NCBI RefSeq assembly: GCF_018336935.1
Contig: NZ_CP068771.1
Span: 3,720,001-3,784,000 of the forward strand
Reading direction: 5' to 3'
Length of the DNA stretch: 64,000 nucleotides
Source: Serratia plymuthica
GTDB lineage: Bacteria > Pseudomonadota > Gammaproteobacteria > Enterobacterales > Enterobacteriaceae
Below, piece after piece: positions 1 to 64,000 of the stretch. The notes beneath the pieces are model-generated. The model did no database searches and was not told the DNA's origin. It saw only the letters and a program-made list of their open reading frames with translations. A program made the translations under genes and the position numbers. The stretch's first letter is position 1. Every line of letters starts with the position of its first letter.

Positions 1-247
1 TGGACATGGCGGCAATCGCTTTACCGCGATCCCCGCAGAATACCGCGTTTTCGCCTTCTGGGTGGTAGCTGGCGACGGTAGCGGCAGAAATATCGGCAGG
101 GTAGCAGGCCGGAACGTGATGGGTGGATAAATCAATGGTTAGCGTGGGTAACCCGATATCGGCGATAAGGCTGCGGACATAGGCCAATTCTCGCCCTTTC
201 GTATCCGCCGTTGTTGCGATATAGATCATCCTCTGATTACTGTTCAT
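1..247 (-). CDS. Tm-1-like ATP-binding (UPF0261) protein, N-terminal part
   Basis: This is a partial gene: 82 codons are visible, starting at the ATG at 247 and running off the left edge. The N-terminus contains the segment [12 protein letters not shown] followed by [10 protein letters not shown]. That is the pattern of the UPF0261/Tm-1-like family, a nucleotide-binding family of unclear enzymatic role that is often encoded next to a PEP-hydrolase-like TIM barrel. It is divergent from the TetR regulator that begins at 565, which suggests local control. The family call rests on the N-terminus only. Confidence 0.7.
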
Positions 248-564
248 TAGCCTGTTCCTGAATGATAGATTCGGATGGCCGCCACGCTATATTAATTATA
301 ATTTAATAAGTTAACTCAATTGAATCCCTGGTGTTGACTAATGTTACTGAGCGTAGTCGGTGAATTCATCATCATAATGAGACGGCTGTATCATTTATGC
401 AAGAGGTTTGCGCACAAAAATGAGACTGGCGTCTTATATGATGAAAGAAAGGAAAAATTAACGCCTTTTCATGCGTGGCGCAGCGTTAGCCAAGTTTGTT
501 ACAGTGGTGTTTATTCGCCTGAGCTATTGTTCTGGCAAGCGTTATCTTGGTGAAAGAGGTCGCC
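248..564. promoter_or_regulatory. Divergent promoter region between UPF0261 gene and tetR-like gene
   Basis: This stretch of about 317 bp between two divergent genes holds no convincing gene. It is AT-rich around 285-325, with overlapping TTAATTATAATTTAA and AGTTAACTCAATTGAAT sequences that could hold promoters and an operator for the TetR protein. No exact dyad stands out. Confidence 0.4.
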
Positions 565-1200
565 GTGCCCTTAAATGTATCCCCAAATCTGACCCATACT
601 CGTGCAAGAACCCGCAAGCTGTTACTTGACAGTGCAATGGTGTTGTTTGACGGTGGGACTTTTCCCTCAATTACCGAACTGGCCCTGCATGCGCAGGTTT
701 CGCGTGCTACGGCTTATCGCTATTTCCCTACGCAGAGTGTGTTAGTCGCTGCCGTGGTTGCGGAGGGTTTGGGGCCTATTCTAGAGTGGCAACCAACAGA
801 CGATGACGCGCGGGTGCGCATTCAACAATTACTGAGTTTTGCTTATCCACAAATGGAGCAACATGAGGGCGCTTTGCGTGCTGCATTGCAACTTTCGCTC
901 CAGCAATGGGCCGAGGCGCGTTCCAGTACCATTAAGCCGATAGAAAAGCTGGTACGCGGCAACCGCAAACGTCTGCTGAAGTTGGCGGTAGAACCGCTGC
1001 AGGATAAACTGCCGCCAGAGGCGTTACAGAGGGTGATTCATTCTTTTTCACTGATTTATGGTTCGGAAGTTTTTCTGGTACTGAAAGATATTTGGGGTTT
1101 GGATCTCGGCGGCATTCAGGATGTGACGCAGTGGATGGCGAAGGCCATTATTCGGCAGGCCGAAGAAGATGCGATGAACAGCAGAAAACCCTTAGCATGA
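565..1200 (+). CDS. TetR/AcrR family transcriptional regulator
   Basis: The protein has about 211 residues. I chose the GTG at 565 because AAAGAGG lies five bases upstream; an in-frame TTG at 547 has no ribosome site. An N-terminal helix-turn-helix runs through ITELALHAQVSRATAYRYF, with the usual TAYRYF ending of the recognition helix in TetR proteins. The ligand-binding C-terminal half is not diagnostic. It is divergent from the UPF0261 gene and probably represses it, which is inferred from position. A hairpin terminator follows at about 1311. Confidence 0.85.
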   Translation: MPLNVSPNLTHTRARTRKLLLDSAMVLFDGGTFPSITELALHAQVSRATAYRYFPTQSVLVAAVVAEGLGPILEWQPTDDDARVRIQQLLSFAYPQMEQHEGALRAALQLSLQQWAEARSSTIKPIEKLVRGNRKRLLKLAVEPLQDKLPPEALQRVIHSFSLIYGSEVFLVLKDIWGLDLGGIQDVTQWMAKAIIRQAEEDAMNSRKPLA

Positions 1201-1593
1201 TAATCCAATTTTCAACGCTTTCCTCTGTCAAAACCAGCACATTTCACTGAGTAAATATTGGCAGTTCTTATAATTTAAAATGATAAGAAGAGGCAGGTAA
1301 GCTTTTTTGATAGGCCTGAGGGAAAATAGCCCTTGGCCTTTTTGTTTTTATATTGTCAATGTTTATCATTGAGTTATGTTTTTATCCGCGGTAATTAAAA
1401 CGCTCTCTCCGGCCATTTCTGGTCATTTGAAATCCTTATGCATCCCACCTCCTTTACATAACGGTTATCGGTCCCAATCAGGCGAACTCGCGATTGACTC
1501 ATTAGGCGTGCTTGAGATTGTTGTGCTTTATTTATTTGGTGTTACGAAACTGTTACACAAAAAAACCAATAAAACATTTGCAAACAACAATGG
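1201..1593. other. Intergenic region, tetR-like to first protease
   Basis: A 393-bp gap. It contains the terminator at 1311-1347 for the regulator and then an AT-rich stretch likely to hold the protease promoter. A 98-codon open frame here overlaps the protease start and has no family signature, so I do not call it. Nothing else was seen. Confidence 0.5.
1311..1347 (+). terminator. Rho-independent terminator after tetR-like gene
   Basis: AGGCC and AGGG arms pair with CCCT and GGCCT around an AAAATA loop. TTTTTGTTTTT follows, giving a standard intrinsic terminator on the plus strand. Confidence 0.75.
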
Positions 1594-4500
1594 ATGGTAT
1601 CTGGGATGGAAAGTAAACGTAGAGGAGACAAGCCTGTTCAGGCGGCCTTTGGCTGGCCTGAAATTGGCGTGAATCGCGCGCAATGGAGCGCAGTGCTTTT
1701 ATGTCTGGCGGCGATCGGCGGAGCGCAGGCTGCACCCTATGTCGAGAGCGGCAGGCAGGGCGATCCGGCCAGTTGGCGCAGTAGCGAATTCAACGCTGAA
1801 TGGGGCCTGGGGGCGATCCATGCCGATCAGGCCTACGCCGCCGGTTATACTGGAAAAGGCGTTAAGCTCGGTATTTTCGATCAGCCGGTATATGCCCAAC
1901 ATCCGGAGTTTGCCAGCCAGGGCAAGGTGATCAACCTGGTCACGACCGGCATCCGCGAGTACACCGATCCTTATATCCCGGTGAAGAAAGGCGACGCATT
2001 CCGTTATGACGGCACGCCGAGCGTGGATTCAGACGGCACGCTCGGTTCACATGGCACCCATGTAGGCGGTATTGCAGCCGGCAACCGCGATGGCGGCGAA
2101 ATGCACGGCGTGGCGTTCAATGCGCAAATCATCAGCGCGGAAAACGGTGACCCGGGGCCGGAAGACGGCATCATTCTCGGCAACGACGGCGCGGTATACC
2201 AAGCCGGTTGGGATGCGTTGATCGCCAGCGGTGCGCGCATCATCAATAACAGCTGGGGTATCGGCATCACCGAGAAGTTCGATGAGGGGGGCAAGGATCC
2301 GGCTTACCCTCATTTCACTCTCGCCGACGCGCAGAAACAGTTCGATCAAATCAAACAGATATTGGGCACCAAAGCCGGCGGTGCCTATCAGGGCGCTATC
2401 GATGCGGCGCGCAGCGGCATCGTCACCATTTTTGCCGCCGGTAATGACTACAACCTGAATAACCCGGATGCAATGGCCGGCCTGGCCTATTTTGTGCCGG
2501 AGATTGCCCCCAACTGGCTTTCCGTCGCCAGCCTGCAAGATCCGAACAACAGCGGCGATTACAGCATCAGCAGCTTCTCTTCACGCTGCGGTTACACCGC
2601 CAGCTTCTGCGTTGCCGCGCCGGGCAGCAAAGTCTACAGCTCGATCATCGAAGGCAACAGCCTGGAGAATCTGACCACGGGTTACGCTAAATACAGCGGC
2701 ACCTCGATGGCGGCGCCGCACGTGGCCGGCAGCATTGCGGTGCTGATGGAGCGCTTCCCGTACATGACCGGCGCGCAGGTAGCTTCGGTACTGAAGACCA
2801 CCACCGTCGATATGGGCGCGCCGGGTATCGATGCGCTGTACGGCTGGGGGATGATCGATCTGGGCAAAGCGATTCGCGGTCCTGGCATGTTCGTCACCGA
2901 ACAGGACATTCCGGAGGAGTTTCGCGTCAGTGGTGCCTATGGTCCCGAGCAGTTTGTGGTGAATCTGCCGGGCATCGGCGCGGTACTGGACAAGGGCAAA
3001 CCGACTGAGCGGGTATGCGACGATGTTCACTGCGGGCTGGACGTCTGGAGCAATGCTATCTCCGGCCACGGCGGCCTGACCAAGCAGGGTATTGGCACCT
3101 TGGTACTGACCGGTGCCAACACCTACGCCGGCCCGACGCTGGTTAACGAGGGTCTGCTGGCTATCAACGGTTCGGTCACCTCGGCGGTGACGGTGCAGAA
3201 CGCCGGTATTCTGGGCGGCTCCGGCAGCGTCGGTTCGTTGACCGCCCGCCGTGGCGGCACCGTAGCGCCGGGCAACTCGATCGGCACGCTCAATGTGGCC
3301 AACAACGTCAGCTTCGAGTCGGGTTCGCGCTATGCGGTGGAAGTCGCGCCGAACGGCCAGAGCGATCGGATCCACAGCGGCGGAGCGGCGACGATCGGCG
3401 GCGGTGAGGTGGCGGTCTCGCTGGAGAACAGCCCTAATCTGTTATCGCAGAGCGAAGTGCGCAGCCTGCTCGGCCGGCAGTACAGCATTCTGACGGCGGA
3501 TCAGGGCGTCAGCGGGCAGTTTGACTCGGTGGCACCGAATTATCTGTTCCTGGGCACCGGGCTGAGTTATCAGCCTAATCAGGTGACGCTGAACGTGGGC
3601 CGCAACGACACCCGTTTCGCCAGCGTGGCGAAAACGCAGAACGAGCGTGCGGTGGCGGCGGCGGCGGATGCGCTGGTGGCGGGTAACCCGGTGTACGAGA
3701 GCCTCCTCAGCGCCGGTTCGGCGGGGGAAGCGCGGCAGGCGTTCCGTCAGCTGTCGGGGCAGATCCACGCGGATATCGCCTCGGCGCAGGTCAACGACAG
3801 CCGCTACCTGCGTGAGGCGCTCAACGGCCGCCTGCGGCAGGCGGAAGGGCTGGCGACCTCGCCGGACATCAAGGCCGATGAAGGCGGTGCCTGGGCGCAG
3901 CTGCTGGGCGCCTGGGACCACGCATCGGGGGATGCCAACGCCACCGGCTACCAGGCCTCGACCTACGGTGTGCTGCTGGGGCTGGACGCGGCGCTGGCTG
4001 ACGACGGGCGGTTAGGGGTTGCGACCGGCTATACCCGCACCTCGCTGGACGGCGGTTACGGTTCGAACGCCGACAGCGACAACTATCACCTGGCGGTGTA
4101 CGGCGGCAAGCAGTTCGGCGAGCTGGCGCTGCGCGCCGGCGGCGCCTACACCTGGCACCGCATCGATACCTCGCGCTCGGTCAATTACGGTGCGCAGTCG
4201 GACCGCGAAACCGCGAAGTACAGTGCGCGTACTGAGCAGGTGTTCGCCGAAGCGGGTTACAGCGTGAAGGCCGGTTGGGTGAACCTGGAGCCGTTCGCCA
4301 ACCTGGCGTACATCAACTTCCAGAACAACGGCATCGCTGAAGACGGCGGTGCGGCGGCACTGCATGGCGACAAACAGCACACCGACGCCACCGTCTCGAC
4401 GTTGGGGTTGCGCGCCGATACCGAATGGCAGGCGACGAAAGCCACCTCGGTGGCGCTGCGCAGCGAACTGGGTTGGCAGCATCAGTACGGCGATCTGGAT

Positions 4501-4704
4501 CGCGGCACCGGATTGCGCTTCAACGGCGGCGGCTCGCCATTCGTGGTGAACAGCGTGTCGGCATCGCGTGACGGTGCGGTGCTGAAGGCCAGCGCGGAAG
4601 TGGCGGTGAACAAAAACGCCACGCTGTCGCTGGGCTATGGTGGCCTGCTGTCGCAAAACCATCAGGACAACAGCGTCAACGCCGGTTTTACCTGGCATTT
4701 CTGA
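1594..4704 (+). CDS. Subtilisin-like autotransporter serine protease, copy 1
   Basis: A type V secreted protease of 1036 residues. A signal peptide with a long n-region ends at about residue 46 (GGAQA/APY). The S8 peptidase domain follows, with catalytic Asp96 (GIFDQP), His153 (SHGTHVGG), oxyanion Asn284 (AAGND) and Ser371 (GTSMAAPH). A passenger-associated repeat (TLVLTGANTYAG) starts near residue 500. The C-terminal beta-barrel covers about the last 270 residues and ends in a terminal Phe. The start could be ATG 1594 or ATG 1606; neither has a strong ribosome site. It is followed by a paralogue after a 69-bp gap holding a terminator. S. marcescens Ssp and its tandem homologues Ssp-h1/Ssp-h2 have this architecture (from memory). 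From residue 490 on it is nearly identical to copy 2. Confidence 0.95.
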   Translation: MVSGMESKRRGDKPVQAAFGWPEIGVNRAQWSAVLLCLAAIGGAQAAPYVESGRQGDPASWRSSEFNAEWGLGAIHADQAYAAGYTGKGVKLGIFDQPVYAQHPEFASQGKVINLVTTGIREYTDPYIPVKKGDAFRYDGTPSVDSDGTLGSHGTHVGGIAAGNRDGGEMHGVAFNAQIISAENGDPGPEDGIILGNDGAVYQAGWDALIASGARIINNSWGIGITEKFDEGGKDPAYPHFTLADAQKQFDQIKQILGTKAGGAYQGAIDAARSGIVTIFAAGNDYNLNNPDAMAGLAYFVPEIAPNWLSVASLQDPNNSGDYSISSFSSRCGYTASFCVAAPGSKVYSSIIEGNSLENLTTGYAKYSGTSMAAPHVAGSIAVLMERFPYMTGAQVASVLKTTTVDMGAPGIDALYGWGMIDLGKAIRGPGMFVTEQDIPEEFRVSGAYGPEQFVVNLPGIGAVLDKGKPTERVCDDVHCGLDVWSNAISGHGGLTKQGIGTLVLTGANTYAGPTLVNEGLLAINGSVTSAVTVQNAGILGGSGSVGSLTARRGGTVAPGNSIGTLNVANNVSFESGSRYAVEVAPNGQSDRIHSGGAATIGGGEVAVSLENSPNLLSQSEVRSLLGRQYSILTADQGVSGQFDSVAPNYLFLGTGLSYQPNQVTLNVGRNDTRFASVAKTQNERAVAAAADALVAGNPVYESLLSAGSAGEARQAFRQLSGQIHADIASAQVNDSRYLREALNGRLRQAEGLATSPDIKADEGGAWAQLLGAWDHASGDANATGYQASTYGVLLGLDAALADDGRLGVATGYTRTSLDGGYGSNADSDNYHLAVYGGKQFGELALRAGGAYTWHRIDTSRSVNYGAQSDRETAKYSARTEQVFAEAGYSVKAGWVNLEPFANLAYINFQNNGIAEDGGAAALHGDKQHTDATVSTLGLRADTEWQATKATSVALRSELGWQHQYGDLDRGTGLRFNGGGSPFVVNSVSASRDGAVLKASAEVAVNKNATLSLGYGGLLSQNHQDNSVNAGFTWHF
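3061..4704 (+). repeat. 1.64-kb direct repeat, first copy (autotransporter module)
   Basis: This segment matches 6229-7872 without any length change, at a constant offset of 3168 bp. It covers the end of the passenger and the whole beta-barrel. I could find no base difference between 3386 and 4190; scattered differences lie at both flanks. Confidence 0.95.
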
Positions 4705-4727
4705 TCTTAAAAAAACAAACGGCACAG

Positions 4728-4749
4728 CCGCCCCGTCTGGGGCGGTTTT
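4728..4749 (+). terminator. Terminator between the tandem proteases
   Basis: CCGCCCC and GGGGCGG form a perfect 7-bp stem around GTCT, followed by TTTTA. The short T tract may permit read-through into copy 2, which starts 25 bases later. Confidence 0.7.
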
Positions 4750-4773
4750 ACGTAAAACAAAAAGGATAAGGGA

Positions 4774-7872
<3,099 letters not shown>

Positions 7873-7891
7873 CGACCTTAGCCTGAAAGAT

Positions 7892-7919
7892 ACGGGGTCA
7901 GCTTGCTGGCCCCGTTTTT
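7892..7919 (+). terminator. Terminator after protease copy 2
   Basis: CGGGGTCAGC pairs with GCTGGCCCCG (one G-T wobble) and is followed by TTTTT. Confidence 0.85.
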
Positions 7920-7996
7920 ATTGGGGCCGGGTAACAGTGACGGCAAGGGAAGCTGTCCGTATGATGCATCGCGCCGTTTGGCGAGAAAACGGCAAT

Positions 7997-8026
7997 AAAA
8001 AACCGAGACCCTTGCGGATCCCGGTT
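7997..8026 (-). terminator. Intrinsic terminator pointing left, no obvious gene
   Basis: The stem pairs 8001-8011 with 8016-8026 around GCAA on the minus strand, followed by TTTTTT. It is well formed, but it has no annotated minus-strand gene to terminate. Confidence 0.7.
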
Positions 8027-8145
8027 CAAAAGTGGGTAAAACAGATTAGCGCTACGGCTCAAATCCCGGTTTGCTTACAAACTGAGTGAATGCAGGCATC
8101 CTTCAGTAGCGGCAATCGGAACTAATTTTCCCTGGTGTTATTATG
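7997..8145 (-). ncRNA. Candidate small RNA, minus strand
   Basis: Read on the minus strand, this stretch ends in a strong intrinsic terminator: an 11-bp stem starting AACCGG with two G-U wobbles, a GCAA tetraloop, and six T. No minus-strand protein gene lies upstream of it; the next gene is on the plus strand. Upstream in the same stretch are several competing stems: CGCTAC/GTAGCG (8050-8055 with 8106-8111), GTTTG/CAAAC (8069-8082) and GCATCC/GAATGC-like arms (8088-8101). The 5' end is a guess. I do not recognise it as any small RNA I can recall. Confidence 0.4.
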
Positions 8146-8206
8146 GTTATTATCAAAAGTGGTTCTAGTATTATTTTTTATAGTGTATTGCTGTATGTGT
8201 CTTTTG

Positions 8207-8235
8207 ATACCATGTTTGACTATAGAACATGGTAT
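8207..8235. promoter_or_regulatory. 10-bp inverted repeat, candidate operator
   Basis: ATACCATGTT and AACATGGTAT are perfect inverted arms separated by 9 bases, about 115 bases upstream of the HTH/receiver gene. The core CATGGTAT occurs again in the next dyad, so this may be an autoregulatory operator. Confidence 0.5.
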
Positions 8236-8259
8236 GTCAAGCAACGTTTTTAAATTAAG

Positions 8260-8276
8260 ATTGCATGGTATGCAAT
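8260..8276. promoter_or_regulatory. 7-bp inverted repeat sharing CATGGTAT core
   Basis: ATTGCAT-GGT-ATGCAAT is a perfect dyad 71 bases upstream of the regulator start. It shares CATGGTAT with the dyad at 8207-8235. Confidence 0.45.
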
Positions 8277-8347
8277 GTTTTGTTGATACTTCTTCATAAT
8301 TAATAATTAAAATAATTGATAAATAAGCAGAAAAATCGAAGGGAAAA

Positions 8348-9199
8348 ATGGATAACAATCACCAAAAATTCGATTCGTTGTCGATTGCAAACCGGGTCAG
8401 GGAACTGTTTTTGCATTACGGCATTGGTAAGCGGCAGCATGCAAAAGAGCTTAGCCGTATTCTGGATCTGAGTTTTTCACATGCGCATCGAAAACTGAAA
8501 GGGCAAAGCCCCTGGACGCTGGAACAGATTAACAGCGTAGCTGCTGCATTGGGTGAAACGCCGGCGGCTATCGCGGACATGGGCGCCGAACAGGAGGCAG
8601 CGGCGCAAACTATGGCGCAGGATGCCATCTTTTTTGTGGCGGGTGCGGAAATTGCCTGTGTCGGCCATATCGGCGATGAACTGCCGGCTGGGCGGCAGGC
8701 GGAGTTCGTGGCGCTGAAGCCGGACCAGCAATGGCAGATTTATCGCGCGGACGATGCGCCGTTGGGTAAACGCTTTTGGGTTGAATTGATAGAGATCCGC
8801 CCGAGCCATACCGATGATGAGCGTTTGAGCATTGCGGTGCTGGATGATTCGCACCAGGCGGCGGATGAGCTGGCAAAATACCTCGATGGCCGCGGTTTCA
8901 CGGCGGTGGCATTCTACGACGTCGGCAGTTTTTGCCAGGCGCTGCAACAAAGCCTGTTCGACGGTTATGTGGTCGACTGGCTGATCGGCGAGGAAACGGC
9001 GGATAAATGCATTGAAGCCATCCGCAACTCCGACAACCCGGATGCGCCGGTACTGGTGCTGACCGGCCAGTTGGGCACCGATCAGCGCGAGTCGGAAATC
9101 GCCAAAGCGATGCGTGACTATGACGTGCTCGGCCCCTATGAAAAGCCAGTGCGGCTTCACGTCATCGAAGCTGCCCTGTTGCGGTGCTTTAATCTTTAG
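8348..9199 (+). CDS. BetR-like HTH response regulator
   Basis: A 283-residue cytoplasmic regulator; GAAGGGA precedes the ATG. The N-terminal 80 residues form a Cro/BetR-type HTH (HAKELSRILDLSFSHAHRKL). A middle segment of about 80 residues has no family I recognise. The C-terminal receiver keeps the acidic pair Asp166-Asp167, phospho-acceptor Asp210 (GYVVD) and Lys266 (YEKP). DNA binding at the N-terminus and the receiver at the C-terminus is the reverse of the common order. It converges with the hybrid kinase gene and overlaps its 3' end by 11 bp, and is probably its partner. Two CATGGTAT-core dyads lie upstream. Confidence 0.8.
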   Translation: MDNNHQKFDSLSIANRVRELFLHYGIGKRQHAKELSRILDLSFSHAHRKLKGQSPWTLEQINSVAAALGETPAAIADMGAEQEAAAQTMAQDAIFFVAGAEIACVGHIGDELPAGRQAEFVALKPDQQWQIYRADDAPLGKRFWVELIEIRPSHTDDERLSIAVLDDSHQAADELAKYLDGRGFTAVAFYDVGSFCQALQQSLFDGYVVDWLIGEETADKCIEAIRNSDNPDAPVLVLTGQLGTDQRESEIAKAMRDYDVLGPYEKPVRLHVIEAALLRCFNL

Positions 9200-10973
9200 C
9201 GGTGAACAGCGAGGCCAATGCGTTGGACAGCGCGTCCAACCGCACCGGCTTCATTAAATAGTTATCGAACAGCGCCCGTTGTTCGGCAGACAGTTGTTCC
9301 GAGGGGTAGGCGCTGATGCCGATAATCGGCACCTGGCGGTTGGGGCCGCGGCGGCTACGCAACTGTTTGGCCAGCGCGGCGCCATCGATGCCGGGCATTT
9401 GCAGGTCCAGCAGCAGCGCGTCGTAAGGGCGCCGGAACAGCTTTTGCAGCGCCCGTTCAGGCGAATTGCACAGCTCGTGCCGGTAACCCAGTTTGTCCAA
9501 CAGAGCCGCAAAGGCGTCGCTTACCGACTTATTGTCATCCACCACCAGAATATGCTGCTGCTTCTGCGTCAGGCCGTGGTGCTGCGCCGGTGTTGCGGCC
9601 GATTCCTCTTCATCGCCGATCTCGACAGGGATGCTGACGATAAAGGTGCTGCCTTTCTTGATTTCGCTGTAGACGGTAATGGTGCCGTTGAGCAGCGTCA
9701 CCAACCCATGCACAATCGCCAACCCCATACCGACGCCGCCATACTGCCGGGTGTGCGACTGATCAAGCTGGGTAAAGGGTTTGAATATCTGGTCGAGCAT
9801 CTCTTTTTCGATGCCGATACCGGTGTCGGTGACCTCGATAATCAGCGAACTGCCGGTAGGTTGCCGCCGCAGGCAACTGTGCAGCGTGATGGTGCCGTTT
9901 TCGGTGTATTTGTAGGCGTTGGTCAGCAGGTTGACGATAATCTGCCTGATACGCAGCGGATCGGAATGTATTTGCTGGTGGCCGCACTCAACCTCGCACA
10001 GTAGCGTAACCCGATCTTTCTGGCTCAGCCTGGTGATTTCATTCGCCGTTTCCTCGATCAACCCTTGGGCGTCGAACGGCACTATGCGCAGCTCCATCAT
10101 GCCGCTGTCCAGGTGAGCATAATCGGTCAGGTCCTTCATCTGGCTCTCAACCTGCTGCGCGGCGGTTTCCAGCCGCTGGAAGGTGTCCGCATGTTCGGCC
10201 GACACTTTAGTATTCATCAACACGTCAATGGCGGACATGATGCTTTGCAGCGAGGTACGCAACTCATGGCCGATGGCGCCGAGAAAGGCATTTTTGCTGC
10301 GTGTGGCTTTCTCCGCCTCAATCGCTTTGGCCTGCTGCCGGATGGTCAGGCGCTGCTGGCGCAACACAATCAGGGTGATGGCAATCAGCGCGATCACCGA
10401 GAACATGACGATCACCAGGCCATAAAAAATGATGTGTCGCTTTTCGATATAGTCTTCATAGGCGACAGTACGCTGCTTCACTTCTGCGTGATCGGTCAGG
10501 TTGGCCATCTCAATCGAGTAGGGCTTGATTTGCTTCATGGCCTGAGAAATGTGGGTGAAGTCAATCGTCGGGCTATCCAGCAACGTATCGATCCGATCCA
10601 TTTGCCGGCGCATTTGGGTGACCACTTCAGGATAACCCGGCTCGGCATACAGCGGCTGCGTGGATTCGGACACCGTTTCCAGCACGTAAAAGCGTGAGTA
10701 CAGGATTTCAAATTTAAGCCTGAGATCTTCGCTATCCACCCGCGGCGCATTTTTCTGTTGTTCTACCAGGGTTTCAAATTCAGCCAGCTTGATGGCGAAT
10801 TTTGCGATCGACCAAGAGTAATTTTCCTGAGTGCCGGCAATGGCATACAGCCCTTTCTTTGACAGGGTGGCGCTGTAGTAATACAGCGTTACCGTAGAGG
10901 CAACCAAAAAAAGCGCGGCAAAAATCGCGGGGATCGCCAGCCTGCTGCCGCTTTTAAATCCTTTAAGCTTCAT
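9189..10973 (-). CDS. Hybrid sensor histidine kinase
   Basis: An inner-membrane kinase of 594 residues. Transmembrane helices at about 11-33 and 181-206 flank a periplasmic, mostly helical domain of about 145 residues. The H-box has phospho-acceptor His236 (IGHELRTSL). ATPase boxes follow: N (NLLTNAYKYTENG), G1 (DTGIGIE), F and G2 (GVGMGLAIV). The C-terminal receiver has Asp479-Asp480, Asp523 (LLLDLQMPG) and Lys575. There is no Hpt domain, so phosphate could go back through the His or to a separate Hpt. Its start overlaps the upstream SUOX-fold gene by four bases (ATGA), indicating translational coupling, so that protein is likely part of the input. Confidence 0.92.
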   Translation of the reverse strand: MKLKGFKSGSRLAIPAIFAALFLVASTVTLYYYSATLSKKGLYAIAGTQENYSWSIAKFAIKLAEFETLVEQQKNAPRVDSEDLRLKFEILYSRFYVLETVSESTQPLYAEPGYPEVVTQMRRQMDRIDTLLDSPTIDFTHISQAMKQIKPYSIEMANLTDHAEVKQRTVAYEDYIEKRHIIFYGLVIVMFSVIALIAITLIVLRQQRLTIRQQAKAIEAEKATRSKNAFLGAIGHELRTSLQSIMSAIDVLMNTKVSAEHADTFQRLETAAQQVESQMKDLTDYAHLDSGMMELRIVPFDAQGLIEETANEITRLSQKDRVTLLCEVECGHQQIHSDPLRIRQIIVNLLTNAYKYTENGTITLHSCLRRQPTGSSLIIEVTDTGIGIEKEMLDQIFKPFTQLDQSHTRQYGGVGMGLAIVHGLVTLLNGTITVYSEIKKGSTFIVSIPVEIGDEEESAATPAQHHGLTQKQQHILVVDDNKSVSDAFAALLDKLGYRHELCNSPERALQKLFRRPYDALLLDLQMPGIDGAALAKQLRSRRGPNRQVPIIGISAYPSEQLSAEQRALFDNYLMKPVRLDALSNALASLFTAKD

Positions 10974-11464
10974 TTAATTGCAATCCTGTCCACTTGCCAG
11001 ATAAAGCGCGAGTTGTAGAGTGGGGAATTTAACTCAGGCCCTGCGGCATCCCTTGGATAAACCAAAAACAGCGGTCCGAAGTTTCTGATCTTCAGCATTT
11101 CGCCGTCCATCTTGTAGGCCAAAATTATATGGTATTTCTCGACGTCGGACAGCGGCACGTCGATGTAATAATCGTTCAGCGCATAAAACGTCAGCGTGCT
11201 GCCTTTGGCCCCCACGCGCGCCAGAATATCCGCCACGGCCACCCCTTCGAATTTTCTTTGCGGCGTCCAGGAGGTTGAGGTGGTGATGCTGTGCACCGGC
11301 ATTGCCAACAGTTGCTTATCGGTAAACAGATAGCTTTTTTTTGCCGGGTCGGTGGCATTTTCGATATTGCCTGTCACTTCCAGAGTGAAACTTAGCGCGC
11401 TGGATTGAACGATGACCAGCGCAAAAAATGCCCACGCGGCGTTTTTAAAAAAAGTGAACAGCAT
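10970..11464 (-). CDS. Periplasmic SUOX-fold (molybdopterin oxidoreductase-like) protein, no Cys
   Basis: A 164-residue exported protein; the signal peptide ends at about residue 25 (SSALS/FTL). The sequence around TTSTSWTP, FEGVAVADILARVG and DGEMLKIRNFGPLFLVYPRD follows the sulfite-oxidase/YedY-type Moco domain. That family binds the cofactor through a Cys, but this protein contains no cysteine at all, and Ser/Thr stand where Cys would be expected. It probably does not hold molybdopterin as an enzyme and may be a ligand-sensing fold for the kinase encoded downstream. A GGAG ribosome site precedes the ATG. The function is inferred only. Confidence 0.72.
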   Translation of the reverse strand: MLFTFFKNAAWAFFALVIVQSSALSFTLEVTGNIENATDPAKKSYLFTDKQLLAMPVHSITTSTSWTPQRKFEGVAVADILARVGAKGSTLTFYALNDYYIDVPLSDVEKYHIILAYKMDGEMLKIRNFGPLFLVYPRDAAGPELNSPLYNSRFIWQVDRIAIK

Positions 11465-11791
11465 CGGTGCTCTCCAGAAGTAGCGGAAGTCTGCATAAGG
11501 CCTGCTAATTTAACAGGCAAAATCATGGCAGAAAACACAGGGTTGTGCCGGAGGGAAAGGTAAAGAAAGTGAAAATAGGCAGGCCGGGGCATGACCCTGG
11601 TCCGAGAGAGGCATTTTCCGCCAAATATGGCCTCTCCCCGAGCTCGGTGAAAAAGGGGATGGGATGGCAATGGTGAAATAAAAAAACCAGGCGCTGACGC
11701 AACCTGGTTGATTTGATGCACAATCAGGTGACTGGCGCAGGGTCATCGACGCTTTTTAAAACGTTAAATGTTGCAATCAGGAGTTCACAGC
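11465..11791. promoter_or_regulatory. Divergent region with structured leader
   Basis: A 327-bp gap between the SUOX-fold gene (minus) and the DinB-like gene (plus). On the minus strand it contains GAGAGGC...GCCTCTC (about 11605-11635) and a terminator-like hairpin at 11680-11709. If the promoter of the signalling operon lies beyond 11710, both would sit in its leader. Short open frames here look like chance. Confidence 0.4.
11680..11709 (-). terminator. Terminator-like hairpin on minus strand, upstream of SUOX-fold gene
   Basis: On the minus strand AACCAGG pairs with CCTGGTT across about 11 bases and is followed by TTTTT. No minus-strand gene lies to its right, so it may be a leader attenuator or the end of a short RNA. 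Confidence 0.55.
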
Positions 11792-12364
11792 ATGTCAGTG
11801 GTTACGAATAACTCGCTTCTCAGTGAAACTGCCGTTCAGACTGCGCCGATGGCCTCGGCCCTCAACACGTTGAAAATGCTGGTGCGTTACAAAGCCTGGG
11901 CGGATGCATTGACGTTCAGCAACGTCAGGTCGTTGCCGGAGGGCGAAGCCCTGAAACAGCGCCCGACGCGGTTTGGCAATATGGTGCATACCTTGAACCA
12001 TATCTACGTGGTAGACGATATTTTCAGGCACCATCTGCAGGGGAAAAAACACGGCTATACCGCGCGCAATACCGAGCATACGCCGGCGCTAGAGGATTTG
12101 TGGCAGGCGGTGCAGGAAATGGACCGTTGGTATGTCGATCTGGTGGATACCTGGTCAAACGAGGATCTGACGAAGGCCGTCCATTTCGAGTTTGTCGGTG
12201 GGGGTGAAGGCGTGATGACGCAGGAAGAAATCGTGCTGCACCTGGTGAATCACGCTACCTATCACCGCGGCTTTGTCGGCGACATGATGTATCAGGTGCC
12301 CTTCACGCCGCCGTCAAACGACCTGCCGGTGTTTATCAGGGATCATTTCAACCCGGCCCGTTAA
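11792..12364 (+). CDS. DinB-family protein
   Basis: The protein has 190 residues. I chose the ATG at 11792 because CAGGAG lies eight bases upstream; an ATG at 11768 lacks a site. The four-helix DinB/YfiT-like fold is suggested by the metal-binding histidine pattern: MVHTLNHIY in the first half and LHLVNHATYHRGFV in the second. Family members are metal-dependent, often thiol-linked transferases or DNA-damage-induced proteins of unknown role; this one cannot be assigned a substrate. It converges on gor across a shared terminator. Confidence 0.85.
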   Translation: MSVVTNNSLLSETAVQTAPMASALNTLKMLVRYKAWADALTFSNVRSLPEGEALKQRPTRFGNMVHTLNHIYVVDDIFRHHLQGKKHGYTARNTEHTPALEDLWQAVQEMDRWYVDLVDTWSNEDLTKAVHFEFVGGGEGVMTQEEIVLHLVNHATYHRGFVGDMMYQVPFTPPSNDLPVFIRDHFNPAR

Positions 12365-12380
12365 GCCGGGTATCGCGATA

Positions 12381-12417
12381 AAAAAAGGTCAGGGCCCTGA
12401 GGCGCCTGACCTTTTTT
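12381..12417. terminator. Bidirectional terminator, DinB-like / gor
   Basis: AAAAAAGGTCAGG and CCTGACCTTTTTT are perfect 13-base arms, so the hairpin carries a T tract in both directions between the convergent genes. Confidence 0.9.
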
Positions 12418-12458
12418 GTTGCCGTTTACCCAGCGGCATAGGCCGCCGGGCAGGCAAA

Positions 12459-13811
12459 TCAACGCATGGTAACGAACTCTTCCGCTGCGGTCGGGTGGAT
12501 CGCCACGGTGTTGTCGAAGTCCTTCTTGGTGGCGCCCATCTTGATGGCGACGGCGAAACCTTGCAGGATCTCGTCCATGCCCAGGCCGATGCCGTGCAGG
12601 CCGACGATCTTCTCTTCTTTACCCACGCACACCAGCTTCATGCGGCACGGTTGGCGGTGCTGCGTTACGGCGCTGTACATGGCGGTGAAGGAAGACTTAT
12701 ACACTTTCACGCTGTCGGCGCCGAATTTCTCGATAGCTTCCGGCTCGGTCAGGCCGATAGTGCCGATCGGCGGGTGGCTGAACACCACGGTGGCGATGTT
12801 GCTGTAATCCAGGTGTTCTTCCGGCTTGTTGTTGAACAGGCGTTCGGACAGACGACGGCCGGCGGCGACCGCGACCGGGGTCAGTTCAACCGCTCCGGTG
12901 TTGTCGCCCACCGCGTAAATGCCTTTTACGCTGGTGTTCTGGTATTTATCGACGTCGATATAGCCATTTTCGTTGGTTTTCACCCCGGTTACGCTCAGGT
13001 TCAGGTTATCGGTCGCCGGTTCGCGGCCAATCGCCCACACCAGGCTGTCGACGGTGAATTCCTTGCCGTTTTCCAGTTGCAGCGTCAGGCTGCCGTCGGC
13101 GTTCTTGACGATGGCTTTCGGCACAGATTCGGTGTGCAGGCTTGGCCCTTCGGTGTTCATCACTTCCACCAGGGTCTCGACAATCATCGGATCGAAGGTG
13201 CGCAGCGGTGCGTGTTTACGCACGAACAGGTGGGTTTCGGCCCCCAGCGCGTTCATCACGCCGGCGATCTCCACCGCGATATAGCCCGCGCCGACCACCG
13301 CAACGCGTTTTGGCATTGCGTCCAGCTCGAAGAAACCGTCTGAGTCGATGCCGTATTCGGCGCCTGGAATGTCAGGGTGGCTCGGGCGGCCGCCGGTGGC
13401 GATCAGGATATGGTCGGCGGTGATCTTCTCGCCGTTCACTTCCACCGTGTGGGCGTCGATAAAGCGCGCGAAACCTTTAATCACGTCGACTTTGTTTTTG
13501 CCCAGCACGTTGTCGTAGGAATTATGGATACGGTCGATATAGGCGGTGCGGTTGGCGACCAGCTTCTTCCAGTCGAAGGCGTTGACGGTAGTATCGAAGC
13601 CGTAATCCGGGCCGTACAGGTGGATGGCTTCGGCGATCTGCGCCGCGTGCCACATGACTTTTTTCGGTACACAACCCACGTTTACGCAGGTGCCGCCCAG
13701 TTCCTTGGCTTCAATCAGCGCGCATTTCTGGCCGTACATGGCTGCCCGGTTGATCGATGCGATGCCGCCGCTGCCGCCGCCAATTGCTAGATAATCGTAA
13801 TGTTTGGTCAT
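12459..13811 (-). CDS. gor: Glutathione-disulfide reductase
   Basis: A cytoplasmic FAD enzyme of 450 residues, the same length as E. coli Gor; it reduces glutathione disulfide with NADPH. The FAD motif GGGSGG is near the N-terminus and the redox-active disulfide is Cys42-Cys47 (CVNVGC). An NADPH-binding [11 protein letters not shown] segment is in the middle, and the C-terminal His439-Glu444 (HPTAAEE) acts as acid-base pair. gor next to rlmJ and prlC matches the E. coli neighbourhood. An ERIC element separates it from rlmJ. Confidence 0.97.
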
Positions 13812-13911
13812 CTGGGATTTCCATGAATTGTGTGAATCGAAGAGGGTAAGAGTTTAACGCCTGATACGGGTTTGTCGCAAAGATTGCGTCGATGGTTGCG
13901 ATAGGTGGGAT

Positions 13912-14036
13912 ATACCCGTCATCTTTCAAGTTGCAGCGTTGTTATCTGCACTCGCTCACCCCAGTTACTTACTTGAGTAAGCGCCTGGGGATGAGCGAGT
14001 TGGCCGCCTAGCTGCAACTTGAAAGCTATAGGGTAT
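13912..14036. repeat. ERIC element, 125 bp
   Basis: An imperfect palindrome from ATACCC to GGGTAT. The outer arms are CTTTCAAGTTGCAG/CTGCAACTTGAAAG and the centre is CGCTCACCCCAGTTACTTACTTGAGTAAGCGCCTGGGG. The centre matches the classic ERIC primer sequences almost exactly, and the length is that of full-size ERIC units. It lies between gor and rlmJ. Confidence 0.92.
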
Positions 14037-14065
14037 GAAGGCGCGGCGTACCGCGCCCGGTGGGC

Positions 14066-14908
14066 TTATTCCGGCACCACCCAGTTGATCAAATGGTGGC
14101 CATTGCCCGACGGCACCAGCGTCTTGTGCAGCCACGGCAGCACGTTCTTCATCTGCTGTTCCAGCTTCCACGGCGGGTTAATCACGATCATGCCGGAGGC
14201 GGTCATGCCGCGCTGATCGCTGTCGGGTCTTACCGCCAGTTCGATCTGCAGAATATTGCGGATGCCGGTGGCTTCCAGCTCTTTGAGCATGCGTTTGATC
14301 TGCTGGCGCATCACCACCGGATACCACAGCGCGTAAGTGCCGGTGGCAAAGCGTTTGTAACCTTCCTGCAAGCCTTTGATCACGTCCTGATAATCGGTTT
14401 TCATCTCGTACGGCGGGTCCATCAGGATCAGCCCACGGCGCGACAGGGGCGGCAACTGGGATTTCAGTTGCTGGTAGCCGTCGGCACGTTGCACCTTGGC
14501 GCGTTCGTCTTTCTGGAATTCGCTGCGCAGCAGCGGGAAATCGCTCGGGTGCAGCTCGGTCAGGTGGATTTTATCCTGCGGGCGCAACAACTGACGGGCA
14601 ATCAGTGGCGAGCCAGGGTAGTAACGCAGCTTGTCGGTGCGGTTAAAGTTGCGTATCACGCTCATGTAAGCCGCCAGCTCTTCCGGCAGATCGTCACGTT
14701 GCCACAGCAGGCCGATGCCTTCCAGGTATTCCCCGGTGCGTTCGGCGTGCTCACCGCTCAGCTGATAGCGCCCTGCGCCGGAGTGGGTATCCAGGTACAG
14801 GAAAGGTTTATCTTTTTCTTTCAGCGATTCAATGATCAGGCTCTGAACGGTGTGCTTGAGCACGTCGGCGTGGTTGCCGGCGTGAAAACTGTGGCGGTAA
14901 CTTAACAT
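14066..14908 (-). CDS. rlmJ: 23S rRNA (adenine(2030)-N6)-methyltransferase
   Basis: A SAM-dependent methyltransferase of 280 residues. It begins MLSYRHSFHAGNHADVLKH, as in E. coli RlmJ, and the frame's longer upstream extension is out of family. SAM-binding THSGAGRY and the catalytic MDPPYE motif typical of N6-adenine methyltransferases are present. It modifies A2030 of 23S rRNA in E. coli. It is divergent from the ASCH gene at 15043. Confidence 0.96.
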   Translation of the reverse strand: MLSYRHSFHAGNHADVLKHTVQSLIIESLKEKDKPFLYLDTHSGAGRYQLSGEHAERTGEYLEGIGLLWQRDDLPEELAAYMSVIRNFNRTDKLRYYPGSPLIARQLLRPQDKIHLTELHPSDFPLLRSEFQKDERAKVQRADGYQQLKSQLPPLSRRGLILMDPPYEMKTDYQDVIKGLQEGYKRFATGTYALWYPVVMRQQIKRMLKELEATGIRNILQIELAVRPDSDQRGMTASGMIVINPPWKLEQQMKNVLPWLHKTLVPSGNGHHLINWVVPE

Positions 14909-15042
14909 GGCTGGTGGTAATTCCTTGTGCTCCTGCGGAGCGTGCTGAAGATAATGAAGGCTTATAATCTGCACAGTATAAACTGTCTGGCAGGGAAAAA
15001 CTGAACTGCGTTGCCGCAGGTCATTAAGGGAGTGATAAGACG

Positions 15043-15447
15043 ATGAGCGAAAACGCGATTTTGGACCGCTACCCCGACGCTGCGCGTTGGGCATTCGGCG
15101 ATGGGCCCGAATTGGCCAATGAACTGCTGCAGCTGGTGCTGAGCGGGGATAAAACGGCGACCTGCGGTTCTTATGCCAGTTACCGGCAAGAGAAGTCGCC
15201 TATGCTGGGCGATTATAACGTCATCCTCGATGGGCGCGGGGAACCCGCCTGCGTGCTTCGAACGCTCTCCCTGCGGTTGATCCGCTACTGTGACGTCACC
15301 GCCGAGATGGCGGCCAAAGAGGGGGAAGGGGATAAAAGCCTGGCGTTCTGGCGGCAGGGGCACCGGGCGTTTTTCACCCGTGAAGGCAGCTTCGCACCGG
15401 ATATGTGGCTGGTGTTTGAAGAGTTTGAATTGGTCGAAACGCTGTGA
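15043..15447 (+). CDS. ASCH domain protein
   Basis: The protein has 134 residues; AAGGGAG lies ten bases before the ATG. The ASCH (PUA-like) fold is indicated by GDKTATCGSY near residue 35, the central LGDYNVILDG and the C-terminal DMWLVFEEFEL. ASCH proteins bind RNA or nucleosides, and some relatives hydrolyse acetylcytidine or cut RNA; no specific activity can be given here. Sixteen bases separate it from the HIT gene, so they form an operon. Confidence 0.87.
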   Translation: MSENAILDRYPDAARWAFGDGPELANELLQLVLSGDKTATCGSYASYRQEKSPMLGDYNVILDGRGEPACVLRTLSLRLIRYCDVTAEMAAKEGEGDKSLAFWRQGHRAFFTREGSFAPDMWLVFEEFELVETL

Positions 15448-15463
15448 ATCACAAGGAGATAAC

Positions 15464-15925
15464 ATGAGCTGCATCTTTTGCGACATGGTGGCGGGCAACG
15501 TGCCGTGCCATAAAATCTGGGAGGACGACGCCCATATGGCGTTCCTGTCCATCTACCCCAATACCGAAGGCTTCAGCGTGGTGATCCCCAAGGCGCACTT
15601 TGACAGCTACGCCTTTGCGCTGCCGGACGCGGCGCTCAGCGAATTGATGCTGGCGACCAAACGGGTGGCGCAATTGCTCGACCGGGCGTTTGACGACGTG
15701 GGCCGCTGCGGCATGGTGTTCGAGGGTTTTGGCGTCGATCACGTGCATGCCAAACTGATCCCGATGCACGGCACCGCCGGGCTGGCTCAATGGCAGCCGA
15801 TAGAGTCCAAATCGAGCAAGTTTTTCGATCGCTACGAGGGCTATCTGTCTTCGCACGATGCCGCGCGCGTCGACGATGGGCATCTGGCCGCGCTGGCGGC
15901 GAAAATCCGCCAGAGCACCCTTTAA
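15464..15925 (+). CDS. HIT family protein
   Basis: The protein has 153 residues, with AAGGAGAT before the ATG. The histidine-triad region reads DHVHAKLIP: the first two His are present, and the third position of the triad is Lys. The N-terminus has CIFC (Cys3/Cys6), a possible metal pair with a downstream His. HIT proteins are nucleotide hydrolases or transferases acting on AMP-linked substrates. The second His, normally the nucleophile, is kept, so activity is plausible. It is encoded with the ASCH gene, hinting at a shared role in nucleotide handling (inference). Confidence 0.88.
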   Translation: MSCIFCDMVAGNVPCHKIWEDDAHMAFLSIYPNTEGFSVVIPKAHFDSYAFALPDAALSELMLATKRVAQLLDRAFDDVGRCGMVFEGFGVDHVHAKLIPMHGTAGLAQWQPIESKSSKFFDRYEGYLSSHDAARVDDGHLAALAAKIRQSTL

Positions 15926-16045
15926 GGCACTATCTATCAACGCCCGGCCATTGATTTTCCAGCCGCTTGGCTCCATGTTAGATATTCATCCGCATTTTAA
16001 GGCCTGCCCGCTGCGGCGGGCCCCAACGCTAATCAGGACTGCCCT

Positions 16046-18088
16046 ATGACAAATCCGTTGCTGACACCGTTTTCCCTGCCGCCGTTTTCCGCCATTCGCC
16101 CTGAAGATGTCGTGCCCGCGGTGCAATCCGCCTTGGCTGATTGCCGCGCTGCGGTAGAGCGCGTGGTCGCGCAGCCGGGGCCATTCACCTGGGATAACCT
16201 GTGTCAGCCGCTGGCGGAGTCGGACGATCGCCTGTCGCGCATCTGGTCGCCGGTCGGGCATCTGAATTCGGTCAAAAACAGCCCGGAGCTGCGTGCCGCC
16301 TACGAACAGGCGCTGCCGCTGCTGTCTGAATACGGCACCTGGGTGGGCCAGCATGAGGGGCTGTACCAGGCCTATCGCAGCCTGAAAGAGGGCGAAGCGT
16401 TTAACCAACTGACCGCGCCACAGCGCAAGTCGGTGGAAAACGCGCTGCGTGATTTCGAACTGTCGGGCATTGGCCTGTCGCCGGAAAAACAGCGGCGCTA
16501 CGGCGAGATCGTCGCGCGCCTGTCCGAGCTGGGTTCCACCTACAGCAACAATGTGCTCGACGCCACCATGGGCTGGAGCAAACTGATTACCGATGAAGCC
16601 GAACTGAGCGGCCTGCCGGAAAGCGCGCTGGCACAGGCCCAGGCGATGGCGCAGGCCAAAGAGCAGGATGGCTGGCTGCTGACGCTGGATATGCCGAGCT
16701 ACCTGCCGGTGCTGACCTACGGCGACAACCGTGCACTGCGTGAAGAAATGTACCGCGCCTTCGCTACCCGCGCTTCCGATCAGGGGCCGAACGCCGGCAA
16801 ATGGGATAACAGCGAAGTGATGGCGGAAACGCTGGCGCTGCGCCACGAACTGGCTGAACTGCTGGGCTTCGCCAGCTACGCCGACAAATCGCTGGCGACC
16901 AAAATGGCGGAAAACCCGGAGCAAGTGATCGGTTTCCTGAACGATCTGGCCAAGCGCGCCCGCCCGCAGGCCGAGAAAGAGCTGGCGCAGTTGCGCGCCT
17001 TCGCCAAACAGCATTACGGCGCGGATGAGCTGGAAGCCTGGGACATCACCTATTACGGTGAAAAACAAAAACAGCACCTGTTCTCCATCAGCGACGAACA
17101 ACTGCGCCCGTACTTCCCTGAACAGCGCGTAGTCGAAGGGCTGTTTGAAGTGGTGAAACGCATTTACGGCATCACCGCCAAAGAACGCAAGGATGTGGAT
17201 ACCTGGCATCCTGAAGTGCGCTTCTTTGACCTGTTCGATGCTGACGGCGAACTGCGCGGCAGCTTCTACCTTGATCTGTACGCGCGTGAGAACAAACGCG
17301 GCGGCGCCTGGATGGACGACTGTGTCGGCAGCCTGCGCAAGGCCGACGGCTCGCTGCAAAAGCCGGTTGCCTACCTGACCTGCAACTTCAACCGCCCGCT
17401 GGGCGACAAACCGGCGCTGTTCACCCATAACGAAGTGACCACGCTGTTCCACGAATTCGGTCACGGTCTGCACCATATGCTGACCCAAATCGATACCGCC
17501 GGCGTCTCCGGCATCAGCGGCGTGCCGTGGGATGCGGTCGAGCTGCCGAGCCAGTTTATGGAAAACTGGTGCTGGGAGCCGGAAGCGCTGGCCTTTATCT
17601 CCGGCCATTATCAGAGCGGCGAGCCGCTGCCGAAAGAGATGCTCGACAAGCTGCTGGCGGCCAAAAATTACCAGGCGGCGCTGTTTATCCTGCGCCAGCT
17701 GGAGTTCGGCCTGTTCGATTTCCGTATGCACGCCGAGTACAGCCCTTCACGCGGCGCGCAAATCCTGCCGACGCTGGCGGAAGTGAAGAAAATGGTGGCC
17801 GTGGTGCCTTCACCGAGTTGGGGCCGCTTCCCGCACGCCTTCAGCCATATCTTTGCCGGCGGTTATGCGGCGGGTTACTACAGTTATCTGTGGGCGGAAG
17901 TGCTGTCTGCCGATGCCTACTCGCGCTTTGAAGAAGAGGGGATTTTCAACGCCGAAACCGGCAAATCCTTCCTCGACAACATCCTGTCGCGCGGCGGTTC
18001 GGAAGAGCCGATGGCGCTGTTCAAACGCTTCCGTGGCCGTGAGCCGCAGCTGGATGCTATGCTGCGCCATTACGGCATTAAAGGATAA
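16046..18088 (+). CDS. prlC: Oligopeptidase A
   Basis: A cytoplasmic zinc metallopeptidase of 680 residues, the same length as E. coli PrlC. The M3-family site HEFGH begins at His469, with the third zinc ligand Glu expected shortly downstream in WCWEPE. It degrades short peptides, including cleaved signal peptides. rsmJ follows seven bases after its stop, the order seen in E. coli, so the two are cotranscribed. Confidence 0.97.
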
Positions 18089-18095
18089 CTCACCG

Positions 18096-18842
18096 GTGAG
18101 TGTGTGTTTATTGTGTGAAGAAGGCGCCGATCCCGGCGCCTTGTCTATTCTGGCGGAGCGCTGGCAGTTAACGTCGGACGACGACGCGCTGATGGCGCTG
18201 GTGTTGACGCCGCAACGGCTGGAGCTGCGCAAACGCGACGAACCCAAACTGGGTGCGATTTACGTCGATTTCGTTTCCGGCACCCTGGCGCATCGGCGCC
18301 GTTTCGGCGGCGGGCGCGGCGAAGCGGTTGCCAAGGCGGTCGGCATCAAGGGTAGTTACCTGCCGGAGGTGGTGGACGCGACCGCCGGGCTGGGGCGCGA
18401 TGCCTTTGTGCTGGCTTCGCTGGGCTGCAAGGTGCGGATGCTGGAACGCAACCCGGTGGTTGCCGCGCTGTTGGATGACGGCCTGCAACGCGGCTATCAG
18501 GATGCGGAAATCGGTCCGTGGCTGCGTGAGCGTTTGACGCTGCTGCACGCCTCCAGCCTGACCGCGCTGACCGGCCTCGATCCGCGGCCCGAAGTGGTGT
18601 ATCTCGATCCGATGTATCCGCACAAGCAAAAAAGCGCGTTGGTGAAGAAGGAGATGCGGGTATTTCAGTCGCTGGTGGGCAGTGATGACGACGCCGACGG
18701 CCTGCTGGAGCCGGCGCGTCGGCTGGCGACCAAGCGGGTGGTGGTGAAGCGGCCGGATTACGCCCCGCCGTTGGCCAACGTGCCTGCGCACGCGGCCAGC
18801 CTGACCAAAAGCCACCGCTTCGATATTTATATGCCGCTGTAA
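18096..18842 (+). CDS. rsmJ: 16S rRNA (guanine(1516)-N2)-methyltransferase
   Basis: The protein has 248 residues from a GTG start at 18096; AAGGAT near the prlC stop serves as ribosome site. SAM-binding [19 protein letters not shown] and the catalytic YLDPMYPH motif identify RsmJ (formerly YhiQ). It methylates G1516 of 16S rRNA in E. coli. It is translationally close to prlC, and a GC-rich terminator follows at once. Confidence 0.95.
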
Positions 18843-18852
18843 GCTTATTCCC

Positions 18853-18880
18853 GGGGGGCGAAACTCTTCGCCCCCGTTGT
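18853..18880 (+). terminator. Terminator after rsmJ
   Basis: GGGGGCGAA pairs with TTCGCCCCC around ACTC, followed by GTTGTTATT. It abuts the stop codon of the convergent SIS gene. Confidence 0.7.
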
Positions 18881-19482
18881 TATTCCTGCTCGCGCAGGCT
18901 TTTCCCCACGTCACCGCCCGGATGCACCGCCAGCAGGGTTTCCTTGCTGTAGCCGCTGCGTTCCATCAGGCAGGCGCAGGCGGCATCGAAAATCGCCAAT
19001 ACCAGCACGATAGACGTCGTTGCCAGCATATTGAGCGGATCTATCTCGTTTTCCACCCCGGTGCGGATCACCAGCTGCGCCGCATGGGCGATCGCCGAAT
19101 CCGGGTTTTCCGTCACGCCAATCAGCGGTACGCCTTTGGCCTGCAGCGTCGGCAGCAGGCGGGTCAGTTCGTCGGAATTGCCGCCGCGCGAAATCAAAAT
19201 CATCAGATCATCGCCGCGCAGAAAGCCCAAATCGCCGTGCGCCGCGTCGGTGGCGTTCAGGTAGATGGCCGGCCGTTCCACGCAGGCCAGCATATGGGCA
19301 ATCTTGCGCGCCGCGATGCCGGAGGTGCCGACGCCGGTGACCACAATCTTGCCCCGGCACGCCGCCAGCAGCGTCAGCAGCCGTTGCCAGGTGGGCGCGT
19401 CGATGCGTTGGCTGAGCTGCGCCAGTTCACGGCTGTAAATGGCCCAGGCCTCCGCCGCACGCTGCCATTCCTGCTGCATCAC
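18880..19482 (-). CDS. SIS domain sugar isomerase-like protein
   Basis: A single SIS domain of 200 residues. VTGVGTSGIAARKIA near residue 50 and ISRGGNSDEL near 97 are the phosphosugar-binding loops. It resembles the SIS half of KdsD/GutQ-type arabinose-5-phosphate isomerases but has no CBS domains. Its start overlaps the kinase gene by four bases, so it is the last gene of the sugar operon. It probably isomerises the phosphosugar made by that kinase; the substrate is not known. Confidence 0.85.
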   Translation of the reverse strand: MMQQEWQRAAEAWAIYSRELAQLSQRIDAPTWQRLLTLLAACRGKIVVTGVGTSGIAARKIAHMLACVERPAIYLNATDAAHGDLGFLRGDDLMILISRGGNSDELTRLLPTLQAKGVPLIGVTENPDSAIAHAAQLVIRTGVENEIDPLNMLATTSIVLVLAIFDAACACLMERSGYSKETLLAVHPGGDVGKSLREQE

Positions 19483-21116
19483 GCCTCCTCCTGCATCAGC
19501 CGGCGGTATTTCATATGGTCGTTATACAGTTCATGGAACACGCGGTATTTGCGGTCGTAATAGCTTTTTATTTTGTTGGTCTGCGGCGTGACGGTTTTAC
19601 CGATGCGGCTCATGGCGCTCATCGCTTCCGGCAGCGTGTCGAACACGCCCGCCGCCACGGTGCCCATCATCGCACCGCCCAGCAGCATCGCTTCGCTCTC
19701 CTCCGGCAGCAGCATGGCGCAGCCGGTGGCGTTGGCGTGTTCCTGCACGAACAGCGGGTTCTTGGTGCCGCCGCCGCTGGCCATAATGGTGTCGATGCTG
19801 TAGCCGCTGTGGTTCATGGTTTCGATAATATGGCGGGTGCCGAGCGCGATCGCCTGGAGGGTCGCTAGATAGTGCAACGCCATGTCCTCCGGGGTGCGCG
19901 ACAGCTTCAGCCCGGTCAGGGTGCCGGTCAGCGTCGGGTTGGCGCGCGGCGAACGGTTGCCGTGGAAATACGGCAGCATGTGAATATCCTGGGTCAGGAA
20001 GGCGATGTCTTCCGGTTCGCCGGCCATACGGCGCAGCAGGGCGTTCAGTACCTCATAGATGGTCTGCCCTTGAGTTTTCGCCTGCGCCAGCAGATCCTGA
20101 TGGCACGGATGAGACTGAATCACATGGTCAATCAGCGCGCCGGTAGCGGATTGCCCCCCTTCGTTCAGCCAGTATTCCGGCAGAATCGCCGAGTAATACG
20201 GCCCCCACACGCCGCCGATAAAGCGCGCGGTACGCGACATCGCCATATGGCCGGTAGACGTCCCGCCGATCAGCGCGATACGGCGGTTAAAATCCGCCAC
20301 TTCGCCGGAAACCCCGGTGGCGCCCAGCGTGCCGAGGGTACCGGCATGAGCGTCGATGATCGACACGCTGACCGCCGTACCGGCAATCAGGCCCATCTCG
20401 CCGGCGGCGCGCTGCGTCAGGCCGTGGCCCAGGGGTTCACCCATCATTTTGACGTCGCTGCCGATCTTGGCTGCGTCGTGTTCCAGCACGTCTTCCAGCC
20501 CAATCTGTTTGAAATAGCTTTTGTCCCAGCGCTGCTCATGGCCGAGGTAAGTCCATTTGCACACCGTCGAACACAGCGAACGGGTGGCGTCCTGGGTGGC
20601 GCGCCAGGTGAGGAAATCCGGCAGGTCAAACAGGTAGCCGGCATTGGCCCAGGTGGTCGGCATATGCTGCTTCAGCCACAGCATTTTGGGGGTTTGCATC
20701 TCCGGCGAGATGATCCCGCCGACGAAGTCCAGTACCCGGTGTTTGGTGGCGTTGATGCGCTCGGCCTGAACGATCGCCCGGTGATCCATCCACACGATGA
20801 TGTTCTGCTCGGTGCGGCCGGACGGGCTGATGGTCAGCGGCCGGCCTTCTTTATCCAGCACTACCAGCGAACAGGTGGCGTCGAACCCCAGCCCTTTGAC
20901 CTGAATCGGGTTGATGTCGGCCTGGTTGACCGCATCGCGCACCGCGCTGCACACCGCTTGCCAGATATTGTCCGAAGACTGTTCGACAAAGTCCGCCTGC
21001 GGGCGGTACAAATCGATGGGTCGGCTGGCCTGCCCGACCATGCGGCCGTTGAGATCGAATACCCCTGCGCGTGCGCTTCCGGTGCCTACATCTACGCCAA
21101 TAAAATAACTCGCCAT
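19479..21116 (-). CDS. FGGY-family carbohydrate kinase (ribulokinase-like)
   Basis: A kinase of 545 residues. The N-terminal phosphate-binding loop is GVDVGTGSARAGVFD. The catalytic-Asp segment IDAHAGTLGTLGA, GGTSTGHMAMS and the adenosine motif ASGGGTKNPLF follow. The length and motifs fit the D-ribulokinase/YpCarbK branch of FGGY kinases rather than xylulokinase or glycerol kinase. It sits in a minus-strand operon downstream of an ABC sugar importer and overlaps the SIS gene, so it most likely phosphorylates the imported pentose, pentulose or polyol product. Confidence 0.9.
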   Translation of the reverse strand: MASYFIGVDVGTGSARAGVFDLNGRMVGQASRPIDLYRPQADFVEQSSDNIWQAVCSAVRDAVNQADINPIQVKGLGFDATCSLVVLDKEGRPLTISPSGRTEQNIIVWMDHRAIVQAERINATKHRVLDFVGGIISPEMQTPKMLWLKQHMPTTWANAGYLFDLPDFLTWRATQDATRSLCSTVCKWTYLGHEQRWDKSYFKQIGLEDVLEHDAAKIGSDVKMMGEPLGHGLTQRAAGEMGLIAGTAVSVSIIDAHAGTLGTLGATGVSGEVADFNRRIALIGGTSTGHMAMSRTARFIGGVWGPYYSAILPEYWLNEGGQSATGALIDHVIQSHPCHQDLLAQAKTQGQTIYEVLNALLRRMAGEPEDIAFLTQDIHMLPYFHGNRSPRANPTLTGTLTGLKLSRTPEDMALHYLATLQAIALGTRHIIETMNHSGYSIDTIMASGGGTKNPLFVQEHANATGCAMLLPEESEAMLLGGAMMGTVAAGVFDTLPEAMSAMSRIGKTVTPQTNKIKSYYDRKYRVFHELYNDHMKYRRLMQEEA

Positions 21117-21146
21117 TATTCTTCTCCTAAAGGTCGTGTCCGCAAC

Positions 21147-22133
21147 CTAAACTTTTCGATTCTGTAATGCGATAAACAGGATCAGCACACCGCCCCACAG
21201 GGCCATGGTCAGATAGCTGCTGACGCCCAGCAGGTTGAGGCCGCTTTCCAGCATTTGCAGCACAATCAGCGCCAGCACCAGGCCAAGCACCCGGCCAAAA
21301 CCGCCGTCCGGATTAATGCCGCCCAGCACCGAAGCAAGAATGGTCACCAGCAGGTAGGATTCGCCGTAACCGGCCTTGGCCGAGTTGAACTTGGCCATCA
21401 TCAATAGGGCTGCGCCCCAGCCGAGCAAGGCCGACAGGATATACACCGCGATCTGCACCCGGGCGGTATTGACCCCGCTAAACCGGGTAGCCTGTTCGTT
21501 GGAGCCGATCAGATACAAACTGCGGCCCAGCGAGGTGTGCTCCAGCAGCAGCCACAGGCCGACGGCCACCAGCAGGAACAGCAGCAGCGCCACCGGAATG
21601 CCGAGCAGGCTGCCGTTGCCGAAGAACTGAATCACCGCCGGGAAACCGGAGATCACCGCGCCGTTGGACAGCAGGATATTCAGGCCGGCGATCAGCGTCA
21701 TGGTGCCGAGCGAGGCCAGAATCGGCGAAACGCCGACCCAGGCGATCAGCACGCCGTTAAGCGCGCCGATGGCGACCGCGACCAGCAGCCCGGCCAGCAG
21801 CGCCAGCGCTAAAAACAGCGGTTGATCCGGGTGGCTGACGATAATCGCCGCCATCACCAGCGAGCAGGCGTTGGCACCGGCGATGATCGACAGATTAATG
21901 CCGCCGGTCAGCATGGTAATGCCCATGCCGAGCGCCAGCATGCCGAGGATCGGCAGCTGCGAGGCGATCGACTGGAAGTTGCCGACGCTGAAGAAACGCG
22001 ATCCGAGCAGCCCGGCAAACAGCAGCGCCACGGCGATGATGATCGCGCTTTGCAGGCGGATGATCCGATCGTTCGGGATCAGGCGGGTTAACGAATTCAT
22101 GTCATAGCTCCTTGGCCAGCTTGCGTTTTTCAT
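21147..22133 (-). CDS. Sugar ABC transporter permease (second)
   Basis: An inner-membrane RbsC-family permease of 328 residues with about ten hydrophobic segments and the family loop GINLSIIAGANACS. It overlaps the other permease gene by 32 bases, which indicates coupling. With its partner it forms the heteromeric channel of the importer. The substrate is unknown and probably a pentose-type sugar given the kinase downstream. Confidence 0.92.
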   Translation of the reverse strand: MKNASWPRSYDMNSLTRLIPNDRIIRLQSAIIIAVALLFAGLLGSRFFSVGNFQSIASQLPILGMLALGMGITMLTGGINLSIIAGANACSLVMAAIIVSHPDQPLFLALALLAGLLVAVAIGALNGVLIAWVGVSPILASLGTMTLIAGLNILLSNGAVISGFPAVIQFFGNGSLLGIPVALLLFLLVAVGLWLLLEHTSLGRSLYLIGSNEQATRFSGVNTARVQIAVYILSALLGWGAALLMMAKFNSAKAGYGESYLLVTILASVLGGINPDGGFGRVLGLVLALIVLQMLESGLNLLGVSSYLTMALWGGVLILFIALQNRKV

Positions 22134-23091
22134 TCCAGGCGGTGCTGCTGATGCTGATCAAAATGATCGCGCCGCTGAACACCTGGTGCCAATAAGCCGA
22201 CACGCTGAGCAGCGTCAGGCCGTTTTGCAGGAAGGCCAGCAACACGACGCCAAGCAGCGTGCCGGTCAGCGATCCGCGGCCGCCGGTCATGCTGGTGCCG
22301 CCGAGCACCACCGCCGCCAGCACCGTCAGCTCAAAGCCGAGCAGCGAGTTGGGCGCGACCGACTGGGTGATTTGCGCCTGAACCACTGCGGCGATGCCGG
22401 CCAGAATGCCCATGTAGCCATAAACGTAGAAGTGCAGCCGCAGCAGGTTCAACCCCAGGCGCGACGCCGCATCGCGGTTGCCGCCCATGGCGAAGATCTG
22501 GCGGCCGAGGCGGGTAAAGTTCATCAGCACGCCGGTGACGATCACCACCGCCAGCAGGCACAGCAGCGGCAGCGTCAGGCCGTAGTCGTAGCCATCGGCG
22601 CCCTGGAACGAGAACCAGTTGATACCGTCCATAAACCAGTCCGGGAACCCGTACAGCCAGGTGCCGTTGGTGGCGTATACCAGCAGGCCATAGAACAGGT
22701 TCAGGGTGGCGATGGTGATGATGATGGCCGGCACCTTCAGCCAGTACACCAGAAAACCGTTCACCAGCCCGAGCAACAGGCCGACGCCCATCGCCAGCAC
22801 GAATGCCAAAGGGAAGCCGCCGCCGTGCTGAATAACCCAGGTAGCCATCACATACTGGGCGATGGCGGTGATGGCCGGGAACGAAATGTCGATGCCACCG
22901 GCAATCAGCACCACGAACAGGCCACAGGCGAGAATGCCGAGAATGGCGTAGCTGGTGGCGACGTCGGTCAGGTTGCCGAGCGTCAGAAATTCGCTGGTGC
23001 CGGCGCTCAGGCCAATGGCCAGCAGCAACACCAGCAGGCCCAGGTAAAACTCATGCCGGCCGGCCAGGCGGGCCAGTAATGACTTATCCAT
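22102..23091 (-). CDS. Sugar ABC transporter permease (first)
   Basis: An RbsC/LsrC-like inner-membrane permease of 329 residues. It contains the conserved GGIDISFPAITAI loop and VLGGTSMTGGRGSL near the C-terminus. It overlaps the ATPase gene by eight bases and the following permease gene by 32. Two different permeases, as in LsrCD or AraH-split systems, suggest a heterodimeric channel. Confidence 0.92.
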   Translation of the reverse strand: MDKSLLARLAGRHEFYLGLLVLLLAIGLSAGTSEFLTLGNLTDVATSYAILGILACGLFVVLIAGGIDISFPAITAIAQYVMATWVIQHGGGFPLAFVLAMGVGLLLGLVNGFLVYWLKVPAIIITIATLNLFYGLLVYATNGTWLYGFPDWFMDGINWFSFQGADGYDYGLTLPLLCLLAVVIVTGVLMNFTRLGRQIFAMGGNRDAASRLGLNLLRLHFYVYGYMGILAGIAAVVQAQITQSVAPNSLLGFELTVLAAVVLGGTSMTGGRGSLTGTLLGVVLLAFLQNGLTLLSVSAYWHQVFSGAIILISISSTAWNEKRKLAKEL

Positions 23092-24583
23092 TCACCACCT
23101 CGGCGATCTGTTGTTCGGTGCTGTGGTGCGGCGAAAACTCGGCGATCAGTTCGCCTTTGCGCATCACCATCACCCGATGGCTGTTGTAATAGGCTTCCGG
23201 GATCTCGTCGCAGATCATCAACACCGCCATGCCGAGCTCGGCCAGATCTTTGGCGATCTGGTAGATCCCCTCTTTGTTGGCGATATCCACCCCGACGGTG
23301 GGCGAGTCGAGGATCAGGATCTTCGGCTGGGTCGCCACCCACTTGGCGATGGCGATACGTTGGGCGTTGCCGCCGGACAGGGTTTTGACCGGCAGAGCGC
23401 TGTCGGACACCTTGATGTTCAGGTCACGGATCAGCCGGTTGACCAGCGCGGTCGCCTTGGCGTGATCCAGCAACCCAAGCGGGGTATGCAGTTGATCGAA
23501 CACCGTGACGATGGTGTTGTCGTAGATCGACTGTTCCATGATCAACCCCTGGGTCAGACGATCTTCCGACACGTAGCCGATGCCGTGGCGCACCGCTTCT
23601 CGGTTGTTGTGCAGCCGCACCGGTTGACCGTCGATTTTGATTTCACCGCTGTCCGGGCGCGTCATGCCGAACAGGCTGAGGCACAGCTCGGTGCGGCCTG
23701 CGCCGAGCAGCCCGACGATCGAGACTATTTCGCCGCCGCGCAGCGAAAGATTGATGTCCCGGTATTTGCCGTGCCGGCTGAGGTGGCAGACCTCGAGCAG
23801 CGGGGCGGTTTCGGCTGGCGGGCGTGCCGGCAGTTGGCTGTAGTGGAAGCGTTGGCCGGTCATCAGGAACGCCAGTTCGTGGCTGTCGAGCTGGCTTGCC
23901 GGGTAAGTGCCGACCAGCTTGCCGTCGCGCATCACGCTAATACGGTCGGCGACTTCCATCACCTCATCCAGGCGATGGCTGACAAACACCACGCAGATGC
24001 CCGCCGCTTTCAGCTCGTTGACCACCCGCAGCAGGCCGTTGACCTCCTGACGCGTCAGTGACGCGGTAGGCTCATCCATAATCACCAGCCGGGCATCGGC
24101 GGCAATGGCGCGGCAAATCGCCACCAGTTGGCGATCGGCAATCGACAGTTTTTCGACTTTTTTATCGGGATCGATATGCACCCCGACGCGGGCCATGGCG
24201 TCCAGCGCCGTCTGGCGCATTACCTGCTTGCGCACCCAGAAATGGCCGCCGGGCAGATAGCGATGAATGGCGATATTTTCCGCCACCGTCAGATTGGGGA
24301 ATAACGACAGATCCTGATAAATCACCTGAATGCCGTAATGGCCGGAGAGCTGCGGCGTCAGGGAATGAAAGAGTTTGCCTTCCAGCGAAATATTGGCGCC
24401 TTTTTCCGGCTGATAAACGCCGGAAATAATTTTAATAATGGTACTTTTGCCGCAGCCATTTTGTCCGGCCAGGCAATGCACTTCGCCGATATTCAGCGTC
24501 AGGTTGATCTGGTCCAGTGCCAGCACGCCTGGAAATCTTTTACTGATATTTTCCAGGGTGATAAATGCGGTGGATGTGGTCAT
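23084..24583 (-). CDS. Sugar ABC transporter ATP-binding protein (double domain)
   Basis: A cytoplasmic ATPase of 499 residues with two fused nucleotide-binding domains, as in RbsA/AraG. Domain 1 has Walker A GQNGCGKST, a modified signature LSIADRQ and Walker B VIMDEPTAS. Domain 2 has the degenerate Walker A GLLGAGRTE, usual for this family, signature LSGGNAQR and Walker B ILDSPTVGVD. Downstream permeases overlap it; the binding-protein gene lies 99 bases upstream across a strong hairpin. Confidence 0.95.
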   Translation of the reverse strand: MTTSTAFITLENISKRFPGVLALDQINLTLNIGEVHCLAGQNGCGKSTIIKIISGVYQPEKGANISLEGKLFHSLTPQLSGHYGIQVIYQDLSLFPNLTVAENIAIHRYLPGGHFWVRKQVMRQTALDAMARVGVHIDPDKKVEKLSIADRQLVAICRAIAADARLVIMDEPTASLTRQEVNGLLRVVNELKAAGICVVFVSHRLDEVMEVADRISVMRDGKLVGTYPASQLDSHELAFLMTGQRFHYSQLPARPPAETAPLLEVCHLSRHGKYRDINLSLRGGEIVSIVGLLGAGRTELCLSLFGMTRPDSGEIKIDGQPVRLHNNREAVRHGIGYVSEDRLTQGLIMEQSIYDNTIVTVFDQLHTPLGLLDHAKATALVNRLIRDLNIKVSDSALPVKTLSGGNAQRIAIAKWVATQPKILILDSPTVGVDIANKEGIYQIAKDLAELGMAVLMICDEIPEAYYNSHRVMVMRKGELIAEFSPHHSTEQQIAEVVNG

Positions 24584-24611
24584 AGCGTTAACCTGTGCAG
24601 GTTTTTATTAT

Positions 24612-24640
24612 CGTCGGGCGCGGTAGGCTGCGCGCCGACG
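24612..24640. other. Intercistronic GC-rich hairpin in sugar operon
   Basis: CGTCGG+GCGC pairs with GCGC+CCGACG around about 8 bases, with one bulge. It lies between the binding-protein gene and the ATPase gene and has no T tract on the minus strand. It therefore looks like an mRNA-stabilising or partial-attenuation stem that raises the binding protein over the membrane parts. Confidence 0.5.
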
Positions 24641-24682
24641 TTATTTAATTACTTTCCCGGTGTGGCGCAATATTACTGAAGG

Positions 24683-25669
24683 CTAGAAGCCCAGCGATTT
24701 GGCATTATCTTTGGTGACTTCAAGAATTTTATTAAACCGAATCACTTTCTTATCCATATCGACGTCGGCTTTACCCAGCCCTTCGATCGACAAATCTTTG
24801 GTCACTTCCTTGCCCTGCAACAGTTGGTCGGCCACCGTCACCAGCGCATAGCCGGCGTCTTTCGGGTCCCACAGCAGCACTTTCTTGATATCCCCGCGCA
24901 TCAGGTAAGGGGCTGCCTGCGCCGGCATGGCGATGCCGACCACGGCAATCTTGTCCTTGGCGCGCTTCTTGGCGACCGCCTGGCCGGCACCGATCGGGCC
25001 GAGGGAGCCAAAACCGATAATGCCTTTCATCTGCGGATAGGTTTTCATCAAATCCAGCGTGGTGGCGTAGGATTTATCGATGCTTTCCGCTACCGGCAGG
25101 CGCGAAGTGACTTCGAACATGTCCGGATATTTGGCTTTCTGGTATTTGATGGCGGAATCGGCCCAGGCGTTGTGCAGCGGCACGGTCAGCGAGCCGACGT
25201 AAATGGCGTAGCCACCTTTGCCGCCCATGTCTTTCGCCAGCTCGTCAACGTTGGCTTGCGCGTACTTCTCGCTGTCGATGGTTTCGATGTCCCACTGGCC
25301 GATCTGCTGGTCCGGGGATTCATGGGTCAGTACCACGATGCCTTTCTCGCGCGCTTTTTTCAGCACCGGTTCCAGCACTTTGGCGTCGTTTGGCACCACG
25401 ATGATGGCGTTAACGTTTTTGGCGATCAGGTCTTCAATCACTTTGACCTGTGCGGCCGGGTCTGGCGTGGAAGGCCCGGTTTGGTAAGCGTTGACGTCGA
25501 GCTTTTTGGCCGCGTCGTTTACGCCCACTTCCATACGGTTGAACCAGGGAATGCCGGTCACTTTGGCAACCACGGCGATCTCGTACTTTTCAGCGGCAAA
25601 AGCAGGTGTTGTCGATAACATGCACGCAGAAACCACACATGCATTTAATAATGCGAGGTTAAATTTCAT
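24683..25669 (-). CDS. Periplasmic sugar-binding protein of ABC importer
   Basis: A 328-residue exported binding protein of the ribose/AI-2 type (peripla_BP_4). The signal peptide is cleaved near residue 25 (TPAFA/AEKY). IAVVAKVTGIPWFN at the N-terminus, the segment AIIVVPNDAKVLEPVL and WDPKDAGYALV resemble LsrB/RhaS-like proteins. It is the first gene of the minus-strand operon; no regulator gene is adjacent. Annotation as an AI-2 binder would be unsafe because kinase and SIS partners differ from lsrK/lsrF. Confidence 0.92.
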   Translation of the reverse strand: MKFNLALLNACVVSACMLSTTPAFAAEKYEIAVVAKVTGIPWFNRMEVGVNDAAKKLDVNAYQTGPSTPDPAAQVKVIEDLIAKNVNAIIVVPNDAKVLEPVLKKAREKGIVVLTHESPDQQIGQWDIETIDSEKYAQANVDELAKDMGGKGGYAIYVGSLTVPLHNAWADSAIKYQKAKYPDMFEVTSRLPVAESIDKSYATTLDLMKTYPQMKGIIGFGSLGPIGAGQAVAKKRAKDKIAVVGIAMPAQAAPYLMRGDIKKVLLWDPKDAGYALVTVADQLLQGKEVTKDLSIEGLGKADVDMDKKVIRFNKILEVTKDNAKSLGF

Positions 25670-26009
25670 TTCGCTGTACCTTTTTTATCTGTAGGGGTGG
25701 CTGTTTTTCCACCAGTGCAGATTACAAAGGAATGGAAGGGGGGACGTAACCGAAGTTGGGGAAATGTGATCCACGCACATTGAAGTAAAATTATGGCGGT
25801 TTTAATGTTAATTAAATGTTTAATAATCTTTCGGTGGTAATATTACTACGTGAAATCATCATTTATTTAACAAAATAAACCATATTTATTTACATATGTG
25901 CAACTTTGTGGGTGTGGGAATGGCGTTTTGGGGCGATAAAAATGCCGGCAGGCGAGCCCGGCATTGAAGCATTTAACGGGGGTGTGAGCAAGATCACCTT
26001 AAGGGCGGG
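25670..26009. promoter_or_regulatory. Promoter region of the sugar operon and gdhA 3' end
   Basis: A 340-bp gap. The right end holds the gdhA terminator. The AT-rich middle (25785-25900) probably holds the sugar-operon promoter. A CRP-like sequence at 25764-25781 has its half-sites one base too close, so I do not call it. Confidence 0.45.
25938..25965 (-). terminator. Terminator after gdhA
   Basis: On the minus strand AATGCCGG pairs with CCGGCATT and is followed by TTT and then ATCG, downstream of the gdhA stop. Confidence 0.75.
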
Positions 26010-27353
26010 TTACAGCACACCCTGTGCCAGCATGGCGTCGGCAACCTTGACGAACCCGGCGATATTGGCGCCATGCACATAGTGAGTTTGCTTCCCTTCA
26101 CCGCCGTATTCGACGCAGGCTTGGTGGATATCCGCCATGATATGTTGTAAACGTACATCCACTTTTTCTGCCCGCCAGCTGATGCGTGCGGCATTCTGCG
26201 CCATCTCCAGCCCGGAAGTGGCCACGCCGCCGGCGTTGGCGGCTTTGCCGGGGGCAAACAGCACGCCGGCATCCAGGAACGCATCGGTAGCCTGAATGGT
26301 GGTAGGCATATTGGCGCCCTCGGCCACAGCTTTAACCCCGTTGCGGATCAGCAACTGTGCGGCTGCCAAATCCAGTTCGTTTTGGGTCGCGCACGGCAGT
26401 GCGATATCCACAGGTACGCTCCACGGCTGCTGGCCGGCCAGGTAGGTCAGGCCGCGCTCACGGGCGTAGTCTTCCACCCGGCCGTAACGCTGATTCTTGA
26501 TTTCCGCCAGATGAGCCAGCTTCTCGGTGGTGAAACCGGCCTCATCGACCACGGTGCCGCCCGAGTCAGACGCGGTGATCACGCGCGCGTCCAGCTCCAG
26601 CGCCTTCTCGATGGCGTACTGCGCCACATTGCCCGAGCCGGAAACGGCGACCCGCATTCCCTCAAAGCCCAGCCCGTGGCGTTGCAGCATGGCGTCGGTG
26701 AAATAGACCAGCCCATAGCCGGTGGCTTCGGGCCGGATCAGGCTGCCGCCGAACGACAGCCCTTTGCCGGTAAACACGCAGGCGGTGTTGTTGGACAGTT
26801 TTTTCATCATGCCGGTCATAAAGCCGACTTCACGGCCGCCAACGCCGATATCCCCGGCGGGCACATCGGTATCCGGGCCAAGATGACGGTACAGTTCGGT
26901 CATCAGCGACTGGCAGAACCGCATGATCTCCGCCTGGCTTTTGCCCTTTGGATCGAAATCCGATCCGCCTTTACCGCCGCCCATGGGTAAGGTGGTCAGC
27001 GCATTTTTGAAGGTCTGCTCGAAGCCGAGGAATTTCAGAATCGATAAATTTACCGACGGATGAAAACGCATGCCGCCTTTATACGGCCCGATGGCGGAAT
27101 TGAACTGCACGCGCCAGGCGCGGTTAACCTGCACCTGGCCGCGATCGTCCACCCAACTGACGCGGAACTGGATGGCACGCTCCGGCTCCACCAACCGCTC
27201 CAGCAACGCATGTTCGCGATAGCGCGGGTTGCGTTCGATAAACGGCCACAGCGAAGTGAACACTTCTCTTACCGCCTGCAAATATTCGGGCTGGTGAGGA
27301 TTATGGCGTTGTAGCGAGGACAAAAACGATTCTACCGAGACGGCATTTTCCAT
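26010..27353 (-). CDS. gdhA: NADP-specific glutamate dehydrogenase
   Basis: A cytoplasmic hexameric enzyme of 447 residues, the usual length; it makes glutamate from 2-oxoglutarate and ammonium with NADPH. GPYKGGMRFHPSV and the catalytic-lysine segment LPMGGGKGGSDFDPKGKS are intact, and the Rossmann motif is VSGSGNVAQYA. It is a single gene with its own terminator, placed between the sugar operon and uspA. Confidence 0.97.
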   Translation of the reverse strand: MENAVSVESFLSSLQRHNPHQPEYLQAVREVFTSLWPFIERNPRYREHALLERLVEPERAIQFRVSWVDDRGQVQVNRAWRVQFNSAIGPYKGGMRFHPSVNLSILKFLGFEQTFKNALTTLPMGGGKGGSDFDPKGKSQAEIMRFCQSLMTELYRHLGPDTDVPAGDIGVGGREVGFMTGMMKKLSNNTACVFTGKGLSFGGSLIRPEATGYGLVYFTDAMLQRHGLGFEGMRVAVSGSGNVAQYAIEKALELDARVITASDSGGTVVDEAGFTTEKLAHLAEIKNQRYGRVEDYARERGLTYLAGQQPWSVPVDIALPCATQNELDLAAAQLLIRNGVKAVAEGANMPTTIQATDAFLDAGVLFAPGKAANAGGVATSGLEMAQNAARISWRAEKVDVRLQHIMADIHQACVEYGGEGKQTHYVHGANIAGFVKVADAMLAQGVL

Positions 27354-27497
27354 GGATAGCTCCTTTTAGCATTAATGTTCCCCCATTGTTTTTATAAATA
27401 TTGGTATGGATAAAGTGTGGGGGATGATGTTGTGTCTTTAGCGACTATATCACTGGAGGGCGGTTGATTATCAAGCGATTAGTGATGACGGCAGAAC

Positions 27498-27522
27498 GAA
27501 AAACGCCCGCGGCGGCGGGCGT
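27498..27522 (-). terminator. Terminator after uspA
   Basis: On the minus strand ACGCCCGC pairs with GCGGGCGT around CGCC, followed by TTTTCG. Confidence 0.75.
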
Positions 27523-27549
27523 GGGCAAGCTATGTTTGTGGGGGCTTAC

Positions 27550-27996
27550 TTAATTTGCGTCTTTTTCTTCTTCATCACGCAGCGGCACAATCAGCATGTC
27601 GATATGAACGGTGTTGATCAACTGGCGCGCAGAGGACATCAGCTTGCTCCAGAAATCCTGGTGGTGGCCGCACAGCACCAGGTCCATATCGTATTTCTTG
27701 ATGGCATCGACCAGCACCTGCGCCAAATCGCCGCTGCCGCTCAGGGTTTCGGTGATCGGATAACCGGCATTTTGCGAAAGCTCGGTCAGCGCGTGGTGGG
27801 TTTCCTCGGAGATACGCTTTTGCATATCGCCGAGATTAACGTCGATCAGGCCGGTATACAGGTCGGAATAGTTAACATCTACGTGGATCAGGGAAACTTT
27901 GGCGTTGTACGGCCGCGCCATAGATACGGCTTTTTCCACCAGAATTTTGCTCTCTGGGGACAGGTCTACCGCAATCAGAATGTGTTTGTAAGCCAT
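27550..27996 (-). CDS. uspA: Universal stress protein A
   Basis: A cytoplasmic alpha/beta protein of 148 residues. It begins [16 protein letters not shown] as in enteric UspA and contains the C-terminal [14 protein letters not shown]. Like E. coli UspA it lacks a clear ATP-binding GxxG-GS loop ([18 protein letters not shown] instead). It has a few extra acidic residues at the end (EEEKDAN). It is divergent from uspB, as in E. coli. Confidence 0.96.
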
Positions 27997-28613
27997 GAGA
28001 ATACTCCTTCCATATAATGCCGATTAAAGGGTTAGCAGGCATTTCAGCGTACCAGCCTGGCGCTTTAGGTTTACCTGCATTTTATCATTCAGATAACACA
28101 ATGATATGTTGGGGCGATCACAGTGTGCCGCATCAGAAAATCTCTTCATCTCTACCCTTGCCAGTTTTACACCCGCCGGGCTGAAAATCCTATCATTACT
28201 GGGGTTATTGGCGGTTTGATCGTTTGAAACATAAGCGTTCTTAAACAGAGTATAGCCTCAAATGCCCTTCCGGCCGTGGAAAAGACCGGGAGTGGCGGGC
28301 AGGGGCGGTTATTGCTTATAACCCATCGATGGGTGACAAATAGCCAGATTGCGGTAAATTTTATCTACTGCTCAGGCCAGTTTGCGTTTCATTCACCTAC
28401 AATAATGAATATGGGCCTCACCCTTTCTTCTCTGAGTCGGTCCGCGCTACGGGTACTTTACCTGGCGACGGTTTGTTTCAGAGGCTGTGGGTTATGCGCG
28501 GCCCGAGCGGTAAAAGGGGATCGGAGCGGTAGGCTCCCGCAGTAATGGGCATCGAGGTAGGGCAGTTGGACCCGGCGGAGCGCCGCGGATAACAACGCCT
28601 TGAGGGGGCAATC
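27997..28613. promoter_or_regulatory. uspA/uspB divergent intergenic region
   Basis: 617 bp without a convincing gene. It should contain the uspA and uspB promoters. An 89-codon open frame at 28276-28545 has no family features and is not called. No clear dyad or terminator was seen. Confidence 0.45.
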
Positions 28614-28949
28614 ATGATCAGTACCGTCGCGCTGTTTTGGGCTTTGTGTGTGGTGTGTGTGGTAAACATGGTGCGGTATTACTCTTCTCTGCGTGCGCTG
28701 CTGGTGGTGTTGCGCGGCTGCGATCCGCTGTTGTACCAATACGTCGATGGCGGCGGTTTCTTTACGGCCCACGGTCAGCCGAGCAAGCAGTTGCGGCTGG
28801 TGCGCTACATTTTCTCGCAGCGCTACGTCGAGCATCACGATCCGGAGTTTATTCGCCGTTGTGAGCGGGTGCGCGGGCAGTTTATGCTGACTTCCGCCCT
28901 GTGCGGGCTGGTGGTCGTCAGCCTGCTGGCGCTGATGATCTGGTATTAA
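28614..28949 (+). CDS. uspB: Universal stress protein B
   Basis: An inner-membrane protein of 111 residues. The ATG follows GAGGGGG. Hydrophobic helices lie at about 1-20 ([19 protein letters not shown]) and 90-110. The middle [17 protein letters not shown] is typical of UspB, which is RpoS-dependent and linked to stationary-phase ethanol resistance in E. coli. It converges with pit. Confidence 0.95.
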
Positions 28950-28981
28950 ACCGGGCGGTTTCCCTCAGCTACGGGCAAAAA

Positions 28982-29007
28982 AAAGGCGGCCACAACGGGC
29001 CGCCTTT
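28982..29007. terminator. Bidirectional terminator uspB/pit
   Basis: AAAGGCGGCC pairs perfectly with GGCCGCCTTT around ACAACG, between convergent genes. Confidence 0.85.
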
Positions 29008-29024
29008 CTCATGGAACAAGCTGC

Positions 29025-30527
29025 TTAGATAACCTTAAGCGCCAGCCAGTACAGTGAACCGGAAAGCAGAATCGAAATCGGCAGGGTCAGTAACCAGGCC
29101 AACAGGATGTTCTTCACGGTTTTGCTCTGTACGCCGCCGCCGTCCACGATCATCGTCCCGGCTACCGCCGAAGAGAGTACGTGGGTGGTGGAAACCGGCA
29201 TACCGGTGTAGCTGGCCACGCCGATCGACAAGGCCGCGGTCATCTGAGCCGACACGCCCTGAGCGTAGGTCATGCCCTTCTTACCGATTTTCTCGCCGAT
29301 GGTGGTGGCAACGCGCTTCCAGCCAACCATGGTGCCGAGTGACAGCGCCAGAGCAACCGCAACGATGATCCACAGCGGTGCATACTCAACGGTTTGCAGC
29401 AGATCCTGACGCAGGTTCTTCAGGAAACGCTGGTCCGCGGCGGAGGTTTCCGGCAGTTTGGCGACCTTGTCTGCGGTATCCGTTACGCACATCAGCAGGC
29501 GACGCAGATGGCTGCGCTGTTCTACCGTCAGTTGATCGTAACTTTGCAGATTGTTCAGCAGGCCCTGCGTCAGCTCAATCGCCGGCATGGCGCGGGAACT
29601 GTCACAGTGGAACTCGGTCGGCTTATTCGGCGAAACCTCATCCTCCGGGCTTGGCACCAGCGGCGTCAGGGACACCACGTGTGACAGGGCATCGCCGTGC
29701 TGCTGGTAATATTGCTGCAAGTGGGTCACGGCATCGCGCGTACGGGTGATGTCATAACCGGTTGCATTCATATTGACCACGAAACCGGCCGGCGCAACGC
29801 CGATCAGCACCAGCATGATAAGGCCGATGCCTTTCTGGCCGTCGTTGGCGCCGTGCGAGAAGCTGACGCCGATAGCCGACAGGATCAGTGCGATACGGGT
29901 CCAGAACGGCGGCTTGCGTTTGCCGTCGACCTTTTCGCGTTCCGCAGGGGTCATGTGGATACGCTGGCGTTTCTTGTTGCCGCTCCAATAGCGGCGCAAG
30001 GCAAACACCATCAGCCCGGCGACCATCATGCCGACCAGCGGCGAGATGAGCAATGACAGGAAAATACCGATCATTTTCGGGACGTTAAGCGCATCCACCA
30101 CCGAGGTGTGGGTCATCAGTGCATTGGTTAAACCAACACCGATAATTGCGCCAATCAGCGTATGGGAACTGGAGGCCGGCAGACCGAAATACCAGGTGCC
30201 GAGGTTCCAGATAATCGCCGCCAGCAGCATGGAGAAGACCATGGCTAATCCGTGCGCTGAACTGACGTTCAACAACAGATCGGTAGGCAACAGGTGAACA
30301 ATGGCGTAAGCAACACTCAAACCACCGAGCATAACGCCAAGAAAGTTGAACAAGCCCGCCATCACGACCGCAAGTTGCGAGCGCATGGCACGGGTATAGA
30401 TTACTGTAGCGACCGCATTGGCCGTATCATGAAAGCCGTTGATGGCTTCATAAAACAACACGAACAACAATGCGAGAATTAACATCAGGCCGGTATGGAA
30501 ATCCAGGCCTGCGAACAAATGCAGCAT
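29025..30527 (-). CDS. pitA: Low-affinity inorganic phosphate transporter
   Basis: A 500-residue PiT-family permease of the inner membrane that takes up metal-phosphate with protons. The duplicated family signature is visible: [18 protein letters not shown] near residue 30 and [18 protein letters not shown] near 450. A central hydrophilic loop of about 100 residues (280-380) separates two hydrophobic halves. It sits beside uspB and yhiN as in E. coli; PitA and PitB cannot be told apart from sequence alone, and context favours PitA. Confidence 0.93.
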
Positions 30528-30888
30528 AAGCGTTACGCCAGTTTGTGGACATGAACGCCGCGCATTATCCGTGACAACCGGGGCCGGGGAAAAGGAAAAT
30601 ATGACGTTTTTTTGATTTGGATATGACGAAACGATGGCGCTGGCATGACAAAGATATGAAATATCAGAACCTTATGCTGATAAGCGTGCTGTAATATTTT
30701 CTTACTATGGCGTTGACGGCGTCATGGCTTTACAATCTGCCGCCGTAAAGTTGTCGGTTACCGGTAGCGAAACGGCGTAATATGGCGGCCTTTTGTCGCG
30801 ATTGTGGTTTTTTACACCCAAAATAATTGGCGTTGCAGCAAGGCAGTTGCAGCTTCAGGTATGAAGGGATATTCAGAAAGAGGCGCAG
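30528..30888. promoter_or_regulatory. pitA / yhiN divergent region
   Basis: 361 bp holding the promoters of the two divergent genes. I saw no terminator, no gene and no clear operator. Confidence 0.4.
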
Positions 30889-32094
30889 GTGGAACAGTTT
30901 GATGTCGTGGTAATAGGTGCGGGCGCAGCGGGTATGTTTTGCGCCGCGCAGGCGGGGCAACTCGGTTGTCGGGTGCTGCTGCTCGATAACGGCAAAAAAC
31001 CGGGACGCAAAATCCTGATGTCCGGCGGTGGACGCTGTAACTTTACTAATATGTACACCGAACCGGCCGCCTACCTGTCGAACAACCCGCATTTCTGTAA
31101 ATCGGCGCTGGCGCGCTATACCCAGTGGGATTTTATCGATCTGATTAACCGCTACGGCATCGCCTACCACGAGAAAACGCTGGGGCAGCTGTTTTGCGAT
31201 GACTCGGCGCAGCAGGTGGTCGAGCTGCTGGTTAAAGAGTGCGAACTGGGCCAGGTGACGACGCGCCTGCGCAGTGAAGTGCTGGGCGTGGAAAAAACCG
31301 AAGGCGGTTTCGAACTGGCGCTCAACGGTGAGAAAGTGAGTGCTCGCTCACTTGTGGTGGCCAGCGGCGGGCTTTCCATGCCGGGGTTGGGCGCGTCGCC
31401 GTTCGGCTATAAGCTGGCGGAGCAATTTGGCCTCAAGGTGTTGCCGACTCGCGCCGCGCTGGTGCCTTTTACCCTGCATAAACCGCTGCTGGAACACCTG
31501 CAAACGCTGTCCGGCGTCTCTGTGCCGGCGGTGATCACCGCCGAAAACGGCGTCAGCTTCCGCGAAAGCATTCTGTTTACCCATCGCGGCCTGTCCGGCC
31601 CGGCGGTATTGCAGCTTTCCAGCTACTGGCAGCCCGGTGAGTTTGTGAGCGTTAACTTACTTCCTGCGCTTGATCTGGCGGGCTTCCTCAATGAACAACG
31701 CCAGGCTCACCCTAATCAAAGCCTGAAGAATACTCTTGCGCTGCACTTGCCGAAACGCCTGGTGGAGTGCCTGCAGACGCTGGGGCAATTGCCGGAAGCC
31801 ACGCTGAAACAGTTAAACCCGACGCAGCAGGCTGCATTGGTGGAAACATTACAAAACTGGCGTGTACAGCCCAATGGCACCGAAGGCTACCGCACGGCGG
31901 AAGTGACACTCGGCGGTGTAGATACCAAAGAACTCTCTTCCAAGACCATGGAAGCTGCCAAGGTGCCAGGTTTGTACTTTATCGGTGAAGTGGTGGATGT
32001 GACAGGGTGGCTGGGCGGTTATAACTTCCAGTGGGCCTGGAGCTCGGCCTGGGCTTGCGCTCAGGCGCTGGCGGCGCAGGGGCAGCAAGGCTGA
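30889..32094 (+). CDS. yhiN: YhiN-type NAD(P)/FAD-dependent oxidoreductase
   Basis: A flavoprotein of 401 residues from a GTG start with AAAGAGG upstream. N-terminal FAD motif VVVIGAGAAGMFCAAQAGQ, then GRKILMSGGGRCNFTN, and the C-terminal GWLGGYNFQWAWSSAW are hallmarks of the HI0933/YhiN family. The reaction is unknown. Its place next to pitA is the same as in E. coli. Confidence 0.93.
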   Translation: MEQFDVVVIGAGAAGMFCAAQAGQLGCRVLLLDNGKKPGRKILMSGGGRCNFTNMYTEPAAYLSNNPHFCKSALARYTQWDFIDLINRYGIAYHEKTLGQLFCDDSAQQVVELLVKECELGQVTTRLRSEVLGVEKTEGGFELALNGEKVSARSLVVASGGLSMPGLGASPFGYKLAEQFGLKVLPTRAALVPFTLHKPLLEHLQTLSGVSVPAVITAENGVSFRESILFTHRGLSGPAVLQLSSYWQPGEFVSVNLLPALDLAGFLNEQRQAHPNQSLKNTLALHLPKRLVECLQTLGQLPEATLKQLNPTQQAALVETLQNWRVQPNGTEGYRTAEVTLGGVDTKELSSKTMEAAKVPGLYFIGEVVDVTGWLGGYNFQWAWSSAWACAQALAAQGQQG

Positions 32095-32296
32095 TTGTTA
32101 CTCCGCAGCCGGTAGGTATTGGCATCATGCCGTTAATGAATGGCGCGGAGTATCTACTGCCCCCGTGGCGTCGTCGCCGACACCAACTTCCGCAGTCATA
32201 CTCATCGGGCCGGTGACAAGCGATCCGCAGGCGCAGGGGGTCGGGAGGATGCTGTGAGGCCCGGGGGTATCAGAAGGTTTCGGTCAGCGAGCGATT

Positions 32297-33175
32297 TCAG
32301 GGCACCAATGTTCGGCCCAGAGTGACTATTTCACACCACTGCTTTTTATAGTTCCACCTTGGATTGTCCATTCCCAGGGAGTAAATCATCTTTACGCCTT
32401 TTTGATTGCATAATTCTTTTGCCAACTTGATGTTCATATACATAAGAACACTCCCTGTGCTGAGGCTCGCATAGGTTTGGTCAACGCCACCATTATGGCA
32501 ATCAAAGAAAATCCACTCCCTGCATTCTGCTTTAAATACCAGGTCGTAAGCGCAAGGCTTGCCATTTATCAACAATACATAACCAAATAGCAGGTGGCGT
32601 AATTTACTAAAGACCGCCAACAGGGCTTCCTCAGAATAACACTCTAATGTATCCCCCCATCTTTTTTTGAAAAGCGAGATATAAATATCAGACAGCTCCC
32701 TATCGGAAAAATTGTCAATTGACAAGCATTCCCCACCGCTACTTATGAATTTATCAAACTCCGCTAATCTTTTTTTATGCGTTTTTTTGGAAAAATCATC
32801 TTTGACCAGGCATGTCTTTCTTTTTAACTTTTCCCAATGAATGCAGTTATAAAAATCCCCTTTATGATAAGAAGATAACTGTTTGGTTTTAAAAGGCATA
32901 ACAATCTTGCCGCTGCCTTTTTTAATCGGAATGATGATGTCGTCAAAAGAAAAGGGATATCCACTTACCTTAAGCGAAAGATTACCCTTTAGAGAAAAGG
33001 CCGCAGATATAACCGAGCCTTTTTTCGTGTAACGATAGAATTCAGGAAAAACAAGCCGCTGACTCAAGAAGTCCAGCACGTCAGGGTGAGTACATACACT
33101 TCCCCCAAAGAGAAAATAGGCCTCCCTGTAGGCTTCTGGCGTTGTTGGTTCCCAACCAAACAGTGCTTTTTTCAT
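32297..33175 (-). CDS. Mig-14-like antimicrobial peptide resistance protein
   Basis: The protein has 292 residues from the ATG at 33175 (MKKALFGWEPTTPEAYREA). An in-frame extension to 33376 has no support. The sequence fits the Mig-14 family, peripheral inner-membrane proteins needed for resistance to cationic peptides in Salmonella; the region FKKRWGDTL...YVLLINGKPCAYDLVF resembles an N-acyltransferase-like fold. Base composition is much richer in A+T than its neighbours (many AAA and TTT codons), suggesting acquisition. A direct repeat like a PhoP box lies 50 bases upstream of the start. The family call is from memory of motifs, so moderate. Confidence 0.72.
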   Translation of the reverse strand: MKKALFGWEPTTPEAYREAYFLFGGSVCTHPDVLDFLSQRLVFPEFYRYTKKGSVISAAFSLKGNLSLKVSGYPFSFDDIIIPIKKGSGKIVMPFKTKQLSSYHKGDFYNCIHWEKLKRKTCLVKDDFSKKTHKKRLAEFDKFISSGGECLSIDNFSDRELSDIYISLFKKRWGDTLECYSEEALLAVFSKLRHLLFGYVLLINGKPCAYDLVFKAECREWIFFDCHNGGVDQTYASLSTGSVLMYMNIKLAKELCNQKGVKMIYSLGMDNPRWNYKKQWCEIVTLGRTLVP

Positions 33176-33224
33176 ATATTTTTTTACATTTCTTGTCGAA
33201 AACAACAATGTAATGTTACGCAAC

Positions 33225-33241
33225 CAAACGATAGCCAAACG
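33225..33241 (-). promoter_or_regulatory. PhoP-box-like direct repeat upstream of Mig-14-like gene
   Basis: On the minus strand CGTTTG-N5-CGTTTG is an exact repeat with 11-base periodicity. The PhoP box is (T/G)GTTTA-N5-(T/G)GTTTA. A possible -10 (TACATT, 33212-33207) begins 13 bases after the second hexamer. Salmonella mig-14 is PhoP-activated, which supports the reading. Confidence 0.5.
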
Positions 33242-33465
33242 AAAAGTGCATGATTTATGAATAACAGGGAAAATTCCCGACCACTTGTCACTTTTAATGG
33301 CGGCAGGTGGCCGGCGGCAGAGATTTGTCTTGAGGGAGGGCGTGGCTTTGTCGCATTCGGGAACCGCCGGGTACAAGGCTACGCGGCAGCCGTAGGCAAA
33401 ACTCGGGCCCGGCGCAGCCGGATAGACTAAGCTGACTTTTAGAGAGTTTATCCGGGGTATTCGCC

Positions 33466-34371
33466 ATGCATATTATTCTTGCACCTACCAATCTGGGGCT
33501 GCGCCCTTTACGGCCGGGCCATGTTCCCGGTACATGGCGAGCGCCGCAGGCGCTGATGGCACATGGCCTGGCGCAAAGGCTGGGGGCGGGGGGCGTCACT
33601 GAGTTGCCGCAGCCGACCTATTCGCCGGCGGCGCAGCCCGGTACCCGCATACGTAATGGCCACGCGATTCGCGCCTTTACGATCACGTTGGCCGCAGAGA
33701 TTGCTGCGGTGCAGGCGCGCGGCGAGTTCCCGCTGGTGGTCGGCGGCGACTGTTCGATTCTGCTGGGGGCGCTGGCCGGTTCGCGCCGTGCGGGGCCGCT
33801 TTCGCTGGTGCACATCGACGGGCACAGCGATTTCCGTCATCCCGGCAACTACGATCCGCAGCAGATGCTGGGTGCGGCGGCGGGGATGGATTTGGCGTTG
33901 GCGACCGGGCGCGGGGAACCGCTGCTGACTGAATGGCCTGGCGTAACAGGGCCGCTGGTGCCGGAGCGGCAGGTTTTACAGCTGGGCGAGCGTGAGTGCC
34001 GGGATGCGGATTTTGCCTGGCCGGATATCAATCAAACGGCAATTGCGCGCATTGACGTCTTCGCCGCCAATCGGATGGGCAAAGCGGAAATTGTGCGGCA
34101 AATCGAACAGATGCTGGCCACCGAGCCGGAATGGCGCTTTTGGCTGCATCTGGATGTGGACGTGCTCGACCAAACCATTATGCCGGCGGTGGATTCCCCC
34201 GGCAGCCCCGGTATCGATCGCCTCTGGCTGGAAAATATCGTGGCGCGCTTGCTGCAAAATCCGTTGTGCTGCGGCATGACGCTGTCGGTATTCGACCCCG
34301 AGCTCGATCCCGACGGCCGATACGCGGCGCTGATAATGGAAATGCTGGAGGCGATGTTCCGCTCCCGCTGA
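33466..34371 (+). CDS. Arginase family protein
   Basis: A ureohydrolase-fold protein of 301 residues. Metal-site segments are VVGGDCSILLG (Cys where arginase has His), HIDGHSDF (Asp, His, Asp kept) and HLDVDVLDQ (Asp-x-Asp kept). The Cys variant is seen in a subgroup of arginase-like proteins. It likely hydrolyses a guanidino compound such as arginine, agmatine or formiminoglutamate; which one is not visible. It converges with an Lrp-type regulator, beyond which lies a CtlX-type hydrolase, so all three may belong to arginine or citrulline catabolism. Confidence 0.83.
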   Translation: MHIILAPTNLGLRPLRPGHVPGTWRAPQALMAHGLAQRLGAGGVTELPQPTYSPAAQPGTRIRNGHAIRAFTITLAAEIAAVQARGEFPLVVGGDCSILLGALAGSRRAGPLSLVHIDGHSDFRHPGNYDPQQMLGAAAGMDLALATGRGEPLLTEWPGVTGPLVPERQVLQLGERECRDADFAWPDINQTAIARIDVFAANRMGKAEIVRQIEQMLATEPEWRFWLHLDVDVLDQTIMPAVDSPGSPGIDRLWLENIVARLLQNPLCCGMTLSVFDPELDPDGRYAALIMEMLEAMFRSR

Positions 34372-34376
34372 CGGCG

Positions 34377-34799
34377 TTATGCCTTGTGCGTCGACAACTG
34401 GATGCTGGTTTCGGTGTTGGAAATGCCGGCGATGCGCCGGATACGCCCCAGAATCTTATCGAAACTCTCCAGGCTGTCGGTACGGATCTCCAGCAGAATG
34501 TCCCACTTGCCGTTGGTGGTGTGCAGGGTGAACACCGCCGGTTCGCCGCGCAGCTGTTGCAACACGCTTTGCGCCTTGGTGCCTTCCACCGCCACGCACA
34601 TCCAGGCGCGAATGCGGTTATGTTCCACGCCAGGCTTCACGCGAACGGTGTAGCCGGTAATGATCCCTTGCGCTTCCAGCGCCTCGATTCTTTTTTGCAC
34701 CGTAGCGCGTGAAACCCGAACCTTGTTGGCTATCTCGGTCACCGAGCTGCGGGCGTTTTCGCGCAGCAGCGCGAGGATCTGGCGATCGGTATCATTCAT
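34377..34799 (-). CDS. Lrp/AsnC family transcriptional regulator
   Basis: The protein has 140 residues. The N-terminal HTH is SVTEIANKVRVSRATVQKRIEAL; the C-terminal RAM ligand domain carries YTVRVKPG and WDILLEIRT. It is divergent from the ctlX-like gene (134-bp gap) and convergent with the arginase-like gene (5-bp gap). It probably senses an amino acid of this pathway and controls ctlX. Confidence 0.92.
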   Translation of the reverse strand: MNDTDRQILALLRENARSSVTEIANKVRVSRATVQKRIEALEAQGIITGYTVRVKPGVEHNRIRAWMCVAVEGTKAQSVLQQLRGEPAVFTLHTTNGKWDILLEIRTDSLESFDKILGRIRRIAGISNTETSIQLSTHKA

Positions 34800-34933
34800 G
34801 GTGGCAAGGTGTCGGCTGGCGGTGGCGATTTGTAAAAATATAGAGCAATTTAGTCATTTTTCACACTGCCTGGCGCCAAATTGATTTTCCATAATAGGGG
34901 CGCGTCATTCCCCCGATCCCTGTGAGAAATATC

Positions 34934-35860
34934 ATGCAAACCACCCAATCCGTTTTGATGATCCGGCCTTCCGGTTTTGCCGCGAATAAACAGACCCAGC
35001 ACAGCAATTTTTTTCAGAAGGCCACGCAGCGCCATCAACATCACGAGGCCGGGGCATTGATCGCCTTTAACGGTTACGTTGTTGCTCTGCAACAGGCCGG
35101 TGTCGACGTGAGGGTGATGGATGATATCGACGGGCAGGAAACGCCGGACGCATTGTTTCCCAATAACTGGATTGCGCTGCTGGGCGACGGCAGCCTGTTC
35201 ACTTTCCCGATGGAAGCGGAAAACCGACGACGGGAACGCCGTCAGGATATTATCGCGCAGCTCGCCAATGATTTCGTGATTGAACGACGTATTGATCTTT
35301 CCGCCCACGAACGGGCCGGGCGTTTTCTGGAGGGCACAGGTTCATTGATCCTGGATCACCCTAACAGGTTGGCTTATTCCTGTCTGTCGTCACGCAGCTC
35401 TCCAGAAGTGGGGCGCGAATTTGAGCGCCATTCCGGCTACAAAATCGTCTGGTTCGACGCCGTAGATCGCCATAATCGGCCGATTTATCACACCAACGTG
35501 ATGATGAGCGTCGGCGAGCGCTACGCCATTCTCTGCCTGGAAAGCCTGCGTAACCCGGAGCAAAAGCGCGCGCTGATCGCCAGCCTGCAAGGTAGCGGCA
35601 AAACCCTGATTGACGTCAGCTACGCTCAGATGGAGGCGTTCGCCTGCAACGTGCTGGAGCTGCGCGCCCAAGACGGCAGCCCGGTTTACGCCATGTCGAC
35701 CCGCGCCTGGGCCAGTTTTACGCCGCCGCAGCAGGCGCTGATTGGCGGTTACGCCCGGCTGGCGCTGGGGGAACTCGATATTATCGAAGATCTCGGCGGC
35801 GGCGGCGCGCGCTGTATGCTGGCGGAGATCTTTCTGCCAAAGAAACGCGCTCTGGCCTGA
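34934..35860 (+). CDS. ctlX: CtlX-type citrulline/amidino hydrolase
   Basis: A guanidino-modifying enzyme-superfamily protein of 308 residues (amidinotransferase fold). I chose ATG 34934; an in-frame GTG at 34922 is possible. Likely active-site pieces are FPNNWIAL near residue 75, the Glu segment EGTGSLILD near 140, His in YHTNVMMS near 190, and the C-terminal nucleophile Cys in GGGGARCMLAEIF near residue 298. Relatives hydrolyse citrulline or related ureido/guanidino compounds. Its neighbours, a Lrp-type regulator and an arginase-like protein, agree with this. Confidence 0.8.
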   Translation: MQTTQSVLMIRPSGFAANKQTQHSNFFQKATQRHQHHEAGALIAFNGYVVALQQAGVDVRVMDDIDGQETPDALFPNNWIALLGDGSLFTFPMEAENRRRERRQDIIAQLANDFVIERRIDLSAHERAGRFLEGTGSLILDHPNRLAYSCLSSRSSPEVGREFERHSGYKIVWFDAVDRHNRPIYHTNVMMSVGERYAILCLESLRNPEQKRALIASLQGSGKTLIDVSYAQMEAFACNVLELRAQDGSPVYAMSTRAWASFTPPQQALIGGYARLALGELDIIEDLGGGGARCMLAEIFLPKKRALA

Positions 35861-35872
35861 GCCTGCGCCGTT

Positions 35873-36484
35873 TCAGTTCAGCCCCATCTGATTGAGCAGC
35901 ATTTTGTTCAGTTCGGTATTTTTGCGCACGTTCAATTTACGCATTGCCGAACGCTTGTGGGCGCTGATGGTCTTCTGGCTGCGGTGCAGCATCCCGGCGA
36001 TGGTGCAGGCGGACATGCCGGTGCTCATCAGCTTCAGCACCTTCTTTTCGCAGCTGCTCAGGGCGGAGATGCGGCACTGCCGGCATTTCCAGATGGCGCC
36101 GGCGTGCAGCGCCACCCAGGGGTGCCGGCAAAAGCGTTCCAGCGCCATGTGGAGCTTGTGGCGAACGGTAGCGGCATCGTCGCGTCGGTTAATGCTGAAC
36201 AACGCCGGATGGGCGTGCAGATAACGGGTGTCGCGATCGTCCAGGATCAGCACGATCATTTGCCGATGGCGCGGCGTCTGGTACGGACTTTGGTAGCAAC
36301 TGGCGCAGCCGCATTGGTCTTCCAGCGTGTGGAACACGATCTCGATCGGCTCCAGGTTGCGCAATTCGTGCAGATGCCCGCGGCGGCTGTGATTCAGGTC
36401 ATGCAGATACTCTTGCAGCAGTTGCCGTAACCCCTGTTGATAAAAATTATCGCTGCCCAGCAGGGTGAACCGAATATTAAGCAT
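35873..36484 (-). CDS. LuxR-type HTH regulator of the fimbrial locus
   Basis: The protein has 203 residues. The C-terminal LuxR HTH runs from about 140 to 190 (SSCEKKVLKLMSTGMSACTIAGMLHRSQKTISAHK split over two helices). The N-terminal part resembles a degenerate receiver (VLILDDRDTRYL) and carries two CxxC-like pairs, CGCASC and CRQC, a possible metal site. It lies at the 3' end of the fimbrial operon, a position often taken by regulators acting on motility or on the operon itself. Confidence 0.82.
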   Translation of the reverse strand: MLNIRFTLLGSDNFYQQGLRQLLQEYLHDLNHSRRGHLHELRNLEPIEIVFHTLEDQCGCASCYQSPYQTPRHRQMIVLILDDRDTRYLHAHPALFSINRRDDAATVRHKLHMALERFCRHPWVALHAGAIWKCRQCRISALSSCEKKVLKLMSTGMSACTIAGMLHRSQKTISAHKRSAMRKLNVRKNTELNKMLLNQMGLN

Positions 36485-36631
36485 AGTTACTCCTTAAAAC
36501 GCGCATCGTGCGGGAACCGTCGGCGAGCCCGACGACCCCCCCAGAAAATCAAGGTAATGGCACGCCGCCAGCCTGAATAACCCGGCCGTTTTGTCGTTGG
36601 ATATCATCACTGCTTCCTGAAACGCCCGGCC

Positions 36632-37171
36632 TTATTGGTAAGCCAGCACAAAATTGGCTACCGAGCTGAATTCACCCTCGGTAATGGTTTTATTCTGTAT
36701 CGCGCTGGGGTGGCCCTGCACATAGGCGGTGAAATTCAACACAGTGGCGCCGTCCTGCAATGCCACTGCGCTGGTGGCCTGATTCAACTCAATATCGGCG
36801 CCCTTGCTGTCGAACAGCGCGATGGCGGCGCCGTTGGTGCCGTTATTGATCGCCAGTTTGCCCGGCAGTTCGTGGTCTTCGGTGCCGCTGAAGGTGACAT
36901 TGACGGATTTGAACACCGCCGTTTTGCAGTCGGTCAGTTTGATGTTGAACGGCACCGGATTGCTGTGGCCATAGCGGTACAGGGTTTTGACGATCACGGT
37001 ATCCATCTCCACCACCTGATCGGCCGATTGCGGTTCGATATTGCACGGCCGGCTCACCACGGTACCGTGGAACTGCAGTGGTGAACCGATCAGTTCGGTA
37101 TCCGCCGGCGCCGGCAACGCCGTAAACAATAGGGGCGTGCAACTGAGCATCGCTAAAGCGCGTAAACGCAT
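36632..37171 (-). CDS. Fimbrial minor pilin
   Basis: A 179-residue exported pilin-like protein with signal peptide end near LPAPA/DTE. The FimA-type fold is shown by VVSRPCNIEPQSADQVV with the first Cys, the second Cys in LTDCKTAVFKSV, and a C-terminal donor-strand pattern ending SVANFVLAYQ. It is likely a minor subunit or assembly terminator. It is the seventh fimbrial structural gene of the minus-strand operon. Confidence 0.88.
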   Translation of the reverse strand: MRLRALAMLSCTPLLFTALPAPADTELIGSPLQFHGTVVSRPCNIEPQSADQVVEMDTVIVKTLYRYGHSNPVPFNIKLTDCKTAVFKSVNVTFSGTEDHELPGKLAINNGTNGAAIALFDSKGADIELNQATSAVALQDGATVLNFTAYVQGHPSAIQNKTITEGEFSSVANFVLAYQ

Positions 37172-37189
37172 GGTCTGTTTCTCCCTGGG

Positions 37190-38194
37190 TTACTCGAAGG
37201 CCGCCACAATGGTGGCCGAGGCGTTGAATTCCCCTTCCGCGATGTCCTTGCCGCCGTTGGCCAGCGGCGCGGCAACCAGGTTCCAGCTGCCGCCGTTACC
37301 GATATTCGGCACCGGGTAAAACTCATTCGGGATCACCAACTGACCCTTATGTTTGATCTCGATGCCGAGATCGGTTTTATCGGTTTTAAACGCGTTATTG
37401 GTGAAGGGCGCCGGGCTGCCGGAGACCGCCAGTTTGATATTCAGGGTGCCGTCCTCAAAGCTGCCGCCTTCGCACTGAAAGCGCACCGGAATGCTTTGCG
37501 GATAGCTTGCGCCGTTCAGGTTGCTGCCGCTGATTTCCCCAAATTCGACGTTGATCAGTTGGCCTTCATTCACCACGCATTTATCCGGCACGTACAGAAT
37601 GGCGGATTGAATAAACACCTGCGCCATAGGGTTAGGGCCGAAACCTGCGTCGGTCGACCCCAGGCGGCCATACATCTCGATGATTTGCCGGTCGTTAATC
37701 TGCACGCCATTGATGATTTTTTTGCGCACCCGGAAGGTGACTTTGCCCCGGGAACCGCTTTCGTAGTTGTTGATTTGCACGTAGGGCGGGTTGCATGAAT
37801 GTTGGTTCAACTCGTTGGATACATTGTAAAAAGGCACAGTGACGTAGGCCCTTTTATTGCCGGCGATCCACACCTCGGCTTTTAAATCCAGGTAATCATT
37901 CAGTTTTAAATAACCGTTGCCGAACTCGGAGGGGGGCAGCGCCGAATCCGACTTATAAAAGTGCGGGCTGGTCGGAATACGGGTATCGCAATAGGCCTTG
38001 CCGGTATATTGGCCGCCTAATGAATAGGTAAATTCTTTGGTGAAGCCCACCTGATTGGTGATGTTGGTTTCATTCAGGTCGATATAGAACTGTTTTGCCC
38101 CGCCGTCCGGCGTCACGTAGCCATTTGCCCAGACGGCAGGCGCCGCCAGCGCGAACGCCAACGGCAGGCAATAGGTAAGGTATTGGTTTTTCAT
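37190..38194 (-). CDS. Fimbrial adhesin-like protein
   Basis: An exported protein of 334 residues from ATG 38194; the signal peptide ends at about PAVWA/NGY. It is about twice the length of the other pilins, which fits a two-domain tip adhesin: an N-terminal receptor-binding part and a C-terminal pilin domain from about residue 195 (DKCVVNEGQLINVEFG) ending in EGEFNASATIVAAF. The receptor is unknown. It sits between two minor pilin genes and its stop is 18 bases before the next start. Confidence 0.82.
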   Translation of the reverse strand: MKNQYLTYCLPLAFALAAPAVWANGYVTPDGGAKQFYIDLNETNITNQVGFTKEFTYSLGGQYTGKAYCDTRIPTSPHFYKSDSALPPSEFGNGYLKLNDYLDLKAEVWIAGNKRAYVTVPFYNVSNELNQHSCNPPYVQINNYESGSRGKVTFRVRKKIINGVQINDRQIIEMYGRLGSTDAGFGPNPMAQVFIQSAILYVPDKCVVNEGQLINVEFGEISGSNLNGASYPQSIPVRFQCEGGSFEDGTLNIKLAVSGSPAPFTNNAFKTDKTDLGIEIKHKGQLVIPNEFYPVPNIGNGGSWNLVAAPLANGGKDIAEGEFNASATIVAAFE

Positions 38195-38208
38195 CGCGTT
38201 TGTGAACC

Positions 38209-38823
38209 TCACAGGTAAATCACCTGAATGTGCGCCACGCCGGAAAACCCGGCCGCCATCACCGCCCGCTGCGTTGACTCCAGGCTGGCGCTGAACCACA
38301 GCGTGTTGCTGCCGGGTTGCAGAATGTAGGGCCGGCTCTGTTGGTTAAGTGACAGCGCACGCCCCTGTTGGTCCTGCAAACGCAGGCCGATGCCTTGCAC
38401 GCCGCCGTTGAGTTTCAGCAAGTCCGGATTATTCACATCGCTGTCGCCGAGAAACACCAGCGTCGCGGCCTGCTCGCCCTGTAAATAGAGCTGCCCGGCA
38501 TCGCCGTTGCGTTGTCCGGCGGGGTTATCCGCCAGCGCTTTGGCCCCCAACAGGCAGTTGCGGAAGGCGAGACGAAAGCGCACCGGCGCGCTCCGATCGC
38601 CGGCATTCTGGAAGTCACGCGCGTTAACCTCGCCCAAATCGATGGCCTGGTCCTGGCTGTCCGGCGTCAGGCTGCAAGGGGAACTGAGCAGGCCGCCGAA
38701 AAAGCTGAGGGTGCCGGTAGTGCCTTCAATCACGTCGAGCGGCGTTGCCGCCGCCGCGCTGCCGCTAAGCAGCAGTGCGCCGAACAGCAAGGGCCGCAGG
38801 CGGCCGCCGGTGAATTCAGCCAT
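38209..38823 (-). CDS. Fimbrial pilin-like protein
   Basis: An exported protein of 204 residues with signal peptide ending near GSAAA/ATP. Pilin features are SSPCSLTPDSQDQAIDLG and the second Cys in AFRNCLLG, with the C-terminal strand AGFSGVAHIQVIYL. It is probably an adaptor or minor subunit. It starts 11 bases after the chaperone stop and ends 14 bases before the adhesin start. Confidence 0.87.
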   Translation of the reverse strand: MAEFTGGRLRPLLFGALLLSGSAAAATPLDVIEGTTGTLSFFGGLLSSPCSLTPDSQDQAIDLGEVNARDFQNAGDRSAPVRFRLAFRNCLLGAKALADNPAGQRNGDAGQLYLQGEQAATLVFLGDSDVNNPDLLKLNGGVQGIGLRLQDQQGRALSLNQQSRPYILQPGSNTLWFSASLESTQRAVMAAGFSGVAHIQVIYL

Positions 38824-38834
38824 GCGGTATCTCC

Positions 38835-39590
38835 TTATTTTTTGGTATCGGGCACGACATGGCAGACGCTGCCGCTGCAGGCGAAGCGCAGCTCGGGGTG
38901 GCCGCCGTAGTCATTGATGTAGGTGACGACAAAGCTGTTCAGGCCGTTGTCGCGCAGCTTCACGCTTTCGCTGGATTTCGGTTTCAGCATCACCGGCTGG
39001 AAGTCACCGAGCGCGCCGCCGCCCTGTTTCTGCGGCTGGCGGGTCATGCCGGTCAGAGTGATGTAAAACGGCGTGGGGTTTTCGATGGTGAACCCGCCGG
39101 CGCTTTTACTGAACACCAGCTTCTCCTGCCACACTTCGCCTTTTGGCGCGACGATGGCTTTCGGCCGGTAAAACAGCTTGATCTGGGTCTGCAGCGCCAG
39201 CTGCATCACGTTGGTTTTGCTGCTCTTCGGCGGGATTTCACGCAGGTTGAAATAGAACACCGATTCGCGATCCTGCGGCAGGCGGTCGGCTTCCGGGGTC
39301 TTGGTGATGCGCACGACGCTGCGTTCGCCGGCTTCTACCCGCTGCAACGGCGGCAGTACCACCAGCGGCGAGGTGATTTTCTGATGCTGTTCGTTTTCCA
39401 GCCAGGATTGCGCCAGGAAAGGCAGTTCCTTATTTTCGTTGACGATATTCAGGCTGATGGATTTCGCGTCGCTGAGGTAGACGGCGCGGGTGCGATCCAG
39501 CGAAATCGCTGCGTTGACGGCCGGCGCCGCGCTGGCCAATGCCAGGCCCAGTGCGGCCACTTTTGCTAGCGGATAGTTGTTCATAGTCAT
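38835..39590 (-). CDS. Periplasmic fimbrial chaperone
   Basis: A PapD-like chaperone of about 251 residues. The signal peptide ends near PAVNA/AIS. The N-terminal immunoglobulin-like domain has LDRTRAVYLSDAKSIS, and the G1 strand is around LALQTQIKLFYRP with its pilin-binding Lys/Arg. The second domain holds NPTPFYITLTGM. Starts at 39590 and 39584 (MNNYPL) are both possible. It delivers pilins to the usher encoded just upstream. Confidence 0.94.
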   Translation of the reverse strand: MTMNNYPLAKVAALGLALASAAPAVNAAISLDRTRAVYLSDAKSISLNIVNENKELPFLAQSWLENEQHQKITSPLVVLPPLQRVEAGERSVVRITKTPEADRLPQDRESVFYFNLREIPPKSSKTNVMQLALQTQIKLFYRPKAIVAPKGEVWQEKLVFSKSAGGFTIENPTPFYITLTGMTRQPQKQGGGALGDFQPVMLKPKSSESVKLRDNGLNSFVVTYINDYGGHPELRFACSGSVCHVVPDTKK

Positions 39591-39609
39591 CAATTCTCTG
39601 TGTTGCGGA

Positions 39610-42111
39610 TTACAGTTTGGCGCACGGCAGCAGCAGCTGGTCCAGCGGCTTGGCGGCGCCCGGTATCACGATGCGGCACTGGCGTTGGCCTTCCCAGGCG
39701 ACATCCAGTTGCTCTTGCGGCTGGACGCCGGTCAGGTAGACCGATCCTCCGTCGTTCACCACCGCCACTTCGCGGCCTCGCTCGCTCAGCACCGTAGCGC
39801 CAAACGGCGGTTCACTGCCGTCGGTCAGCTTGATGGTGGCCAGCAGCTTGCTGCCTTTCACCACCTCAAAGTGGCGGTAGCCGATGGCGCCTTCGGTCAG
39901 CGTGCCCTGCACTACCGCTCGGGTCGCTTCGACGTCGTCCGCAAGTTGGTTGACGTCAATGCGGGTATCGGTGTTGTAGTAGCTGGTGATATCGGAAATC
40001 ACCGCCAGGCCGAAGTGGTTGCTGTAGGTGCGGCCGTTGTTGATCGGCACCCCGGCGATGCCATCGGTGTCGAGCATCATCCGGCTGCCGCCGTTGCTGG
40101 AGTTCTGGTGCGCGGCCACGCCGTGTCGGGTGGCGGTAATGCCGCTGCGGAAAGTGCCGCCGACAGAGGAGTAGCTGTCTTGTTGGTAAGAGGCGCTGGC
40201 GTTAAGCGAGCCAAATGACGCGTTATGGCTGTAGTAACCGCGAGCCAGCGATTTGCCGGCTTGGTTAAAGCCGCCGCTGACCTGCCAGGTATTGTTCGGA
40301 TCGGTGTAGTCGTTGTAGGACGCCATTTGCGTGACGTCGCTGTTGCTGCTTTGCAGCGAGTAACCGATGCGGCGACGATCGCCAATCGGCACGCTGAAGT
40401 TCAGCATCACGCTGTCGTCCGTGCGGCCGTGATAGGTAGTGCGGTAGGCCGACAGCGAAGCGGTGATGTTGCTGACGTTGCCGACGTTGAACAATTTGCT
40501 GGCGGACAGCCCGTAACGATCCTGTGCCTTGGCGTCCCAATAGGTCTGGTGGGAATAGGTCAGGTAGGCGGTGATCGCTTTGGCGCTGTCTTCCGCCATA
40601 AAGGTTTTGCTGGCGGTGATGGTGTACAGCTCTTTTTGGCGCCCGTTGTAGTGTTCGTCGTAGTCGTTGTAACGTTCTTGCAGATACTGCGACATGTTCA
40701 TGAACTTGCGCTGCGAGAAGCGGTAACCGGCGAAGGTGATCTGGCTGTTCAGTTCATCGAAGCGTTTGGCGTAGTTGACCTTGAACGACATGCCGCTGGC
40801 GGTCGGTTCATTGGGCAGGCGCGCGATAGACTGCGTGACGTCCAGCGACATGGCGCCAAACACGTTCAGATCGCGGCCCAGGCCGAGCGCCCAGGCGTTG
40901 TAATCGCCGCCGAGCAGCGCGCCGCCGTACAGCGACCAGGCGCTGGTCAGCCCCCAGGAGAAATCGCTGGCGGAGAACAGCGGCCCCTGCGTGCGGTGAT
41001 CGTAAGCCGAGGGCTTACCCAGTGCGACGTTGTAGCGCACATAGCCGGGGCGGGTCAGATAAGGGATGGTGGCGGTATCGACCTGGAAGGTGGAGACGCT
41101 GCCGTCTTGTTCTTCTACCTTCACGTCCAGCCGGCCACGTACCGAACTGTTGAGATCCTGAATGGCGAACGGCCCGGCGGGCACCGTGGTTTCGTACAGC
41201 GTGCGGCCTTCCTGGGAAACGGTGATTTTGGCGTTGCTCTTGGCGATGCCGCGCACTTCCGGCGCATAGCCCTGCAGGTTGGGCGGCAGCATGCGCTCGT
41301 CACTGGCCAGATTGAGGCCGGTGAAGCGGTACGAATCGAACACCCCCGAGTCGAGAAAGATCTCGCCGAGGGTGAGCTTGGCGGCCTGCATGGGCAGTGC
41401 GCGATAGGCGTAGATCTGGTTCCAGTCAAAACCGCTGTCACGCTGGCCGGCCTGCTGATTGTAATTGGCCTGATAATCGGCACGCAGGCGCCAGGCGCCC
41501 ATATTGGCACCCAGCGTGCCGTAGCTGCTGAGATTTTCTGAGGTGTTGTTATTGTGGCTTTGTTTGCCGACCTGGCCGCTGAGGTTGTAATCCAGCAGCA
41601 GCCCCGGAATACCGTCGTCCCATTGTTCAGGTGGGGTCCAGTCCGGATCGGAATATTTCATCCATGCCTGCGGAATGGTGATCGCCAATACGCCGCCGCC
41701 GATACGATCGGAAAGGGTCGCCCCTTTGATCCCGCTGATATCGGCGCACTGGTTGTCGTGCCACAGGGTGATTTTTTTGGCGGCTTCCTCTTTCAGCGCC
41801 ATTTTCTCCACCAGATCCGGCGGCAGACAGGCGCGGGAGCGCTCCTTTTTATCCGCTGACGGATAATACTGGATGCGGCGCTGCGGCAGGGTTTTCTGGT
41901 TGATCTTGATATCCAGCAGATAGGTGCCGGGCATGACGTAATCGGCATCGGAAAAACGCGATAAATCCACTTTGCTGCGATCGCCGATATCCAATACGTC
42001 GGTATTGAATTCCGTGGCGGAAAAAGCCGAATGCGCCCAGAGGAAAGATAGAATGACGGTAAGGGGTCTTTTTTTCCGTGTCAGTAATGACGTCATAGAA
42101 TAATCACTCAT
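39610..42111 (-). CDS. Fimbrial outer-membrane usher
   Basis: A FimD/PapC-type usher of 833 residues. The signal peptide ends near HSAFS/ATE. The N-terminal chaperone-binding domain (FNTDVLDIGDRSKVDLSRF) is followed by a 24-strand barrel and plug, and C-terminal domains with GTVLSERGREV-like and Cys-rich end QCRIVIPG...LLPCAKL. It exports and assembles pilins across the outer membrane. The start could also be the ATG at 42096. Confidence 0.96.
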   Translation of the reverse strand: MSDYSMTSLLTRKKRPLTVILSFLWAHSAFSATEFNTDVLDIGDRSKVDLSRFSDADYVMPGTYLLDIKINQKTLPQRRIQYYPSADKKERSRACLPPDLVEKMALKEEAAKKITLWHDNQCADISGIKGATLSDRIGGGVLAITIPQAWMKYSDPDWTPPEQWDDGIPGLLLDYNLSGQVGKQSHNNNTSENLSSYGTLGANMGAWRLRADYQANYNQQAGQRDSGFDWNQIYAYRALPMQAAKLTLGEIFLDSGVFDSYRFTGLNLASDERMLPPNLQGYAPEVRGIAKSNAKITVSQEGRTLYETTVPAGPFAIQDLNSSVRGRLDVKVEEQDGSVSTFQVDTATIPYLTRPGYVRYNVALGKPSAYDHRTQGPLFSASDFSWGLTSAWSLYGGALLGGDYNAWALGLGRDLNVFGAMSLDVTQSIARLPNEPTASGMSFKVNYAKRFDELNSQITFAGYRFSQRKFMNMSQYLQERYNDYDEHYNGRQKELYTITASKTFMAEDSAKAITAYLTYSHQTYWDAKAQDRYGLSASKLFNVGNVSNITASLSAYRTTYHGRTDDSVMLNFSVPIGDRRRIGYSLQSSNSDVTQMASYNDYTDPNNTWQVSGGFNQAGKSLARGYYSHNASFGSLNASASYQQDSYSSVGGTFRSGITATRHGVAAHQNSSNGGSRMMLDTDGIAGVPINNGRTYSNHFGLAVISDITSYYNTDTRIDVNQLADDVEATRAVVQGTLTEGAIGYRHFEVVKGSKLLATIKLTDGSEPPFGATVLSERGREVAVVNDGGSVYLTGVQPQEQLDVAWEGQRQCRIVIPGAAKPLDQLLLPCAKL

Positions 42112-42209
42112 GGCAAATCCGCGCCCAATAGCAGGTCATCCTGTACGACCTGAATACGTAATACGTGATGTCATTCGGTACCTGATGCCGGTACCCGCCT
42201 AACGCGGCG

Positions 42210-42761
42210 TTACAGATAAGACAGGGTGAATTTCGCCAGCGAGCTGAATCCGCCGGCTCGGGCCTTATCTGGGTGAATACGTAGTCGGGCACCGAAGCGC
42301 AGCGTATTGTCGCCGGCGACGATCTGGTAATCCGCCGTGGTGGTGCCCAGCGGGATAGGGGTACCGGCTGCGGTAAGCAGTTCAATGGCCACGCCTTGCG
42401 CTTCGCCGTAAACGCCCAATAGCGCCGGATCCCGGCTGTCTGCGGTGCCGTCGAAGGTGACGGTAGCCGCGCGATAAATAAAGTCGGGCTTCACTACGCT
42501 TGCCAGTTCACAGTTCACCAGCTTGATCTCAAAATTGCGGCGGCTGCCGATCAATACCGGCTGCGCGCCCAATGCCGCATCTGTCATGGAGATCAGCCCG
42601 AAATCAATGGTTTGGTCGAGGCTTTCGCCGGCAATCCCACAAGGGGTCTCGACGATCTCGCCGCCCAGGCTGACCGTGCCGTGGCCCTGATTTTTCGCTG
42701 TCGCTTCCAGGCTGCAAACGCTGAGCGCGATAAGCAGCGCGCCCCAAATCCGGGTTGTCAT
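42210..42761 (-). CDS. Fimbrial minor pilin
   Basis: An exported pilin-like protein of 183 residues, signal peptide ending near LEATA/KNQ. EIVETPCGIAGESLDQTIDFG and KLVNCELASV hold the Cys pair, and the C-terminus is SSLAKFTLSYL. It is located between the major pilin and the usher, like MrpB in MR/P-type operons. Confidence 0.9.
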   Translation of the reverse strand: MTTRIWGALLIALSVCSLEATAKNQGHGTVSLGGEIVETPCGIAGESLDQTIDFGLISMTDAALGAQPVLIGSRRNFEIKLVNCELASVVKPDFIYRAATVTFDGTADSRDPALLGVYGEAQGVAIELLTAAGTPIPLGTTTADYQIVAGDNTLRFGARLRIHPDKARAGGFSSLAKFTLSYL

Positions 42762-42811
42762 GCTGGCGTCTCCCTGTAGCCGTCCGTCTCGTTACCTAAT
42801 ATCCGTGCAGG

Positions 42812-42840
42812 TAAAAGCGGGGACGCCGAAACGGCGCCCC
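42812..42840 (-). terminator. Stem-loop after the major pilin gene (attenuator)
   Basis: On the minus strand GGGGCGCCG-TTT-CGGCG-T-CCCC, with one bulge, is followed by GCTTTTAC. It sits between the first and second genes of the fimbrial operon, where partial termination or mRNA protection would raise the major pilin over the others. Confidence 0.6.
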
Positions 42841-42849
42841 CCAAGGGGA

Positions 42850-43380
42850 TTACAGGTAAGCCAGAGTGAAGTTCGCTACGCTGGTGAACTCGCCAGGGAC
42901 CACGGCGCCAGACGCGCTGCTGCCTTGCAGATAAGCGGCGAATTTCAGGGAGTTGTTGCCTTCGTTCAGGCCCTGACCGTCAGTCGCGGTGCCCAGCTCA
43001 ACGTCTTTGGAGTGCAGGTTGTCGTAGATCATGATGCCCGCGCCGGTCGCGGTGCCGCTCAGTGCCAACAGCTTGCTGTTATCAGGATCCGGGGTGCCGG
43101 TGAAGGTCACCTGGACGTTCTTCATGGTTGTCAGAGAGCAGTCTTTCAACTCAATGCTGAATGGCTGAGAGCTGGATTTGCCTTCTTTGGCCAGGATACG
43201 GCTGCTGATTTGGCCCATAGGTACCGTCTGGTCAACGGACTCTGGCGCTACGCTGCATGGCGCATCGATGATTTCACCGGTAAAAGTCACTTTACCGCTG
43301 CCCTGATTAGATGCGGCGTGAGCAACAGATGCGGAGGCGAAAGCAATCATGGTTGCCAGCATTAATTTATTCAGTTTCAT
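42850..43380 (-). CDS. Major fimbrial subunit
   Basis: A FimA/MrpA-like pilin of 176 residues. The signal peptide ends at about SVAHA/ASN. EIIDAPCSVAPESVDQTVPMG and IELKDCSLTTM carry the disulfide, and the donor-strand terminus is TSVANFTLAYL. It is the first gene of the operon, preceded by a long regulatory region and followed by a stem-loop, as expected for the shaft subunit. Confidence 0.93.
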   Translation of the reverse strand: MKLNKLMLATMIAFASASVAHAASNQGSGKVTFTGEIIDAPCSVAPESVDQTVPMGQISSRILAKEGKSSSQPFSIELKDCSLTTMKNVQVTFTGTPDPDNSKLLALSGTATGAGIMIYDNLHSKDVELGTATDGQGLNEGNNSLKFAAYLQGSSASGAVVPGEFTSVANFTLAYL

Positions 43381-44133
43381 TTCTCAAGTTCCTGTAGAGA
43401 GTATTTAAATAAAAAGAAAAGCACATCTAAATCCCCCACGACGACGGCAACGTCATGTCACCGCCCTCGAAGTTGGAGCCAGATCCTTTTGCTCTGGGCA
43501 ATACGCCACCCTCCGTTATTTTCTCGGCAATAACGAAAGTTTTTGGAAGGCGTAAAAACGCATTCCATTAAAATGAAAATATGAATATCACCCTGGCGTC
43601 TTGGTGAGAATATTCTTGCAAATAATAGGTGTTGTTGGAAATAGCTTTTATTAAGTTAGGTCAAATACAGAATATAAAACCAAAAGGAAAAAGAAATATA
43701 TATGATTGAAAATCAATAGATCGTATAGCCCTATTATCCAGAATAAATGACTGTATAATTTGCAATGTGCGAGATTTTAGATCGCCAGATATGCCGATGA
43801 CACTACAATTCACAATATTGTTTTGATAATATCGCCCTCGGACAGCAGATGATGAAATGCGGCTGTTAATCGTCAGGGTAAATTTAACTTATTGTTTTAA
43901 AAGACAGGTGTGGCGACATCGCCAGCCGGGATCGCGGCTTTTATACAGGGCGGCGGCGTGGCTTTCTTTCGTTGCGTTAACAAAAAAACAACAATGTCGA
44001 CGTGTGCCGAATTATTATCGGTGCCCGCCGATGTTGCGCTTTTCTTGGTTATTTAACTCGTTTGGATTAATCCAAAAAGGTGAGGTTTTGCCGGGCTTCG
44101 CGACATAATAATGACCTAAGTGATAATTAAGGG
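43381..44133. promoter_or_regulatory. Divergent fimbrial control region with four GATC sites
   Basis: 753 bp, strongly AT-rich from 43555 to 43900. It has no convincing gene; an 83-codon frame at 43857 is unlike any family. GATC (Dam) sites lie at 43482, 43719, 43780 and 43930. A PapI/FaeA-like protein is encoded by the divergent operon, so a methylation-controlled switch is possible. No invertible fimS-like repeat was seen. Confidence 0.5.
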
Positions 44134-44559
44134 ATGATAAACGGAATGATTACCATAATTAATGATTCAACTCGCCGCTCTGCCGTTGCTTTGACCCTGT
44201 TGATAATGACAGGTTTAATGTTGTCGGGCTGTGCAGGGAAGAATAGCGCGGGCGTTGTTACCGTGAAAAAAATCTCACAGAATAATCCTAACGAAAAGAC
44301 TGATGAGCAGCGTATCGTACTTTGTCAGCAGCGGGTGAATTCACTTAAGAATATTAATCCGCAAAGTTACCAGAAACGGATTGCTTATTTTAATGGACTG
44401 CTTTCCAACGCCTCCGGATATGCCGGTATTCGCAGTCATGTCGATGAAAGTACCCGTAAGGCTATAGACGCGCTTTATAAATATAAAACCGAAAAGTTCT
44501 GTGCCGACGTCGAGCATGAGCTGATGTCCGATCTGTCCAGCCGGGTGGAGAGCCTGTAG
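44134..44559 (+). CDS. Lipoprotein of unknown function
   Basis: The protein has 141 residues (or 137 from ATG 44146; neither start has a clean ribosome site). The lipobox LMLSGC follows a hydrophobic stretch. The mature part is short, charged and helical (KTDEQRIVLCQQRVNSLKNI) with two further Cys. No family is recognised. The next gene starts two bases after its stop, so it belongs to an operon with the prolyl isomerase and the PapI-like regulator, facing the fimbrial operon. Confidence 0.78.
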   Translation: MINGMITIINDSTRRSAVALTLLIMTGLMLSGCAGKNSAGVVTVKKISQNNPNEKTDEQRIVLCQQRVNSLKNINPQSYQKRIAYFNGLLSNASGYAGIRSHVDESTRKAIDALYKYKTEKFCADVEHELMSDLSSRVESL

Positions 44560-44561
44560 CC

Positions 44562-45743
44562 ATGAAAACGTGTGCGGAAGGAGCCGCAGCCTTTCTTTTG
44601 CTGTTGATGGCAGGCAGCGTGTCGGCGGTGGGCAAAACGCCGCCCGATAACGGCATTCCCGCGCTGCTGAAATTTGCCGAGCAGCAGCAGGTGGCGGCTC
44701 CGGCCCCCTCAGTGGCAGAAAAGGCGCCGTCGGTTTCTTCGCCGGTTACCGTCAAACCCAAGCTAGGTATCGTGCCGCGAGGGGATACCGCCCGGCTGAC
44801 GGCGCTGAATCAGACCCTGCGTCAACAGGCCGGGGTGATTCAGCAGCAGGCTGACACCGTCCGTCGGCTGGAGCGGCTGTTGGCGGCTCAGGTCACCCTG
44901 GCGCCCCCCACTGCGCCTGCGGTGGTGGATATCCGGCCGTTGGCGGCGGCGCTGAAGGGCATCCGACGGGCCATTGCGCCGCCGCCGGATCTGATCGCGA
45001 TGGCGGCATCGTTGGCGCGGCAACAACGGATAGCCGGAGAACAAAAGCAACGGCTGCAGCAGCTCAGCCGACAGTTGGCACTGTTGCAACAGCCGCCGGC
45101 GTTGGCCAGCGATGCGGATAAACAGGCGTATGCCGCCGGGGTTTCGCTGGGGCGTGACATCGTGCAACTGCAAGAACAGAACCGACAGTTGGGCATTGAA
45201 GCCGACCGGGCACGTCTGCTGGCGGGTATCGCCGATACGCTGCACGGCAAACCCCGTTTGGATAACGCGGCCATCGACAGCGCGCTGTTGGCTGCAGACA
45301 GCGCTTTGCAGCAGGCGCACCGGCAACGGCAGCAAACCCTGCAGCAGGACGGTAAAGCCTATCTTGCCGATTTCGCCACAAGGCCGGGGGTGCAAAAGGA
45401 CGCGCTCGGTTTCTATTACCGCGTGGATTACGCCGGCAGCGGGCGGATAGAAGAGGGCGATAACGTCAGCGTCGTGGTGCGTGAAAGCCTGCCGGACGGC
45501 ACGGTGATTAAGGATATGGAGCTGGCCGGAACGACCATCTCGCTGCCGCCGGCGCAATACCCGCCGCTGTTTCGCGCAGCTATCGGCAAACTCGATAAAC
45601 ACGGGTCCATTACTCTGGTCGTGCCGCCGGAGTTGGCGTATGGCGATAAAGGCAGCCCACCCGCCATCCCGCCAGGAGCCACCATGATTTACACCCTGCG
45701 CGTGGCCGACGTGCTACCGCCGGATAAGGACAGGCAAAAGTAA
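44562..45743 (+). CDS. FKBP-type peptidyl-prolyl isomerase, exported
   Basis: The protein has 393 residues. The signal peptide ends near GSVSA/VGK. A Pro/Ala-rich linker and a predicted coiled coil (LNQTLRQQAGVIQQQADTV, about 80-110) precede an FKBP N-terminal helical domain (DKQAYAAGVSLGRDIVQLQ near 186). The C-terminal FKBP domain is at about 290-388 (GDNVSVVVRESLPDGTVI, VPPELAYGDKG, PPGATMIYTLRV). FkpA/Mip proteins have the same two-domain plan but lack such a long N-terminal extension. By context it may help pilin or adhesin folding in the periplasm. Confidence 0.88.
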   Translation: MKTCAEGAAAFLLLLMAGSVSAVGKTPPDNGIPALLKFAEQQQVAAPAPSVAEKAPSVSSPVTVKPKLGIVPRGDTARLTALNQTLRQQAGVIQQQADTVRRLERLLAAQVTLAPPTAPAVVDIRPLAAALKGIRRAIAPPPDLIAMAASLARQQRIAGEQKQRLQQLSRQLALLQQPPALASDADKQAYAAGVSLGRDIVQLQEQNRQLGIEADRARLLAGIADTLHGKPRLDNAAIDSALLAADSALQQAHRQRQQTLQQDGKAYLADFATRPGVQKDALGFYYRVDYAGSGRIEEGDNVSVVVRESLPDGTVIKDMELAGTTISLPPAQYPPLFRAAIGKLDKHGSITLVVPPELAYGDKGSPPAIPPGATMIYTLRVADVLPPDKDRQK

Positions 45744-45758
45744 CCCCAGGAGGACGCG

Positions 45759-46040
45759 ATGGCCAAGGCGCCGATAACCTATGAAATCAGGAAATCGCAT
45801 ATGCTAAACGTGTTACGAAAACTGTGTATGGAACGTGCGGCGGGAGCTGGGGGGCATCACCCGCCACCGCCGGAACAGTGGCCTAAAACAAGGGAGCTGG
45901 CAGACAAATGCGGCGAAAATATTTACACCACGCGCACGCTGTTATTAGCATTGGAAAAAGAGGGCAAAGTGCGTTGTTCCCACCGCAGCATCAATAATTC
46001 GTTACGCTGGTATATCTGCACGTCGACCCAAAAAGCGTAA
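45759..46040 (+). CDS. PapI/FaeA-like winged-helix regulator
   Basis: The protein has 93 residues. The winged helix runs PKTRELADKCGENIYTTRTLLLALEKEGKV, matching the FaeA/PapI group (split here for length). PapI proteins act with Lrp on GATC-containing pilus promoters and set phase variation. It is the third gene of the operon facing the fimbrial operon, 15 bases after the isomerase stop. A proline- and histidine-rich insert (GGHHPPPPEQW) precedes the HTH and is unusual. Confidence 0.82.
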   Translation: MAKAPITYEIRKSHMLNVLRKLCMERAAGAGGHHPPPPEQWPKTRELADKCGENIYTTRTLLLALEKEGKVRCSHRSINNSLRWYICTSTQKA

Positions 46041-46093
46041 TTCCCCCTTTCGTTTCAAATTTTTGGACTACCTTTCACAGCGAATCATGATAA

Positions 46094-46117
46094 GGCCGGG
46101 GGGGTGAGCCCCCGGCC
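46094..46117 (+). terminator. Hairpin after PapI-like gene
   Basis: GGCCGGGGG and CCCCCGGCC are perfect arms around GGTGAG, followed by the T-rich CTGTTGCTTTGTT. It is a probable operon terminator. Confidence 0.65.
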
Positions 46118-46179
46118 CTGTTGCTTTGTTACCCGGAAACTGTTTGTTCAATGCGCCGTTGCCCTGACGGGGATGCCTG

Positions 46180-46204
46180 CTGCAACTTGAAATCCATAGG
46201 GTAT
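46180..46204. repeat. ERIC half-element
   Basis: CTGCAACTTGAAATCCATAGGGTAT equals the right arm of the ERIC unit seen at 13912-14036. The left arm and centre are absent. It lies just upstream of fetA. Confidence 0.7.
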
Positions 46205-46250
46205 ACTTGCCGGCTGAGTGAAAAGCGCTTTATGGCTAGGCGGGTATATT

Positions 46251-46928
46251 ATGAAGGAAAGCAAAGACATACTTTTATTGGATGATATTCATTATCAAAT
46301 AGACGGTCAGGTTATTTTGGATTCCGTCTCTTTCGGCCTAAGGCCGGGCGAATTCAAACTGATTACCGGGCCGTCCGGCTGCGGAAAAAGCACCCTGTTG
46401 AAAATCGTTTCCTCTCTGATCGATCCGACCCGTGGAAAAATTATCTTTGACGGTAAGCCCATCACCGATATGCCGCCGGAAGAATATCGCCAACAGGTCT
46501 CTTATTGTTTTCAGACCCCGGCGCTGTTTGGCGATACGGTGTATGACAATATTGCGCTGCCTTATCTGATCCGCAAGCAAAAGCCGGACGAGCAAAAAAT
46601 GAAGGCCGATCTGGCGCGCTTTGGCTTGGCGGAAAATAAGTTGAAAAAAAGCGTTAACGAATTATCAGGTGGGGAGAAGCAGCGTATTTCCTTGATCCGC
46701 AACCTGCAATTTATGCCCAGGGTGCTGTTGTTGGATGAAGTTACCAGTGCGCTGGATGAAGATAACAAGCGCAACGTCAACGAGATTATTCATCAGTTGG
46801 TGTCGCAGCATGGCGTAGCGGCACTCTGGGTCACGCACGATAAAGACGAAATCAAACATGCGGATGATGTGATTACCCTGAGCGCGCACGGCGCACGGGC
46901 ACAGGAGAAAACCGATGAACCAGCATAA
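46251..46928 (+). CDS. fetA: Iron efflux ABC transporter, ATPase
   Basis: The protein has 225 residues from ATG 46251, with AGGCGGG upstream. Walker A GPSGCGKST, signature LSGGEKQR and Walker B VLLLDEVTSALD are present. Size and the UPF0014 permease partner, overlapping by 14 bases, identify FetA (YbbL), which with FetB exports iron and improves peroxide resistance in E. coli. Confidence 0.94.
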   Translation: MKESKDILLLDDIHYQIDGQVILDSVSFGLRPGEFKLITGPSGCGKSTLLKIVSSLIDPTRGKIIFDGKPITDMPPEEYRQQVSYCFQTPALFGDTVYDNIALPYLIRKQKPDEQKMKADLARFGLAENKLKKSVNELSGGEKQRISLIRNLQFMPRVLLLDEVTSALDEDNKRNVNEIIHQLVSQHGVAALWVTHDKDEIKHADDVITLSAHGARAQEKTDEPA

Positions 46929-47688
46929 TATCACCAATGAGTCTTTGGGGTTGTCGATGATACTGGTGGTCATCGCTATTTTGATCAGCCATAAAGAAAA
47001 GCTGGCGCTGGAAAAAGACATTATCTGGAGCATTTGCCGCGCGGTAGTGCAGCTGATTATTGTCGGCTATGTGCTGAAATACATTTTTGACGTGAACAAT
47101 GCCATTCTGACGGTGTTGATGGTGCTGTTTATTTGTTTTAACGCCGCTTATAACGCGCAAAAACGCAGTAAATATATTGAGCATGCGTTTATTACCTCAT
47201 TTATCGCCATTACCACGGGCGCGGTATTGACGCTGGTGGTGCTGGTGCTGACCGGTTCGATAGAGTTTACGCCGATGCAGGTGATCCCGATTTCCGGCAT
47301 GATCGCCGGCAATGCGATGGTGGCGGTTGGGCTGTGTTACAACAATCTGGGGCAGCGTTTCAAAGGCGATCAACAGAAGATCCAGGAGATGCTCAGTTTG
47401 GGCGCGTCGCCGAAGTTTGCCTCGACGGCGTTGATCCGCGACAGCATTCGCGCATCGCTGATTCCGACGGTCGACTCGGCCAAAACCGTCGGGTTGGTCA
47501 GCCTGCCGGGCATGATGTCCGGTTTGATCTTCGCCGGCATTGATCCGGTCAAGGCGATCAAGTACCAGATCATGGTGACCTTTATGCTGCTTTCCACCGC
47601 CGCCCTGTCGACCATTATTGCCTGCTATCTGGCTTACCGTAAGTTCTATAACGCCCGCCATCAACTGGTGGTCAGCAACTTGAAATAA
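46915..47688 (+). CDS. fetB: Iron efflux ABC transporter, permease
   Basis: A UPF0014 inner-membrane permease of 257 residues with about seven hydrophobic segments. ISGMIAGNAMVAVGLCYNNL and GLVSLPGMMSGLIFAG are the conserved family loops. It is translationally coupled to fetA. Two strong GC hairpins follow the gene. Confidence 0.94.
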   Translation: MNQHNITNESLGLSMILVVIAILISHKEKLALEKDIIWSICRAVVQLIIVGYVLKYIFDVNNAILTVLMVLFICFNAAYNAQKRSKYIEHAFITSFIAITTGAVLTLVVLVLTGSIEFTPMQVIPISGMIAGNAMVAVGLCYNNLGQRFKGDQQKIQEMLSLGASPKFASTALIRDSIRASLIPTVDSAKTVGLVSLPGMMSGLIFAGIDPVKAIKYQIMVTFMLLSTAALSTIIACYLAYRKFYNARHQLVVSNLK

Positions 47689-47715
47689 CCCCAAACGGCC
47701 AGGGTTGAAGGGCAG

Positions 47716-47764
47716 GGGCGCCGCATGCTGCGCCCGGTTAAATCGGGTCGAGCATGCTCGACCC
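47716..47764. terminator. Twin palindromes after fetB
   Basis: GGGCGC-CGCATGCT-GCGCCC (47716-47735) is followed by the perfect 20-base palindrome GGGTCGAGCATGCTCGACCC (47745-47764). Both have GCATGC at the centre. No T tract follows, so they are terminator-like or mRNA-protecting elements between convergent genes. Confidence 0.55.
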
Positions 47765-47790
47765 CCACCCCTTTGACACTGCCGTGGCCA

Positions 47791-48627
47791 TTATCCTTGC
47801 AGCAGGGCGATGCTCTGGCGGATTTCACGTTCTATATCCGCCTCTGACCAGCTATCGAGTTGCGAAGAGAACGGCTCGAAGGCGTAAATGCCGGTATAAC
47901 CGAGGCGCTCCAGATTCTGCACCTGCTTTTTGCTCTCCAGCCGATCTTTGTCGCTCAGCATGATGCGTTCTTCGTCGCTTAACGCGCTTTTGCTTAGCGG
48001 ATCCTCCACCCCGGAAAGGTGCACCAGGCCAATGCCATCGATGTCAATCTGCGCATCAAACTCGGGTTGCGCCACCTCGCTTAAATAATGGTGGAAGGTA
48101 TCCAGCACGATTTTGTAGGGCGCGCCGGAATCCCCGATCAGCGACTGCGCCAGCAGCGACGAGCGCAGTGAACTGATGCCGAAGCCCAGAGGTTCAACAT
48201 AGCCCTGCACGCCGTATTGTTTAAACAGCGGGGCCAGCAGCTTCAGGGCTGCCAACGTATCGTGCTTTTTCTGCTCTTCGCTGCGGCGATCGTCCGCGCT
48301 GCAATGCGGGCACAGCACCAGCGCCTTACTGCGGATGGCCTGGGCCTGCGACAGCAGCGCCTCGGCGTTTTTCAGCAGCCTGGCCTCGTCGTCCAGCAGG
48401 TTAAACCTGCCAAGGGCGTTGATAGTGACGATCTCAATGCCGTATTTTGCCGCCAGCGCAGTGAGTTGCTCATTGCTCAGGCTGTCGGTCACCTTGCCGC
48501 TCGGCATATCGTTGCGCAGCTCAACGTTGTTGAGCCCGCACTTTTTCACCAGGCGGAAAAAGGATTCCAAATCGAGATTCGGCGCGATCTTGCGGTTGAT
48601 GCAAAAACGCTCTGGCGCAATGGTCAT
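47791..48627 (-). CDS. IolI-like sugar isomerase/epimerase (TIM barrel)
   Basis: The protein has 278 residues, the length of Bacillus IolI. AGGAG lies nine bases before the ATG. Metal-site features of the xylose-isomerase-like barrel are YVEPLGFG, VLDTFHHYLS and IGLVHLSGVEDP. IolI interconverts inosose isomers. It lies 31 bases downstream of the inositol-type transporter gene, so it forms a minus-strand operon with it. The exact substrate is inferred. Confidence 0.8.
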   Translation of the reverse strand: MTIAPERFCINRKIAPNLDLESFFRLVKKCGLNNVELRNDMPSGKVTDSLSNEQLTALAAKYGIEIVTINALGRFNLLDDEARLLKNAEALLSQAQAIRSKALVLCPHCSADDRRSEEQKKHDTLAALKLLAPLFKQYGVQGYVEPLGFGISSLRSSLLAQSLIGDSGAPYKIVLDTFHHYLSEVAQPEFDAQIDIDGIGLVHLSGVEDPLSKSALSDEERIMLSDKDRLESKKQVQNLERLGYTGIYAFEPFSSQLDSWSEADIEREIRQSIALLQG

Positions 48628-48658
48628 GATGCATGACTCCTGAAGGGGTTGAGAAAGC

Positions 48659-50101
48659 TTAGAGCTTGCCGTCTTGCAACGGCATCGGTTGTGTGTCGGA
48701 CAAGGGCAGGCGATAGCGTTTCGCCATCACCACGTCTTCCATTTTTTCGAGGGAGACGCCCCGGGTTTCCGGGATATAACGGCTGACAAACCAGTAGCTG
48801 AACAGGCAGCACGCCGCAAAAATCCACATCGGGAAAGCGCCGTGGAACTGGGAGAACAGATACGGATTGTCGTTGATCATCGGGAAGGTTTGCGAAACCA
48901 CAAAGTTGGCCAGCCACATGCAGCCGACGGCGATGCTCATGCCCTGCGAACGCATGCGGTTGGGGAAAATCTCCGACACCAGCACCCAGGCGCCGACGCC
49001 CCAGGACAGCGCGTAAAACACCATGAAGAACAGCATGCCGAACAGCGCGAAATAGCCGGTAGCCTCGGTATACAGCGCATAAGAGGTGATCAGCAGCCCG
49101 ACAATGACCCCCAGCGTGCCCCAGCGCATCAGCGGGATACGGCCCATGCGATCCATCAGCATGGCGCCAATCACCGAGCCGACCAACTGCATCACGCCAA
49201 TCCAGATGGTCTGGAACAGCGCTTCCTGCGCATTTTCGGTGACGGTTTTCAACACCACCGGCGCGTAATACATCATGACGTTAACGCCGGTGACCTGTTG
49301 CAGCATGGCGATCATGCAGCCGACAAACAGAATGAAACGCACGCGCTTATCGGCGTAGCTGAGTTTTTGCTTGCTGGATTGTTGATCCTGCCGTATCGAG
49401 TCCTTGATTTCCCGCAGTACGTTTTTGGCATGATCGGCGTTGGAGACGCGGGTCAGCATTGCCAGCGCCTGATCGTCACGACCGACCATCACGCTCCAGC
49501 GCGGGGATTCCGGAATGATAAACACCAGAATGCAAAACAGGATGCAGGGAAGCACGCCGGAGGCGAACATCCAGCGCCAGCCCATCTCCACCAGCCAGGC
49601 TTCGCTGGCGATGCTGGCAATCTTGAAGTTGACGTAAAAGATCACGATCTGGCCGAACACGATGGCGAACTGCTGCATGCTGAGTGCGCGGCCGCGCATG
49701 TCTTTCGGTGACACTTCAGACATGTACATCGGTGAGACGGTGGCGGCGATGCCTACCGCCAGCCCGCCGATAATGCGGTAAATGACAAACCAGGTGAAGG
49801 TGGGCGCCAACGAGGAACCCATGGCCGAGACGGTGAACAGCAGCGCCGCCAGCATCAGGGCTTTCTTGCGGCCATAACGCCCCGCCAGCGGCCCGGCGGC
49901 AAAGGCGCCCACCACGCAGCCGATCACCACGTTGGATACCGCCCAGCCGGTTTCGGCCGGGCTGAGATTGAAATAGGTTTTCAGGGATTCGATCGCGCCG
50001 GAGATCACGGCGGTATCGTAGCCGAACAGCAGGCCGCCCAGAGCGGCGACCCCGCAAATCTTCATGATGTAGCCGGTATTGCGCTTACGCTGATATGACA
50101 T
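48659..50101 (-). CDS. iolT: Sugar porter family MFS transporter (inositol permease)
   Basis: An inner-membrane proton symporter of 480 residues with 12 helices. Sugar-porter motifs are GRYGRKK after helix 2, the PESPRW motif at the end of the first half, a DRMGRIP-type loop, and PETRGVS at the C-terminus. Its position beside iolA and the IolI-like gene makes myo-inositol the likely substrate. A TATTTCAT/ATGAAATA dyad lies 130 bases upstream of the start. Confidence 0.88.
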   Translation of the reverse strand: MSYQRKRNTGYIMKICGVAALGGLLFGYDTAVISGAIESLKTYFNLSPAETGWAVSNVVIGCVVGAFAAGPLAGRYGRKKALMLAALLFTVSAMGSSLAPTFTWFVIYRIIGGLAVGIAATVSPMYMSEVSPKDMRGRALSMQQFAIVFGQIVIFYVNFKIASIASEAWLVEMGWRWMFASGVLPCILFCILVFIIPESPRWSVMVGRDDQALAMLTRVSNADHAKNVLREIKDSIRQDQQSSKQKLSYADKRVRFILFVGCMIAMLQQVTGVNVMMYYAPVVLKTVTENAQEALFQTIWIGVMQLVGSVIGAMLMDRMGRIPLMRWGTLGVIVGLLITSYALYTEATGYFALFGMLFFMVFYALSWGVGAWVLVSEIFPNRMRSQGMSIAVGCMWLANFVVSQTFPMINDNPYLFSQFHGAFPMWIFAACCLFSYWFVSRYIPETRGVSLEKMEDVVMAKRYRLPLSDTQPMPLQDGKL

Positions 50102-50644
50102 TTATTGCTCCGATTTTTATCCTGGCTTCTGCCCGCATGGTGCGTTGTAGGGAAAGGGGAGCAGAAGAGTGAACCGTGCCTGTCATCAAGGCGGTGATAT
50201 TTGTGCATTTCTGCCTTAAACAAAAACATTTATTTCATAATTAGTGAATAATGAAATATTGATTTTTAGATCCAGTTCAAAAAAAAGCGCAAACGGACAG
50301 CCGGCGTTACCGAATGATTGACGTGCGCCCGGCGCCGTTGCGTTGAGCGGGTGCCGCTCTTTTTCTGTATAAAAGTCAGGGTTAACTGCCGTCCGCTGTC
50401 GGGTAGGCGGGTGGCGCACTTTTTTACCGCAATGCAATGACCCCGCATGACGACACGGAAAAATTGCGACCGCCCGCACTAAAAACAAAATTTCTAAAAT
50501 AATTTATTTGAAACTTTTTTTTCAATGAAATAGAGTTTGCTTTATCCGGTCAGGATTTAGCCTGCTTGCGCGCATCAGCTGGCAGTGTGATTCAAACGCC
50601 ACGGCATGCGGCCAGGCGACAGCGGACTTAAAAGAGGGTGAGAC
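50102..50644. promoter_or_regulatory. iolT / iolA divergent control region
   Basis: 543 bp with no gene. Two AT-rich islands hold the dyads: TATTTCAT...ATGAAATA at 50231-50258 and TTGAAA...TTTCAATGAAA at 50508-50530. These probably bind the RpiR-type regulator. Frames at 50216-50488 are not convincing. Confidence 0.5.
50231..50258. promoter_or_regulatory. Candidate Iol-regulator operator (iolT side)
   Basis: TATTTCAT and ATGAAATA are perfect 8-base inverted arms with a 12-base spacer. The same TTTCAT/ATGAAA words recur upstream of the other iol units. Confidence 0.5.
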
Positions 50645-52150
<1,506 letters not shown>

Positions 52151-52178
52151 AGTTTTACGCTTGAATTGATCTATACCA

Positions 52179-52237
52179 ATACCCTATGGATTTCGAGTTG
52201 CAGCTAACAACGCTGCAGCTTGAAAGACGACGGGTAT
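52179..52237. repeat. Shortened ERIC element, 59 bp
   Basis: It runs from ATACCC to GGGTAT with outer arms TTTCGAGTTGCAGCT and CTGCAGCTTGAAA but without the central 65 or so bases. It ends seven bases before the iolB ribosome site, so a hairpin would form right in front of iolB. Confidence 0.8.
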
Positions 52238-52255
52238 CCATTCGGGAGAATCATC

Positions 52256-53074
52256 ATGTCTTCATTGCTTGCCAAATGTCAGCAGCCGAACGCCGAGGGG
52301 CGCATCCAGCACGTCACCCCAGAGAATGCCGACTGGCGCTTTGTCGGGTTCGATGTCTATCGCCTCGAAGCCGGCCAGACGCTGCAATTGGAAAGCGGCG
52401 ATAAAGAGCTGTGCCTGGTGCTGGTCGCCGGCATTGCCTCCGTCGCCACCCTGCGGGCGGAATATCCGCATATCGGCAAACGCATGAGCCCGTTTGAGCG
52501 CACGCCGCCTTACGCGGTCTACGTGCCGCATCACGACAAGATTAGCGTGCGGGCGGAAAGCGATTTGGAGCTGGCGGTGTGCAGCGCACCGGGTAAAGGG
52601 CATCTGCCGTCGCGCCTGATTACGCCGGCGGATGTGGGCGTCGAGCGGCGCGGCAAGGGGCGCAATCAGCGTCTGGTGCACAACATTCTGCCGGACAGCG
52701 AACCCGCCGACAGCCTGCTGGTGGTGGAAGTGTACACCGATGAAGGCAATACCAGTTCATACCCCAGCCATAAGCACGACCAGGAAGATTCGCCGGATGA
52801 AACCTATCTGGAAGAAACCTACTATCACCGCATTCAGCCTGAACAGGGCTTTTGCCTGCAGCGAGTCTATACCGACGATCGCGAACTGGATGAGTGCATG
52901 CCGGTGTATAACCGTGACGTGGTCAAGGTACCGCGCGGTTACCACCCGGTGGCGACCTTGGCCGGTTACGACAGCTACTATCTCAACGTGATGGCCGGGC
53001 CGGTGCGGCTGTGGAAATTCACCTGGGAAAAAGACCACGCCTGGATTAACAGCGACGGTTATCCGGCACGCTAG
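52256..53074 (+). CDS. iolB: 5-deoxy-glucuronate isomerase
   Basis: A cupin enzyme of 272 residues from ATG 52256, with GGGAGA upstream. Metal-binding features are SYPSHKHDQED, EETYYHRIQPEQGF and RGYHPVATLAGYDSYYLNVMAG. It converts 5-deoxy-glucuronate to 5-dehydro-2-deoxygluconate. It is likely cotranscribed with iolA through the short ERIC. Confidence 0.96.
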   Translation: MSSLLAKCQQPNAEGRIQHVTPENADWRFVGFDVYRLEAGQTLQLESGDKELCLVLVAGIASVATLRAEYPHIGKRMSPFERTPPYAVYVPHHDKISVRAESDLELAVCSAPGKGHLPSRLITPADVGVERRGKGRNQRLVHNILPDSEPADSLLVVEVYTDEGNTSSYPSHKHDQEDSPDETYLEETYYHRIQPEQGFCLQRVYTDDRELDECMPVYNRDVVKVPRGYHPVATLAGYDSYYLNVMAGPVRLWKFTWEKDHAWINSDGYPAR

Positions 53075-53096
53075 GACCCGCCTTGGGTTATGACGT

Positions 53097-53117
53097 AAAG
53101 CCCGTGAAGCGGGCTTT
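53097..53117 (+). terminator. Terminator after iolB
   Basis: AAAGCCCG pairs perfectly with CGGGCTTT around TGAAG. The T run after it is short (TTT then CC). Confidence 0.65.
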
Positions 53118-53184
53118 CCTCATTATCGTTCACATAGTTGCCAATTGGCGCGTGTATAAATTTAGTATCAATTTGCTCCCCGGC

Positions 53185-53210
53185 TGTTCAAATTATAACC
53201 GTTTTGAACA
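53185..53210. promoter_or_regulatory. 8-bp inverted repeat upstream of antitoxin gene
   Basis: TGTTCAAA and TTTGAACA are perfect arms with a 10-base spacer containing TTATAAC, a possible -10. It fits an operator for toxin-antitoxin autoregulation. Confidence 0.45.
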
Positions 53211-53364
53211 TGAGTCGCTGCGTGTGATGGCAGGCTATGCGTGTGAAAGCGAAAGTAGCCGGTAGCCGCGAAGTGCAATTGCCGCAATGTGTTCGCAAGC
53301 CTGATGAGGCGCCCTTTGAGCAGAAGCTTTCGCCTGCACAACAGGAGTAAAAGAGAAATCCGTT

Positions 53365-53631
53365 ATGACGACGATGTCCCAAAAAGCTGCTCGAGAAGGG
53401 TTGGGTTCTCCCGACCTATTTGAAGGTGGTGTTTTCGTAACCAAAAATGGCGTCGCTGAGCTGTTTGTCCAAACTGCAGCTGAGAGAGAAGCAGAGATTA
53501 GGGAACGCAATCTCGAACGACAAGCTAATGCCCTGTTAAAGCTGGTTATGTTGGCTAACCAAGACATTAAAAATCAGCGTGGAATGTCACCTGAGGAAAC
53601 GCTGAGACGATTGCGTGAAGCACGCAAATAA
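53365..53631 (+). CDS. Antitoxin-like protein
   Basis: The protein has 88 residues. The central GGVFVTKNGVAELFVQT looks like the short strand-turn of Phd/YefM-type antitoxins, and a charged helical tail follows (LERQANALLKLVMLANQD, ETLRRLREARK). It lies 16 bases before a RelE/ParE-like reading frame, the usual antitoxin-toxin order. The family is uncertain; the call depends mainly on that neighbour. Confidence 0.6.
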   Translation: MTTMSQKAAREGLGSPDLFEGGVFVTKNGVAELFVQTAAEREAEIRERNLERQANALLKLVMLANQDIKNQRGMSPEETLRRLREARK

Positions 53632-53647
53632 TATTGAGAGGTGCTGA

Positions 53648-53986
53648 GTGCCGAAATATAGGGATATTATTGTTTCGCCGGCGGCAGAATGAAGTCTTAA
53701 AGATATCGAGTCGTTTAAAAGCGGGACTATTGGCGCGGCTAATGCCGGCGAATTTGTGGATAATCTGCTGTTATCATCTCTATCGGCGATAGCTGAAGAC
53801 CCCACTCGTTATCGTTTCAATGCGATGTTATCAGGCTGCGGCGTACAGCTCTGTGAGCGACTGGATCCCGACAGCGAGTATCGTGTTATCTATGACTGTG
53901 ACGACAAAACCATCGAAATCCTGGTTTTTGTCAGCATGAAACAGGATCTGGAAAGCGCATTGTACCGCTACCTGGTACTGCAATAG
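53648..53986 (+). pseudogene. RelE/ParE-type toxin with in-frame stop
   Basis: A frame from GTG 53648 reads PKYRDIIVSPAAE, then TGA at 53690-53692, then SLKDIESFKSG and on to the end. The part after the stop contains YRVIYDCDDKTIEILVFVSMK, the beta-strand core of RelE/ParE toxins. It therefore looks like a 112-codon toxin gene broken at codon 15. An internal ATG at 53756 could give 76 residues lacking the N-terminal helices. Loss of the toxin with the antitoxin kept is a common decay route. Confidence 0.65.
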
Positions 53987-54068
53987 CTTCGGCACCCGGC
54001 TGTGCCGGGTACGTTCTCATCGGTGAAACGGCCCGGTTTCCTGCGTGCCGCCTCTCTTGTCACCATCA

Positions 54069-54905
54069 CTATTCGTCTTTGGCATTATTCAGCGCCAAGG
54101 ATACCGCCAGGGTTTGCGCCAGACACATTGAGGCGACCTGCGAGCGGAAACCGTCCACCTGCGCTTCGCGCACCACAAAGCACACGTCGCTGAAGGCGGC
54201 CAGCGGGCTGACCTGGCTGTCGGTGATGGCGATCTGTTGTGCGCCGCGTTTGGCGCCCAGTTCCACCAGCTCCAGCGCTTCTTGCGCATACGGCGAGTAG
54301 CTGATGGCAATCACCACGTCCTTGGGTTTCACCATGCTCAATTGCTCGGTGAACATGCCGCCCAACCCGTCGATCAGGAACGCCCGGCGTTCAAGGTGGC
54401 GCAACGCATAGGTGAGGTAGGAGGCGACGCTGAAGGAACGGCGCAGGCCAATCACGTAGATGTTCTCGGCGTTGTTCAGCAGTTCAACGGCTCGGTCCAG
54501 CTGCTCTGAGCTGGTTTGCATCGCCAGCTGTTGCAGCGCCTGAGCGTTGACCATGGTGAACACGTTAAGAATTTCCGCCGGTTTTTCCGGTGCGACGTTG
54601 TCGTCGGTTGACGTCTGGCGAAACAGGCGCGCGCGTTCGGTGTAGTTGACCGTTTCTTCCATCAGGTGCTGGCGAAAAACCTGTTTCATTTCGTTGAAAC
54701 CGCTAAAGCCAAACGCGTTGGCGAAGCGGATCAGCGTGGAGGGCGGAACGCTGGCCTGTGCGGCGATGGAGGCAACGGTATCGAAAGCAATGCTGTTACT
54801 GTTATCCAAAATGTAGCGCGCCACCTGTTTCAAACGCTTGCTCAGCGTTTCGTAACGGTGGCGAATCTCGTCCTGTAACAGCGAAAGTTGAGTTGGGTTG
54901 TTCAT
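54069..54905 (-). CDS. MurR/RpiR family regulator of the iol cluster
   Basis: The protein has 278 residues. The N-terminal HTH is in FDTVASIAAQASVPPSTLIRF, with the RpiR-typical FGFSGFNEMKQ next. A SIS domain at about 130-260 (IYVIGLRRSFSVASY, AISYSPYAQEALEL) binds a phosphosugar. RpiR-type IolR proteins repress iol genes in other enterobacteria. The location between iolB and iolC, together with TTTCAT-rich dyads at the iol promoters, supports that role. Confidence 0.87.
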   Translation of the reverse strand: MNNPTQLSLLQDEIRHRYETLSKRLKQVARYILDNSNSIAFDTVASIAAQASVPPSTLIRFANAFGFSGFNEMKQVFRQHLMEETVNYTERARLFRQTSTDDNVAPEKPAEILNVFTMVNAQALQQLAMQTSSEQLDRAVELLNNAENIYVIGLRRSFSVASYLTYALRHLERRAFLIDGLGGMFTEQLSMVKPKDVVIAISYSPYAQEALELVELGAKRGAQQIAITDSQVSPLAAFSDVCFVVREAQVDGFRSQVASMCLAQTLAVSLALNNAKDE

Positions 54906-55102
54906 CCATTCGGCTCGCAGTGGGGGCTAAGGCGTATCGGCCTGACGCCTGAGTTGTTGACAGGCCATTCTAACAGATGGAGCGGAAATTTCATTTCATC
55001 TAAAAGCGATTTATTCGATTGCAAGTTGCGTTACTTCACAGAAAACAGGCAAAAAAATCCCCTTAAAGCGGCGAAAATCGCTGTAAGGGGAGTCTTTGTC
55101 GA

Positions 55103-57031
55103 TTAACTTGCGTCGTGGCCGGGGCGGTATTGGCGCCAGAAACCGATCAGCGTCAGGTATTTTTGTTTCACCTGCTCGATCAAGCCGGCGTCATCCAGTT
55201 CGCCCTGCAACCAGCGGCGTGAAGGCTGGCCGAAAATGGTGCGGCCAACGGCGAAGCCTTTCACCCAGGGGGCATCCGCCGCAGCGGCGAAGCCGGCCTT
55301 CAACGTTTCCTCCGGTGAATCCAGCCCCAGGATCAGTACGCCGCGACAGAAGGGATCGTTAGCTTCGATCAACGCGCCGACCTGTCGCCAGTTCTCGGCA
55401 CTCAGCGGCGGCAGTTTCCACCAGTCCGGTTTTACGCCCAACCGGTAGAAATGTTGCAGCATGTCCAGATAGTGGCGCTCGTCTTTGTCGGCGTTGCTTT
55501 CCGGCAAAATCACCTCGAGCAGCAGCTCGTGGCCCGATTTGCAGCAGCCGCGATAGACGTCGCCGATCAGTTCATCCTGTTCGCGACGCAGTTCGGCGGC
55601 GTCATGCGGATGGTAAAACACCAGGCATTTCACGACGTGTTCCTGCGGCCAGTCGATCAGTTGCGAGCCGATATTGCCGTGCTCCAGCCGCAGCGGGCGC
55701 GAGCTGGGCAGCTCGACCGGCCGGCCAATCCACCAGCCCTGGCCGGTGATTTCGTTCAGCGCCGCCTGCCCGTAAGTGGTGTCGGCCAGAATGCCGCTGT
55801 TGCCCTGCAGCCCGGCATCTTCTGCGGCCTGTTGCGCCGCCGCCAGCAGCAGGGTTTTCAATTGGGGGATGCGTTCTTCACTGACGTTGGCTTCGCGCGC
55901 CATATCCGCCAGCTGCTTGCGGTGATCGAAGGCGAACACGCACAGTTCCGGCCACTGTTGTTTGCGGGTCGTCACCCGATGCAGGTGGTTGAGCCGCGGG
56001 TCGCGGTCCGGGCGTTTCACTTCCCGTTCGCGTTGCAAATAGTCATCCAGCTCCAGTTTGGTGGGCATCGCCGGCGCGCAGCCGTGGCGCGAAACCACCA
56101 GCGCGCCGCAGGCGTTGGCGTAGCGGCAGGCCTGATCCCAGCCTTCATCGTTCAGGTAGCCGCGCAGCAGGCCGGACATAAAGGCATCGCCGGCGCCCAG
56201 CACGTTCAGTACCTCAACCCGTACGCCGGAATGCAGTTTTACCTGCTGCCAGTCGGCGGCGATCTCGCCTTCGAAGACCGAACAGCCCTGCGCGCCGCGT
56301 TTGCAGACCAGCGTGGCTCGGGTGGCTTTGCGTACGTTGCTCAGCGCGGTCAGCGTGTCGGTGCTGCCGCCGGCAATATGAAACTCTTCCTCGGTACCGA
56401 CGATTAAATCAAAGTGGTGCAGCACCTCTTGCAGTTCGCGGGTCACCTTCTCGGATTCCACAAAGCGGGTTTCACCGTCGCCCAACGAGGTCAGGCCCCA
56501 CAATACCGGGCGATAGTCGATATCCAGCGCGGTGCGCAGGCCGTGGCGGCGGGCGTATTCCAGCGCCTTCAGCACCGCAGCTCGGGTGTTCGGGTGCGAC
56601 AAGTGGGTGCCGGTAATGGCCAGCGCGCGTGACGATGCAATATAGGATTCGTCGATGTCGTCCGGCGTCAGCGCCATGTCGGCGCAGTTTTCACGGTAGA
56701 AAATCAGCGGGAAGGTTTCCTGATCCTTGATGCCGAGGATCACCAGGCCGGTCAGGCGCTCCGGGTCGACGATCAGGCTCCGGGTGTCGGCGCCGACGCG
56801 CTGCAGCTCTTCGCGCAGGAAACGGCCCATATGTTCATCGCCGACGCGGGCAAGCATGCCGGATTTCAACCCCTGAATGGCGGTGCCGTAGGCTACGTTG
56901 CCGGAAGAGCCGCCGAGATACTTGGAGAATGTGCTGGCATCTTCCAGGCGTGCGCCGATCTGTTGTGCATAGAAATCGACGGCGATACGCCCGAGACAAA
57001 TGACATCAAGCTGTTTTTCTTGTGTAGCCAT
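55103..57031 (-). CDS. iolC: Fused 5-dehydro-2-deoxygluconokinase / phosphogluconate aldolase
   Basis: The protein has 642 residues from ATG 57031, with AAGGAA upstream. The first 330 residues are a PfkB kinase (GGSSGNVAYGTAIQGLKSG, catalytic signature NVLGAGDAFMSGLLRGY). The remaining part is a DUF2090/IolJ-type aldolase domain (CVFAFDHRKQLADMA, ILADTTYGQAAL, VKGFAVGRTIFGQP). The fusion would phosphorylate 5-dehydro-2-deoxygluconate and split it to dihydroxyacetone phosphate and malonate semialdehyde. It is divergent from iolD. Confidence 0.93.
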   Translation of the reverse strand: MATQEKQLDVICLGRIAVDFYAQQIGARLEDASTFSKYLGGSSGNVAYGTAIQGLKSGMLARVGDEHMGRFLREELQRVGADTRSLIVDPERLTGLVILGIKDQETFPLIFYRENCADMALTPDDIDESYIASSRALAITGTHLSHPNTRAAVLKALEYARRHGLRTALDIDYRPVLWGLTSLGDGETRFVESEKVTRELQEVLHHFDLIVGTEEEFHIAGGSTDTLTALSNVRKATRATLVCKRGAQGCSVFEGEIAADWQQVKLHSGVRVEVLNVLGAGDAFMSGLLRGYLNDEGWDQACRYANACGALVVSRHGCAPAMPTKLELDDYLQREREVKRPDRDPRLNHLHRVTTRKQQWPELCVFAFDHRKQLADMAREANVSEERIPQLKTLLLAAAQQAAEDAGLQGNSGILADTTYGQAALNEITGQGWWIGRPVELPSSRPLRLEHGNIGSQLIDWPQEHVVKCLVFYHPHDAAELRREQDELIGDVYRGCCKSGHELLLEVILPESNADKDERHYLDMLQHFYRLGVKPDWWKLPPLSAENWRQVGALIEANDPFCRGVLILGLDSPEETLKAGFAAAADAPWVKGFAVGRTIFGQPSRRWLQGELDDAGLIEQVKQKYLTLIGFWRQYRPGHDAS

Positions 57032-57096
57032 ACCCGTTTCCTTCTGTATTAAGCCAAACCCCGACTGCAAAGCATGTTTTGGAGTATGAGGAATAA

Positions 57097-57126
57097 AAAT
57101 TTCAATTTCAAGATTGAATGAAATTT
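57097..57126. promoter_or_regulatory. Candidate operator, iolC side
   Basis: AAATTTCA and TGAAATTT are perfect 8-base arms separated by 14 bases, 66 bases upstream of the iolC start. Confidence 0.5.
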
Positions 57127-57342
57127 ACACCCCAAAAATGTGATGCATTTAAAAGCGTGATGAAACCGGGGCTGCGGAGGGTAAAAACCGCGCCCCGCCT
57201 GAGAGGAAAACCTGCCGTAACCGCAGTTGATGCTTATGCGGCGCAGGCTGATGGCATCGGGTGCACAGGCGGGTTTTGCAGGATTGAAATGGGGTGTCGC
57301 CGACGGGAAAGGGGGCCTAAGTCAGTGAATTCTAAAGGCATG

Positions 57343-57362
57343 GATGAAATGGGGTTTTCATC
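57343..57362. promoter_or_regulatory. Candidate operator, iolD side
   Basis: GATGAAA and TTTCATC are perfect 7-base arms around TGGGGT, about 150 bases upstream of iolD. Another ATGAAAT lies at 57385. Confidence 0.5.
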
Positions 57363-57514
57363 ATTATGCGATCTTTATCGCAAAATGAAATGTTTCTTCT
57401 GTAATGTGATTTTATGGAAAATATATTTGTTTATAATCGCTTCACGTTTCACGTTGTCGGTTCAGTGAGCGGCACCGCTGGAAAGCCATAGGGCATAATG
57501 TAGAGGGTGGAGAA

Positions 57515-59455
57515 ATGGGCAAGATCAGATTAACCATGGCACAGGCACTCGTCAGGTTCCTCGACAACCAGTATCTGCTGGTCGACGGCGTGGAAACCAA
57601 ATTCGTAAAGGGCATCTTTGCGATTTTCGGCCACGGCAACGTCCTCGGCCTGGGGCAGGCGCTGGAACAAGACAGCGGCGAACTGGTGGTGCATCAGGGG
57701 CGCAATGAGCAGGGCATGGCCCATGCGGCGACCGGCTTCGCCAAGCAGAAGCTGCGCCGGCAGATCTACGCCTGCAGCTCTTCCGTCGGCCCCGGTGCCG
57801 CCAATATGATCACCGCCGCCGCGACCGCCACCGCCAACCGCATTCCTTTATTGCTGCTGCCGGGCGACGTCTATGCGTCGCGCCAGCCGGACCCGGTGTT
57901 GCAGCAGATTGAACAGTCCTACGATCTCAGCATCAGCACCAATGACGCTTTCCGCGCGGTCAGCAAATACTGGGATCGCATCGTGCGGCCGGAACAGCTG
58001 ATGAGCGCCTGCATCAACGCGATGCGCGTGCTGACCGATCCGGCGGAAACCGGCGCGGTTACGCTGTGCCTGCCGCAGGACGTGCAGGGCGAAGCTTATG
58101 ACTACCCGGACTATTTTTTCCAAAAGCGCGTGCATCGGCTCGATCGCCGTCCGGCGACCGAAGGCATGCTGGCGGATGCGCTGGCGCTGCTGACCGCCAA
58201 ACGCAAGCCGCTGCTGGTGTGCGGCGGCGGGGTGAAGTATTCGCAGGCCGGGCAGGCGCTGCGCGAGTTTGCCGAACGTTTTCATATCCCGTTTGTGGAA
58301 ACCCAGGCCGGCAAGGGCACGGTGCCTTCCAGCCATCCGTTTAACCTGGGAGGCGTCGGCGAAACCGGCTGTCTGGCGGCCAACACCCTTGCCAGGCAGG
58401 CCGATCTGGTGATCGGCGTCGGCACCCGCTACACCGACTTTACCACCTCGTCCAAATGGCTGTTCCAGAACCCGGACGTCGAGTTCCTCAATATCAACGT
58501 CAGCGGCTTTGACGCCGGCAAGCTCGACGGCGTGCAGGTGCTGGCCGATGCTCGTGCGGCGCTGGTTGCCTTGAGCGCCCTGCTGGCGCAATCCGACTAC
58601 CGCGCCGGCTGGGGCGATGCCATTGCCGAGGCGCGCAGCGCGCAGCAGTGGGAAACCGCCCGCGTTTATGCGGTGGAATACACGGGCGAAGGCTTCGTGC
58701 CGGAAATTGACGATCATCTCGATCGCGGCCGCGTTTTCGCCGAATTTATCGAACAGACCGACTCGCTGCTGACCCAAAGCCGGGTGCTGGGCGTGTTGAA
58801 TCAGCACCTGCCGCAGGACAGCGTGATCGTTGCCGCCGCCGGCAGCCTGCCGGGCGATTTGCAGCGTGTGTGGCACAACCATGGCGAGCACGGCTATCAC
58901 GTGGAATACGGCTATTCGTGCATGGGCTACGAGGTTAACGCGGCATTGGGGGTCAAGCTGGCCGAACCGCAGCGCGAGGTGTATGCGATGGTCGGCGACG
59001 GCGCCTTTATGATGCTGCATTCCGAACTGGTCACCTCGATCCAGGAAGGCTGCAAAATCAACGTGGTGCTGTTCGACAACATGACCAACGGCTGCATCAA
59101 CAACCTGCAGATGGAACACGGCATGGACAGCTATACCACCGAATTCCGCTTCCGCAACCCGCAGGGCGGCAAACTCGACGGCAATTTTGTGCCGGTCAAT
59201 TTCGCCATGCTGGCGGCGGCCTACGGTTGTAAAACCTACAGCGTCACCACCGAGCAGCAACTGATCGACGCGCTGGCCGATGCCCGCCTGCAGAAGGTCT
59301 CCACCCTGCTGGACATCAAAGTGCTGCCAAAAACCATGGTGCACAAGTATCTCAGTTGGTGGCGCGTGGGCGGTGCCCAGGTTGCCGACAGCGAAAAAAT
59401 TGTCGCCGTGGCCCGCAAGCTGCAGGAAAACATCGATAAGGCCCGCGATTACTGA
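57515..59455 (+). CDS. iolD: Trihydroxycyclohexanedione hydrolase
   Basis: A thiamine diphosphate enzyme of 646 residues, acetolactate-synthase-like. The N-terminal Glu region is [16 protein letters not shown]. The ThDP-Mg motif begins [15 protein letters not shown] and ends [12 protein letters not shown]. It opens the ring of 3D-(3,5/4)-trihydroxycyclohexane-1,2-dione to 5-deoxy-glucuronate. GGTGGAGA precedes the ATG. It is the first gene of a plus-strand operon with iolG, the IolH-like gene and iolE. Confidence 0.96.
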
Positions 59456-60699
<1,244 letters not shown>

Positions 60700-60748
60700 A
60701 CAACAAATAATAGGCTGACCGCCGTACCCACGTTTAAGAGGAATGACC

Positions 60749-61633
60749 ATGAAGATCGCTTTTGATGTCGATGTCATCAGGGACCTGGGCATCACCAAAA
60801 TGGTTCAGCAGGTAGCGGACTGGGGCTATAGGTATATCGAACAGTCGCCGCACCCGCAGATCAATCCGTTCTATAAGCATCCGAAAGCCGGCCGTGAGGT
60901 GATGGCGGAATACAAGAACGCGCTGAAAGCGACCGGGGTGGAGATTTCCTCGTTTATCGTGGTGTACCGCTGGTCCGGCCCGGGTGAGGATCGCCGCCAG
61001 GCGGCCGTCAAAAACTGGCGCCGGATGATAGAGATTGCGGTGGAAATGGGCGTGCAGGTGATCAACACCGAGCTGGCCGGCAACCCCAATGAGCCGGAAA
61101 TTTGCGAGGAGCTATGGTATCGCTCAATGGAGGAGCTGCTGCCGATCATTGAGCGCGAAGGCATCCGCATGGAGATCCAGTCTCATCCGTGGGATTTCTG
61201 CGAACTGAGCAACGAAACCGCCGACATGGTGAAATCGCTGCGCAGCGACCACGTCAAGTATCTCTACAGCGTGCCGCACAGCTTCTATTACGACAAAGGC
61301 CAGGGCGACGTGGCCGGCATGCTGAAATATGCCGGAGACGATCTTTCCCATGTGCTGATCGCCGACACCATGAACCACACCAAGCACTGCCGCTATATCG
61401 TCAACCCGCCGGGAGTGGATGCCGCTGTGCACCAGCACGTGGGGATTGGCGAAGGCGAGGTGGATTTCGACGCGCTGTTCCAGACCCTGCGCGATATGGA
61501 GTTCGCCAACCGCAACTTTAAGGTCGGCGGCGAATCGATCATCTGCACTTCGCTGTTCGGCTACCCGGAAAAAATGAAAAGCCAGGCAGTGGCGACCAGA
61601 GAGCGCATCGAGAAAGAGCTGCTGGGCAAATAA
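60749..61633 (+). CDS. IolH-like TIM-barrel isomerase/epimerase
   Basis: The protein has 294 residues. I chose ATG 60749 because AAGAGGA sits about seven bases before it; ATG 60743 is too close. The barrel's metal-binding positions are suggested by INTELAGNP, MEIQSHPWDF, VLIADTMNH and IGEGEVDFDAL. It is similar in type to IolE/IolH family proteins; the reaction is unknown, perhaps isomerising another inositol or inosose. It lies inside the iolD-iolG-iolE operon, separated from iolG by an ERIC. Confidence 0.8.
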   Translation: MKIAFDVDVIRDLGITKMVQQVADWGYRYIEQSPHPQINPFYKHPKAGREVMAEYKNALKATGVEISSFIVVYRWSGPGEDRRQAAVKNWRRMIEIAVEMGVQVINTELAGNPNEPEICEELWYRSMEELLPIIEREGIRMEIQSHPWDFCELSNETADMVKSLRSDHVKYLYSVPHSFYYDKGQGDVAGMLKYAGDDLSHVLIADTMNHTKHCRYIVNPPGVDAAVHQHVGIGEGEVDFDALFQTLRDMEFANRNFKVGGESIICTSLFGYPEKMKSQAVATRERIEKELLGK

Positions 61634-61692
61634 CCTTTTCGGCGCGTCGGCGTTAACGCCGCCGGCGCGTCATCCGATTATTGAGGCTGAAC

Positions 61693-62589
61693 ATGAACAA
61701 AGACAACGTGAAACTGGCCATCGCGCCGATCGGCTGGACCAATGACGATATGCCCGAATTGGGCAAAGAGAACACTTTCCAGCAGTGCGTCAGTGAAATG
61801 GCGCTGGCCGGTTTCACCGGCAGCGAAGTCGGGAGCAAGTACCCGCGCGATCCGGCGGTGTTGAAGCCGATGCTGGATATTCGTGGCATCCAGATCTGCA
61901 ACGCCTGGTTCAGCACCTTTTTTGCCGACGGCCAGAAAGAAAAAACCATCGATGAATTTATCAACCATATGAATTTCCTGCATGCGATGGGCGCCAGGGT
62001 GATCGGCTGTTCCGAGCAGAGCAAGAGCATTCAGGGCACCAGCAAAGGGGTGTTCGAAGAGAAGCCGTATTTCAGCGACGAAGAGTGGCAGCGGGTGGCG
62101 GATGGCTACAATGCGCTGGCGAAAATTGCCGCCGAAAAGGGGATGCAGGTTTGCCTGCACCACCATATGGGCACCGGCATCCAGACTACCGCAGAGATTG
62201 ACCGCTACATGAGCATGGTGAACGACGACGTCTATCTGCTGTTTGATACCGGCCACGCTTACTACTCGGAAGGCAGCCAGCAGGCGATGATGGCGATACT
62301 GGAAAAGTATCTGCCGCGCATTAACCATGTGCATTTGAAAGACGTGCGTGACGAAGTGGTCGCGGAAGTGAAAGCCAATAAGCTGAGCTTCCTGGATGGC
62401 GTGAAGAAGGGCACCTTCACCGTGCCGGGTGATGGTGTGATCGACTTCCGTCCGGTGTTTAAACTGCTGGATGAGCGGGGTTACAAGGGTTGGATGGTGG
62501 TGGAGGCCGAACAGGATCCGGCGCTGGCCAACCCGTTTGAATATGCGGTGAAGGCGCGCCGTTATATCAAGGAGACCGCCGGTATTTAA
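61693..62589 (+). CDS. iolE: myo-Inosose-2 dehydratase
   Basis: A TIM-barrel dehydratase of 298 residues from ATG 61693, converting scyllo-inosose to the trihydroxycyclohexanedione used by Iol[18 protein letters not shown] is the typical N-terminus. [29 protein letters not shown] and [12 protein letters not shown] carry metal ligands, and [11 protein letters not shown] is near the C-terminus. It is the last gene of the operon; an ERIC element and a terminator follow. Confidence 0.96.
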
Positions 62590-62603
62590 TCGGGCCGGGC
62601 AAG

Positions 62604-62728
<125 letters not shown>

Positions 62729-62729
62729 A

Positions 62730-62764
62730 AAAAAAGGTGTCTGAGTGATCAAGGCACCTTTTTT
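62730..62764. terminator. Bidirectional terminator, iolE / peptidase
   Basis: AAAAAAGGTG pairs with CACCTTTTTT across 15 bases, giving a T tract in both directions between convergent genes. Confidence 0.85.
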
Positions 62765-62775
62765 ATTTGCCGGGA

Positions 62776-63954
62776 TCAGGCGAGAGTTTTCCAGGTGGTG
62801 ACCTGGCTGCCGGGCCATGGGGTGGCGGCGTAAACGCCACGGGCGATCGCCCGCGCCAGCGTGTCTGCCGCCAGGGCGCCAATTTGCAGCACCGCCAGCT
62901 CGCGGCTGCCCTGAACCTCGCGCTTGCCGGTGGACAAGGCAAACACCACGTCGCCGTCGAACGGGCTGTGCAATGGGCGGATGGCGCGCGCCATGCCGTC
63001 CTGCGCCATGATCGCCACGCGTTTCAACTCCACCCGGGTCAGCGCCAGATCGGTGGCGATGCAGGCCAGGGTGGTGTTTTTTCTGCCGCCTGTCGGCTCG
63101 GTGGGCATCCAGTCTTCGCCCTGGCCATGCAACTGCGCCAGCGCCGCCGCGCCGCCGTTGCCGAATTCGCCGTTGACTTCATAAGGCGTGGCCCAGAAGG
63201 CTCGGGTGCCGGGAGCGACCACCGAACCCAGGCTGTTGACCGCCACCAGCGCGCCGACGGTTGCGCCGTTAGCCGCCACGATGGAAGCCGAGCCGAGGCC
63301 GCCTTTCAGCTTGCCCATGCCGGTCATGGCGCCATAGCCTGCACCCACGGTGCCGAGCGGGAAGTCGTGGCCCGCTTTGCCGGCCGCTTCTATCCCCAGT
63401 TGGCGGTAAGGCGGATCAAGCTGCCAGTTTTTATCGCCCGCGTTGTTCAGATCATACAGGCAGGCGGTAGGTACTATCGGGGAAACCGGCACGCCGGGAG
63501 CCGGCCGCAGGGCGTAGCCGCGGCCTTGTTGCCCCAGCCAGGCCGCGACGCCGTCCGCCGCCGCCAACCCGTATACCGAGCCGCCGCTCAGCACCAGCGC
63601 ATCGACGGTTTGCACCAGGTTATCTTCCCCCAGTGCGTCGGTTTCACGGGTTGCCGGGCCACCGCCACGGACGTCGACGGCGGCGACCGCCGGGCTATCC
63701 GGCAGGATCACCGTGGTGCCGGTGCGTACCTGGCTGCTCTGGGCGACGCCGACCTGCAGGCCGGGTACGTCGGTAATCAGGTTGCGGGCGCCGGTCCGCA
63801 CGGCGGGAGAGGTTGGCATGGCGGCCCCCAGGAAGGTGGTGGGAGAAAGGATGCCGATGGCACCCGTTACGCAGGCCAGCGTCTGCACAAAAGCGCGGCG
63901 GCTGACGGTTAAGGGCCGGTTAACCGGCCCTGATTCACTTTCGCTATCACTCAT
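62776..63954 (-). CDS. P1 family (DmpA-like, S58) peptidase, Tat-exported
   Basis: The protein has 392 residues. A twin-arginine signal, SRRAFVQTLA, is followed by a hydrophobic stretch and cleavage near FLGAA. The DmpA/BapA fold shows in LITDVPGLQVGVAQ, VLSGGSVYGLAAADGVAAW, GTVGAGYGAMTG and the autoprocessing region RKNTTLACIATDLALT, where a Thr is the likely N-terminal nucleophile after self-cleavage. Relatives are aminopeptidases on beta- or D-amino-acid peptides. Export by Tat suggests folding and self-processing in the cytoplasm first. Confidence 0.88.
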   Translation of the reverse strand: MSDSESESGPVNRPLTVSRRAFVQTLACVTGAIGILSPTTFLGAAMPTSPAVRTGARNLITDVPGLQVGVAQSSQVRTGTTVILPDSPAVAAVDVRGGGPATRETDALGEDNLVQTVDALVLSGGSVYGLAAADGVAAWLGQQGRGYALRPAPGVPVSPIVPTACLYDLNNAGDKNWQLDPPYRQLGIEAAGKAGHDFPLGTVGAGYGAMTGMGKLKGGLGSASIVAANGATVGALVAVNSLGSVVAPGTRAFWATPYEVNGEFGNGGAAALAQLHGQGEDWMPTEPTGGRKNTTLACIATDLALTRVELKRVAIMAQDGMARAIRPLHSPFDGDVVFALSTGKREVQGSRELAVLQIGALAADTLARAIARGVYAATPWPGSQVTTWKTLA

Positions 63955-64000
63955 GATGCGCTTTTACCCGCTGCTCGCTGCGAAAGCGCGCCATATGATG
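63947..64000 (-). CDS. Possible 3' end of an upstream gene
   Basis: On the minus strand a frame enters from the right edge, reads MARFRSEQRVKAHHE and stops at 63947, overlapping the peptidase start by eight bases. Such an overlap is typical of operon genes. Only 17 codons are visible, so the product cannot be named. Confidence 0.35.
   Translation of the reverse strand, partial: HHMARFRSEQRVKAHHE

What the first reader, a model, noticed from the sequence alone, without database searches (positions are those of the whole stretch)
8348..11464. Three-gene signalling module with a cofactor-less SUOX-fold partner
A four-base ATGA overlap couples a small periplasmic SUOX-fold protein to a hybrid histidine kinase, and the convergent gene encodes a HTH-first, receiver-last regulator. 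The SUOX protein has no cysteine, so it cannot bind Moco in the usual way. This suggests a redox-enzyme fold reused as a ligand sensor for a phosphorelay, which I do not know as a described system.
Basis: partly seen in the sequence, partly recalled or inferred. Interest (0 to 1): 0.72.

Follow-up and report, generated by a model that had tools for sequence, protein, structure and literature searches.

The report
Pterin-sensor phosphorelay behind Serratia lifestyle switch
Three neighbouring Serratia genes form a signalling switch whose outer sensor looks like a known protein that binds vitamin-related molecules called pterins, which suggests a testable candidate for the unknown signal of a recently described lifestyle switch.

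Summary
In detail: betR (8348-9199, +) converges on a hybrid kinase (9189-10973, -) joined by an ATGA overlap to a cysteine-free SUOX-fold protein (10970-11464, -). It is not undescribed. It matches the Serratia BetR-Reg2-Reg1 (EepR-EepS) lifestyle switch, published with its signal unknown. The SUOX protein is a PruR, a known periplasmic pterin-binding family, by sequence, fold and pocket residues. PruR-kinase pairs (PruR-DTB) are published. My searches found no paper joining the two. Seen here: BetR, kinase and PruR together in 54 of 80 BetR loci, 26 of them Serratia; in the family sample BetR accompanies 10 of 10 PruR-kinase pairs and 0 of 9 PruR-GGDEF pairs; a pteridine-reductase-like gene near 11 of 54 such loci and none of 26 BetR loci without PruR; related modules beside transfer genes on 8 of 11 plasmids read. 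Against: the WX7E motif is not met, BetR and PruR also occur apart, and pterin binding is untested. Most likely mechanism: periplasmic reduced pterin, PruR, kinase, BetR.

The parts
8348..9199 (+). betR (eepR) orthologue: BetR-type HTH domain (residues 10-152) then receiver domain; DNA-binding response regulator
   Evidence: receiver residues D166, D210, T239, K266 the same in 16 of 16 aligned BetR
9189..10973 (-). reg2 (eepS) orthologue: membrane hybrid histidine kinase with helical extracytoplasmic domain, H236, HATPase, receiver (DLQMP from 523)
   Evidence: (best NCBIfam model TorS, 272.9 bits, under its cut-off of 676.5)
10970..11464 (-). reg1: PruR-type periplasmic protein (SUOX fold, W66 at the Moco-Cys site; N97, Y99, W156 in the expected pterin pocket)
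10970..10973 (-). ATGA stop/start overlap between reg1 and reg2
9189..9199 (.). 11-base overlap of the convergent 3' ends of betR and reg2; 34 of 54 trio loci have convergent, overlapping ends
8207..8235 (.). Perfect inverted repeat, 10-base arms around 9 bases, upstream of betR; candidate operator (inferred). In 16 other Serratia upstream regions the left arm is nearly the same, the right arm looser
   Evidence: the one place in the genome at up to 3 mismatches

Best explanation
The locus is a periplasmic pterin-sensing phosphorelay. A small reduced pterin (tetrahydromonapterin is the best guess, made by FolX/FolM and released outside) binds Reg1, a PruR. Reg1 with its ligand docks on the helical periplasmic domain of Reg2 and changes its kinase/phosphatase balance. 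Reg2 passes phosphate to the receiver of BetR, which controls transcription of the lifestyle-switch genes and perhaps its own gene through the inverted repeat at 8207-8235. Shown here: gene arrangement, PruR identity by sequence and fold, pocket residues, conserved linkage, pteridine-reductase-like genes linked in relatives. Inferred: ligand, docking, direction of the effect, direct His-to-BetR transfer, operator.
For: PDB sequence search: four of five hits are solved PruR-type proteins, E 1.4e-27 to 3.4e-21; the fifth (E 0.62) looks like chance. Model pLDDT 91.5; the seven best Foldseek rows are PruR entries (7kos rmsd 1.0, TMq 0.79), ahead of sulfite oxidases. The review names Tyr104, Trp160 and Asn102 of A. 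tumefaciens PruR; placed on the 7kos alignment (numbering offset worked out by me) these are Y99, W156 and N97 here; W66 stands at the Cys site. Trio in 54 of 80 BetR loci, 26 Serratia and 28 others. Family sample: BetR with 10 of 10 PruR-kinase pairs, 0 of 9 PruR-GGDEF pairs (GGDEF by motif). Pteridine-reductase-like SDR gene near 11 of 54 trio loci, 0 of 26 BetR loci without PruR (8 of the 11 built the model; 16 of the 26 controls are longer than 12 kb). Of eight such SDRs scanned, three have PRK09135 'pteridine reductase' and five PRK09134 'SDR' as best NCBIfam model, all under the cut-offs; nearest structures include FolM and pteridine reductases. Own genome encodes FolM (65% identity to E. 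coli) and FolX (84%). Paralogue module C has a kinase without receiver, and the five Hpt matches lie in large open frames, which favours direct transfer to BetR.
Against: WX7E, kept in the vast majority of PruR partners per the review, is not met: W54 is there but +8 is Lys; 4 of 36 BetR-linked kinase N-termini have Glu at that column. No pterin binding, docking or phosphotransfer was measured. BetR and PruR also occur apart: of nine strong PruR matches outside the own genome in the class sample, six sit beside a kinase and three beside a GGDEF protein, none with BetR; the one BetR match of that sample outside the own genome (G055) has no PruR within the 12 kb read; 26 of 80 BetR loci lack PruR (ten of them shorter than 12 kb, one partly masked). 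The fold match of the kinase's periplasmic part is a generic helical bundle. The linked reductase is seen only in Burkholderiales, not beside a Serratia module; for one of two tested the best PDB hit is named 3-oxoacyl-ACP reductase.
Confidence: 0.74

Rival explanations
1. Reg1 is a PruR-fold protein that senses something other than a free pterin (another small molecule, an envelope redox or conformational state) and still drives Reg2-BetR.
For: WX7E not met in the window kinase, so the docking face may differ from described PruR partners; paralogue C has Trp to Phe and Asn to Asp; the BetR paper allows a condition-sensitive conformational change.
Against: Pocket residues N97, Y99, W156 kept; linked pteridine-reductase-like genes in relatives.
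Confidence: 0.18
2. A variant of the best explanation: Reg2 signals mainly through its own receiver and an Hpt protein, with BetR last in a four-step relay (its odds lie inside those of the best explanation and of the first rival).
For: Reg2 has a receiver with DLQMP; the BetR paper leaves this route open.
Against: Paralogue C lacks the receiver yet keeps the trio; the five Hpt matches in the genome lie in open frames of 691-1073 aa.
Confidence: 0.25
3. Reg1 is a genuine Moco oxidoreductase and the kinase reads its activity.
For: Pfam names the domain Oxidored_molyb.
Against: No Cys at all; the enzymes rank behind PruR in fold and are not among the PDB sequence hits; the review says PruR's site likely cannot take Moco.
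Confidence: 0.02

Closest known systems
BetR-Reg1-Reg2 / EepR-EepS of Serratia marcescens (PMC7618870; abstract, passages, sections 8 and 9 and part 1 of section 14 seen)
   Same: Same gene families, called genus-core and always together; S. marcescens loci L100 and L101 show the same trio and layout, BetR 84% identical.
   Different: Signal unknown there; pterin, SUOX, Moco, molybdopterin, PruR, oxidoreductase and folate each occur 0 times in the held text (figures and supplements not seen). The PruR identity is added here. Not compared with the paper's own strain sequences.
PruR-DTB (DcpA-TorS-BaeS) pairs (PMC13259868; abstract, passages and sections 7, 8, 9 seen)
   Same: pruR directly before a membrane kinase, here most like TorS, with receiver.
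   Different: Lys where WX7E has Glu; coupled to a BetR regulator. Serratia, BetR, EepR, response regulator and plasmid occur 0 times in the held review text.
PruA-PruR-DcpA of Agrobacterium tumefaciens (from the same review; primary paper not held)
   Same: Same periplasmic sensor family; a pteridine reductase supplies the ligand.
   Different: Output there is c-di-GMP; here a kinase and a DNA-binding regulator.
MsrP/YedY and sulfite oxidases
   Same: SUOX fold.
   Different: They hold Moco through a Cys (review); this protein has none.

Membership tests
PruR pterin-binding proteins | Sequence and fold closest to solved PruR | tested here: met
PruR pterin-binding proteins | Moco-ligating Cys replaced by Trp | tested here: met
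   W66, no Cys; Trp in 48 and Phe in 4 of 52 aligned sequences
PruR pterin-binding proteins | Pocket Tyr104, Trp160 and Asn102 (or Asp) | tested here: met
   Y99, W156, N97; the numbering offset is my inference
PruR pterin-binding proteins | Size about 170 aa | tested here: met
   164 aa
PruR pterin-binding proteins | N-terminal secretion signal | tested here: inconclusive
   Helix 3-17 in the model at low confidence; no signal-peptide program was run
PruR pterin-binding proteins | Binds reduced pterin | not testable with these tools
   Needs purified protein
PruR-DTB pairs | pruR directly upstream of and coupled to the kinase gene | tested here: met
   ATGA overlap
PruR-DTB pairs | Kinase most like TorS/BaeS | tested here: met
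   Best NCBIfam model TorS (E 6e-81), under its cut-off
PruR-DTB pairs | WX7E in the periplasmic domain (vast majority of pairs) | tested here: not met
   W54, but Lys at +8. So it is said to work like a DTB pair, not filed as a strict member
BetR-Reg1-Reg2 / EepRS | BetR-family regulator, transmembrane kinase and periplasmic protein encoded together in Serratia | tested here: met
BetR-Reg1-Reg2 / EepRS | Controls T6SS, motility, antibiotics | not testable with these tools
   Published for S. marcescens (abstract); not tested for this strain
Moco SUOX-family enzymes | Conserved Cys ligating Mo | tested here: not met

The most novel reading that the evidence does not exclude
PruR-kinase-BetR modules are a general pterin-gated switch for social and mobile behaviour: on chromosomes they set the lifestyle, and on conjugative plasmids the same module has been placed repeatedly beside or at the head of the transfer genes, so that periplasmic pterins would gate conjugation. 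In 8 of 11 plasmid loci read, transfer genes lie in the stretch around the module (in one case around BetR alone), with F, I and T types among them; on two F-type plasmids the module lies between traM and traA. This rests on position only.
Probability: 0.4. Interest if true: 0.78.

Novelty: new variant of a known kind. Interest (0 to 1): 0.58.

Why it matters
The signal of the Serratia BetR switch, which controls T6SS activity, motility, adhesion and antibiotics and is often lost in clinical isolates, is stated as unknown in the 2025 paper. Recognising Reg1 as a PruR gives a named candidate ligand class and a direct test. It would also join pterin signalling, shown so far in the review for a c-di-GMP output, to a phosphorelay with a DNA-binding output, and it points to the same module beside transfer genes on conjugative plasmids.

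Tried and rejected
Moco enzyme: rejected (no Cys, fold ranking). Chance neighbourhood: rejected (54 of 80 BetR loci; strong PruR matches are rare, 9 with E below 1e-15 outside the own genome in 369 genomes).

Rows dropped: in the family sample five PruR matches with E 1.1e-5 to 3.6e-4 were left out of the 19 strong ones; in the class sample 17 weaker than 1e-15 were left out of the nine. A5 holds 52 of 80 and A6 36 of 53 candidate sequences (plus the window), chosen by me for diversity. The 11 plasmid loci were picked by me: 3 from the best 25 rows, 8 from 45 rows spread over the 470; Shigella and Salmonella rows were passed over; L185 and L194 look like one lineage.

Full report
What is there. 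The three ORFs and the ATGA overlap are as described. The window is bases 3720001-3784000 of a single-contig 5.46 Mb genome. The closest BetR proteins in the GTDB scan are from Serratia inhibens (98%) and S. plymuthica (97%), so the source is very probably a Serratia. Pfam gives BetR plus receiver, HisKA-HATPase-receiver, and Oxidored_molyb.

Literature. PMC7618870 (Cell Host Microbe 2025; abstract, passages, sections 8 and 9 and part 1 of section 14 seen) describes reg1, reg2 and betR as a genus-core system that controls T6SS, motility, adhesion and antibiotics, equal to EepR-EepS, with unknown signal and a predicted Reg1-Reg2 contact. Pterin, SUOX, Moco, molybdopterin, PruR, oxidoreductase and folate occur 0 times in the held text. 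PMC13259868 (Biochem Soc Trans 2026; abstract, passages, sections 7, 8, 9 seen) describes PruR, a SUOX-fold periplasmic pterin binder in which Trp replaces the Moco Cys, and its partners: DcpA (c-di-GMP) or DTB kinases. Serratia, BetR and EepR occur 0 times there. Searches for papers with BetR, histidine kinase and pterin, monapterin and Serratia, and BetR, conjugative, plasmid and histidine kinase gave 0. The primary PruR paper and the two EepR papers are not held, and supplements were not open to me, so a link made there cannot be excluded.

Reg1 is a PruR. Four of five PDB hits are solved PruR-type proteins; the AlphaFold2 model (pLDDT 91.5) matches 7kos at rmsd 1.0 over 138 columns, ahead of the SUOX enzymes listed. 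Tyr104, Trp160 and Asn102 of A. tumefaciens PruR correspond to Y99, W156 and N97 (offset inferred). In 52 aligned sequences, the window's included, position 66 is W in 48 and F in 4, position 99 Y in 47 and F in 5, position 156 W in 49 and F in 3, position 97 D in 32 and N in 20.

The neighbourhood is conserved. In 149 genomes of the family sample there are 11 BetR matches in 8 genomes; 10 have PruR within 2.5 kb, and the contig of the eleventh (G448) ends just after its convergent kinase. Of 19 strong PruR matches there, three of them the own genome's, 10 are with kinase and BetR (one, G425, with PruR and kinase in pieces) and 9 with a GGDEF-motif protein and no BetR. In the GTDB contig scan with a BetR alignment (best 80 loci kept of 96), 54 carry PruR within 5 kb: 26 Serratia and 28 others, among them Burkholderia, Paraburkholderia, Trinickia, Mycetohabitans, Herbaspirillum, Ottowia, Rugamonas, Aquabacterium, Variovorax, Ramlibacter, Xenophilus, Rhizobium, Kluyvera and Pseudocitrobacter. 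The loci are not independent. In 50 of 54 BetR and kinase are convergent, and in 34 their ends overlap. Of the 26 without PruR, 16 are longer than 12 kb; L147, L155 and L163 end within 1.3 kb downstream, L126 is partly masked, and several of those viewed have no kinase nearby.

Limits of the linkage. In the class sample of 369 genomes BetR occurs in 2 and PruR-like matches at E up to 1e-3 in 24. Nine matches outside the own genome are stronger than 1e-15: six lie beside a kinase, three beside a GGDEF protein, none with BetR. The single BetR match outside the own genome (G055, E 1.3e-6) has no PruR in the 12 kb read. So BetR is one output of PruR kinases, and BetR can occur without PruR.

Pteridine reductase. 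A short-chain dehydrogenase lies beside the module in 11 of 54 trio loci, all Burkholderiales, and in 0 of 26 others. The search model was built from 8 of the 11, so those match by construction; L139, L141 and L167 were found with it. Ten lie within 1 kb of the BetR-PruR span; the eleventh (L121) directly follows its kinase. Of eight scanned, five have PRK09134 (SDR family oxidoreductase) and three PRK09135 (pteridine reductase) as best NCBIfam model, all below the cut-offs. In the PDB, L151's best hits are pteridine reductases; L121's best is named 3-oxoacyl-ACP reductase, then FolM, then pteridine reductases. I take this as independent context for a pterin ligand. The window's own genome has FolM and FolX elsewhere.

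Three modules in one genome. Besides the window (A) there are module B at about 130-135 kb (BetR, a glycosyltransferase-9-like protein, PruR and hybrid kinase in one direction, next to TraI_2, UvrD-like, N6-methylase and integrase genes) and module C at about 3.226-3.228 Mb (BetR convergent with a kinase without receiver, then PruR with W to F and N to D). Module C suggests that the kinase's receiver is dispensable, which favours direct transfer to BetR; the genome's five Hpt matches are in large open frames.

What does not fit. WX7E is not met: Lys in the window, Arg in B; Glu at that column in 4 of 36 BetR-linked kinase N-termini. Among the nine PruR-GGDEF partners of the family sample, W with E at +8 is seen in 7, Q in L074 and G in L075. 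I therefore say that the pair works like PruR-DTB and do not file Reg2 as a strict member.

Regulation. A perfect inverted repeat at 8207-8235 lies in a block that recurs in the 16 other Serratia upstream regions aligned, with the right arm looser, and not in the one Burkholderia region. It is unique in the genome at up to 3 mismatches. Negative autoregulation by BetR is published; that this is its operator is a guess.

Plasmids. Relatives of the module-B BetR occur on 470 of 72,556 plasmid records, 389 of them typed conjugative, and of the module-B PruR on 620, 387 conjugative. I read 11 of the 470: nine have BetR, PruR and kinase in the stretch (L190's kinase in pieces), L193 has BetR and kinase with a PruR-like gene cut by the stretch end, and L187 has BetR but no PruR or kinase found, with a recombinase gene further on. 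In eight of 11 transfer genes lie within the stretch; in L186, L191 and L193 none is annotated there. What share of all plasmids in the collection is conjugative was not determined. This is the boldest reading and rests on position only.

Noticed in passing
L007 (own genome C1:128000-140000), 2497-6543: Second PruR-kinase-BetR module with a glycosyltransferase-9-like gene, next to TraI_2, UvrD-like helicase, N6-methylase and integrase genes: looks like part of a mobile element.
   Followed up: partly
L008 (own genome C1:3220000-3233000), 5674-8218: Third module, near an ORF that I recognise as RpoC (not searched): kinase without receiver, PruR with W to F and N to D in the pocket; possibly a different pterin.
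   Followed up: partly
L184, L185, L187-L190, L192, L194 (plasmid records): Module, or BetR alone in L187, beside conjugation genes on plasmids of Klebsiella, Enterobacter, E. coli, Erwinia and Pantoea.
   Followed up: partly
L117, L120, L121, L127, L134, L137, L139, L141, L151, L162, L167: Pteridine-reductase-like SDR gene beside the trio in Burkholderiales.
   Followed up: yes
L007, L110, L112, L113, L115, L118, L123, L125, L131, L132, L157: Glycosyltransferase-9-like protein family of 327-362 aa recurring in or beside the module in 11 of the 56 loci clustered; role unknown.
   Followed up: partly
L084, L102, L114, L127, L190: Copies of BetR, PruR or kinase that appear in pieces; described only.
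   Followed up: no
window 1594-4704 and 4774-7872: Two neighbouring large ORFs with near-identical C-terminal halves next to betR; I recognise them as autotransporter-like proteases (not searched).
   Followed up: no
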